Origin: a bacterium
Lineage (GTDB): Bacteria; B130-G9
NCBI GenBank assembly: GCA_035527515.1
Contig: DATLAJ010000130.1
Location: forward strand, 1-42,039
DNA length: 42,039 nucleotides
Direction: 5' to 3'
Part shown: positions 1-42,039 of the stretch, piece by piece
Numbering within the stretch: position 1 is the first letter of the stretch
How the letters are laid out: each line of letters opens with the position of its first letter
Program-made: the position numbers and the translations under genes
The notes under the pieces: model-generated
What the model saw: the letters and a program-made list of their open reading frames with translations, nothing else
Told to the model about the DNA's origin: nothing
The model's database searches: none

Positions 1-60
1 CCCCCGCCGCGTCAAGCCGCGGCGCTCCAAAGCGGTGTCAAGCCACCGCACTCCAAACCA
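1..60 (-). repeat. Twin-hairpin repeat, GCTTGA-loop family
   Basis: Read on the minus strand this holds two hairpins in a row: GCGGTG-GCTTGA-CACCGC and GCCGCG-GCTTGA-CGCGGC, each preceded by a GGAGT/GGAGC box. The same design recurs at 24017-24070, 34471-34520 and 34621-34674, with different but still complementary stems. The rest of the stretch up to 201 shows no gene beyond the leader of the small gene at 202. Confidence 0.75.
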
Positions 61-201
61 CCTGCTGGGTGCAACAAGGCCAGGTGGGCAGCTTGCTGCC
101 GTCCTGAAAACGTGCTATGTTTCATAAAAACATCGCAAAAAAATCGCAGGACTGCGCAAAGCTAAAGACGGGACGGCCATGAGAATAAGAAGGAGCGAGC
201 A

Positions 202-474
202 ATGAGCGAGGGGAAACGATCGATAGGTATCTTCTTGATAGTAGCGATGAGTGTGCTTCTGCTGTGGTCTATCGCGGGCTTCGGCAAACCTTTGTTCCAT
301 CAGGACGTAAACGCGATCGATCTGCGGCAAGTCTGTCGATGTCTGTCTAACATACGGAATGACGTCCGAGACATAGAACGTCGATGTAAAGACCGAGAAT
401 CCAAACGTGCGCTTCAGCACTTGGGGACGCATATACGCGAGCTGGAGGACGCGGTGCAAAAGGGGACACACTGA
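202..474 (+). CDS. Small single-pass membrane protein of unknown function
   Basis: This is a 90-residue protein I do not recognise. Residues about 9-28 form one hydrophobic segment after a short basic N-terminus, so it is probably anchored in the inner membrane or carries an uncleaved signal. The remainder is charged and probably helical, with three cysteines (two in a CRC triplet near residue 45 and one near 62). The start is supported by an AAGGAG box about seven bases upstream of the ATG. An antisense reading frame covers the same bases but has no ribosome-binding site of this quality. The gene is convergent with the NfeD gene, 80 bases away. Function cannot be inferred. Confidence 0.6.
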   Translation: MSEGKRSIGIFLIVAMSVLLLWSIAGFGKPLFHQDVNAIDLRQVCRCLSNIRNDVRDIERRCKDRESKRALQHLGTHIRELEDAVQKGTH

Positions 475-554
475 CCATCGTTTTAGCGAGAGTGCAGCGA
501 AATGCCGCTCGGCTGCCAGTAAGCGGGTGCGTGCTACTTGAGTAAAATGCGGGA

Positions 555-1931
555 TTAAGCCTTTTCGACCTTGACTTTCAGTCCCTGAACCGAGACGACC
601 TTCACGGACGTTCCGAGCTCCAACGCCTCGTCGGCAGAAGCGTTCCAGAGTTCACCTTCAACGAAGACCTTGCCCTCCGCTTGGGGTGTGATCGCGACCT
701 TCACAGTTCCGACGGCGCCAATAAGGCCCTTTGCACCTGTGGATGGTTTCCGCCTGTGCGCCCTGAAAGCTAGCGTGGCGAGAAAAACGACAAGGCCAGC
801 GGTGAAGAGCGCAACCGGGAGTATATATGTCAGAGAGATATGCAGGCCTGTCTGTGGCTCCGAGATTAGCATGGTCGAGCCTAGAACCAGACAGACGATT
901 CCCCCGACAGTAAGCATACCATAGCTCACAACCTTGACCTCCGCTATGAACAATCCGATTCCAATGAGGATTAGTATCAGGCCAGCGTAGTTGACCGGCA
1001 GCATCTGAAACGCGAAGAAGGCAGTGATGAGACAGATCACGCCAATCACACCGGGGTATATCGCCCCGGGATGCATCAGCTCGAACATGATGCCGTAAAT
1101 GCCAATCATCAGCAGGATATAGGCGATGTTGGGATTCGCGATGGTGCTGAGCACTCTGTCCCGCCAGGAAGGCTCGAAGCGCTCCGCCACAGCGCCTTTT
1201 GTGTGTAGAACGACCGTCTTGGGCGTGTCCAGCCTCACCTTGCGACCGTCCAACTTCTGCATCAGGTCCCCAAGATTCTCGGCAACGATGTCGATCATGT
1301 TCTTCTTCAGCGCCTCGCTCTCAGTTATCGACTTGGATTGCCTGATCGATTCCTCTGCCCACTTGAGGTCCCTGCCCCTCTTCTCGGCGAGGCTTCTAGC
1401 GTAGGCGGCGAGATCGTTCTCAACCTTCGCGGCCATAGTTTTGTCCATCTTCTGGCCGCCGCCTGCAACAGGATGCGCGGCTCCCATGTTTGTGCCTGGG
1501 CTCATAGCTGCGACGTGCGAGGCGAGAAGGATTATGCTGCCTGCCGACGCTGCATGAGCTCCTTGAGGTGCCACGAAGACAACTACGGGCACGCTGCTTG
1601 CCAAGATATGCTTAATGATGTCCTTTGTCGGGCCGAGACCGCCACCGGGCGTATCCAGCATGATGATGACGCATTCGGCGCCTCGCTTTGCCGCCTTGTC
1701 GATCCCCCTCTTGATGTAAGCAGATGTGGCGGGATTGATCGTGTCCGACACGGTGAGAACAACCACAATGGGTGGTTTAGCCACTACCGCCGTGGTCGTC
1801 CCGACAGACCCGGCTGTCGCAACCGACGCGACCGTGGCGCTGGTAGGCGACTCGGTGCTGTCGGAGCCGGCCAAAAGAACGCTACCGACTAGAATTAACC
1901 ATAATGATATAACTGCTGGAAATCTCTTCAT
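555..1931 (-). CDS. NfeD-family membrane serine protease (ClpP class)
   Basis: The protein is 458 residues, the length of the long NfeD form. It has a signal peptide (1-21), a low-complexity Ser/Thr/Ala linker (22-52), a ClpP-like protease domain (about 55-235), four to five membrane helices (about 268-395) and a C-terminal OB-fold NfeD domain (about 400-458). The domain shows DTPGG at 93-97 and the nucleophile motif AASAG, giving Ser129 as the likely catalytic serine. By eye, the position matching Lys138 of the archaeal 1510-N protease is Arg179 (YARSLAEKRGR), so the dyad lysine is not confirmed. The family cleaves membrane proteins and usually sits beside a stomatin gene; none is adjacent here. 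The downstream neighbour converges. Confidence 0.88.
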   Translation of the reverse strand: MKRFPAVISLWLILVGSVLLAGSDSTESPTSATVASVATAGSVGTTTAVVAKPPIVVVLTVSDTINPATSAYIKRGIDKAAKRGAECVIIMLDTPGGGLGPTKDIIKHILASSVPVVVFVAPQGAHAASAGSIILLASHVAAMSPGTNMGAAHPVAGGGQKMDKTMAAKVENDLAAYARSLAEKRGRDLKWAEESIRQSKSITESEALKKNMIDIVAENLGDLMQKLDGRKVRLDTPKTVVLHTKGAVAERFEPSWRDRVLSTIANPNIAYILLMIGIYGIMFELMHPGAIYPGVIGVICLITAFFAFQMLPVNYAGLILILIGIGLFIAEVKVVSYGMLTVGGIVCLVLGSTMLISEPQTGLHISLTYILPVALFTAGLVVFLATLAFRAHRRKPSTGAKGLIGAVGTVKVAITPQAEGKVFVEGELWNASADEALELGTSVKVVSVQGLKVKVEKA

Positions 1932-2001
1932 TCTCTCCGTCGCCCTCCTGTGAGAACTACCACCCGCATTAAGAGCCTCTGCACTACTCTTCAGACATCA
2001 A

Positions 2002-3468
2002 TCAATAGCGCCTACTAACCCTAACTGAGAACTGTATCGTCTTCTCCTCATTGGCTCCGACATCGAGCTTGAACTCGACTCGGTTGGCTGTTACCCGCTC
2101 ATAATCGGCGCTCGATTCGAGCATCTTCCAGTCTCCCGGTATTCTCTCTCCGACGATTACCGTGATCGCCTTCTCCTTGCGGTTGGAGACAGAAACCGAG
2201 AACGAGGCCTCCTCGCCCTCTCGGCCAAGAGAGTGAGAACTTGTCCGTTTCTGCTCGGCCACCACATCAAACGCTTTGCCGACTTGAAGCTCGAACCTCT
2301 CCCCTTGGGGCACGTTGCCGATACTATCCTCACCAATGAGGAGCAGCAGCCCTTTCAATCTTTGACACACCCTAACCTTGCCTTGCGGAAGAGGCATGCC
2401 CAGCCCGGATGCCTCATTGTTCTCGATTCGCAAGACGATCTTGGCCGATTCCCTCTCAGGCTCAGCGCGGCCAGAATTATAGGACCAATCAAACTGGTAT
2501 CTCTTTGATAATCGACATCGATCGGCTGAGATGAATCCGACCTGCTTCTGCTGGTCGCGCTCGAGCGTTACTGGCCCTGGAAGGGCATAGACGTGGTACT
2601 CGAATGCCTGCTGCGGAGCGATCTGAGCGCCTGGCATGGGGGACCCTGCCATCTTCAGCGCCTGCATCTCCGGCCGAGGGACCTCGTCCCGGCTCAGATT
2701 CACAGAACCAGCTACAACGCTAACCCTCGCATCCTGATACGAGGAGCCACTCCAGTTCGCGATGGAAATCAGTCCTCGCAGCGACATCGAACTCTCGTCC
2801 TCGCTGATCGTCGCCGTGTAAAAACCTTTCCAGGATATGCCGGACGCAAGATAGGTTAGCTCTACCGTGTGCTTCCCCCGATTCCTCGCCTCAATAACAC
2901 ACGAGAGCACCGGCCTCTCAGAAAGGCCTTTGGGAACTCCCGGCAGAAGCACAGAGCCCTGATAACCGATGAGCACTTGGCCCTCGATCTCATATATCCC
3001 AGGCGCTAGCAGCCGTCCCTTGGTCCTCCGCTCCTTCTCTATCAGAACGACATCCTTGCCAATCGAGTCTCTTAACAGACTATCAGTGGTTATGCCGGCC
3101 TTCTTGTAGTTCTGCTCAACGACACTGAACGACTGCTCGCGCCCCATCGACAGAAGCTGAACCGAAGTCGCGTCGATGGTGCCCGGCACGTCCGCAAAGA
3201 CCAAAATCGACCTCCCCTTCGGCAGCTCAACCCGCCTCGTCTCGGACACAAGCGCCCGGTCGTCATAAATGGTGAGTCTTACCGCTTCCCTGTCTTTGGC
3301 GGTGGAGTTGACGGTTTGCAGCGTCTCGGCATCCGTCGTGGCAGAAACAAGCACGATTGCGACGAGGCCTAAGAGTAATAGCCTAAACGGCCTGCGCAGG
3401 CGTTCGGCGTCGTTTGCCATGCCTGCCCTGCACCGCGATGGCAAAGATGATTCACTCGTTTGGTTCAT
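2002..3468 (-). CDS. Secreted DUF4139 domain protein
   Basis: This 488-residue protein resembles the DUF4139 (MuiA-related) family. It opens the mature part with the typical pattern of a beta strand 'LTIYDDRALVSETR', followed by 'LPKGRSILVFADVP' and a statement of the Thr-Ser-Val-Gln type. A second half of beta-sandwich character runs to the C-terminus. A hydrophobic export segment lies at residues 28-42. If translation starts at the internal Met17 (base 3420) this segment takes the usual signal-peptide position, so either start is possible; neither has a strong ribosome-binding site. The family is of unknown function and is thought to act in the envelope. A promoter-like sequence lies just upstream (3493-3519). 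Confidence 0.78.
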   Translation of the reverse strand: MNQTSESSLPSRCRAGMANDAERLRRPFRLLLLGLVAIVLVSATTDAETLQTVNSTAKDREAVRLTIYDDRALVSETRRVELPKGRSILVFADVPGTIDATSVQLLSMGREQSFSVVEQNYKKAGITTDSLLRDSIGKDVVLIEKERRTKGRLLAPGIYEIEGQVLIGYQGSVLLPGVPKGLSERPVLSCVIEARNRGKHTVELTYLASGISWKGFYTATISEDESSMSLRGLISIANWSGSSYQDARVSVVAGSVNLSRDEVPRPEMQALKMAGSPMPGAQIAPQQAFEYHVYALPGPVTLERDQQKQVGFISADRCRLSKRYQFDWSYNSGRAEPERESAKIVLRIENNEASGLGMPLPQGKVRVCQRLKGLLLLIGEDSIGNVPQGERFELQVGKAFDVVAEQKRTSSHSLGREGEEASFSVSVSNRKEKAITVIVGERIPGDWKMLESSADYERVTANRVEFKLDVGANEEKTIQFSVRVSRRY

Positions 3469-3492
3469 TCGACTACATACACCCGGTTTTCA

Positions 3493-3519
3493 TTTATAGC
3501 TGCGAAAGTTAACTGTCAA
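3493..3519 (-). promoter_or_regulatory. Putative sigma70-type promoter for the DUF4139 gene
   Basis: On the minus strand a perfect TTGACA (3514-3519) is followed after 15 bases by TATAAA (3493-3498). The spacer is two bases shorter than ideal. Transcription would begin near 3486, only about 18 bases before the ATG at 3468, so the leader is very short if that start is used. Confidence 0.45.
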
Positions 3520-3529
3520 CGCTCAGAGC

Positions 3530-4918
3530 TCACCGAACCCTCACGGGGAGGCGCAACGTGATCTTGGTCGAGAACTGCGACTCTTCGGGGCCCGTGTCCT
3601 CCACAACTAGACTGCCTCCGTTTCTCATGGCAATGGCGTAACATTCCGAAAGCCCCAGGCCCGTGCCGAAGCCCTCAGGTTTAGTAGTGTAGAAGAGATC
3701 GAAAATGTGCTCCCGCAACTGCTTCGGTATCCCTCTGCCGTTGTCCAAAAAGGATGCCGTTACAGATTCCTTATCACCGGCAACGCTTGTCTTAATGAGC
3801 ACAAGTCGAGGCACATCTTTGGCCTTGCCCTCGCTCGCATAATAGATCGCATTCCACAGCAGCTCTCTCAATAACATGTTGATCTCCCGCGGCCGGCACT
3901 CAACGTCGGGCAGCTCGCCGGGCCGGGTCTTGACCGAAACATCAGCATCCTCAATGTCGGTTGAGCACATTTTGATGACCATTTCAATGTCGCTGTTGAG
4001 GTTGGTGAATTGAACCGGCTCCTGGTCCAGTCTCACGAAATTACGTATCCTCCGCACTATCTCCTCGATACCGCCCGTGCCCTCGAGGATGCCGTCAACA
4101 GACAGCCGAATGCCCTCTTCCAGGAGATAACGTAGCTCGTCTGTGTCAACCTCGTCGCCTCGAAGGAGTGCTGCCGCCATCTTTCGAAGCTCACCGATGT
4201 CCTCAGGCAAGGACTCCGCCCCACCCTTGACCTTGGCGAGCTCGTTGTTCACCTCGTGCGCAATGCCCCTCGCAAGATGCTTCATAGAAACCATCTTGCG
4301 GTCCTGAAGGTCCTGCAAGCGCTGCTCCAACATCTCGACCAGCCGCCTGTTCTGCTCAGAAAGCGATGAAAGCCGCGCGATATACTGCGCGTTCTGAAGC
4401 GCGAGCGCGGCCTGAACACTCAAAACCGCAAGATGCTTCACATCCTCCTCAGTGAAGGCCCCGTCCCTCTTGTTTAGGACCTGAAGCACGCCCACTCGCT
4501 TGCCATCTGACAGCTCAAGCGGCATGCAGAGCATCGAGCGCGTTATGAACCCTGTCTCCGCGTCAACCCTCGGGTTGAACCGCTCGTCAGTGTGCACGTC
4601 GGGAATCCGAACGGTCTCCCCGGTCTTGGCAACATGGCCTGCTATTCCCTCTCCTATCTTGAGCCTGATCGCACCAACGTCATCGCCCTGAGCGACGCGG
4701 GACCATACCTCGCCCTCTGCGTCGTCTATCACGTAAAGCGTGCTTCGCTCTGCCTCAAGTGAGCGCGTCGCAACATCGACAATGGTCTGAAGAACTCCAT
4801 CAACGCCGAGACAGCTGTGAAGCCGCTGGTTGATCTCAATCAGCTCCTCCAGCCGTGCCACTTCCTTGCGCAGTTGCCTCAGCTCTTCGTCTTCTCTAGT
4901 TTGGCCTTTAGCGGTCAT
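3530..4918 (-). CDS. Soluble GAF-domain sensor histidine kinase (copy B)
   Basis: The 462-residue protein has an N-terminal coiled coil (about 8-35), a GAF sensor domain (about 38-180), a second coiled coil (183-210), a phospho-acceptor helix with RGIAHEVNN giving His221, and a HATPase_c domain (about 300-462). The N-box is LLRELLWNAIYYA, the G1 box DNGRGIP and the G2 box GFGTGLGLS. There is no membrane segment, receiver or output domain, so it is a cytosolic kinase whose signal and partner regulator are unknown. It is a tandem paralogue of the next gene upstream and has the same length, but it has its own promoter-like sequence at 4961-4988. Confidence 0.9.
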   Translation of the reverse strand: MTAKGQTREDEELRQLRKEVARLEELIEINQRLHSCLGVDGVLQTIVDVATRSLEAERSTLYVIDDAEGEVWSRVAQGDDVGAIRLKIGEGIAGHVAKTGETVRIPDVHTDERFNPRVDAETGFITRSMLCMPLELSDGKRVGVLQVLNKRDGAFTEEDVKHLAVLSVQAALALQNAQYIARLSSLSEQNRRLVEMLEQRLQDLQDRKMVSMKHLARGIAHEVNNELAKVKGGAESLPEDIGELRKMAAALLRGDEVDTDELRYLLEEGIRLSVDGILEGTGGIEEIVRRIRNFVRLDQEPVQFTNLNSDIEMVIKMCSTDIEDADVSVKTRPGELPDVECRPREINMLLRELLWNAIYYASEGKAKDVPRLVLIKTSVAGDKESVTASFLDNGRGIPKQLREHIFDLFYTTKPEGFGTGLGLSECYAIAMRNGGSLVVEDTGPEESQFSTKITLRLPVRVR

Positions 4919-4960
4919 GCTAGTCCCCGCATGGTCTCCAACGATACGGTCTTTAGGCTG

Positions 4961-4988
4961 ATACTACTCCCGTAGCGTCGGACGTCAA
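4961..4988 (-). promoter_or_regulatory. Putative sigma70-type promoter for the copy-B kinase
   Basis: On the minus strand TTGACG (4983-4988) is separated by 16 bases from TAGTAT (4961-4966). Predicted transcription start is near 4954, giving a leader of about 35 bases. It lies in the 150-base gap between the two paralogous kinases, so the second need not depend on the first. Confidence 0.5.
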
Positions 4989-5068
4989 TAAACGTTCATG
5001 CTCTATCCGCCAAAAGTAGCAACCCAGAATCGCGAACGGCCGCGGCCGCCAGTCCAAGAGATGGACAA

Positions 5069-6457
5069 TCACTCACGTCGAGTAGGGAGGCGCAGCACCA
5101 TCCTTGTGCTGTAATCCTTGGCGTCCTCTTTCAAAAGCTCCTCAACCGACAGCGTCCCACCGTTTCTCTTGACCACTGCATAGCACTCGGAAAGCCCAAG
5201 CCCATATCCTGAGCCCTCCGGCTTAGTCGTGTAGAAAAGGTCGAATATGTTCTCCCAAGCATCTCTCGATATCCCGGGACCGCTGTCAAGGAAGGACGTC
5301 TCAACCAGCTTGCCGTCATCAACAACGTCCGTGCGGATCAGCACGCGTCCTGGTTCAGGCGCCGCCTTGCCCTCGCTGGCGTAGTAGATCGCGTTGCGCA
5401 GAAGCTCGCGGAGTACCATGTTGAGCTCGGACGGTCTGCACTCGACCTTTGGCAGCGCGCTCAGACGCTTCTGGACCGTGACACCTGCCTCCTTAATGTC
5501 GCTGGAACATACCTTGATGACGTTCTCGATATCCTCGTTGAGGTCAGTGAACTGAACCGGTCCCTGGTCAAGTCTGACGAATCCCCTTATTCTCTTGACT
5601 ATCTCGGCGATTCCTTCGCTCCCCTCCATGATTCCGCCAAGAGGCGCGGGAAGCCCCTCCTCGACGAGATATCCGAGCTCTTCCGTGTCAACCTCCTCGC
5701 CCTTTATGATAGCGCTCAGAGTACCCCTCAGGTCCTCAACGCTCTGCTCAAGAGATTGCGCACCGCCCTGGATCTTGGCGAGCATATTGTTGACCTCGTG
5801 CGCGATCCCGCGCGCCAGGTTCTGCATCGAGATCATCTTGAGGTCCTGAAGATCGTGCAGCCGCCTCTCCAATACCTCGACCAGGTCCTGATTCCGCCTT
5901 GAAAGAGCAGACAGGCTAGCGGCGTGTTGAGCATTTTGAAGAGAAAGCGCCGCCTGAACACAGAGGGCCGACAGATATTCCTCGTCATCCTGCGTGAAGA
6001 CCCCAGACCTCTTGTTCATAACCTGAATCACGCCCACTCGCCTGCCAGCGTGGTCTTCGAGCGGCATGCAGAGCATCGACCGGGTCCGGAAGCCGGTCCT
6101 AGCATCAACGCCTGAATTGAATCTCTCATCGCTGTGAGCGTCGGCGATGTTGACGGTTTCTCCTGTCTTGGCAACGTAGCCTGCGATGCCATCACCGACC
6201 TTGAGCCTTATCTCCCGCACATTCTCACCTTGCACAATCCGAGACCATAGCTCACCACTTTCGGCGTCAACTACATAAAGGGTGCCCCGCTCCGCATCGA
6301 GGCTCCGCATCGCAACGTCAACTATCGTTGAGAGAACTTGGTCAACGTCGAGGCTTTCGTGCAACCTCTGATTGATCTCAACCAACGTCCGAAGCCGAGC
6401 ATTCTCCTTCGCGAGGTTCGGCTCGCCTCGGCTAGCAGCATTCTTAGAACTTCCCAC
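5069..6457 (-). CDS. Soluble GAF-domain sensor histidine kinase (copy A)
   Basis: This is the paralogue of the kinase at 3530-4918, also 462 residues and with the same order of parts: GAF domain (about 39-180), coiled coil, phospho-acceptor motif RGIAHEVNN with His220, then the HATPase_c domain with LLRELLRNAIYYA, DSGPGIS and GSGYGLGLS. In the G1 box DNG has become DSG. The segment between the His motif and the N-box is unusually long and acidic in both copies. Translation probably starts at the GTG at 6457, which has GGGAGA six bases upstream. No receiver gene is near. Confidence 0.9.
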   Translation of the reverse strand: MGSSKNAASRGEPNLAKENARLRTLVEINQRLHESLDVDQVLSTIVDVAMRSLDAERGTLYVVDAESGELWSRIVQGENVREIRLKVGDGIAGYVAKTGETVNIADAHSDERFNSGVDARTGFRTRSMLCMPLEDHAGRRVGVIQVMNKRSGVFTQDDEEYLSALCVQAALSLQNAQHAASLSALSRRNQDLVEVLERRLHDLQDLKMISMQNLARGIAHEVNNMLAKIQGGAQSLEQSVEDLRGTLSAIIKGEEVDTEELGYLVEEGLPAPLGGIMEGSEGIAEIVKRIRGFVRLDQGPVQFTDLNEDIENVIKVCSSDIKEAGVTVQKRLSALPKVECRPSELNMVLRELLRNAIYYASEGKAAPEPGRVLIRTDVVDDGKLVETSFLDSGPGISRDAWENIFDLFYTTKPEGSGYGLGLSECYAVVKRNGGTLSVEELLKEDAKDYSTRMVLRLPTRRE

Positions 6458-6488
6458 TATCGTCTCCCATGGTGAATTATTCTAGTCC

Positions 6489-6518
6489 ATGATACCTCAA
6501 CTGCTTGTCGATCAACAA
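6489..6518 (-). promoter_or_regulatory. Weak promoter candidate for the copy-A kinase
   Basis: On the minus strand TTGTTG (6513-6518), an 18-base spacer and TATCAT (6489-6494) lie about 32 bases upstream of the GTG start. The -35 box is poor and the -10 box good, so this is only a candidate. Confidence 0.3.
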
Positions 6519-6534
6519 CTGCTGTTCGGCCGCC

Positions 6535-6832
6535 CCGATAATCAGATTGGTCGTTTCTGAAGCTGGCTGCCACGTAGGCACGGGAGTTCATGTCGACGGC
6601 CGAGTTGCTGGCTCTTTCAGCTAACGGGTGCGAACGAGGGGTGCAGGCTGTAATCCCCGAGAGGGGATACCGTGGGTAGCCGTGCGTGCAACGCAACGGG
6701 GAGGGGGATTGTGGCGTTATTCGCACCGTCAGGCTACGCCTGCGGCTACCCATGGTCTGCCCTTCGGGCACGAGCTTCTGCCCTCCATCCGCGAGGCAGC
6801 CGCAACGTTCCCCGCTCCAATCTGATTATTGG
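6535..6832. mobile_element. MITE-like inverted-repeat element, copy 1
   Basis: This 298-base segment is bounded by 16-base terminal inverted repeats, CCGATAATCAGATTGG at 6535-6550 and CCAATCTGATTATTGG at 6817-6832, with one mismatch. It is nearly identical along its length to 18127-18447. Inside are several short hairpins (CCCCGAGAGGGG, a GTGGGTAGCCG module at about 6672, and CCCTTCGGG). Open frames inside it are not conserved coding sequence. No target-site duplication is obvious. It has no transposase, so it must be a passive element or an extragenic repeat. Confidence 0.75.
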
Positions 6833-6966
6833 AAGCCGGAAGGTCTGGTTTGTAGGGTAGAGGTGTCCGGCTTTACAAAGCACGGAAGGCGTGTCAATTT
6901 TGACGTGGCGGCGCAGATGAGTGAACAAATCACTTATGCACACACCTATTGTCGCAGGGAGGGTCA

Positions 6967-7482
6967 ATGAGAGGTTACGTTCAGGTCTATACGGGGAACG
7001 GCAAGGGCAAGACGACAGCAGCTCTGGGCCTCGCCCTCAGGGCAGCCGGCGCCGGGCTCAAGGTCTTCATTGCGCAGTTCGTCAAGGGCATGCACTCCAG
7101 CGAGCTTGACGCCCTGAAGCGATTGTCGGACTTGATCACGGTCAAGCAGTTTGGCCGAGGGGTGCTCATTTACGACGAGCCGAACGAGGCGGACGTGCAG
7201 GCGGCGCAGAAGGGCCTTTCGGAGATCAAGAGTTGCATCGCATCTGGCGAGTATCAGCTCGTCATCCTGGACGAGGCGAACATCGCGACGTATTTAAGAA
7301 TGTTCTCGGTCGAGGACCTGTTGTCTGTGATCGACGGCAAGCCCGACGACGTGGAGCTAGTGATCACTGGCCGCAAGGCCGATCCAAGGGTGATTGAGCG
7401 GGCAGACCTCGTAACCGAGATGGTAGAGGTGAAGCACTATTATCAAAAGGGGGTCGAGGCGCGAAAGGGGATTGAGAAATAA
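6967..7482 (+). CDS. cobO: Cob(I)alamin adenosyltransferase, CobO/BtuR type
   Basis: The 171-residue enzyme transfers the adenosyl group of ATP to cob(I)alamin or cob(I)yrinate diamide, making coenzyme B12 in the cytosol. The N-terminus carries the family P-loop, VYTGNGKGKTTAALG at residues about 6-20. The Walker-B-like segment VILDEAN lies near residues 94-100, and the ELVITGRK segment typical of CobO follows. The ATG at 6967 is chosen because GGGAGG lies five bases upstream; a TTG at 6949 would add six residues without a better site. No cobalamin riboswitch was recognisable upstream. It stands alone from other B12 genes, which suggests B12 salvage. Confidence 0.93.
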   Translation: MRGYVQVYTGNGKGKTTAALGLALRAAGAGLKVFIAQFVKGMHSSELDALKRLSDLITVKQFGRGVLIYDEPNEADVQAAQKGLSEIKSCIASGEYQLVILDEANIATYLRMFSVEDLLSVIDGKPDDVELVITGRKADPRVIERADLVTEMVEVKHYYQKGVEARKGIEK

Positions 7483-7506
7483 GATGAGATGTCCCGAATT
7501 ACGTAC

Positions 7507-7536
7507 TTGATTGGGAATGTCCGATAGGAGTACATT
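7507..7536 (+). promoter_or_regulatory. Candidate promoter before the NUDIX gene
   Basis: TTGATT (7507-7512), an 18-base spacer and TACATT (7531-7536) precede the ATG at 7572 by about 35 bases. Match quality is moderate, four to five of six in each box. Confidence 0.35.
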
Positions 7537-7571
7537 GAGCAGGCTGTCTGAATCCATTTGGGGTAACTGTC

Positions 7572-8246
7572 ATGTCGTCAGAGCGAATCTTGGTCGTGCC
7601 TCGCGACGTTTTGGAGCGGACCGTGGCCCATTTGCGGCCGCCGGCATCAATGCAGGCTGGCCCTGAACAGGAGGTGCTCTCCCGCTCCAGCAAGCCTGTT
7701 CTAGAGCCTTTCGGCAACACCGAGGTTGCGTGGGAAGTGCTAAAGGCTATGTCCGGTTCTTATCGGTTTGTTGAGCGTGATGATGCCGAAAACGACCCGT
7801 CGCTGAAACAGATTATCCCCTACGTCATCATCAGATACGGGACTAGTGTCCTGCTAATGAGGCGCCTTCACAGCCAATCGGAGAGTCGGCTCTGGGACAA
7901 GCTATCCCTCGGTATCGGCGGGCATGTGAATCCGGAGGATGGGCCGGCGGACTTCTTCGACGCTTTCTTGTCAGGCATGGAACGTGAGCTACACGAGGAG
8001 CTCTACATCTCGAACAAGTATGCCTGTCGGCTCGTTGGATGCATTAACGATGACACAACCGATGTCGGAAGAGTCCATTTCGGCATTGTGTTTCAGGCGC
8101 TCTTTTCAAACAACAGCGTTCGGATTCGCGAGACATCCAAAATGACCGGCAACTTCATCGAGATTAAGGAGCTCGCCTCAATCCACCCGCAAATGGAATC
8201 GTGGTCGCAAATAGTGTTCGACCATTTCCTCTCCAGGCTGGTCTGA
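7572..8246 (+). CDS. NUDIX-domain hydrolase
   Basis: The 224-residue protein has an unplaced N-terminal region (1-80) and a NUDIX domain (about 82-215). The NUDIX box is visible as GGHVN followed by the helix MERELHEELY, matching the REUXEE metal-binding core. The family hydrolyses a nucleoside diphosphate linked to another group; the substrate cannot be read from the sequence. The gene is 11 bases from the methyltransferase that follows, so the two are probably co-transcribed with it and perhaps with the nucleotidyltransferase beyond. Confidence 0.85.
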   Translation: MSSERILVVPRDVLERTVAHLRPPASMQAGPEQEVLSRSSKPVLEPFGNTEVAWEVLKAMSGSYRFVERDDAENDPSLKQIIPYVIIRYGTSVLLMRRLHSQSESRLWDKLSLGIGGHVNPEDGPADFFDAFLSGMERELHEELYISNKYACRLVGCINDDTTDVGRVHFGIVFQALFSNNSVRIRETSKMTGNFIEIKELASIHPQMESWSQIVFDHFLSRLV

Positions 8247-8257
8247 TTCGGGTCTCG

Positions 8258-9364
8258 ATGAGCCAGGACGCAGGGCCCGGCTCAAGCGCCCTGACCTTCG
8301 AGAAGGGCGCATGCTGTCTCTGCGGTCGAGAAGATGGTGAAGTGGTCGTGAGGGGGAACGACCCAGCTCTCGGCAGTAATTCGCCGGAGTTTGCATTCAT
8401 CAGGTGCCCCGACTGTGGCATTCTGTTTCTCGAGCCCAAGCCAACAGCCGAGAGCATTGACCTTCTGTATCCAGACCAATACTACGCGAGGGATTTCCGG
8501 GCGATTCGCCAGGCCGCTATGCACAAGCCTTCCCGTCTGAAGCAGCGGCTTCAGGCTTGCATACTGCGCAGCTATGGCCTGATTCAGAAACCCGAAGCCG
8601 AAAAACACAAGAGTAGCTCGCATCGGGCCCCGACAAAACCACTTGCGGCTCTCTGGGACTTTGTGTGCAAAACCTCCGTCTTCCCGCTTGCTGTTCGACA
8701 GAGCTCGCTTCTCAGAACCCTAGTCTATAACCGCCGGCTCTTCCAATTCCGCCGAAAGCCTGCCCGCGTGCTCGAGGTGGGGTTCGGCAACGGTCTCTTG
8801 CTGGACGCTCTCTCGCACCTTGACACGGAGCTTTTCGGGACAGAAATCTCGCCCGAAGCGTGCAAGGTGCTGGCCGCAACCCTCGGTGTTCACACGTTCT
8901 GCGGGCAGCTCTGGGAAGCCAATTATGAGGACAACCAGTTCGATCTTGTCATATTCTCGCACTCACTCGAACACCTTGCCGATCCCATGCGCGCCCTGCG
9001 CGAGGCGCGAAGGATAATCGCTCCCCAGGGGGCGGTTGTGATCAGCGTGCCCAACCCAAATTCACTCTCAGCGAGAACGTTCAAAGAGCACTGGACTGGT
9101 TACGATTTTCCCAGACATCTCTTCCTGTTTGGCTCCGATGCACTGTCCATGATGGCCGAAAAAGTAGGTTTGAGGCTCCAGACACTTCATTTCCCAATGG
9201 AAGCCAGCCTGCACCATCTCGCCGAATCAATTAACTCGCGCCTCGGCCTGCGCCTCATCCCTGACGTTGCGTCCAGAACGCTCATCACTCAGCTTTTATA
9301 CCTGCCGATCATTGTGTTCAAGGCAGGAGATATCCTAACTGCTTGTTTTAGCGCCAAAAAATGA
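8258..9364 (+). CDS. SAM-dependent methyltransferase with N-terminal zinc ribbon
   Basis: The protein is 368 residues from the ATG at 8258; a GTG at 8201 would overlap the NUDIX gene and is less likely. Two Cys pairs (CCLCG near 18 and CPDCG near 50) form a zinc ribbon of the kind seen before Methyltransf_23 domains. The class I fold shows motif I as VLEVGFGNG, the acidic loop FGTEISPE and the post-I motif DLVIFSHSLEHLADP. The family methylates small molecules, often sugars or cell-surface intermediates, but the substrate here is unknown. The downstream sugar nucleotidyltransferase makes a role in surface glycan synthesis plausible. Confidence 0.87.
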   Translation: MSQDAGPGSSALTFEKGACCLCGREDGEVVVRGNDPALGSNSPEFAFIRCPDCGILFLEPKPTAESIDLLYPDQYYARDFRAIRQAAMHKPSRLKQRLQACILRSYGLIQKPEAEKHKSSSHRAPTKPLAALWDFVCKTSVFPLAVRQSSLLRTLVYNRRLFQFRRKPARVLEVGFGNGLLLDALSHLDTELFGTEISPEACKVLAATLGVHTFCGQLWEANYEDNQFDLVIFSHSLEHLADPMRALREARRIIAPQGAVVISVPNPNSLSARTFKEHWTGYDFPRHLFLFGSDALSMMAEKVGLRLQTLHFPMEASLHHLAESINSRLGLRLIPDVASRTLITQLLYLPIIVFKAGDILTACFSAKK

Positions 9365-9464
9365 CGATGCGCTTCAAATCCAGCGGCAGCGCCAAGCAGA
9401 GCCGAGGTCCTAGACCTTCAAAATCCGCTCTCCGACACTGGACGCCACAGCGAGGCACAATTCA

Positions 9465-10472
9465 ATGAAGGCGATGTTGTTCTGTGCGGGCGTTGGGTCG
9501 CGGCTGTTACCGATCACAGAGACCGTCCCCAAACCGATGGTGGATTTCTTTGGCAAGCCGTTAGTGGACTACACATTATCCCAGCTTGCGGATTGGGGCA
9601 TAGATGAAATCGTGGTGAACCTGTTCCACAGGCCCATGACCATCAAGCGGCACATCTTGTCTCGCTGGCGGAGCAAGTTTGGCCTACACTTCTCAAAGGA
9701 GCAGGAGCTGCTCGGGACTGGCGGCGGCCTGAAGAGGGCGGAGCGGCTCCTCGGTGACGAGACTTTCCTGGCCGTCAATAGCGATTTTGTTCTCGATCCG
9801 TCAATAGATATGGAACACGTGGTCCAGATGCACTCAAAGAGAGCCGCCGCCGCAACGCTGCTCCTTGCCCAGCGCAAATCGCAGAAGTACACGCCGATCC
9901 AGACCGATGCTGAGGGCCGCATCTCGATGCTGGGGGGGCTGTTCGGCACTGCTGACGGCGAGCGCCCGTCCTACGTGTTTTGCGGCCTGCACATACTCGA
10001 GGCAGCCATCTTCGAGTACCTATGTTCTGGCCGGCCGGACACGGTGATGTCGGCGAACGTCAAGATGCTGCGCACAGGGCTGCTCGTTCAGGGATTCGTG
10101 CATAACGGCTACTGGCAAGAGTTGGGGGATAAAGAGGGCTACCTACAGGCGCATTTCGACGTTCTTGACGGCTCAAGCCCGCTTCGGCGAGCGGTCGAGA
10201 TGGCCGGCAACTACGCGATTATCAAACACAATGACCAAGCGGAAACCATGGAGAAGCTCGGCATCGATGTGTCTAGCGGGGCGAAGATCGAGCCTCCCGT
10301 TGCGCTTGGTGCGTCTTGCTCAATCGGCAAAGGCGCATCGGTTGGGCCCTACGTAATCGTGGGCGAGGGCGCCAGCGTGGGCCGCGGAGCAAAGATCACG
10401 CGATCGGTCGTCTGGCGAGGCGCCAAGATAGCTCCCGACGCAGTCCTTGCCAACGAGATAGTCCCATCCTAG
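9465..10472 (+). CDS. Sugar-1-phosphate nucleotidyltransferase with left-handed beta-helix
   Basis: The 335-residue enzyme would join a sugar 1-phosphate and an NTP to give NDP-sugar plus pyrophosphate. The N-terminal Rossmann domain (1-230) opens with the family signature AGVGSRLLPITETVPKPMV; a metal-binding aspartate lies in VNSDFVL near 107. The C-terminal part (about 265-330) has hexapeptide repeats (SIGKGASVGPYVIVGEG and similar) that form a left-handed beta-helix. This two-domain shape fits mannose-1-phosphate guanylyltransferase or glucose-1-phosphate thymidylyl/uridylyltransferase relatives; sugar and nucleotide are undetermined. It lies 100 bases after the methyltransferase and converges with the metal permease. 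Confidence 0.88.
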   Translation: MKAMLFCAGVGSRLLPITETVPKPMVDFFGKPLVDYTLSQLADWGIDEIVVNLFHRPMTIKRHILSRWRSKFGLHFSKEQELLGTGGGLKRAERLLGDETFLAVNSDFVLDPSIDMEHVVQMHSKRAAAATLLLAQRKSQKYTPIQTDAEGRISMLGGLFGTADGERPSYVFCGLHILEAAIFEYLCSGRPDTVMSANVKMLRTGLLVQGFVHNGYWQELGDKEGYLQAHFDVLDGSSPLRRAVEMAGNYAIIKHNDQAETMEKLGIDVSSGAKIEPPVALGASCSIGKGASVGPYVIVGEGASVGRGAKITRSVVWRGAKIAPDAVLANEIVPS

Positions 10473-10565
10473 CCCCTCGGCGTTCTCCTGCTATCCGGCG
10501 TCGCGTAGGAAGCCCCTGGTTGCGTTACGCATCCCGTCCATTACCCGATCGCTAGCGACAGGACG

Positions 10566-11831
10566 TCAAGATGACGGCTCCGCGCTCACAGCGCAGCCGT
10601 AGCCAAGCTCCTGCACGGCCTTGCAGAGCGTCTCGGCATCGAGGTCTTTGCCATCAATAAGCGCCTTGCCAGTCCTGAGATTCACGTCAACCGTCTCGAC
10701 TCCGGCGACTTCTTTCAACGCCCGCGTTACAGCCGCAACGCAGTGGCTACAAGTCATTCCCGTAACGTTCAGTACCAGCATTCTCTCCTCCTTGTCTTTG
10801 GGGATTGGTTCATGATGAACGTGTCTGCTTGCGTATTTTGACCAGGCAAGCACCGCCAGAAGGACTATGGCGCTCGCAGACCTGAGCTGCGGCGGCAGCA
10901 TCCAGGGCATGTAGGGCTCCACGGTTTGGGATGTGGAAGTGTAGATCGCATCGAGGATTGTCCCGAACAACAGGGCACATCCAGCTGTAGTGAGAAGGTA
11001 GATAACCGCGACCCTGCGTCCCATAACCTTCCAAACAGTAGCGATTGTGGCAACGTTCGTCGCAGGTCCTGTCATAAGAAAAACAAACGCAGCACCGGGA
11101 GAAACACCTATCGCAATCAGCGCCGCGGCAATAGGCACGGAGGCCGTAGCGCATACATAGATCGGTATCCCAACGGCCATCAGCAGCAGCTTGCCTAGAA
11201 AACCTCTGCCAAGCGATTCGGCAAAGAAATTCTGCGGTATGAGTGCCGAGATGAGCGCAGCAGCCACAAGGCCGAAGAAGAGCGGCTTTGCGATGTCCCC
11301 GGCCAAGGTTACAAAACCGTATTTGAACACCTGCGCCAGTTTCTTGCCCTTGGGATGCACCATGCAGGCCCCGGTTGCGCACGTGCATTCGGTGCTCTCT
11401 TGAACCTCCTCCCCGTCCTTCTCGTGAAGTGATACAAGCGAGCCGCCAATGAAGCCCGTCAGAAGTGCCGCTATCGGCCTGAATACGGCGAAGACTGGCC
11501 CAAGAAGGCTGAACGTAACGAAGATGCTGTCAACGCCCGTCTGAGGCGTAGAAAGCAGAAAAGCGGTCGTGGCGCCTTTGCTTGCCCCCTGTCTTCTTAA
11601 TGAGGCGGAGACAGGAATGACGCCGCAGGAGCACAGCGGCAGTGGAACCCCGAAAAGCGACGCCTTGATAACTGGCAAGAGGCCCTTTCCGCCCAGATGA
11701 CGACGCACAACATCCGCCGAGATATAAACTGACAGCACCCCAGCCACGAGAAAGCCAAACAACAGGTAGGGCGACATCTCACCAAGCACGCCCCAGAACT
11801 CAGATAATACATCAGTGATGATATCAAGCAT
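10566..11831 (-). CDS. SO_0444-family Cu/Zn efflux permease with C-terminal HMA domain
   Basis: The protein is about 421 residues with eight or more membrane helices in two homologous halves. Half one contains the hallmark PLPLCSCGVIP, and half two IYVCATASVPIAAALIA; a Cys/His loop (CTCATGACMVH) lies between them. The C-terminal 65 residues are a heavy-metal-associated domain with GMTCSHC, which would deliver a metal ion, probably Cu or Zn. The start at 11831 is chosen because GGAG lies nine bases upstream and the start then overlaps the preceding gene by eight bases, a sign of translational coupling. ATGs at 11840 and 11885 are alternatives. It is the last gene of the redox series. Confidence 0.88.
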   Translation of the reverse strand: MLDIITDVLSEFWGVLGEMSPYLLFGFLVAGVLSVYISADVVRRHLGGKGLLPVIKASLFGVPLPLCSCGVIPVSASLRRQGASKGATTAFLLSTPQTGVDSIFVTFSLLGPVFAVFRPIAALLTGFIGGSLVSLHEKDGEEVQESTECTCATGACMVHPKGKKLAQVFKYGFVTLAGDIAKPLFFGLVAAALISALIPQNFFAESLGRGFLGKLLLMAVGIPIYVCATASVPIAAALIAIGVSPGAAFVFLMTGPATNVATIATVWKVMGRRVAVIYLLTTAGCALLFGTILDAIYTSTSQTVEPYMPWMLPPQLRSASAIVLLAVLAWSKYASRHVHHEPIPKDKEERMLVLNVTGMTCSHCVAAVTRALKEVAGVETVDVNLRTGKALIDGKDLDAETLCKAVQELGYGCAVSAEPSS

Positions 11832-12645
11832 GAGCCTCATCTCCGCGCCGCCGACATTCCTCGAGGAAGGATTCGGGATCGGCATCCTCCCTTATGCCAA
11901 GCCTCGTCATGGCGAAATCGTATCGCACGGGGTCGTCGGGTGCAAAACCTCTCAGCGCTTCCGTAATCTCTAGGGCGCAGCGAATACCTGGGCTCTTTCT
12001 GTCTGTCAAGCGCAGCGCAAGCCCCATTCTGTGTATATGTGTATCCAGAGGCACGACCAGTCTCGAGGCTTCGACATTCTGCCATCCACCGGGATCGACA
12101 TTGTCCTGCCGCACCATCCAACGAAGGAAAAGGTTCAGACGTTTGCACGCGCTGCCAAGCCTCGGCGATGGGAGAAGGCTGTTGGAAACGTCTCTTTGGC
12201 TGCGAGCGAGTCTGAGCTCGTCAACGAACCTCTCAAGCGCCGGCATCACAGTGTCATCACCGTCCTTCAGTCCAGCCCCAAAGCATTCGCGCAAGGAACC
12301 ATAACACCTTACCACACGCCTCGTGGCAATGAGAAGCTTAACGAGCTCGCCCCCAGTGGTGAAACGGTGCTTGAATCCCGAAAACAATGACCGCAGGCCA
12401 TCGCTCGACGTATCAAGCAAAAACTCGTAAGGCGACGGTCCCAACCGGTCGAGAACGCCGGAAACGCTCCTTAGAATCTGTGCGACCCTACCGTAGGCTA
12501 GTGACGATGCGATGAGCGCCACTATCTCGCGGTCGCGGAGGTCCCGGTAATCGTAGAGAAACTCAAGCGGGTCTGGATGAACGAACTCGCGTCTGTTGTA
12601 TCTCGCGTATAGCCGTTCAAGCGTCTGCTTATCTACGATCTCGCC
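11824..12645 (-). CDS. TIGR02757 (DUF2400) family protein without a canonical start
   Basis: The coding frame matches the TIGR02757 family, whose function is unknown. The segment VPLDTHIHRMGLAL followed by YDFAMTRLGI recalls the HhH-GPD DNA-glycosylase fold, so a distant link is possible. The first ordinary start codon is a GTG at 12522, but the family N-terminus, including YARYNRREFVHPDPLEFLY, is encoded upstream in the same open frame. That frame runs back without any ATG, GTG or TTG to a TAG at 12646, which is the stop of the rubredoxin gene. An ATC at 12637-12639 lies about nine bases after GGAGGAG and could initiate. Otherwise readthrough, a start on GTG with loss of conserved residues, or a base error is needed. 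Coordinates give the supported open frame. Confidence 0.75.
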   Translation of the reverse strand, partial: GEIVDKQTLERLYARYNRREFVHPDPLEFLYDYRDLRDREIVALIASSLAYGRVAQILRSVSGVLDRLGPSPYEFLLDTSSDGLRSLFSGFKHRFTTGGELVKLLIATRRVVRCYGSLRECFGAGLKDGDDTVMPALERFVDELRLARSQRDVSNSLLPSPRLGSACKRLNLFLRWMVRQDNVDPGGWQNVEASRLVVPLDTHIHRMGLALRLTDRKSPGIRCALEITEALRGFAPDDPVRYDFAMTRLGIREDADPESFLEECRRRGDEAHA

Positions 12646-12807
12646 CTACTCCTCCGCCTCGAAGGCATCCTTTCCGGCGCCGCAGACGGGACAAACCCAG
12701 TCATCTGAGATGTCCTCAAATGCGGTTCCCGGCTCAATCCCGCCGTCCGGGTCGCCCATCTTGGGGTCATAAAGGTATCCACAGACAGTGCAGACATATC
12801 TAGTCAT
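12646..12807 (-). CDS. rub: Rubredoxin
   Basis: This is a 53-residue one-iron electron carrier of the cytosol. The FeCys4 ligands are in CTVCG near residues 5-9 and CPVCG near 38-42, with the usual aromatic core (YVC, YDP, WVCP). The ATG at 12807 follows AGGAG by eight bases; an upstream start at 12840 would add eleven atypical residues. It sits between flavin reductase and TIGR02757 genes and downstream of fprA, so it is the likely electron donor to FprA and perhaps to rubrerythrin and superoxide reductase. Confidence 0.95.
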
Positions 12808-12836
12808 TGGCCTCGCTCCTGTTCTAATACTGTTTC

Positions 12837-13367
12837 TCATGCCTGGGTTTGGGTCTCGACATAACTCGGCGCATTCTTGGGCGTCTTGCCCTTCAGATAT
12901 TTGTGGTAGTAATCGTAAGTAAGTGGGTCCCCCGTCCCCACGATCTCGGCAGACAAAAGCTCCCCGACGAACAACGTGTGAGTGCCCACGTCCACTGCGT
13001 CAATGACCTTCGCCTCAAGCACCGAGAGAACATGCTCGGTTACGAGCGGGACGCCTGTCTGCCCAAGCTTGTGCTCGACTTTATCAAACTTGTCAATGTC
13101 ACGTCCGGACCTGAAGCCGAACCTGCCTATGAGCGTCATGGGCGTCGTTTGGTCCAACACGCAGACACCGAAAACGCCGCTTTCGGAAATGAACTCGTGC
13201 GTCAGGTTCTCCTTGTTGATGCTGACGGCAATTTTCGGAGGGCTCGCAGCAACCTGGACGACCGTGTTGACGATCTGACCGTTCAGTTTATCGCCAGAGC
13301 GCGAGCTCACGATATACAGGCCATAGCTTATACAAAACAATGCTCCGGGGGCTATTTCGGCCGCCAT
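12837..13367 (-). CDS. Flavin reductase-like FMN protein (Hrb flavin domain type)
   Basis: The 176-residue protein belongs to the flavin reductase-like split-barrel family. It has the opening [17 protein letters not shown], the flavin-contact stretch [19 protein letters not shown] and the C-terminal YYHKYLKG typical of the flavin half of high-molecular-weight rubredoxin (Hrb). In Moorella and relatives that half is fused to rubredoxin and passes electrons from NADH to FprA. Here the rubredoxin is the separate next gene, so the pair probably acts as a split Hrb. Its ATG lies one base after the fprA stop, which indicates coupling to fprA. Confidence 0.9.
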
Positions 13368-13368
13368 G

Positions 13369-14571
13369 TCAGCATCTCTCCTTCATCTTGCGAGCCAAAT
13401 CAGTACCCAGCGAGTAGCATTCATCGAGCGACTCCCGGTTCGGCACGTAGTTGGACTTGACGCCCTCGCTCACGAGCTCGACTTTCATGGCTCTCAAAAA
13501 GTCATTGATATGACCAACAGCCTCGCCGCTCCAGCCGAACGAGCCGAACGCGGCGCCAAGAAGGTTCTTGGGCTTCAGCCCCTTCAAATAGGTCAAGACA
13601 TCCGCGACCGAGGGGAAGATGTTGTTGTTCATGGTTGGTGAGCCGACCAGAAGTGCCCCGGCCTGCATCACTGCCGTCGCCACCTCGCTTCGGTGGCAAG
13701 ATCCAAGTGGCATAACGTGGACGCTCGCTCCGCCCTCCTTCAACCCCTCGCAGAGCGCGTTGGCCATCATCTCTGTGCTGTGCCACATCGTATCGAAAAG
13801 AACCACCGCCTTCATGGACGGCCTCTGCGCAGCCCACTCGGAATACAGCCGTAGCACATTCTCGAAACCTGCCCGCCAGATCGGGCCGTGGTCAGGCGCC
13901 ACAGTTTTCAACATGAGTCCCAGCGTCGGAAGACTCTCGATAAGCTTCGTTACCAGCGGAGAGAACGGCAAAAGGATGTTGGCGTAGTATTTCGCTGCCT
14001 CATCGACCAGAACATCCTTACCTATCTCATCGTCAAATCGCTCGGTCGAGGCAAGGTGCATGCCAAACGCATCCTGACAGAAGAGGACCTCATCCTCGGC
14101 CAGATACGACAGCATACTGTCCGGCCAGTGCAGCATCGGCGTATGAACAAATGTCAGGCTCATGTTGCCGAGGCTTAGGCTCTCGCCATTCTTCACGGGG
14201 ACCACCTCGCGGCCGAGCTCGAAATGACTGGAGATCGCCTTTGCGCCCATGACTGAGGCAAAGACCCTCTCAGGTTTCACTGCCTCGATAGTCCCGGGCA
14301 ATGCGCCAGTATGATCCATCTCGGAGTGGTTCGAGATGATGTAGTCTATCTTATCAAGTTCCACAACCGAGGCGATTCGTGCGAGCATCTCGTCAACGAA
14401 TGGGGCCTTGACGGTGTCTATCAAGGTGATCCTGTCGGCCAGAACGAGATATGCGTTGTACGTCGTGCCGCGACTGGTCAGATAGCCGTGGAAGTTCCGA
14501 ATGCCCCAGTCAATGGCACCAACCCAATACACATGGTCAGTAACTCTGACTGCACTTTCGGGTCCCTTCAC
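13369..14571 (-). CDS. fprA: Flavodiiron protein (A-type flavoprotein, O2/NO reductase)
   Basis: The 400-residue enzyme reduces O2 to water and/or NO to N2O with electrons from rubredoxin. The N-terminal beta-lactamase-like domain (1-250) shows the diiron motif NHSEMDH with His82, Glu84, Asp86 and His87, then the HTPMLHWPD, CQDAFG and VAPDHGPIW segments carrying the other ligands. The C-terminal flavodoxin domain (about 253-400) starts with MKAVVLFDTMWHSTEMMA and binds FMN. There is no fused rubredoxin or flavin reductase domain; those are the next two genes. The GTG start is preceded by an AGGAGG at five bases. There is a 130-base gap to the ferritin-like gene upstream. Confidence 0.95.
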   Translation of the reverse strand: MKGPESAVRVTDHVYWVGAIDWGIRNFHGYLTSRGTTYNAYLVLADRITLIDTVKAPFVDEMLARIASVVELDKIDYIISNHSEMDHTGALPGTIEAVKPERVFASVMGAKAISSHFELGREVVPVKNGESLSLGNMSLTFVHTPMLHWPDSMLSYLAEDEVLFCQDAFGMHLASTERFDDEIGKDVLVDEAAKYYANILLPFSPLVTKLIESLPTLGLMLKTVAPDHGPIWRAGFENVLRLYSEWAAQRPSMKAVVLFDTMWHSTEMMANALCEGLKEGGASVHVMPLGSCHRSEVATAVMQAGALLVGSPTMNNNIFPSVADVLTYLKGLKPKNLLGAAFGSFGWSGEAVGHINDFLRAMKVELVSEGVKSNYVPNRESLDECYSLGTDLARKMKERC

Positions 14572-14700
14572 ACTATCCTCCTTTTCATATTGCCCACGCC
14601 CCTTGGCCGTTGTGCGGCAATAGATGGCGTGTCCAGGGGTCTCATTCCAGCGTGCCCACTAAGGATGGCCGAACGGTCACCTCGTCTAGAATACGAGCGT

Positions 14701-15195
14701 CTATTCACCCAACTTGTCAATCCATTTGGTCAGCATGACGACGTGGCTCTTCTCCTCCTCAATTATCCTGGCCACCTTGTCCTTGCCAAGCTCCACGCTA
14801 ACCAAGTCCCTCATTCCCAGGTAGAAAGCGATGGAGTCCTTTTCGAACCGAAGAGCCTTTCGGAGAATCTCCACCAGTCCCTCGTTGCCTGTCAATATCT
14901 TAGAGAGCTCCTTCTTAGGACTGAAAACGTGATCGTCCGCCATAGCTCGCAGATACATGACAGCCTCGTTGTTGGGATCGAAGAACACAGGTTCCTGTTC
15001 TCTCCGAGAAAGCTGCTCGCGCATGTCAGCGAAGAGCCTTTCGTGGCCCTCTTCCCAACTGGCGAGGTCAGTTAGCAGCTGATGAGAGTCGGAGCCTGCA
15101 AATGCCTCCGCCGCACGTCGATAGAAATTCGCGCCGTTCCTCTCGATCTGCTCGGCTACCTCAAAAACCTCGTCAGCGTTAAACGTGATACTCAT
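14701..15195 (-). CDS. Ferritin-like diiron protein (rubrerythrin-like, no rubredoxin domain) 1
   Basis: The 164-residue protein is a four-helix ferritin-like bundle. Candidate diiron ligands are visible as EQIERNGANFY near 16-26, WEEGHER near 47-53, RFEKDSIAFY near 117-126 and EEEKSHVV near 145-152. It lacks the C-terminal FeCys4 domain of rubrerythrin. The family is placed with rubrerythrin-type ferritin family proteins; peroxidase activity or iron handling is likely, but the exact reaction is not established. It lies 21 bases from the next ferritin-like gene in the redox series. Confidence 0.85.
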   Translation of the reverse strand: MSITFNADEVFEVAEQIERNGANFYRRAAEAFAGSDSHQLLTDLASWEEGHERLFADMREQLSRREQEPVFFDPNNEAVMYLRAMADDHVFSPKKELSKILTGNEGLVEILRKALRFEKDSIAFYLGMRDLVSVELGKDKVARIIEEEKSHVVMLTKWIDKLGE

Positions 15196-15216
15196 CGTTT
15201 GTTTCCCTGTTGCACG

Positions 15217-15735
15217 TCAGAATGGCGCAAAGCCGGCAGCCTCCCAATAGAAATCCTTCAGAGCATCAAGCTGCGTCAGGAGCGCGCGATAATGGCCGGT
15301 CTCCCACTCCGCGAGCTCATTGAAGAATCCTCTGGCGTAAGCGTCAGAACTCTCCTCAGCCCGCCTCTTGTAGTAGCTCAAGGCAAATAGCTCGAGCCGC
15401 ACGCCTATCGAAAGCGCACTCATCTCATAATGAGCATCCGAAAGCCGCTCCAGCAACTGTTCTGAGAATATCGGGTTCGCTCCGGAGAAATCCGCCTTGG
15501 GACCCAGCTTCAACTTCTTGTCAAACTCGCCATGCTCAAGAAGCGACAGGTATTGCTTCTTAAGATAATTCATGTGGACCTCCTCCTCGTCAGCCAGCGT
15601 CTTAAACACCTCTTTGCCCTTGGGATCAGTGGTGCTGTTCGCTGCCATCAGATAGAAGTATCTCCCCTCGTTCTCTGTCCTGATCGCCTCGGCGATCCCC
15701 TTCGCGACCTCGTCCATAGATTCCTCGTTTGACAT
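15217..15735 (-). CDS. Ferritin-like diiron protein 2
   Basis: The 172-residue ferritin-like protein has ligand-bearing helices at RTENEGRYFY (about 18-27), LADEEEVHMNY (about 47-57), VRLELFALSYYKR (about 113-125) and ELAEWETGHYRALL (about 139-152). Two E-x-x-H pairs and the spacing fit a rubrerythrin-like diiron site. It has no rubredoxin domain and is a diverged relative of the gene that follows. Three bases separate it from the ferritin gene upstream, so it is certainly co-transcribed with it. Likely role: peroxide reduction or iron storage support. Confidence 0.85.
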   Translation of the reverse strand: MSNEESMDEVAKGIAEAIRTENEGRYFYLMAANSTTDPKGKEVFKTLADEEEVHMNYLKKQYLSLLEHGEFDKKLKLGPKADFSGANPIFSEQLLERLSDAHYEMSALSIGVRLELFALSYYKRRAEESSDAYARGFFNELAEWETGHYRALLTQLDALKDFYWEAAGFAPF

Positions 15736-15738
15736 CGC

Positions 15739-16257
15739 TTATCTCTCCCCGACCGAACCAGACGCGGTAGCCCTTTCACCCAGCCTCTGGTCCATCATGA
15801 ATAAACCATGGCCCGACTCGCCGAGCCTCTCGAGCATCTGAGCCACCTTCGAGGTATTCGCCTCTTCCTCTACCTGCTCAGTAACGAACCATTGCAGGAA
15901 GACCTCAGAGGCGCTGTCGTTCTCCTCCCGTGCAATCTTCACAAGGTCGTTGATCTTGCCCGTGATGAACTGCTCGTGTCCGAATGCCGCCTGGAACACC
16001 TCAAGAGGCGAAGACCAATCCTTCTGTCGCTCGGTTGAGATAGGCAGCAACTCCACCTTCCCGTCACGCTCGTTTATGAAGTCAAAGAACTTCATGGCGT
16101 GCCCGAGCTCCTCCTCGGCCTGCACTCGCATCCAACTCGCCATCCCATCAAACCCAACAGAGTGAAAGTAGCTCACCATCGACAGGTACAAGTAGGCCGA
16201 TTCAAGCTCCTCCTTGATCTGCTTGTTGAAGGCCTCAAGGATTCTCTTTCCCATCAT
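15739..16257 (-). CDS. ftnA: Non-heme ferritin
   Basis: The protein is about 172 residues, the length of bacterial ferritin FtnA. It oxidises Fe(II) and stores iron in a 24-subunit shell. The ferroxidase residues are visible in NKQIKEELESAYLYLSM (Glu17 region), VQAEEELGHAMKFF (E-x-x-H) and FVTEQVEEEA. A conserved aromatic patch SYFHSVGFDGMASW follows helix A. The start at 16257 is chosen because AGGAG lies eight bases upstream; the desulfoferrodoxin stop overlaps this region. The C-terminal tail after residue 160 is unlike the family and probably disordered. Confidence 0.93.
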   Translation of the reverse strand: MMGKRILEAFNKQIKEELESAYLYLSMVSYFHSVGFDGMASWMRVQAEEELGHAMKFFDFINERDGKVELLPISTERQKDWSSPLEVFQAAFGHEQFITGKINDLVKIAREENDSASEVFLQWFVTEQVEEEANTSKVAQMLERLGESGHGLFMMDQRLGERATASGSVGER

Positions 16258-16259
16258 GA

Positions 16260-16685
16260 TCACAGCTCCTTCTTCCAGAGTCCGTGGACGTTACAGTACT
16301 CGCGGACCGTTACCTTGTCCGCCTCGACACAGAAAGTTGCCTCCGGAGCATCGCCCGGCTTCAGGAACTGCCGATATGCCTTACCGTCAGCCAGAAGCTC
16401 AATCCACTCGATGTAGTGCTTCTCTAGCATCGGGTGCGCCACGCTGCCAACCTGCACCTTGAACCGGGGTCCTCTCGAGCCACCAAGGCCGCGCGTGAGT
16501 ATCTGAGAACCAGATCCGAGCTTCTCGATTACCGGAACGTGCTTCTCCAAAGCCGCATCAGTCGTGTTCTCCGCATAAAGTTTCATCGGCTCACCGCAGC
16601 AGACAAGTTCCCCCACGCCAGTGTGGAGCATCTCTACGACGTTCCCACATACCTCGCACCTGTAAACTTGAAGCATCTCGGTCAT
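16260..16685 (-). CDS. dfx: Desulfoferrodoxin (two-iron superoxide reductase) with an inserted loop
   Basis: The 141-residue enzyme reduces superoxide to hydrogen peroxide. The N-terminal desulforedoxin-like centre I has Cys10, Cys13, Cys29 and Cys30. The catalytic centre II ligands are His49 (in EKHVP), His84 and His90 ([14 protein letters not shown]), Cys131 and His134 (YCNVHG). Compared with the Desulfovibrio protein, in which the first two His ligands are 20 residues apart, they are 35 apart here. The extra 15 residues (about 56-72, Gly/Ser/Arg-rich) follow the lysine loop that gates superoxide access. The gene sits between peroxiredoxin and ferritin and overlaps the ferritin translation-start region. 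Confidence 0.94.
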
Positions 16686-16697
16686 CGCCTAGCCCTC

Positions 16698-17345
16698 CTA
16701 TAACTTCTTGTGGCAGAACCACCAATCATAACAGCCCTCCCCATATTGTGCCTTCCGCTCGCTGGCACCCTTCTCATCTGACGGGGGTGGGATTATCACG
16801 TGGTCTTTGACCAGCTCGTTCTCAGGCCAGTTAGCCGGCATCGCTACCTTGTTGGCATCGGAGACCTGAAGCCCTTTGACCATACGAACGATCTCGTCCA
16901 TATTCCGCCCAAGTTCCTGAGGGTAATACACCATCGCCCTAAGGATGGCTTGGGGATCAACGACGAAAACCGCGCGAACCGTGTTCGTGCCCTTGCCAGG
17001 GTGGATAATCCCGAGAGATTTGGCCACATCCCCCAGACCATCAGCAATGACAGGGAACTTAATCTTGACGCCCAGGTTCTCCTCAATCCATTGAATCCAC
17101 TTAATATGAGAGAAGACCTGGTCAATACTCAGCCCAATCAGCTTGCAGCCAAGCTCCTCGAACTGCTCAAAACGCTTCTGGAATGCAACGAATTCAGTCG
17201 TGCAAACCGGCGTGAAGTCCCCCGGATGGCTGAACAGCACGAACCATTTGCCGTCGAACGCGTCCGGCAGCTTCATCCTCCCATGAGTTGTTTGAACCTC
17301 CATATCGGGGAACCTATCCCCAATCAGCGGCATCCCTTCCACCAT
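16698..17345 (-). CDS. Prx6/AhpC-type peroxiredoxin with C-terminal extension
   Basis: The 215-residue thiol peroxidase reduces hydrogen peroxide and organic peroxides. The peroxidatic Cys48 is in [10 protein letters not shown]. The long C-terminal arm and two late cysteines, Cys205 and Cys211 ([12 protein letters not shown]), match the archaeal ApTPx type, which is Prx6-like in fold but uses a late resolving cysteine. The ATG at 17345 has AGGAGG about six bases upstream. It is the second gene after the promoter at 18083-18111 and handles the peroxide made by the superoxide reductase encoded next. Confidence 0.94.
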
Positions 17346-17395
17346 TACATCTCCTCCTAATTAAACAAAACACTTTAGATATAAGATATACTGGG

Positions 17396-17968
17396 TCACC
17401 AATTCTCGCACAAAACCTCGAAGTGTGCCTGCGGGTGCGCACAGGCCGGACACGACTGAGGCGCCTCAGTCCCGACATGCAAATAGCCACAGTTGCGGCA
17501 GCGCCAGACGATAGGTTTGTCTTTCTTGAAAACTGTGCCCGCCTCGACATTTGCCAGAAGGCCCAAGTAGCGTTTCTCGTGCTGCTTCTCGGCAACGGCA
17601 ATTGCCTCGAATACCCTTGCTATAACCTCGAAGCCCTCATCACGCGCAATCTTAGCAAAGCCCGGATACATCTCCGAGTGCTCGTAGTGCTCGCCAGCCG
17701 CGGCAGCCTTGAGATTCTCCGCCGTGGTCCCTATCACACCAGCCGGAAACGCTGCGGTTATCTCAACCTCGCCGCCCTCGAGAAAATTGAACAGCCGCTT
17801 CGCGTGCTCCTTCTCCTGGTTAGCGGTCTCCTCGAAGATGGCTGATATCTGCACAAAGCCCTCTTTCATCGCTGCGCCGGCGAAATATGTATAGCGATTG
17901 CGGGCCTGCGACTCGCCCGCAAACGCCGTCAAAATGTTTCTCTCAGTCTTGCTCCCTTTCAGGTTCAA
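17396..17968 (-). CDS. rbr: Rubrerythrin
   Basis: The 190-residue enzyme reduces hydrogen peroxide to water with electrons from rubredoxin. The diiron domain (1-145) has GESQARNRY (Glu19), NQEKEHAKR (Glu52, His55), GEHYEHSEMY (Glu93 to Glu99 region) and AEKQHEKRY. The C-terminal rubredoxin-like domain has Cys157, Cys160, Cys173 and Cys176. Translation is inferred to start at a TTG (17966-17968) with GGGAG seven bases upstream; no ATG fits the family N-terminus. It is the first gene of the redox series and lies about 108 bases downstream of a strong promoter-like sequence. Confidence 0.95.
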   Translation of the reverse strand: MNLKGSKTERNILTAFAGESQARNRYTYFAGAAMKEGFVQISAIFEETANQEKEHAKRLFNFLEGGEVEITAAFPAGVIGTTAENLKAAAAGEHYEHSEMYPGFAKIARDEGFEVIARVFEAIAVAEKQHEKRYLGLLANVEAGTVFKKDKPIVWRCRNCGYLHVGTEAPQSCPACAHPQAHFEVLCENW

Positions 17969-18082
17969 TACATCACTCCCTTCTTTAAGCGCTACCTATC
18001 CTCATTCCTCAAAAAATAACATCCTTCCTCCGCTGGACGGCCTTTCTACCCCGCCAATACCCTCGAGCTCGCATCAGCGATT

Positions 18083-18111
18083 ACAATAAACCCTCTCCAC
18101 CGGTATGTCAA
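18083..18111 (-). promoter_or_regulatory. Sigma70-type promoter of the redox-defence series
   Basis: On the minus strand a perfect TTGACA (18106-18111), a 17-base spacer and TATTGT (18083-18088) stand upstream of rubrerythrin. Transcription would start near 18076, leaving a leader of about 108 bases. I saw no clear PerR or Fur box, so regulation is not evident. The MITE copy 2 begins 15 bases upstream of the -35 box. Confidence 0.65.
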
Positions 18112-18126
18112 CCTGACTGAGAGGCC

Positions 18127-18447
18127 CCGATAATCAGATTGATCGTTTCTGAAGTTGAGCTCTGAAGCTGGCTGCCACGTGGGCACGGGAGTTCATGTCG
18201 ACGGCCGAGTTGCTGGCTCTTTCAGCTAGCGGGTGCGAACGAGGGGTGCAGGCTGCAAATCCCCGACAGGGGATACCGTGGGTAGCCGTGCGTGCAACGC
18301 AACGGGGAGGTTAGAAAGGGGGATTGTGGCGCTATTCGGACCGTCAGGCTGCGCCTGCGGCTACCCATGGTCTGCCCTTCGGGCAGGAGCTTCTGCCCTC
18401 CAGCCGCGAGGCAGCCGCAACGTTCCCCGCTCCAATCTGATTGTCGG
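18127..18447. mobile_element. MITE-like inverted-repeat element, copy 2
   Basis: This 321-base segment is nearly identical to 6535-6832 but has two small insertions (about 13 bases near 18155, which partly duplicates neighbouring sequence, and about 9 bases near 18310). Its ends are CCGATAATCAGATTGA (18127-18142) and CCAATCTGATTGTCGG (18432-18447), imperfect inverted repeats. It occupies the gap between the divergently regulated rubrerythrin series and lptFG. There is no coding content that I can support. Confidence 0.75.
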
Positions 18448-18527
18448 ACGAGAACCATCTCTGCACACCGAGCCGCACGAATCGGCCCTGACTTTTAGAC
18501 CCGTCCAGTGGCAGATGATAGACACTC

Positions 18528-20978
18528 TCAGGTCCTTGCGTGAGAGAAGAGAAATAGTCCTGTCGTGCCGAAAAGAATGTTTGCTGACCAGGCAGCAAGA
18601 AAGTCAGGTATCCGCGCGCTGTGGCCGAAAGATATGAACGTTGAATGGACCACGAAGAAGACGCCCGCGATAGCGATCCCGGCCCCCAGCCCCACCAGCC
18701 TCCCACTTCTGGCCGCCATCGCTCCAAGAGGCACAGCGATGAGCGCGATTATGAAGGCAATCATGGGCATCGCTATCTTGTTCATTAGATCGGTCTCGTA
18801 TTGCTGATAGCTGTATCCTGCGCTCTTGAGCTCCTCGATATATCGACTCAACTGGCCGTAACTCATCTCGTCGGGTTCCGGCTTTAGCTTGATGAAGTCA
18901 TCCGGCGTCTCATCTAGCCGAAGCACCAGACGCTCCATTATCTCAGACCTCGGCCCTTCTGGCGTCATTCGTTTGAAGTCCACGTTCTCAAAGAACCACT
19001 TGCCGTCGGTGTAATAGGCGCTCTCGGCCTGCAAGATATGCTCGATATTCAAGCTTCTGTCGAACTCAAAGATGGTTATGTCCTTCATAATGGGCTCTCG
19101 AGGGCGTTGGTCGATGTAGCCGATGTTGTATATGCGGTTACCGACGCCTCTGTACCAAATCCTGTACTTGGCGAATTTGCTCTTTCTCTTCTGGAGATTG
19201 ATCTCCTCATGCTTGACCCTGTACGCCTCTTGATTCGTATAGGGCACAATGTATTCACTAAGAAGAAACGATGCCGCACTCGCCAGCAGCGCAATTGCAA
19301 AGACCCCGGCCGATATGCGCTGTAGGCTCGTCCCACCAGCCTGCAACACTACGAGCTCGTTGCTCCGCGACATCAGGTTTATGGTCATCAGCGCCGTCAC
19401 AAGCACCGCCATGGGGATGACCCAGAAGAGCAGCTGGGGGATTGAAAGGGCGACATATCTGAGCGCCGACATCACGCCGGACTTATGCTCGATTACATCG
19501 TCAATGACCTCCACAAAATTCACGACGCAGAAGATTAGAATCAGCCCGCAGACCACTATCGCCATGATGCGCACGAACTTCGCGGCGACATAGCGGTCTA
19601 GAAGCCTGGGAAAGCGAGGCCTGCCGCTGCCGACCCAGTATCCGGACAACCTTGCCCCAGTTGAGGGTCTGAGCCCAAGTCTCCTTCTCGCACCGAGCCC
19701 CGAAAGCCGGCTTCTCACCCGTGCAAAGAAGAGAAACAGCGCATCCGACAGCCAGAGCTTCGGTTTCCTCTCCAGGGCCGAGTAGTAAAGCAGGAAGGCG
19801 GCGAAGATGGCCAAGACTATGTTGGGGAGCCACATCGAAAGCATTGGCGACAGGTCGCCGTTGTCGCCAAGATTCTGGCCGGCCGAGAGAAGTACATAGT
19901 AGGCGAGAAACAGTAGCAGGCTCATCCCGATGCTGCCGCCCTGTTTCCTGCGGCGGTTGAAGATGCCCAACGGAACACCGATGAGGGCGAAGATTATACA
20001 GGCAAACGGCAACGAGAATTTTTTGTGAAGCTCGACGCGGCTGGAGTTATGGACCCACTGCCAATAGCGATATGATCGCTCGAGGCCCTTTGTGTTTTCC
20101 TCATTGCTCCCATTGGCAGGCCCCTTTTCAACGGCCTCTAAGTAGGCATTCTTAGAGGCCTTCAACTGCTTGAGGTTTTCGGCTATGACGTTTTTCAGCT
20201 CCGCAACCGTCATCTCACGGTGGCTAAATGGGACCTTTTTTTTGAGCGTTTTTCTTGTCTGCTCATTGAGCAATGGAAGGTTCTGCGTGGCGAAACTCGA
20301 GACGGTGTATCTTTTCGCGTGGGACCGGGGTAGTTCATGGATACTGCCATTCTCAAGCTTGAGGTAGGTCTGCTCGCCCTCTTGGTCAGAGAAAAGACGT
20401 CCCCTCGCTGCAACCATCAGCTGCTGGTCGCCCGCGTCATTGGTGTGGGAGACGAATATGCCGTGCATGGTTGGGTCGTCCGGGAGCTTCTCCTGGACGT
20501 AGAGCATGAAGTCCTTGAACTTGTCATAGAAGACCCTGGGCTCGATCTGGGCGTCAGCGTGCTTGGTGGCTATCTCAATGATCTTCTCCTTGGCAGGGCG
20601 GTTAGCGTAGGGCAGGACGTAAAGCATTATCGCTGAAGACAGCAGCCAGCCCAGAATCCCCAGCACGAGTGGCGGACGCAGCATCCTGAAGAGACTGATG
20701 CCGTTAGCCTTCAGCGCAACAATCTCGTTGTCGGCCGACATCCGTGAGAAGGTCATCAAAATCGCCACCAGCACCGCCATCGGAACCGAAAGCACCAAGA
20801 GCGATGGGAGCAGGAACACCAAAAACAGAAAGAAGACCGAGGCAGGAACACCCTTGTTGATGATCATCTCCATCAACCGGAGCATCCTGTGCATGACAAG
20901 GATTGTCGTTATCAGCGCGATGCACAGCCCAAGGGGTCCCAGCATCTGCCGGAATATGTATCTGTCAAGCTTCGTCAT
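18528..20978 (-). CDS. Fused LptF-LptG lipopolysaccharide export permease
   Basis: The 816-residue protein contains two complete LptF/LptG permease units in one chain. Unit one spans about 1-400, with DRYIFRQMLGPL at the start, membrane helices near 10-30, 48-75, 100-120 and 320-395, and a periplasmic beta-jellyroll between. Unit two spans about 455-816, starting LLDRYVAAKFVRIM and repeating the same layout. Normally LptF and LptG are separate proteins of about 360 residues that form a heterodimer with the LptB ATPase and pull LPS from the inner membrane. The linker (about 405-455) is Arg-rich and should be cytosolic. No LptB, LptC or LptA gene is in the window. Confidence 0.9.
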   Translation of the reverse strand: MTKLDRYIFRQMLGPLGLCIALITTILVMHRMLRLMEMIINKGVPASVFFLFLVFLLPSLLVLSVPMAVLVAILMTFSRMSADNEIVALKANGISLFRMLRPPLVLGILGWLLSSAIMLYVLPYANRPAKEKIIEIATKHADAQIEPRVFYDKFKDFMLYVQEKLPDDPTMHGIFVSHTNDAGDQQLMVAARGRLFSDQEGEQTYLKLENGSIHELPRSHAKRYTVSSFATQNLPLLNEQTRKTLKKKVPFSHREMTVAELKNVIAENLKQLKASKNAYLEAVEKGPANGSNEENTKGLERSYRYWQWVHNSSRVELHKKFSLPFACIIFALIGVPLGIFNRRRKQGGSIGMSLLLFLAYYVLLSAGQNLGDNGDLSPMLSMWLPNIVLAIFAAFLLYYSALERKPKLWLSDALFLFFARVRSRLSGLGARRRLGLRPSTGARLSGYWVGSGRPRFPRLLDRYVAAKFVRIMAIVVCGLILIFCVVNFVEVIDDVIEHKSGVMSALRYVALSIPQLLFWVIPMAVLVTALMTINLMSRSNELVVLQAGGTSLQRISAGVFAIALLASAASFLLSEYIVPYTNQEAYRVKHEEINLQKRKSKFAKYRIWYRGVGNRIYNIGYIDQRPREPIMKDITIFEFDRSLNIEHILQAESAYYTDGKWFFENVDFKRMTPEGPRSEIMERLVLRLDETPDDFIKLKPEPDEMSYGQLSRYIEELKSAGYSYQQYETDLMNKIAMPMIAFIIALIAVPLGAMAARSGRLVGLGAGIAIAGVFFVVHSTFISFGHSARIPDFLAAWSANILFGTTGLFLFSHART

Positions 20979-21143
20979 GACTTACAGCTCAAAGCCCAAG
21001 TTCTAGCATGCGCCGCAGTTATATATTCCAAAGAATACATCATCTCACCGCTGCGTCTCGAATCTCTAGGTCAGACACGGCGGTCTAAAAACTTCCCTAC
21101 ACTCACTAAGCAAATTAGCGAGGCAATAGTTGGCGTAGTAAGG

Positions 21144-23591
21144 TTATGCGGGCTTCCGGCGAGCGACTGCGACAATGGCGAGGCCGTAGCAGAGTATAGC
21201 AAGCAGGAGACATGCTGTGAACCCAGCCCACATCCCGGTGATGATGGCGAGGATCGAGCCAAGCACCGAAGCTGTGCCATTGACTGCCCAGGCCCACGGG
21301 ATCAGGAATTCCTCACTGCCGGAAAGGGACTTGATCCCAAGCGGGAATAGCCTGCCCATGGCCAGCCCGAACGGCAGCAACATTGCCACACATACAGCGA
21401 ATCTGGCAGGCAGCCCCGCTGACGTGAAGCGCTCAAGGAATCTCGCGGAATAGGCGATGAACAGACCCAAAAGAACGATCACTGCCAGGGCAGAGACCGC
21501 ACAGTCAAGCCTCAGCCGGCGCTGTCCTATCGACGTTGCGCGCGAAGGAGCACCGTCAGGCGTCCCGGCGCCTTTATCTGATGACCATCGTGGCCCCACG
21601 CGCTCCGTTAGCAGGCTGCCGATGCCCGCGAACAGCAGCAGAGAGAAAAGCACTACGACAAGCGAGTAGGTTGGATGGCCAAGAAAAAGCGTCATCCTCT
21701 GCATTACGGATATCTCGACGAGCATGAAACCCAGGCCAATCGAGACGAAATAGAGAAGCCTCGGCAAAACGCTAGCGGAAAGGCTCTTTAGCCTGCCACT
21801 CTTGAAGTAGAGCGGCAAGAGTATGAGCAATAGGCTGAGCGCAAGATACACAAAGAACAGGAAAACGACCACGATTTGAGCGTATAGGTTGTGGTCTAGA
21901 GCGCCTCCGAGGTGTTTGAGCGAGCTAAACATTGAGAAGGGCTTCAGAAGGTTGAAGAAGAAGGGACGATCGTCGGTTGGCGGCGATACGTCCAGGGGAT
22001 ACTGCCTGAAGAATGCGTCTCTGTCCTTACTCTCGATCAGCTTGGTGAACGTCGGGTCCCCTCCCCGTCCCGGAAGGAACAAGACCTTGTAGTCAAGCGT
22101 CTCAGCGATCTTCTGAAGTAGGTCGATCTCATCCTCAGTAAACGGCGATTTTTTGAGGATTGTCGTTCCGGCCGGCGGACAGGCTAGCGCCGCAACGTGC
22201 CTTGCGGGGTCCTTCACGCCCTGGTCCTCGAGACAGGCGATGCAAAGAGACATAACGCGCAGCGTCTGCGTTGGCGGCGAGGAGACGTAGCGAGAGAAAG
22301 ATAATAGACCGTCATCAGTAAGTTTCTGCCAATACTCGTTGAACGCCTGCCGCGTGTACAGATTGTTCTCCGAAAGGGAGAAGGCGCCCGCAGCGGTTGC
22401 CGCCCACGTGTCAGTCATCGAGGATTGGATTATGTCGAACTTGCGCTTGCAGCGGCGGACCTGGCTTCTCGCATCGTCAACCACAACCGTTACGTCGGGC
22501 CGGTCGTAGATGTTTCCCACGAACCTCCCGAAATGCTTGCCGACGACATCGACGATAAGCCCGTTGATGTCGGCAGCGAAGACCGCTCTTGCCCCGAACA
22601 TCAGCGCCGAGAGAACGTCCCGACCGCCGCCGGGACCTATCACGAAGACGCTTGGATGCTGCTTTAGGAAATAGACTATCTCGGTTACGTCATACTTGAG
22701 GAACTTGAGCTTTGCAAAATCGCCATCAAAGTTAATAAGTGGCGTGGCTGCCGCGGCATCGATCTGCACCGCCAGCATTTTCGGAAGAGCGCCCTTGAAG
22801 GTCTTGCTCACGCCCCATCCGGGCACGGAATGCCAGTTGAAAACGTCCACCCTTGATAGCGCATTCCACCTGACGAAAAGAAGGTTCGGCCTTTCGCCCT
22901 TCCTCATCAACACGAGGTCCCGCTTCGACGTTACCTCGAGCATGCCGTCGCGGTGGCTGAAAGCCGCGATGGACAGCAGCGTGCATATCCCCACGACCGA
23001 GACGCCAATCCACGCTCGACGCCGCTCGAATCCCGCGAAGAATGCCGCGCCCAAAGCCGCAGTTGCCGCGATGATCGGGATGGCCGTTGGCGAGCCGAAC
23101 TTCTGCATCAGCACCACGATGCCCACGCAGCCGCACGCTGCGCCGGCGAGGTCTGCGAAGTAGAGCCTGCTTACTAGCTGGCAGTAGGCACGCAGAGCAA
23201 GAGCCACGCAGATGCCGGCCATGAGGAAAGGCACAGTCCACTCGAGGCATAACACGAGAAGCCTCAAAAACGAGCTCGCCGTCATCGCCGCCTCGAACGG
23301 AAACCACTTGAATGCGAGAAATGCACCGAGAATCGAGGCCGAGAAAAGAACGCCAAAGACCGAGAGATGCGGCGGCCGCTCTTTCTTGATGAGCCGCTCG
23401 GCGAAAACGTAGGTTATGATGCCGCCCGCGCTGAGTCCAAACAGCGCCATCGTTACGGCAAGAAAGGAGAAATGGTAGAACATCACGACCGAGAAAAGCC
23501 GCGTGATATTGACCTCGAGCATCAGAAGCGACAGCGTCGTGAAGAATATACCCAAAAAAAGGAGCGTCCGCCGCCCCTGATGTTCGTCCAA
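21144..23591 (-). CDS. Polytopic membrane protein with spermidine-synthase-like domain
   Basis: The protein is about 815 residues from a TTG at 23591, which has GAGGG five bases upstream; a TTG at 23660 would add 23 residues but overlaps the -10 box of the likely promoter. Six to eight membrane helices form the N-terminal third. A spermidine-synthase-like Rossmann domain follows, with FVIGPGGGRDVLSALMFGA, the acidic loop FAADINGLIV, and VVVDDARSQV. A second block of about seven helices ends the protein. Such membrane-embedded relatives are seldom tied to polyamine synthesis; the substrate is unknown. It lies upstream of lptFG on the same strand with a 165-base gap. Confidence 0.8.
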   Translation of the reverse strand: MDEHQGRRTLLFLGIFFTTLSLLMLEVNITRLFSVVMFYHFSFLAVTMALFGLSAGGIITYVFAERLIKKERPPHLSVFGVLFSASILGAFLAFKWFPFEAAMTASSFLRLLVLCLEWTVPFLMAGICVALALRAYCQLVSRLYFADLAGAACGCVGIVVLMQKFGSPTAIPIIAATAALGAAFFAGFERRRAWIGVSVVGICTLLSIAAFSHRDGMLEVTSKRDLVLMRKGERPNLLFVRWNALSRVDVFNWHSVPGWGVSKTFKGALPKMLAVQIDAAAATPLINFDGDFAKLKFLKYDVTEIVYFLKQHPSVFVIGPGGGRDVLSALMFGARAVFAADINGLIVDVVGKHFGRFVGNIYDRPDVTVVVDDARSQVRRCKRKFDIIQSSMTDTWAATAAGAFSLSENNLYTRQAFNEYWQKLTDDGLLSFSRYVSSPPTQTLRVMSLCIACLEDQGVKDPARHVAALACPPAGTTILKKSPFTEDEIDLLQKIAETLDYKVLFLPGRGGDPTFTKLIESKDRDAFFRQYPLDVSPPTDDRPFFFNLLKPFSMFSSLKHLGGALDHNLYAQIVVVFLFFVYLALSLLLILLPLYFKSGRLKSLSASVLPRLLYFVSIGLGFMLVEISVMQRMTLFLGHPTYSLVVVLFSLLLFAGIGSLLTERVGPRWSSDKGAGTPDGAPSRATSIGQRRLRLDCAVSALAVIVLLGLFIAYSARFLERFTSAGLPARFAVCVAMLLPFGLAMGRLFPLGIKSLSGSEEFLIPWAWAVNGTASVLGSILAIITGMWAGFTACLLLAILCYGLAIVAVARRKPA

Positions 23592-23658
23592 ATCTGCCCT
23601 CGAATAACCCGTAAAACGCTGGCCCTCAATCCCGCAAAAGCGGCTCCAAAGTCCCGCC

Positions 23659-23688
23659 AATGTAGCCTCTGCCGCGCCTCAAAGTCAA
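23659..23688 (-). promoter_or_regulatory. Candidate promoter for the spermidine-synthase-like gene
   Basis: On the minus strand TTGACT (23683-23688), an 18-base spacer and TACATT (23659-23664) predict transcription from about 23652. This favours translation from the TTG at 23591 over the TTG at 23660. Confidence 0.4.
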
Positions 23689-23755
23689 TCGGAGATCAAT
23701 CAACTGGGGCACAAAAGGAGAATCCGCCTTCGCCAGGCTACGGCGGACAAGAAGG

Positions 23756-24006
23756 GTAGAAAGGGACTTAACGGAGGGCATCGCCCCAGACTAGCTTTTG
23801 TTCTTCGTGGTTCTTAGTGTCCTTAGTGGATCCCCCATTTATTAGATGAGTCGTCCACGAAGGGCACGAAGGCACACGAAGGGAAGCAAAGTAGAAAGGG
23901 AATCAACGGAGGGCATCGCGCCAGACTAGCTTTTGTTCTTCGTGTCTCTTAGTGTCCTTAGTGGATCCCCTATTTATTAGATGAGTCGTCCACGAAGGGC
24001 ACGAAG
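23756..24006. repeat. 135-base tandem repeat with CTTCGTG/CACGAAG inverted arms
   Basis: Two adjacent copies start with GTAGAAAGGG at 23756 and 23891, a period of 135 bases; the second is incomplete. Each copy holds long inverted arms, CTTCGTG..CTTAGTGGA and TCCACGAAGGGCACGAAG, able to form a large hairpin. A related inverted pair lies at 32266-32344. The stretch holds no gene. Confidence 0.8.
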
Positions 24007-24016
24007 CCGGCCCCTT

Positions 24017-24070
24017 TGGAGTGCGGCGGCTTGACGCCGCTTTCATTGGTGGTGGCTTGACACCACCCTC
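24017..24070 (+). repeat. Twin-hairpin repeat, GCTTGA-loop family
   Basis: Two hairpins, GCGGCG-GCTTGA-CGCCGC and GGTGGTG-GCTTGA-CACCACC, stand in tandem after a GGAGT box. The 54-base unit is repeated in inverted orientation at 34621-34674 with only a few changes. Confidence 0.8.
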
Positions 24071-24111
24071 TCATGGGCGAATGGGCAACAGGCGCAATGG
24101 CAAAAGGGACA

Positions 24112-24158
24112 CGCCCTGAAAGGGCGCACCGTGGGTAGCCGTGCGTGCAACGCAACGG
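24112..24158 (+). repeat. REP-like hairpin module
   Basis: CGCCCTGAAAGGGCG is followed by a 30-base sequence (24129-24158) containing GTGGGTAGCCGTGCGTGCAA that is identical to the interior of both MITE copies (for example 6670-6699). Related modules lie at 25869-25897 and 26039-26067. Confidence 0.7.
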
Positions 24159-24186
24159 ATCCGGGGCCGACCTTCCCCTCTCCTCC

Positions 24187-24309
24187 TCACGCCCGCCTCG
24201 CCACCTTGTTCGCCAGAATAGAGATCAGCCCGCCCAGGCCAATGTAGCCGAAGATGACCTCGAGAGCCGCGAAGAATCGCACCGAACCTGGTTGTGCGCC
24301 CTCAATCAC
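24187..24309 (-). pseudogene. Remnant C-terminus of a second ion-channel gene
   Basis: A short open frame just downstream of, and overlapping by a few bases, the channel gene at 24302 encodes PGSVRFFAALEVIFGYIGLG followed by GLISILANKVARRA and a stop. This aligns with the last membrane helix of the intact neighbour (PGRLFVVVEVILGYIYLGVL and ISVFASG). Pore helix, selectivity filter and sensor domain are missing, so this is the tail of a lost paralogue, left by deletion between tandem copies, rather than a working gene. A small translated peptide cannot be excluded because a GTG overlaps the upstream stop. Confidence 0.65.
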
Positions 24310-25573
24310 CTTTTATGAATTGGACGATTCCGCTAGCGAACACTGATATGAGAACACCCAAATAGATATATCCTAAGATCACCTCAACTACCACAAATAG
24401 CCGGCCCGGAAGATTCAAAGGAACCACATCGCCGAATCCGAGAGTTGTCATCGTAACAATGCTGTAATAATAGGGAACGAATCCATCCGAAGCATATCCA
24501 TCCAGAGAAAGCTCATAAACTTCCCCCACCTTGGGATCGATTACTGAGAGAAATCCTGCAATGGGTTCCGGAAGCCATTGAGGGCATGTATAGTCTGCAT
24601 ACGCGAAGCCGAAGATGAAAGCCAATATGGCGATTTGGATAAAGAAAAGAATGTATGATTTACCGTAGAAGAGGAGCCAGCGCAGCATGAATGCATTTGC
24701 AGGATTATGTGCACGGTAATCTTCTACGCGCGAAATCCACTTCACGTAACGCCTGGCGGCGGGCGTCATGCGAGCTCGATCAATGCCATCGGCGCCGTCC
24801 CAGCGAGTAATTTGGATCCTACCGTCTCTGCTTCTGAGTGCATCTCTAAACATCGTCGATACGGTATATAGTGTCTGCTTTATCTCTCTGAGGTCGGCTT
24901 CATTCATCTTCGCCAGCGATAGATCCGCATTCCGTATATCCGAATAGCGCAGGTCAGTTCGCGTCAGATTGGCTCCTCTAAGACTTGCCCCTCGAAGGTC
25001 GGAGTTCCAGATGTTGGAACCCTCGAGATTCACATCGAATAAACCCGCATCCCGCAGGTCCATGTCCCACCCATGCAGAACTCCCCGTATCCACGCTTGA
25101 CGAAGCGAAGCCCCTCTCATCGAGGCGGCAATTAGGGTCGCTCCCTCCAGGTTAACACCGTCTAGCCGTGCATTGTTGAATTCAGCGCTTTGAAGGCTGG
25201 CACCGCGAAGATCCGCCTTAGTAAGGTCGGCATCTGAAAAATCGGCGCATTCTGCGATGGTCTGCGCTAGATGTGTATGATTAAGAATGGCTCCATTCAG
25301 CTTGGCGTGGCAAATATCCGCGCCCTGCATCTTGGCGCGTGACAGATTAGCCCCTTCCAGCTTCGCCCCACCCATTTTGGCGCCCCCAAGCTCTGCCGCC
25401 ACAAGGTCAGCTTCCTGCAGAACGGCACCGAAGAGTTTGGCTTTTTGATGTTCGATGTGTATTTTGAATCCACGCTTCTGCTGCCCGGCTAAGTGCTCCC
25501 AGCAGTTGTCCTCGTCAAACAGAGCGAGCTTCTCGCAATCCTCATGTTTGCAGACTTTGTCGCTCGCCATCAT
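24302..25573 (-). CDS. Pentapeptide-repeat / K+-channel fusion protein 1
   Basis: The 423-residue protein begins with a Cys/His cluster (CKHEDC at 8-13, CWEH at 24-27) that could bind a metal. Next come about 35 pentapeptide repeats of the A(D/N)LxxA type (about 48-232), expected to form a right-handed quadrilateral beta-helix. A linker with helices follows (235-295), then two membrane helices (about 306-326 and 391-415) flanking a pore loop with selectivity filter TLGFGD (377-382), as in two-helix K+ channels. The fold suggests a tetrameric channel with a cytosolic beta-helix sensor. A GGAG box precedes the start. A remnant of a paralogue follows directly. Confidence 0.9.
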   Translation of the reverse strand: MMASDKVCKHEDCEKLALFDEDNCWEHLAGQQKRGFKIHIEHQKAKLFGAVLQEADLVAAELGGAKMGGAKLEGANLSRAKMQGADICHAKLNGAILNHTHLAQTIAECADFSDADLTKADLRGASLQSAEFNNARLDGVNLEGATLIAASMRGASLRQAWIRGVLHGWDMDLRDAGLFDVNLEGSNIWNSDLRGASLRGANLTRTDLRYSDIRNADLSLAKMNEADLREIKQTLYTVSTMFRDALRSRDGRIQITRWDGADGIDRARMTPAARRYVKWISRVEDYRAHNPANAFMLRWLLFYGKSYILFFIQIAILAFIFGFAYADYTCPQWLPEPIAGFLSVIDPKVGEVYELSLDGYASDGFVPYYYSIVTMTTLGFGDVVPLNLPGRLFVVVEVILGYIYLGVLISVFASGIVQFIKGD

Positions 25574-25850
25574 GCGCTCCGCTTCCGGCTCCTTATGTTA
25601 TTTCTAGTCAATTTTTGTGCGAGCGGGATTATCCGCTATTGACCCCGTTCTTTCAAGGGACATTGCTCGATCAAGATTGCTGAGATGCCTTTCAGGTCAA
25701 TAGGCAGCCCCGCCTCTGCTCCACCCCCCTCGCTTGATTCCAGGAGTTTCCCCAATCTTGAGCGCAGAATAGCTGGTTTATCGGCTATGTGGCTCTAATT
25801 CCGGACGGCATCGACTGGAATTGGAGCTTACCGGAGCCGGGGCATACTTC

Positions 25851-26088
25851 CGCCCTGAAAGGGTGGAACGTGGGTAGCCGTAGGCGTCAGCCTACGGATC
25901 ACGGCCAGCGAAGAAAAAGAAAAACAACCCTGAAAGGGTTGCACAATCGACCGTTTCATGACGAAGGCTTCTGGTGTGAAAGGACTGTTGTGCGGCCCCT
26001 TCAGGGCCGATCTGGGGAGGTGGGGATGCGTTCCGATTCCGTAGGCTGACGCCTACGGCTACCCACGTTAATCCCCTTCGGGGATTCG
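25851..26088. repeat. REP-like composite with perfect 29-base inverted repeats
   Basis: The arms at 25869-25897 and 26039-26067 are exact reverse complements and each contains its own hairpin CCGTAGGC-GTCA-GCCTACGG next to a GTGGGTAGC box. Further short hairpins (CCTGAAAGG near 25930, CCCCTTCGGGG near 26073) lie inside and beside them. The gap 25574-26165 holds no gene I can support; the open frame across it is repeat-derived. Confidence 0.7.
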
Positions 26089-26165
26089 GAGGCGGCGTCG
26101 AGCATCTGAGACGAAGTCGGCATCATGAACCAGTCCAAAACAGAATGGGGAAACTCCCCCTCGCC

Positions 26166-26193
26166 TTGATTCGCATTGCATTTGGACTATTGT
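26166..26193 (+). promoter_or_regulatory. Candidate promoter for tRNA-Leu
   Basis: TTGATT (26166-26171), a 16-base spacer and TATTGT (26188-26193) lie about 25 bases before the tRNA. Transcription would start near 26200. Confidence 0.45.
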
Positions 26194-26217
26194 TAGTGGA
26201 GATGATTGCCCGATTAT

Positions 26218-26302
26218 GCCGGGGTGGCGGAAGTGGCAGACGCAGCGGACTTAAAATCCGCTGAGCCGTTGGCTCGTGCCGGTTCAAGTCCGGCCCTCGG
26301 CA
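26218..26302 (+). tRNA. tRNA-Leu (anticodon TAA)
   Basis: The 85-base gene folds as a class II tRNA: acceptor arms GCCGGGG and CCTCGGC, anticodon stem-loop with CTTAAAA giving anticodon TAA, a long variable arm (GCCGTTGGCTCGT region) and a T-arm GGTTCAAGTCC. The discriminator base is A, as expected for leucine. CCA is not encoded. Confidence 0.95.
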
Positions 26303-26405
26303 TCTTTGCTAGCTGACAATGAAAAGGGGCAGCGCTTCGGTGAGAAGCAGGCGCCCTCAGGCTGTATTATTTGGCATGGGTGTGCTCGCCGGAGTGTGTC
26401 GAGTC

Positions 26406-26434
26406 TTGACATTTTGGCGGGTGAGCCGTATGTT
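26406..26434 (+). promoter_or_regulatory. Sigma70-type promoter for tRNA-Lys and possibly def-fmt
   Basis: A perfect TTGACA (26406-26411), an ideal 17-base spacer and TATGTT (26429-26434) lie nine bases before tRNA-Lys. The small gene, def and fmt follow without another obvious promoter, so readthrough from here is likely. Confidence 0.65.
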
Positions 26435-26442
26435 TCAAGAGT

Positions 26443-26516
26443 GGGCCATTAGCTCAGCTAGGTAGAGCAGCTGACTCTTAATCAGAAGGTCGAAGGTTCG
26501 ATTCCTTCATGGCCCG
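26443..26516 (+). tRNA. tRNA-Lys (anticodon CTT)
   Basis: The 74-base gene has acceptor arms GGGCCAT and ATGGCCC, a D-arm AGCTCAGCTAGGTAGAGC, the anticodon loop GACTCTTAATC with anticodon CTT, and the T-arm GGTTCGATTCC. It is very close in pattern to other bacterial lysine tRNAs. The discriminator base is G. Confidence 0.95.
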
Positions 26517-26566
26517 CAACGTGACTCTCCTGACCGTAATTGGTGGAGCGATTCTTGGGGGTTGGG

Positions 26567-26848
26567 ATGGACATAGAGATTCGCGGCGACGAGCGAGGCG
26601 TGAGAGCTTGCGACGAATGTAGGGTGAGCCGTCCCGAGGACCTTGCGGATGTGGCCCGGGCAGCGCTCAACTTTGGTCGGGCGTTCTTGAGGCAAACGGT
26701 GGGCAGGGAGTACAAGATATGGGAGCTGACACCGGCTGGCGAGGCGGCTGGACGGCTTACACCGGAAGAGAGGCCCGGCGCAGCCGTATGCGAGGTTACG
26801 CTGTTTGCGAGGGGGAAGACCCCGGAGGCTGAGGAGGAGGCAAAGTAA
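26567..26848 (+). CDS. Small protein of unknown function upstream of def
   Basis: The 93-residue protein is not recognised. It has two cysteines in a CDEC motif near residues 15-18, is rich in Arg, Glu and Ala, and has no membrane segment. A further Cys lies near residue 77. The chosen ATG at 26567 has a G-rich GGGGGTTGGG just upstream; a GTG at 26540 is the alternative. Three bases separate its stop from the def start, so it is co-transcribed with def and fmt, a position sometimes taken by translation or replication proteins, but nothing in it confirms that. Confidence 0.6.
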   Translation: MDIEIRGDERGVRACDECRVSRPEDLADVARAALNFGRAFLRQTVGREYKIWELTPAGEAAGRLTPEERPGAAVCEVTLFARGKTPEAEEEAK

Positions 26849-26851
26849 GGA

Positions 26852-27370
26852 ATGCCCGAAAGAGAGATCGTCATTTACGGTGACCCCGTGCTCCAGAAGA
26901 AGGCCGAGCCAGTCACTATTGTCAAGAGCGACGTGATCAGGCTCGTGGAGGACATGCAGGCCACCATGTATGCTAGCCACGGTGTTGGTCTGGCCGCACC
27001 GCAGTTGGGCGCCTCGGTTAGAGTGATAGTCCTGGACACCAGCGCCGGTCGCGACGCCACGCAGCGCTTGGTGCTGCTCAATCCTGAGTTGACGGAGATG
27101 TCCAGCGAGGAGGTCGCCGAGGAAGGATGTCTGAGTATACCGGAGTTCGTGACGAGCGTGCAAAGGGCAACTTCCGTAACGGTGGTCGGCCAGGATTTGA
27201 ACGGCAAATCGATAGAGGTCCAGGCGGAAGGCCTCGCTGCAAGAGCGATTCAACATGAGATCGATCACATCAACGGGCGCCTGATCGTGGACTTTCTCAA
27301 TCCGTTACAGAGAGACCTCTTCGAGCGCAGGTTCCGAGAGCAGCAGTCCAAGAAGAAAGTCTTTTTCTAG
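26852..27370 (+). CDS. def: Peptide deformylase
   Basis: The 172-residue metalloenzyme removes the N-formyl group from new proteins. All three motifs are present: GVGLAAPQ (44-51), EEGCLSIP with metal ligand Cys93, and QHEIDHINGRL with His135, Glu136 and His139. It lies four bases before fmt, the usual partner that adds the formyl group to initiator tRNA. The C-terminal tail is short and basic. Confidence 0.96.
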   Translation: MPEREIVIYGDPVLQKKAEPVTIVKSDVIRLVEDMQATMYASHGVGLAAPQLGASVRVIVLDTSAGRDATQRLVLLNPELTEMSSEEVAEEGCLSIPEFVTSVQRATSVTVVGQDLNGKSIEVQAEGLAARAIQHEIDHINGRLIVDFLNPLQRDLFERRFREQQSKKKVFF

Positions 27371-27374
27371 ATAG

Positions 27375-28388
27375 TTGGAGCAACGCGCCAGATTGTCTGC
27401 TGGAAGTTCGCCTAGCAAGCTGCGCCTTATTTTCATGGGGACGCCCGACTTCGCCGTTCCGTCGCTGAGAGCTCTTTTCGATTCGGGCCGTTACGAGATG
27501 ATGTGCGTTACGCAGCCGGACCAGCCTTCTGGCCGCGGGTTGAGGCTGACACCATGTGTCTGCAAGGTCCTGGCGCAAGAGCTCGGGCTTGATGTCTTCT
27601 GCCCGGAGCGGGTCTCACGCCGCGACCCACGGGCGGTTTTGGACAGTTTCGAGCCGGACTTCATCGTTACAGTTGCCTTCGGACAGCTCCTGAAGGAATC
27701 GGTGCTCGACATCCCGAAGACCGCATGTGTCAACCTTCATCCGTCTCTTCTGCCCAAGTATCGCGGGCCTAGCCCCATCAACTGGCCAATAATCCGTGGG
27801 GATAGGGAGACGGGCGTAACAACGATGTTGATGGACAAGGGGATGGACACCGGCGACATACTGCTGCAAGAGGCCACACCAATCGGTGAGGAGGAGACAG
27901 CGGCGGAGCTCTATTTCAGGCTTGCCAAAGTGGGGGCCGAGCTTCTGCTCGAGACGCTAGTCGGGCTTGCCAACGACACGATAGTCCCGAGGAAACAGGA
28001 CCACGAGAAGGCAACATACGCCCCAAAACTCACGAGAAGGGACGGCCTCATTGATTGGTCAAAGGACCCTGACACGCTCGTCAACTACGTCCGAGGGCTA
28101 ATCCCCTGGCCAGGGACATACACCTACTACATGGGCCGCATCCTGAAAATCGCCAAACTCAGACATATAGAGGCGCCGCCCACATGCCCCGAGTGTCCCG
28201 CCGGAACGATAGTCGCAGCGTCGCCAAAGGATGGCCTCATTGTCAAAGCGAACCCGGGAGCCGTCTCGGTTGAGCTGCTTCAACCACCCGGAAGACGACA
28301 GATGACAGCGAAGGAGTTTCTCGCCGGCAACAGGGTGAAAGTCGGCCAGCGGTTCTCGCTACTAACCGAAGAATCGCTGCCGCAATAA
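27375..28388 (+). CDS. fmt: Methionyl-tRNA formyltransferase
   Basis: The protein (up to 337 residues) formylates initiator Met-tRNA using 10-formyl-tetrahydrofolate. It shows the opening LRLIFMGTPDFAVPSL, the catalytic segment NLHPSLLPKYRGPSPINW with Asn and His, and MDKGMDTGDIL with the catalytic Asp. The C-terminal OB-like domain (about 225-330) is the tRNA-binding part. The start is uncertain: no ATG lies before the family N-terminus, so TTG at 27375 or TTG at 27393 must be used. The gene is convergent with the ExbB-like gene. Confidence 0.94.
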   Translation: MEQRARLSAGSSPSKLRLIFMGTPDFAVPSLRALFDSGRYEMMCVTQPDQPSGRGLRLTPCVCKVLAQELGLDVFCPERVSRRDPRAVLDSFEPDFIVTVAFGQLLKESVLDIPKTACVNLHPSLLPKYRGPSPINWPIIRGDRETGVTTMLMDKGMDTGDILLQEATPIGEEETAAELYFRLAKVGAELLLETLVGLANDTIVPRKQDHEKATYAPKLTRRDGLIDWSKDPDTLVNYVRGLIPWPGTYTYYMGRILKIAKLRHIEAPPTCPECPAGTIVAASPKDGLIVKANPGAVSVELLQPPGRRQMTAKEFLAGNRVKVGQRFSLLTEESLPQ

Positions 28389-28495
28389 ATGGCCACGAGC
28401 GAATGCGGGTGTGGTTGGGTCGCTCCAGAGATACGCCCAGCAAACTCACCCTAATCGGGCAGAGCAGAATCGCCAGCAGGCGCCTGAGACTACGG

Positions 28496-29968
28496 TTACT
28501 GCTCCGACTCCTCATCAATCAGGCGAATGGTGCGCGGGCGAGAAAGCCTCTCAACGCCGGGCCTAAGCTGAGCCAGCTGCTGCCTGATCGCCCCCAGGAC
28601 GCTGACGACCTCCTTGGAGGTTACGAGCAATTCGAGGTTCTTGTTGGCCGCGTTGAGCGTTTCGGTCGCTTTCTTCTGTTCCACGACGGCGGCTGTGAAG
28701 GCATCCACCTTGGCCTCGAGCCCCGCCCTGAGCGACTCTATTGACAACGCGCCGTCGGCTGCGCTCTTCCTGACGGCCTTGATGAGCGCCGATATCTCCT
28801 CCTGAGCGGCCTTTCTCTCTTGGGCAAGATGCGCGACGTTCTCCTTGAACGCCGCAGTGATCCCCTCGCTGGCGGCAGATGCAGCGGCCGTCGCGGACTC
28901 GGTAACCTCCTTGGACACGGCCCTGAGCTCGTCGAAGCGACCAGTCATCGATTCGGCGAGCCGTGCGAATTCAAGTAGGCTTTTCTTCTGGTCCTGCGTG
29001 AAGGTTGAGACCGTTGCTGAGAACTTCTCACACTCGCCTGCGAGCGATGAGATGAACGTGCTTTTGAAGCGCTCGAGGATGTCGAGCTGATTTCTCATCG
29101 AGAGTTCCAGAACCTTTGCGAGTATCGCCGATTCAGGCGTTGGCGTCTCGATTCTCCGCTTGACCGCCCTTGTGATCGCGCTGTCGATACAATACCTATC
29201 GAACGCAGTCAGAAGGTTCTCCTCGGACTTCTGAAGCGCAGACATCGGTATCATCAAGACCAGGCTGACCACGAGGGCCAACAAGGTGGTCTCAAACGCC
29301 ACCGACAGCCCGCCTGTGACCAGGCCCAGGCCAGATTTTATCTGCGAGATGTCCGCCACAGACGCATCGACGAAATCCGAGAAGCCGGAAACGGCCTGCA
29401 CGATCCCGATGACCGTGCCGATAAAGCCGAGTATTGGAATTGCCCAGGCAAACACCTTCACCATCACGTAGGACGCCGAGAGCTCCGCCTCGTCGATCTC
29501 GCTCTCCTCGCGGAGGACGCCCTGCATCGATTCTGGCTCGCCGGTCGAGGCAAACTGGCCGAGCATCCTTACAATCCTGTTCGGCAGGACAGTTGCTCGC
29601 GATGCCTCCCATAGTTCAGAGAGGTCCGACGCTATCTGCCTCGCCGATTCGGGGCTGAAAGGTCCCTTGTGCACCTTCGCGACTGGGTCCGCCAGCAGGT
29701 ATGCTCTCTCCATCCTCATGCCGAGGTATTTGGCGAGTAGGATCGATGCACCCCAGAAGAAAAGGATTGTTATTGCATAGGGAACCCACCCCCGCTTCAC
29801 GAAGAGCTGATAGACGTAGTTGTCCGGGCTAAGGAGCGGGATCGGGAACAGATAATAGAAGATAGCGGTCAGAACAAAGCCAAGAAAGCCACAGACCCCC
29901 AGGTTGGCGTCCATGCGGCCGACATAAAACAGGCGCATAAGGCCGCGCTGGCCATTCTGCTTGGACAT
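28496..29968 (-). CDS. MotA/TolQ/ExbB-like channel protein with long C-terminal tail
   Basis: The 490-residue protein has four hydrophobic segments (about 26-45, 62-80, 168-195 and 220-246). The last two contain GFIGTVIGIVQAVSGF and SVAFETTLLALVVSLV, the pattern of the ExbB/TolQ/MotA proton-channel core. A Gly-rich TGGLS motif precedes the last helix. The remaining 230 residues are charged and helical, apparently a cytosolic coiled coil. ExbB itself is about 240 residues. No ExbD, TolR, MotB or OmpA-like partner is adjacent, so the complex is unknown. The first 30 codons and the leader are duplicated at 31900-32079. Confidence 0.8.
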   Translation of the reverse strand: MSKQNGQRGLMRLFYVGRMDANLGVCGFLGFVLTAIFYYLFPIPLLSPDNYVYQLFVKRGWVPYAITILFFWGASILLAKYLGMRMERAYLLADPVAKVHKGPFSPESARQIASDLSELWEASRATVLPNRIVRMLGQFASTGEPESMQGVLREESEIDEAELSASYVMVKVFAWAIPILGFIGTVIGIVQAVSGFSDFVDASVADISQIKSGLGLVTGGLSVAFETTLLALVVSLVLMIPMSALQKSEENLLTAFDRYCIDSAITRAVKRRIETPTPESAILAKVLELSMRNQLDILERFKSTFISSLAGECEKFSATVSTFTQDQKKSLLEFARLAESMTGRFDELRAVSKEVTESATAAASAASEGITAAFKENVAHLAQERKAAQEEISALIKAVRKSAADGALSIESLRAGLEAKVDAFTAAVVEQKKATETLNAANKNLELLVTSKEVVSVLGAIRQQLAQLRPGVERLSRPRTIRLIDEESEQ

Positions 29969-30058
29969 GTCATCAAGTCCCCAAGATGCGAGTTTCTACT
30001 AAAATTATTATGCTGAGTTTAACGGCGGCCATGAGACGGTCAAGAGCGAATCGGCGTC
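29879..30058. repeat. 180-base direct repeat, copy 1
   Basis: This covers the first 30 codons of the ExbB-like gene and 90 bases upstream. It matches 31900-32079 over 180 bases without gaps at a constant offset of 2021; only about six positions differ by eye. Confidence 0.9.
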
Positions 30059-30084
30059 GAAGCTTGCCTAAAGCACTGGCACAA

Positions 30085-31776
30085 TCACTCACCATCCTTG
30101 TCGGAATGGACGGCCGTCTCTCTCATCAATCGGCGCACCTCATCGAGTTTCTTGTCCAGAGCGGCTTGATTGGGGGCCAGCTCGAGTCCCTTCCGATACC
30201 AGGCGGCCGACCGGTCAAACTCGTGCGTACGCCGGCAATCGTCGCCCATCCATTCAGCTAAGCTCGCCATGTAGGCCCGGGCGGTCATTTCTGGTTTGGC
30301 TCGCGGCCAGTTTTCCTTCTGTTCTTTGGATACGGTTGACGGTAGCCAGCTCAGGTCATCCTCGGTGAACTCGGACATTATCTCGTCAAATCTACCGAGG
30401 TTACATTCCGGAGGGATAAGTCCAGAGGTCTGACATTCTTGGAGTATGGCTTTTGCGGCTATCTTGTGGCCGTAGAGGCTCGGATGACACGCATCCATGA
30501 TGAGGTTATTGCCGACCAGACCGTTGGCGCTGTGGGCCTCAAATAGGGAGAAGAGGTCCACGAACGGCGCTGAGTTGCGCGCGGCCACTTCCTCCATGGT
30601 ATCCCGCAATCCGAGAGTCATTCGTGCCTCCATAGTAAGCAGGACTTTGAGAGTCATTCCTGGCTTTCCAGTGCTTGCAGTATCAATTGCTTTGAAGTAA
30701 TTCTCTTTGGCCAATGCGGTGTCACCCATTTCCTCATAGGACCTCCCCAGCCAGAAATAGAAGGCAGAGAAATCCGGTCTTATCCCAATGAGCTCCTCAA
30801 ACGCACTGACGGAGGATTGCGGCTGCTTGGCGTCCAAAAGGCAAAACGCTCGCCAGAACTTCATCATCAGCTCTCGTTGTTGTTCGTGGCTTGCATTGGG
30901 GTCAAAACGCCAGTCAAACGCAGGCCAGTCCCGGTAGTTAGGACAAGGCGCCGCAAAGACGAGCCCTACCGCGTGTTCCCGAGCCATGTCGGCGATTTCC
31001 TGGAGATTGCAGTTGAATTCGAAATCGGTCACGCGGTCTCGCACCTGCCTCTCTTCAGGCGAGAGCGCTGCTAGCTCCGGAAGCGTTGCATCCCCTTCCG
31101 GCGGCGACGGGCCGGCGACTTTGTCGAAGAGAGACGCCATGACAGAGTAGATTCTCGAGCTCCGGGCAAGGGCACGCTTGATTCTGTGGCCAGCCCCGGA
31201 CCCCCTGAAAAAAGCCAATCTGTTTGTGTGCGGCTTGCGGCCCCTTTCGTTATGACCACAGAACACCACAAAGATGTCCGGCTCATATTCCAGACATTCC
31301 CGCACAATCTCGACGATGCCATAGCTGTCGATTCCCGACACGCCACAGTTTATCACCTCGAACTTGTAGTCCCCACATGCCCTGTCGAAGAACTCCTGCA
31401 TCCATCGCGCGAACGTGGCGACGTTGTTCGGATACGGTTCTCCATACATCGACGATTCGCCGAAGCAGAATACGCGGCGCGTTGACGGGCCTTTCTTGGC
31501 TGGGAAGCTCTGCGTTTGAATCGGGAGCCCAGCCTGCTCCGCTGAGGTCGCATACATTTTGACGCCGGAGCCAGATGTGCGGAGCTCAAATATCGCAGCC
31601 CCGAGGGAACGTCCTTCCCAGATGTGCCCAGGGTCGTTGCTCAAGAGCCGCATTCTCATTATATGCGTGTAGGCTGGAACCCCGGCGATTCTCAGAACGC
31701 CCTCCAAGCCGAAGAGCAGCAGGACGCCGATCGATAGAGCCAACAGGTTGAGATAGAGCTTCCTCGCGCGAGCCAT
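30085..31776 (-). CDS. Membrane-anchored SGNH hydrolase with inserted TPR region
   Basis: The 563-residue protein has an N-terminal membrane anchor (about 7-29) and then an SGNH/GDSL-type esterase domain. Block I is CFGESSMYGEPY with nucleophile Ser108; block III is CGHNERGR with Asn176; block V is DACHPSLYGH with Asp428 and His431. Between blocks III and V lies a helical stretch with TPR-like repeats (about 305-365), and another TPR-like unit ends the protein (about 520-555). The family removes ester groups, often acetyl groups on surface polysaccharides; the substrate here is unknown. The gene is flanked on both sides by the 180-base direct repeat, whose copy 2 stands where its promoter should be. 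Confidence 0.82.
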   Translation of the reverse strand: MARARKLYLNLLALSIGVLLLFGLEGVLRIAGVPAYTHIMRMRLLSNDPGHIWEGRSLGAAIFELRTSGSGVKMYATSAEQAGLPIQTQSFPAKKGPSTRRVFCFGESSMYGEPYPNNVATFARWMQEFFDRACGDYKFEVINCGVSGIDSYGIVEIVRECLEYEPDIFVVFCGHNERGRKPHTNRLAFFRGSGAGHRIKRALARSSRIYSVMASLFDKVAGPSPPEGDATLPELAALSPEERQVRDRVTDFEFNCNLQEIADMAREHAVGLVFAAPCPNYRDWPAFDWRFDPNASHEQQRELMMKFWRAFCLLDAKQPQSSVSAFEELIGIRPDFSAFYFWLGRSYEEMGDTALAKENYFKAIDTASTGKPGMTLKVLLTMEARMTLGLRDTMEEVAARNSAPFVDLFSLFEAHSANGLVGNNLIMDACHPSLYGHKIAAKAILQECQTSGLIPPECNLGRFDEIMSEFTEDDLSWLPSTVSKEQKENWPRAKPEMTARAYMASLAEWMGDDCRRTHEFDRSAAWYRKGLELAPNQAALDKKLDEVRRLMRETAVHSDKDGE

Positions 31777-31866
31777 TTTGAGTTACGCGCCCTCAGCTGC
31801 TCTCATTCAATGATGAAGCTTGAGCATTTGCTGCTTTCGCTGCCGGGCTTGTTCTGTGCGACGACC

Positions 31867-31989
31867 TCAAGTTTCTTCTCTCTTGCGGGAATCACGTCCG
31901 CCAAGAAAGCCACAGACCCCCAGGTTGGCGTCCATGCGGCCGACATAAAACAGGCGCATAAGGCCGCGCTGGCCATTCTGCTTGGACAT
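31867..31989 (-). pseudogene. Truncated 5' copy of the ExbB-like gene
   Basis: The frame starts with the same 30 residues as the ExbB-like protein (MSKQNGQRGLMRLFYVGRMD and on), then departs into ten unrelated residues and a TGA. It is the duplicated 5' end, cut off at the repeat boundary. It lies 90 bases upstream of the SGNH gene and in the same direction. Confidence 0.8.
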
Positions 31990-32079
31990 GTCTTCGAATC
32001 CCCAAGATGCGAGTTCCTACTAAAATTATTATGCTGAGTCTAACGGCGGCCATGAGACGGTCAAGAGCGAATCGGCGTC
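31900..32079. repeat. 180-base direct repeat, copy 2
   Basis: This is the second copy of 29879-30058, carrying the leader and first 30 codons of the ExbB-like gene. It brings that leader upstream of the SGNH hydrolase gene. Confidence 0.9.
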
Positions 32080-32177
32080 AAGCGTCATAAGGGCAGCGCT
32101 TCATGCATTCCTCCGCCCAAGCGCTCGCGAGATTGACCATCGTGTCAGAACCCTTTAATAAGTCCGTTTTGCGTGCG

Positions 32178-32344
32178 TAGGGGCGGTGCTTGCCCCGCCC
32201 TGTGTGCCCCCAAACCACAAGTGAACACCAATGCACACTAATAGCAGGATTCTCTCTCCTGCTTTCTTCGTGTGTCTTCGTGTCCTTAGTGGACCCCTGG
32301 TTTAATGTAAGCTTGATCCACGAAGAACACGAAGGTGCACGAAG
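32178..32344. repeat. Intergenic hairpin repeats
   Basis: A GGGGCGG-TGCTTG-CCCCGCC hairpin lies near 32180-32200. A large inverted pair has arms at 32266-32293 (CTTCGTGTGTCTTCGTGTCC and TTAGTGGA) and 32317-32344 (TCCACGAAGAACACGAAG and following bases). The pair is related to the tandem repeat at 23756-24006. The gap from 32080 to 32390 has no gene. Confidence 0.65.
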
Positions 32345-32390
32345 GTCAAAGGAGCTAGGCCAGCGGCGCCTCCCCGCTTCGTGGTTCCCG

Positions 32391-34271
32391 CTACCGGACC
32401 AGCTTGCGGAAGATGACGACGACCAGCGCCGCGTTCAGACCGATGCCCAGCAGGCCCTCCACCATCGCCAGCCCCGCCGCCCAGCCAATCGCACGCACAT
32501 CGCCGTAACCCACAGTCGCGAACGTTATCACGCTGAAATACAGCCCATTAAAGAATGCCGAGGCAAACGGAAACGATCCCGAATCCGACATTATCTTCCC
32601 CGTCGCATACGCCCAGCAAAAGAAGCCAGAGCATATAGCGATGACAACAGCGATCGTAATCACGACGTTGATCGGTTTCACGCCGTAGCCGAACACCTTG
32701 CGATACAGAAACCACACCCCGACACGGAGAGGCCATTTTGCCTTTCTGGCCTTCCGCGCGCATTCCGAGGCCCACCAATGAGCCTCGTCCTCATCCCTGT
32801 AGGCGCCTCGCTTGCGGAACTGTTCCTTTAGCCAAGCGTATTGCTTCCGCGCCTCGTCCCATTTGCCCTCTCTGTGCGGCTTGATGACGGGCAGGCCGGT
32901 CTTTGATGGGGAAAGGTCCCTGAATTCGCAGTCCAGCTCGCCCTGCACGAGCGTGTCTTTGAAGTTGACGGTGTAAATGCCGCGGTTGCTCTCGCGCCAA
33001 TCGTGGAATGGCTTGAGCCTGTCCCGTATTAGACACAACCAATCTCGTAACAGCGTCCGCATCCCGGGAATGTCATATTTCTCCTCTGGCTTTTCGAGCG
33101 AATCTCGGATTCTGTCGCTTCTGGTTTGGAGGTCGTTTTTCCGCTTCCGGAGCGATTGCCAGATCTGCTCCTGTCTGGCCTTTAGCTGCTTGCTATCCCG
33201 AACGGTTGAAAGGAGCACACCTTCTTTATAAATGGTCTCTTCCAGATTGACTCTCGCCGCGGCAATCTCCTTCATATCGCATAACGTCTCGAATCGAGTA
33301 CCATTGAGACTGAACGACAGTGCGCAAGCTCCTCGGAACTCCGCCTTGCCGCTGAACTTCGCGTCCCAGAAGCTGGTGTCGCCATTGAACGTCGCGTCCC
33401 GGAAGGTAGCGTCAGCATCGAATGTCGCCCCACAGAAATGCGCGCGGGCACCGAACGTCGCTCCCAGGAAGTGCGCATTGGCGCTGAACCTTGCGTTATT
33501 GAAGAACGCTACGCAACGGAAGGTCACTGTCTCGAAGCTGACATTGCCGCCGAACCTGGTTCCCATGAACCCGCCGTAACTGTCGAAACTCGCTTTTCCG
33601 AAGTCCGCAGTGCGCCTGAACGTCGCTAGGCTAAAGTCCGCCTCGCCACCAAACCTCGCGCTCTTAAAGAAGACAGCCTCGCCGCCAAACGTCGAGCTCC
33701 AGAAATGCGCGTCACCGCTGAACGTCGCTCCCTCAAAGTCGGCGTCGCCTGTGAAGTCGGCCTTCTCAAACTGGGTCTCGCCGCTGAACGTCGCTCCCCC
33801 GAAGTACGCATCGCCACAGAATGTCGCTCTCCACAAATCCGCTTTGCCGAAGATAAAGGCTCGGTCAATGTAGGACCCGGGCAAAGAGAAACTCGCATGA
33901 CTTTCGAAAATCAGGCCACGCAAATTGATTTCGCCGATCAGGCAGCCCAAACATCGTATCTCCGGCTTAAGAACCGGCCTTTCTCGTTTCTCACCGTCAA
34001 CCCCGATTGAGCCTATTGGCAGGAACTGGCCGGTCGGATGTTCGTTCTCCGCCGCTGCAAGGGCATCGACGGTGAGAGCCTCGATGTAGCAGTGCTCAAT
34101 CACTTCACCCTTGAGGATCTTCGCCGCGGCCTGCAGGGCGGTCAAATAGGCGTATCGCACATCTGGGTAGCGGTCGTATCTGATGTAGCCGGTGCGATTG
34201 CCGGCCTCGTCCACCTCCCACTCGACCTTGTGGCCGTCAGAATCGGTGTGCAGAACCTTATCTTCCGTCAA
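32391..34271 (-). CDS. Pentapeptide-repeat / K+-channel fusion protein 2
   Basis: The 626-residue protein has an N-terminal part (1-110) of unknown type, then about 40 pentapeptide repeats of the aromatic ATFxGxAxF type (about 112-330), a charged coiled-coil-like region (340-400), a linker, and a two-helix channel domain (about 548-626). The selectivity filter is FATVGYGD, the K+-type signature. It differs from channel 1 in sequence and in the repeat type but has the same architecture. Translation starts at a TTG (34269-34271) with GGGAG seven bases upstream. It is flanked by repeats on both sides and has no obvious operon partner. Confidence 0.9.
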   Translation of the reverse strand: MTEDKVLHTDSDGHKVEWEVDEAGNRTGYIRYDRYPDVRYAYLTALQAAAKILKGEVIEHCYIEALTVDALAAAENEHPTGQFLPIGSIGVDGEKRERPVLKPEIRCLGCLIGEINLRGLIFESHASFSLPGSYIDRAFIFGKADLWRATFCGDAYFGGATFSGETQFEKADFTGDADFEGATFSGDAHFWSSTFGGEAVFFKSARFGGEADFSLATFRRTADFGKASFDSYGGFMGTRFGGNVSFETVTFRCVAFFNNARFSANAHFLGATFGARAHFCGATFDADATFRDATFNGDTSFWDAKFSGKAEFRGACALSFSLNGTRFETLCDMKEIAAARVNLEETIYKEGVLLSTVRDSKQLKARQEQIWQSLRKRKNDLQTRSDRIRDSLEKPEEKYDIPGMRTLLRDWLCLIRDRLKPFHDWRESNRGIYTVNFKDTLVQGELDCEFRDLSPSKTGLPVIKPHREGKWDEARKQYAWLKEQFRKRGAYRDEDEAHWWASECARKARKAKWPLRVGVWFLYRKVFGYGVKPINVVITIAVVIAICSGFFCWAYATGKIMSDSGSFPFASAFFNGLYFSVITFATVGYGDVRAIGWAAGLAMVEGLLGIGLNAALVVVIFRKLVR

Positions 34272-34470
34272 GCAACGTCTCCCAGTGGTTCGTGCCTCGT
34301 GGCATATAGATAGATAGTATCAGAGGGTGCAAGGAACGTCCACACGCCCGCAAAGACCCCAAGAATCAGATTCGAGGCAGGCGGCTCCATAGATGAACAT
34401 TTTCGGCGGCTCCTGACAGGCGATGATTTGGACCGCGGTTGGTTCGTGGGCTGCGCCCGCTGGGTGATTC

Positions 34471-34520
34471 TGGAGTGCGGCGGCTTGACGCCGCTTTGGC
34501 TGGCCGCGGCCTGACGCGGC
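34471..34520 (+). repeat. Twin-hairpin repeat, GCTTGA-loop family
   Basis: GGAGT is followed by GCGGCG-GCTTGA-CGCCGC and then GCCGCG-GCCTGA-CGCGGC; the second loop has one change. Confidence 0.75.
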
Positions 34521-34620
34521 GTCATCTCTAACGACGAGCGATGATTCATCCTTCATGGTTCATACTTCCGAGATAGAGAACGTCCCACTCTCCGTGGCAG
34601 GGCTTCTAGACGGTCTATCA

Positions 34621-34674
34621 GAGGGTGGTGTCAAGCCACCACCAATGAAAGCGGCGTGAACCCGCCGCACTCCA
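34621..34674 (-). repeat. Twin-hairpin repeat, GCTTGA-loop family
   Basis: This is the inverted copy of 24017-24070. On the minus strand the first loop reads GGTTCA in place of GCTTGA while its GCGGCG/CGCCGC stem is unchanged; the second is GGTGGTG-GCTTGA-CACCACC. Confidence 0.8.
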
Positions 34675-34830
34675 AAAAGGCGCCCGCTTTGGCTCAATCT
34701 GATTATCTAGGACGGCAGATCCTGTTGTGTGTTGCCTCTTCTGTATGGCATCCTGAATGATGTAAGCGTAAAGCAAGCGAATTGCTGGATGTGGCGAGGC
34801 AATCTCTGGACACGGCAACAACGGGAACGA

Positions 34831-35529
34831 ATGAAGATGATAGAAAGCGTCAAGAATAATCTCCAAAGCGTCAGGAACAGAATTGTGGCCGCGGCCGAGC
34901 GCGCCGGACGGTCGCCGGACGAGATAACGCTGGTCGGTATCTCCAAGGTTCAACCGATAGAGAAGGTCCAGGCGGCTGTGGATGCCGGACTTGTGCATTT
35001 GGGCGAGAACCGGGTGCAAGAGGCGGCTGGCAAGATCCCGCACATCGTGGGCAACGTTCACTGGCGTCTGGTTGGGCATTTGCAGCGTAATAAGGCGAAG
35101 AAGGCGGTCGAGCTTTTCGACACGATCGAATCGATCGACAGCCAGCGCATCGCGGAGGAGGTCTCGAGACGATGCGTGGATTTGGGTAAGAGAATTGACA
35201 TCCTCCTTGAGGTCAATGTCGGCACAGAGGACGCAAAGGCCGGCATAGACCCCTCGCAGCTCGTCGGTCTGGCAAGGTTGTGTGCAAGCCTTCAGGGCAT
35301 CGCGGTCAAGGGCATAATGGTCATACCGCCGTTCGATCCAGACCCTGAGAAGTCCAGACCTTATTTTCGCAAGTCCCGGCGCATGTTCGAGAATCTGAGG
35401 GATGCAGACATCGATGGCGCCGACATAAGCCATCTGAGCATGGGCATGAGCAACGATTTCGAGGTTGCGGTCGAGGAGGGCGCCACCATTGTCCGCGTTG
35501 GGACGGCCATCTTCGGCCCACGGATGTGA
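34831..35529 (+). CDS. yggS: YggS/PROSC-family pyridoxal-phosphate homeostasis protein
   Basis: The 232-residue protein binds PLP and helps control its level and amino-acid balance; no catalytic reaction is established for the family. The PLP lysine is Lys39 in LVGISKVQP. The family segments HLGENRVQEA, HWRLVGHLQRNK, SIDSQRIAEE, MSMGMSNDFEVAVEEG (as LSMGMSNDFE) and VRVGTAIFG are all present. The ATG at 34831 is chosen because it gives the family N-terminus; the open frame extends 34 codons further upstream into non-family sequence. It is convergent with the Nfn operon and stands alone. Confidence 0.94.
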   Translation: MKMIESVKNNLQSVRNRIVAAAERAGRSPDEITLVGISKVQPIEKVQAAVDAGLVHLGENRVQEAAGKIPHIVGNVHWRLVGHLQRNKAKKAVELFDTIESIDSQRIAEEVSRRCVDLGKRIDILLEVNVGTEDAKAGIDPSQLVGLARLCASLQGIAVKGIMVIPPFDPDPEKSRPYFRKSRRMFENLRDADIDGADISHLSMGMSNDFEVAVEEGATIVRVGTAIFGPRM

Positions 35530-35602
35530 ACACTTTTGAGTTTGCGGTTAGTGCCAGTTGCGAGACGACCCCGCACTGAGAGAACGCTGCCAGCCACGAA
35601 CG

Positions 35603-35641
35603 AGCACGAGGCGGATTGTTGGTTGCGCCTCAGCTCGTGCT
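35603..35641. terminator. Possible bidirectional hairpin between convergent genes
   Basis: AGCACGAG (35603-35610) pairs with CTCGTGCT (35634-35641), with extra inner pairing. It overlaps the last codons of the NfnB-like gene and lies about 75 bases after yggS. There is no T-run, so termination is only suggested by position. Confidence 0.25.
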
Positions 35642-37042
35642 TAGGTATTCGTGGATGGCACGGGCAGCCAGCCGGCCATCGCCCATCGCAAGGATCACTG
35701 TCGCTGCGCCTCGCACGATGTCCCCGCCAGCATAGACGCCCTTGATGCTAGTCTCAGCGGTCTCGGGGTCTGCGATGATCTTACCCCTCTTGTCCGTGTC
35801 AAGACCTCGCGTCGGCCTCGTCAGAAGCCGGTTCGCTCCGTTGCCTAGCGCCGGGACGACGACGTCCACATCGATAGTGTATTCGGTGCCCGGAATGGGG
35901 ATTGGCTTGCGCCTGCCCGAGGCATCCGGCTCGCCAAGCCGCGACTTGACTACTTCCATCCCAACAACATTCCCCTGCTCGTCGCCAAGTATCCTCATCG
36001 GGAGCCTCAAAAGATGAAAATCGATGCCCTCCTGATATGCGTGCTCGATCTCCTGGTGCCGTGCAGGCATCTCTTTCTTGCTCCTTCGATAGATCAGAAA
36101 GACCTCCTCCGCACCGAGCCGAAGCGCTGTTCTGGCCGAATCCATCGCAACGTTTCCGCCGCCTATCACAGCGACCCTTCGGCCCTTGATTATCGGCGTG
36201 TCGTACTGTGGGAACAGGTACGCTTTCATCAGATTGCTTCTTGTTAGATACTCGTTAGCGGAATAGACGCCTGCGAGGTTCTCGCCAGGGATGCCCATAA
36301 AGAACGGCAGCCCCGCCCCAATGGCGAGATACACGGCGTCATATTGGCCCAGCAGGTCATGCACGGTGAGCATCGGGCCGATTACGGCGTCCGTCCGAAA
36401 CTCGACCCCCATCTTCTCGAGCATCCCCACCTCTGCGTCCAGAATCTCCTTCGGCATCCTGAACTCCGGTATTCCATACCTCAGGACGCCGCCCAAGCTG
36501 TGCAGCGCCTCGAACACAGTTACAGCGTGCCCGTTACGAGCACAGTCAGCCGCGACAGTTAGTCCCGCCGGCCCGCTGCCAACGACGGCGACTTTCTTGC
36601 CCGTCCGAGGCGCAAGCTCCGGCATCTCCATTCCGCCCTCACGCCGCTCCCAGTCGGCTACGAAGCGCTCTAGATTGCCGATCGCAAGCGGGTCGCCCTT
36701 CTTGCCCAGCACACAGCGCGATTGGCATTGCCCCGATTGCGGACAGACGCGGCCGCAGACCGCCGGCAGCGTGTTGTCGTGCTTGACTATTCTTATGGCC
36801 GTCCTGAAATCGCCGTCAGCGATCGCCTTGACGAAGCCCGGGATGTCGATGCCGACCGGGCATCCCGAAACGCACGGCCTACTCTTGCACTGAAGGCAGC
36901 GGCTCGCCTCCGCCATCGCCTGCTCACGCGAGTAGCCCAGCGGGACCTCCTTGAAGTTACGCCTGCGGACCTCGGGCGGCTGCTCAGGCATCGGGACCAT
37001 CTTGAGAATCGGCTTTTTGGCCCCCTTTGACTGCTCGCTCAC
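35630..37042 (-). CDS. nfnB: NfnB/SudA/GltD-like FAD-dependent NAD(P)H oxidoreductase subunit
   Basis: The 470-residue protein has two [4Fe-4S] clusters at the N-terminus (CLQCKSRPCVSGCPVGIDIP near 48-67 and CGRVCPQSGQCQSRCVLG near 97-114). Two nucleotide-binding folds follow: VAVVGSGPAGLTVAAD for FAD and VAVIGGGNVAMDSARTA for NAD(P). A closing GVYAGGDIVRGAATV binds FAD. The sequence fits both the small subunit of glutamate synthase and NfnB/SudA. The NfnA-like gene upstream, overlapping by four bases, makes the NfnB reading much more likely: NADH-dependent reduced ferredoxin:NADP+ oxidoreductase or sulfide dehydrogenase. Confidence 0.92.
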   Translation of the reverse strand: MSEQSKGAKKPILKMVPMPEQPPEVRRRNFKEVPLGYSREQAMAEASRCLQCKSRPCVSGCPVGIDIPGFVKAIADGDFRTAIRIVKHDNTLPAVCGRVCPQSGQCQSRCVLGKKGDPLAIGNLERFVADWERREGGMEMPELAPRTGKKVAVVGSGPAGLTVAADCARNGHAVTVFEALHSLGGVLRYGIPEFRMPKEILDAEVGMLEKMGVEFRTDAVIGPMLTVHDLLGQYDAVYLAIGAGLPFFMGIPGENLAGVYSANEYLTRSNLMKAYLFPQYDTPIIKGRRVAVIGGGNVAMDSARTALRLGAEEVFLIYRRSKKEMPARHQEIEHAYQEGIDFHLLRLPMRILGDEQGNVVGMEVVKSRLGEPDASGRRKPIPIPGTEYTIDVDVVVPALGNGANRLLTRPTRGLDTDKRGKIIADPETAETSIKGVYAGGDIVRGAATVILAMGDGRLAARAIHEYLSTS

Positions 37043-37872
37043 GACCCACCCTGCGCATCTGAATACTCCACAGAGTCCCTTTCCTGCCTGAGATACGCTG
37101 CACTACGTGCTGACAGAACTTGCCAGTCAATCTTGTGCCCGTCAAAAAACGGACCATCGACGCACGCAAACTTCGTCTCTCCGCCCACCTCGAGCCGACA
37201 GCAACCGCACATCCCCGTCCCATCAACCATTATCGGCGACAGATTCACCATCGTCTTGATCTTCTTATCGTGCGTCGCGTCCGAGACCAACTTCGCCATG
37301 AATGTGCAACCTATCGCCACGACCTCGTTAATCTTCTCACCACGCTCAATGAGCATCCCGATCGCATCCGGCGCAAAGCCCTTCATTCCACGAGACCCGT
37401 CGCCAGTGGCCACGATCAGCTCGTCGCAGGCCGCCCTATTCTCTCGCTCCATATAGAGCAAGAACCCCGTCCTCGCCTCGATGATCGAGATGACGCGATT
37501 GCCGGCCTCTTTGAAAGCCCTTGCCACTGGAACTATTGCACCAATCCCGTAGCACCCGCCCGCACAGACCACCGTCCCGACCTTGCCGATCTCAAGCGGG
37601 ACTCCCAGCGGCCCGACGACTGAGTAGAGCGAATCACCCTCCCTGCAATCAGCCAGCTTGCGAGTGGAACGTCCCACCTCATTGAACACAAAAGCGATCG
37701 TTCCGTCCGCCTCGTTCCAGCCCGACAGCGTGTAAGGAATCCGCTCGGAACGCTCGTCAACCATCACGATAACAAACTGCCCAGGCCTTGCCCTAGAAAC
37801 CACATGAGGCGCCTCGACCCTCACAAAGTGTGTGTTCGGCGCTATCTCGTGTTTCTCGACGATCCTATACAT
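37039..37872 (-). CDS. nfnA: NfnA/SudB-like ferredoxin-NADP reductase subunit
   Basis: The 277-residue subunit has an FAD-binding barrel (RPGQFVIVMVDERSERIPYTL), an NAD(P) Rossmann fold (VVCAGGCYGIGAIVPVARA) and a C-terminal [2Fe-2S] site with cysteines in GTGMCGCCRLEVGG and FACVDGPFFDGH. These are the features of NfnA (NfnS) and SudB. The ATG at 37872 is preceded by AAGGGA and starts eight bases inside the end of the NuoG-like gene. It should form a heterodimer with the next gene product, and the overlap with the NuoG-like gene suggests stoichiometric production of all four subunits. Confidence 0.92.
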   Translation of the reverse strand: MYRIVEKHEIAPNTHFVRVEAPHVVSRARPGQFVIVMVDERSERIPYTLSGWNEADGTIAFVFNEVGRSTRKLADCREGDSLYSVVGPLGVPLEIGKVGTVVCAGGCYGIGAIVPVARAFKEAGNRVISIIEARTGFLLYMERENRAACDELIVATGDGSRGMKGFAPDAIGMLIERGEKINEVVAIGCTFMAKLVSDATHDKKIKTMVNLSPIMVDGTGMCGCCRLEVGGETKFACVDGPFFDGHKIDWQVLSARSAAYLRQERDSVEYSDAQGGS

Positions 37873-40339
37873 CGCTATCCCTTCTGATGCCTTCAATCCT
37901 CACCGCAACAGAATTGTGCCCCAAACAGACGGCCTCAACCCCAAGCAGGCCCAACAGCCGAGGATCGTTCGCCGACCATCGCGAGACGGCAAGCCCCTTC
38001 GGAACGGTCGCATCCGCGCGAACCTCTGCGACCACCTGACCGTGCTCAGCAACTATCTCAATCTCGTCCCGGTCCTTGAGGCCGAGCTCAACCAGCGTCT
38101 CCCCACAAATCCGCAAACAGCCATCATCCAAAGCGCCGATCCCGGGCACGAGACCACCAATGCGATGCCCGTTGTAAAGATGTGAATTGTGCCGATTAAC
38201 CAGAACCAAAGGCCACTCGCTAGAGGGCCTCGCGACGGCGCATAACTCGAACGGCGCAAGAACAGCGGGCCGCCTCTCGCCGAGGTCTGCGCCTTCTCTG
38301 CGATCGGCATCCAGACCGCGCCTGATCGACTCCAAATCCTCCCAGCCAAGATCTGTGCCGAGTGCCTTGGCAAGTAGCGAAGCGACCACCCAGCCGGGTT
38401 TGGCGTGGCCAAGCGGTCTGACAGCAGGCTTGATCTCTCGCTTGCTGCCATCCACCGCTGTGTAGGTCCCGCCCATCTCCGTCACGAAAGCAGAGGGCAG
38501 GACAACGTCAGCATGAGGCGCATAAGAGCCCCGGTGGCTGTCGATCACGACAAGGAAATCGAGGCGGTCGAGCGGATTCTTGACCTCCGGGCCGAGCTCC
38601 GGCACAAGATCGCCCACCATGACGAGCGCTTTGACTCGTCCTGACTGAATGTCTTGAACTGTTTTAAGCCAATCAGCGTCAAAATCACCTCTCGTATCTA
38701 GCGAGGCCACCTCGCACTGCCGGCCCTCTGCGCCAAGCAATAGCCGGAGGTCATTGACGCCCGTGGTGAACGGCTCGCTTGTGGCATCAGAACCAACCTC
38801 CGGGCCTACAATGACCAGCGCGTTTGAAGAGGAGCTCAGCATTTCGGCGGCTTTCTTGAGGCAGCCTGCGTCGGCGCTTGCCGCAGAGCCTACATCGTCA
38901 AAGCTGATCTGAGAGGCCCATCCGGCAAATTCATTGAACCCCTCAAGCTCTTCATAGCGCTGTTTGTCACTCGTCTCTAAAAGGGCTTTGACCAGACCGG
39001 CCACAGCCGATACGTAGCCGCCAGGACGGGTGGCTATCTTTGCCGAGGCGAACTTGTCGAGGAAGGTTGAGACAGTATCGGCAATGACGAGCCTCGCTCC
39101 CCTTTCGGTGGCGCGCTTCACGTTGAGGCCGAGGATGGGGTGCGTCTGCATCAGGTCGGCGCCCAAAAGCAGGACGCAGTCGCCCGCTTCGAGTGAGGTG
39201 AGGCTCGCGTCGAACAGCTCCCATTTCTGCGGCGGGGATAGGGATGATACGTTCTGAGTCTCAAGCGCCTGGTCTGCGAACCTCGAGAAGGCGAGGGCCT
39301 CCTCGAGCGTGACCGATCTGGGGAACATCAAGGCCCTCTCGGAGGGCTTGAACTTGGCCAGACCCTCTGCCGCAAGTGCTATCGCCTCGTCCCAGGAGGA
39401 TTTGAGGAGGTTATCGAATCTCCTGACGAGCGGCACTGAGACGCGCTCCCTGGTATTAGTGAGCTCCTGAATGGCGAATCTGCCCAGAGCGCAGAGCTGG
39501 CCGGCGCCTACGCTGTCATCCTCTGCCGCGAGTGACTTGACGACGCGACCTTGCGCCACTCCCACCTGTATGCCGCATCCGACCGGGCACAGCGAACAAG
39601 TGCTGCGGACCATCTTCTCGGGCTTGGGCTCCCACTTGCTCGTTCGGTCTGAGAGCGCCCCAGTGGGGCAGACGTCAACGCAGGCGCCGCAGAATTGGCA
39701 GCTCATGTCGAGATGAAGCGCATGGAATGCCGTGCTCACCCTAGTTTCGTGGCCTCGGTTTATCAACGAAATCGTGCCAGCGCCTCGCACCTCTTGACAG
39801 ACCCGCACGCATCTACCGCAGAGAACGCAGAGGTTGTAGTCCCGGTCAAAGAACGGGTCCAGTCGTTCAACGGGAAGAGATTTGTGGATCGGCTCAAACC
39901 TGATCTCTGAGAGGCCTACCTTCTCCACCAGCTCCCGCAGCTCGCAGTCGTCCTTTTTGGGGCAGAACATGCAGCCGGTTACGAGCCCGGATTTGCCTGC
40001 ATGGCCTCTGAACTCCTCGCACTCCTGCTTTCGCTCGCACAGGAGGCAGCCGCTAGGATGCTCCGATAGAATGAGCTCGAGGACAGAGCGTCGGAGCTGC
40101 TGAACGCGGGGCGTGTTTGTCCTGACGACCATCCCGTCCTTAGCGGGGGTGCTGCACGAGGCGGGGAAGCCGCGCATGCCCTCTATCTCAACGATGCAGA
40201 GCCGGCACGCACCGTAGGGAGATAATCCATCCTGATGACATAGGGTTGGTATCTCCATGCCAAGGGACCTTATCGCCGAAAGCACCATAGCGCCTTCCTC
40301 AACCTCAACCTCAATGCCGTCGATCGTCAACGTCGGCAC
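37865..40339 (-). CDS. NuoG-like iron-sulfur protein with degenerate molybdopterin-type domain
   Basis: The 824-residue protein starts at a GTG (40339) with GGAGG seven bases upstream. It has an N-terminal [2Fe-2S] domain (CHQDGLSPYGACRLC), a His-Cys [4Fe-4S] site (HPSGCLLCERKQEC), an extra Cys group (GCMFCPKKDDC), two [4Fe-4S] clusters (CVLCGRCVRVC and CQFCGACVDVCPTGA), then CSLCPVGCG and a molybdopterin-oxidoreductase fold with a C-terminal Molydop-binding-like barrel. No Cys or Sec stands where formate dehydrogenases carry the metal ligand, so this is a NuoG-like electron conduit rather than a formate dehydrogenase. It lacks the [FeFe]-hydrogenase H-cluster motifs. It is the second gene in a four-gene operon. 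Confidence 0.88.
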   Translation of the reverse strand: MPTLTIDGIEVEVEEGAMVLSAIRSLGMEIPTLCHQDGLSPYGACRLCIVEIEGMRGFPASCSTPAKDGMVVRTNTPRVQQLRRSVLELILSEHPSGCLLCERKQECEEFRGHAGKSGLVTGCMFCPKKDDCELRELVEKVGLSEIRFEPIHKSLPVERLDPFFDRDYNLCVLCGRCVRVCQEVRGAGTISLINRGHETRVSTAFHALHLDMSCQFCGACVDVCPTGALSDRTSKWEPKPEKMVRSTCSLCPVGCGIQVGVAQGRVVKSLAAEDDSVGAGQLCALGRFAIQELTNTRERVSVPLVRRFDNLLKSSWDEAIALAAEGLAKFKPSERALMFPRSVTLEEALAFSRFADQALETQNVSSLSPPQKWELFDASLTSLEAGDCVLLLGADLMQTHPILGLNVKRATERGARLVIADTVSTFLDKFASAKIATRPGGYVSAVAGLVKALLETSDKQRYEELEGFNEFAGWASQISFDDVGSAASADAGCLKKAAEMLSSSSNALVIVGPEVGSDATSEPFTTGVNDLRLLLGAEGRQCEVASLDTRGDFDADWLKTVQDIQSGRVKALVMVGDLVPELGPEVKNPLDRLDFLVVIDSHRGSYAPHADVVLPSAFVTEMGGTYTAVDGSKREIKPAVRPLGHAKPGWVVASLLAKALGTDLGWEDLESIRRGLDADRREGADLGERRPAVLAPFELCAVARPSSEWPLVLVNRHNSHLYNGHRIGGLVPGIGALDDGCLRICGETLVELGLKDRDEIEIVAEHGQVVAEVRADATVPKGLAVSRWSANDPRLLGLLGVEAVCLGHNSVAVRIEGIRRDSDV

Positions 40340-40353
40340 CCTCTTCCTCCTTC

Positions 40354-42039
40354 CTAACGAACCTGGACCGCGTCGAACTTGCAGACCTCGCTGCACGCTC
40401 CGCATTTGATGCACTTTTGCGTGTCGATCCTGTGAACCTGCTTCTTCTGCCCAGACACCGCCCCCGTTGGACAGACTCTCGAGCAGGCGCCACAACCCAC
40501 GCACTTATCTTCCAGGATGCCGTAGGTTATCAGTTCCTTACAGAAGCCGGCCGGACACCTATGCTCCTTGATATGGGCGTCATATTCATCCCTGAAGTAA
40601 CGTATGGTTGATAGAACCGGGTTGGCGGAGGTTTGCCCAAGACCACACATGGCCGTCTCTTTGATCACCGCTCCCAGCTCTTCAAGGCGCTCCACATCGC
40701 CATGCCCGCCCTTGCCATCGCAGATTCTGGTCAATATCTCCAACATGCGCACAAGCCCTACCCGGCAGCTGCTGCACTTGCCGCACGACTCGCTGGCAAG
40801 AAAGCTAGTAAAATACCTCGCGATATCCACCATGCAGGTCTTCTCGTCCATCACCACAAGCCCACCTGAGCCCATCATCGACCCTGCATCGCTAAGGCTC
40901 TCATAGTCGATCGGCATGTCAATAAGCGATGCAGGCACGCATCCCCCGGAAGGGCCGCCCGTCTGAACCGCCTTCAATTTCCTGTTGCCCGGTATGCCAC
41001 CGCCGATTCTGTAAACAATCTCCTTCATGGTTATGCCCATTGGGACCTCGACAAGGCCGGTGTTATTGATCTTACCCACGAGTGAGAAAACCTTTGTCCC
41101 TTTGCTCTTCTCAGTGCCAATCTCGGAGAACCACTCCCCGCCCTTGAGCATGATCTGCGCAACATTGGCCCAAGTCTCTACATTGTTGATATTGGTCGGC
41201 TTGCCCCAAAGTCCACTCACGGCTGGAAACGGTGGCCGCGGCCGTGGTCTTCCCACTTTCCCCTCAATGGAACTCATAAGCGCCGTTTCCTCGCCGCACA
41301 CGAAAGCCCCTGCGCCCCTAACGACAGAGAGATTAAACCTAAGGCCGCTGCCCAAGATGTCATCGCCCAAAAGGCCATTCTCCTCGGCCTGTGCGATCGC
41401 TTTCTTGACGCGCTCAAGGGCCAGAGGGTATTCCATCCTGACGTAAACGAACCCCTGTTGGGCACCGATCGCCTTAGCACCGATGGCCATGCCCTCGATA
41501 ACCGCGTGCGGGTCCGCCTCGAGTATGCTCCTATCCATGAACGCCCCTGGGTCGCCCTCATCAGCATTGCAGATAAGATACTTGGGCGTATCGGCCTGAG
41601 CCCTGCAAATCTCTAACTTCTTGAACGTCGGGAATCCGGCGCCGCCCCGCCCCCTCAGCCCCGCAACCTTGAGCGCCTCGATTATCTCCTCAGGCGTCAT
41701 CTCTCTCAGCGCCTTGGCAAGCCCCATATACCCGTCGAACGCAATGTAGTCGTTGATGTTCTCTGGATTAATCCGCCCCCTATTGCGCAGGACAACGAGC
41801 TTCTGGTGCTTGAAGAACTCAATGTCCTTCCTGGCAGGGATTGGCGATTTCCCCCCAGGGGGCACATACATCAGGCTCGGCACAGGCCGACCCTTCAGGC
41901 AGTGCTCCTCCACCAACAACGGGATGTCCTCGACCCTCACACGCCGATAAAGGATGTCCTCGGGCTGAAAAAGAACCAGCGGCCCATTCTCACAGAACCC
42001 GTTGCAGCCGGTCGGGACCACAATCATCTCCTCTTGTAG
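40354..42039 (-). CDS. NuoF/HydB-like NADH-binding subunit, 5' end outside window
   Basis: At least 561 residues are encoded; the frame is open to the window edge, so the N-terminus is missing. The visible part has the second half of a thioredoxin-like [2Fe-2S] domain (PTGCNGFCENGP), the FMN/NADH domain (GLRGRGGAGFPTFKK, CNADEGDPGAFMDR, GAGAFVCGEETALM), the [4Fe-4S] motif ESCGKCSSCRVG and a C-terminal two-cluster ferredoxin domain (CVGCGACSRVCPTGA and CIKCGACSEVCKF). The fused N- and C-terminal iron-sulfur domains are typical of the HydB/HndC form in bifurcating hydrogenases and formate dehydrogenases, rather than of respiratory NuoF. Fourteen bases separate it from the NuoG-like gene. Confidence 0.93.
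   Translation of the reverse strand, partial: LQEEMIVVPTGCNGFCENGPLVLFQPEDILYRRVRVEDIPLLVEEHCLKGRPVPSLMYVPPGGKSPIPARKDIEFFKHQKLVVLRNRGRINPENINDYIAFDGYMGLAKALREMTPEEIIEALKVAGLRGRGGAGFPTFKKLEICRAQADTPKYLICNADEGDPGAFMDRSILEADPHAVIEGMAIGAKAIGAQQGFVYVRMEYPLALERVKKAIAQAEENGLLGDDILGSGLRFNLSVVRGAGAFVCGEETALMSSIEGKVGRPRPRPPFPAVSGLWGKPTNINNVETWANVAQIMLKGGEWFSEIGTEKSKGTKVFSLVGKINNTGLVEVPMGITMKEIVYRIGGGIPGNRKLKAVQTGGPSGGCVPASLIDMPIDYESLSDAGSMMGSGGLVVMDEKTCMVDIARYFTSFLASESCGKCSSCRVGLVRMLEILTRICDGKGGHGDVERLEELGAVIKETAMCGLGQTSANPVLSTIRYFRDEYDAHIKEHRCPAGFCKELITYGILEDKCVGCGACSRVCPTGAVSGQKKQVHRIDTQKCIKCGACSEVCKFDAVQVR

Follow-up and report, generated by a model that had tools for sequence, protein, structure and literature searches.

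The SGNH/GDSL hydrolase gene described here lies between two direct copies of the leader and first 30 codons of a neighboring ExbB-like gene, and it is absent from the intact corresponding site of a relative of the same genus. The locus is best read as a further case of the known "insertion with long target duplication" or one-ended-homology kind. With somewhat better than even confidence, it can be regarded as a scar left by foreign DNA that was taken up from a related strain and integrated by one-ended homology or by the crossover of a circle. The window, i.e. the whole stretch of DNA that was analyzed, comprises 42,039 nucleotides of a genome of the candidate phylum Coatesbacteria (3,469,190 bases in 183 contigs). 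All genes concerned at this locus are located on the minus strand. Read along that strand, an ion-channel gene with pentapeptide repeats is followed by a dispersed-repeat region, a 59-bp pstS scrap, repeat copy 2, the SGNH gene, repeat copy 1 and the complete ExbB-like gene. The individual parts are as follows (G001 is the genus relative):

28496..29968, minus strand: ExbB/MotA/TolQ-family gene, complete, 490 aa (Pfam MotA_ExbB, E 1.2e-11)
29879..30058, minus strand: repeat copy 1, leader and codons 1-30 belonging to the complete ExbB-like gene; at 5/5 differing sites the base is derived (donor-like)
30016..30043, minus strand: promoter-like site of copy 1, TTGACC-16-TAAACT; one base off G001
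30059..31899, minus strand: inserted segment between the copies, 1841 bp; without counterpart at the G001 site
30085..31776, minus strand: SGNH/GDSL hydrolase gene with TPR repeats (cargo), complete frame, 563 aa (Pfam Lipase_GDSL_2, E 2.8e-12, and TPR)
31800..31898, minus strand: short open frame whose end lies 23 nt upstream of the SGNH start (sequence inspection)
31867..31989, minus strand: 40-codon stub frame, 30 codons ExbB-like and 10 foreign; its stop lies 90 nt upstream of the SGNH start
31900..32079, minus strand: repeat copy 2, leader and 30-codon ExbB-like stub; identical to G001 at 5/5 differing sites; resident upstream side
32037..32064, minus strand: promoter-like site of copy 2, TTGACC-16-TAGACT; both hexamers match G001
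32097..32155, minus strand: pstS scrap, 59 bp, 90% identical to pstS of G001; the only pst operon remnant found in the genome

The two copies of the repeat are gap-free, have a spacing of 2021 and are identical at 175 of their 180 positions (97%), exactly where the initial annotation had placed two gap-free copies of about 97% identity. A base-by-base check located the five mismatches at 29972, 29975, 29977, 29995 and 30019. None of them lies in the 90 coding bases, which are the same in both copies; all fall in the non-coding half (90 nt). The longest exact run common to the copies measures 93 nt (chance expectation: about 6e-47 in 42 kb); a chance origin of the repeat is excluded. Beyond both edges the identity drops off sharply. 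Copy 2 had been described as the ExbB-like leader and first 30 codons followed by a break, and this is indeed what is found, with 10 foreign codons and a stop beyond the break. In the whole genome the 180-bp unit occurs only twice, both times in this window, which rules out a mobile repeat.

The ExbB-like protein carries a MotA_ExbB domain (44.9 bits, cut-off 22.9), and its orthologues in the three other genomes of the phylum are 93% (G001), 74% (G003) and 60% (G002) identical. The genome bin contains a single complete ExbB-like gene. An assignment of this protein as ZorA of a defense system was rejected, as the match to the ZorA profile is weak (PADLOC, 3.9e-08); three other proteins of the window gave no match in the same scan. 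The SGNH protein matches Lipase_GDSL_2 with 47.9 bits (cut-off 32.9) and contains the motifs GESS (106), GHNE (174) and DACH (428), which we take to be its catalytic blocks.

The SGNH gene is the only credible frame between the copies. No transposase, integrase or other mobility gene was seen there, and no further copy of the inserted segment was found elsewhere in the genome, which together argue against a cassette borne by a transposon or an integrase. A phage or plasmid cargo was also considered and rejected, the SGNH protein having no match in viral contigs or plasmids. Nor is the composition foreign: the GC content of the gene is 0.564 (window: 0.566), and its codon fit, the second lowest of the 22 genes in the window, is unremarkable. 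A scan for structured RNAs around the locus gave no Rfam match. The short frame at 31800..31898 could be the 3' terminus of a gene once preceding SGNH in the source DNA, although a frame so short is often expected by chance; a homologue was not found among 40 other genomes.

For comparison, four genomes of the phylum were used in all, namely that of the window, G001 of the same genus, G002 and G003. In G001 the leader and the ExbB-like gene are intact, the counterpart of the repeat is single and SGNH is missing. Upstream of the leader lies a pho/pst operon region, with a porin-like frame, two response-regulator/kinase-like frames, pstS, pstC, pstA, pstB and phoU (pst and phoU names from NCBIfam; porin and regulator labels read off the sequence). 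The SGNH protein has no match anywhere in G001, a genome of about 83% completeness in which the site itself is present and empty. The initial annotation had taken the SGNH cassette for an insertion and had pointed to related genomes as the place to look for an empty site; relative to G001, where that site was found, the insertion is confirmed. An SGNH gene directly upstream of the ExbB-like gene was not found in any other genome of the four, which weighs against the uptake from a related strain proposed below. G003 contains an SGNH relative (41%, 303 aa) on a separate contig, the gene being cut by the contig end, and a different gene precedes the ExbB-like gene there.

When the G001 DNA from phoR to the leader was compared to the genome of the window, only the two leader copies and the 59-bp pstS match were recovered. 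The pstS scrap is situated just outside copy 2, with the strand and order that would be expected. A protein of the PBP_like_2 family, present in 13 of 14 control genomes, was not found in the genome of the window. Since only this scrap is left and PBP_like_2 is lacking, the pst operon has been lost, unless it resides in the few per cent that are unassembled. Lying outside copy 2, the loss of pst has no demonstrable tie to the SGNH insertion event. Because copy 2 faces the last scrap of pstS, copy 2 represents the old upstream side, whereas the SGNH segment and the leader of copy 1 are the newcomer. The comparison thus shows that the resident order was pstS scrap, leader and ExbB-like gene, itself derived from the older order of pst operon, leader and gene that is kept in G001.

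The bases that differ between the copies have the same polarity. At all five sites copy 2 carries the G001 base and copy 1 is derived; over the leader, copy 2 differs from G001 at 14/90 bases and copy 1 at 19/90, while the coding halves of both copies show 3/90 differences. If a single rate is assumed for the copy 1 leader and all of copy 2, the probability that all five changes fall in the copy 1 leader is 0.004. At a second locus, the epimerase locus C146 described below, 18 sites differ. The stub agrees with G001 at 12 of these, the complete gene at three and neither at three, one of the latter being at the joint and perhaps not part of the repeat. The changes there are only mildly skewed (10 silent, 8 replacement) and about evenly split at the 12 sites on which stub and G001 agree, a point against the uptake reading. 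Pooled over both loci, the polarity amounts to 17:3 (sign test, P = 0.0026, or 0.0075 when three clustered sites are counted as one), based on 20 informative sites, two loci and one outgroup genome; per locus the values are P = 0.06 (ExbB-like) and P = 0.035 (C146). A stub without selection should gather changes no more slowly than a functional copy; the surplus seen on the functional copy is therefore best accounted for if the differences predate the event. The high identity had initially been taken as a sign of a recent event, a conclusion that is not supported as it stands: the differences are one-sided (5/5), which suggests that they are older than the event, in which case they give no date. 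The base comparison suggests that the leader of the complete ExbB-like gene came from another strain.

The arrangement recurs elsewhere in the genome. A further 727,461 bases were sampled, giving 769,500 bases with the window (about 22% of the genome), and compared to themselves for direct repeats of at least 90 bp and at least 80% identity within 15 kb. Among the 21 direct-repeat rows listed, 10 are two-copy repeats, and 3/10 of these enclose a gene or gene pair between copies of the 5' region of the neighboring gene. Besides the ExbB-like locus, these are:

C146 (L085): epimerase stub at 10090-10423, 538-aa membrane-protein-like frame at 8378-9994, complete epimerase at 7241-8248
C107: HicBA pair flanked on each side by a 108-bp copy of the der leader; 3 differences between the copies

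The C146 repeat (334 bp, 94.6%) has the same layout and polarity as that of the ExbB-like locus; the enclosed 538-aa frame has no Pfam match. In G001 this locus is in the empty form, with the stub and outer flank collinear over 501 bp, and for the complete copy the G001 match stops at the edge of the repeat. The C107 region has no match in G001, hence no polarity can be assigned. The repeats of the three loci differ in their divergence. The agreement of C146 with the ExbB-like locus suggests that this acquisition route was used repeatedly in this lineage. Five further two-copy repeats were read for frames (C16, C90, C23, C167 and C132), with C114 (7 kb) and C130 23756 left out. As judged by labels read from the sequence, C16 consists of Rhs-like paralogues, C90 of a paralogue that ends at the contig edge and C23 of a duplicated gene 3' end without a 90-aa frame between the copies; C167 and C132 gave no clear picture.

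In the proposed mechanism, a fragment of related-strain DNA would enter the cell with the SGNH gene in front of the donor leader and ExbB-like 5' end, and would recombine by homology within the leader and 5' gene segment. Its other end would be fused by non-homologous joining, as in HFIR, to the resident gene at codon 30. Alternatively, the fragment may have been ligated into a circle that then integrated by a single crossover. Both are fates of linear DNA according to the available text of PMC3240628, and integration of a circle would likewise flank the insert with precisely one direct repeat of the homologous segment. The expected product of either route is a resident leader with a 30-codon stub, the SGNH gene and a donor-derived leader driving the intact ExbB-like gene. 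Both routes fit the ExbB-like locus, because the crossover could fall in the 93-nt identical run. At the epimerase locus the one-ended route is favored, since the polarity would require a single crossover to lie within the last ~25 bp of the repeat.

Transcription of the SGNH gene may start from the resident promoter, now orphaned. A sigma-70-like match is located inside the copied leader, and both of its hexamers in copy 2 equal those of G001. As the promoter scan by itself is no better than chance (2 sites, 1.2 expected), only the conservation of the hexamers lends weight to this match. Use of the putative copy 2 promoter by the SGNH gene is plausible, and in that case a 40-codon stub peptide would be made 90 nt before the SGNH start.

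A strict insertion with long target duplication would account for the same layout by a 180-bp staggered break that was filled in around the SGNH fragment, both copies stemming from one resident leader and diverging later. Such duplications are known for inserted genes, as far as the accessible parts of PMC1643837 and PMC3031569 go, and one of the loci found here contains a toxin-antitoxin pair. However, two copies that descend from the resident target should be equally divergent, whereas 17:3 was counted, albeit from few sites and one outgroup. The differences are one-sided at both loci (5:0 and 12:3), with the excess on the working gene instead of the stub, and the probability of 0.004 calculated for the copy 1 leader applies here as well. 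This explanation is considered unlikely.

It is still less probable that the junction is an assembly chimera, in which a contig of strain A (pstS scrap, leader and 30 codons) was joined to a contig of strain B (SGNH, leader and gene). A mixture of strains would yield the same base polarity, and the assembly is in 183 contigs, its named relatives being MAGs. On the other hand, there is no N in the window or the sampled contigs, the two sides share no long overlap at the 31899/31900 junction, the bin holds only one complete ExbB-like gene, and the same layout is seen at three loci with different divergences. The initial annotation had offered a tandem duplication followed by deletion as another origin, here of leader, gene and SGNH together, leaving the stub and one SGNH copy. 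The direct orientation and the common 5' boundary fit this scheme, which is possible in itself but requires an extra loss. SGNH must once have stood downstream of the ExbB-like gene, where def and fmt are now located, and a second SGNH copy must have disappeared, no other close copy being found in the genome. We consider this origin highly improbable.

The uptake of related-strain DNA can be compared to several known systems. The prophage e14 integrates in icd and rebuilds the end of its target gene. Similarly, the present locus has a broken target end on one side and, on the other, a rebuilt gene that differs in sequence; unlike in e14/icd-type integration, no integrase is seen between the copies and the 5' end is duplicated, not the 3' end. 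Insertion with long target duplication was reportedly treated by Nobusato et al. (2000, Gene 259:99). It is described for restriction-modification genes of Helicobacter in the sections available of PMC1643837, PMC3031569 and PMC3874152. The likeness consists in a gene or gene pair between direct copies of at least ~100 bp of the target, an empty site in a relative, the lack of a transposase and, at one of three loci, the toxin-antitoxin pair. In G001 the insert is absent from both the ExbB-like and the C146 site, and the long repeat is single at the former. In contrast, the cargo found here is not restriction-modification (SGNH, a membrane-protein-like frame and HicBA), and the polarity suggests that the gene-side copy is donor-derived, the resident target not being duplicated.

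HFIR is known from transformable bacteria, where the insert is usually accompanied by a deletion (PMC3240628, partial text). It shares with the proposed event the homology at one end, the non-homologous join at the other and an insert of ~1-2 kb. While the products reported in that text usually carry a deletion of similar size, the join here would lie inside the resident homologous segment and thus give a duplication. The layout of both the ExbB-like and the C146 locus is compatible with homology at one end only. A similar event has been invoked for the type VI effector arrays of Vibrio (PMC5361080), and transposed genes with flanking repeats in Arabidopsis form a parallel (PMC2869330), to judge from the portions available of these two sources.

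A literature search by phylum name returned single mentions of Coatesbacteria, none of them in a title or abstract. To our knowledge, the candidate phylum has no cultured member. The DprA family, associated with natural competence, is present in 4/4 genomes of the phylum but also in 11/14 control genomes and is a weak indicator. A broader and rather doubtful proposal, going beyond target duplication, is that in this lineage gene capture with promoter donation repeatedly brings in single genes: a donor 5' end and its upstream cargo would be swapped in, and the resident promoter with its start stub would drive the cargo. Scars of the present kind show the entry of genes into genomes without any mobile element. 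If gene-side copies are generally donor-derived, "long target duplications" could be reinterpreted as uptake of strain DNA by one-ended homology. The uptake reading, if true, would be an indirect sign of natural DNA uptake in a candidate phylum.

The same layout as that of the SGNH/ExbB-like locus is seen on another contig of this genome, C146, where an epimerase stub is followed by a membrane-protein-like gene and then by the complete epimerase. The membrane-protein-like gene at this locus has no Pfam match. On contig C107, the leader of der is present twice as a 108-bp repeat that encloses a HicBA toxin-antitoxin pair, and the edge of the repeat coincides with the start codon of der.

Locus L085:7241-10439 (C146): epimerase stub, membrane-protein-like gene, complete epimerase
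Locus L095:1334-2101 (C107:16334-17101): HicBA between the der leader copies

The ExbB-like protein (window 28496-29968) possesses a long C-terminal region, and its match to the ZorA profile is weak (PADLOC, E 3.9e-08). The def-fmt-ExbB-SGNH block is flanked on both sides by genes in which pentapeptide repeats are fused to an ion-channel domain (Ion_trans_2). Two kinds of MITE-like unit are also found in the window. The first is a dispersed family whose members are ~320 bp long and end in inverted repeats of 15 bp; in the sample self-comparison, the midpoint of one copy was covered 11 times. The second (~415 bp) carries 16-bp terminal inverted repeats, and a partial copy that is 97.6% identical lies on C114 (C114:80265-80633).

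Window 24302-25573 and 32391-34271: pentapeptide-repeat/Ion_trans_2 fusion genes
Window 18127-18447 and 6532-6833: ~320-bp MITE-like family, further copies on C114 and C146
Window 25743-26157: ~415-bp MITE-like unit
Window 32097-32155 and L043:390-8452: apparent pst/phoU loss

The only frame with a PhoU domain found in the window genome encodes 606 aa on C165, with two PhoU matches, and is perhaps a sodium-phosphate transporter. The whole pst/phoU operon, which the genus relative G001 keeps beside the ExbB-like gene, appears to have been lost from the window genome, where a 59-bp scrap of pstS is the remnant.
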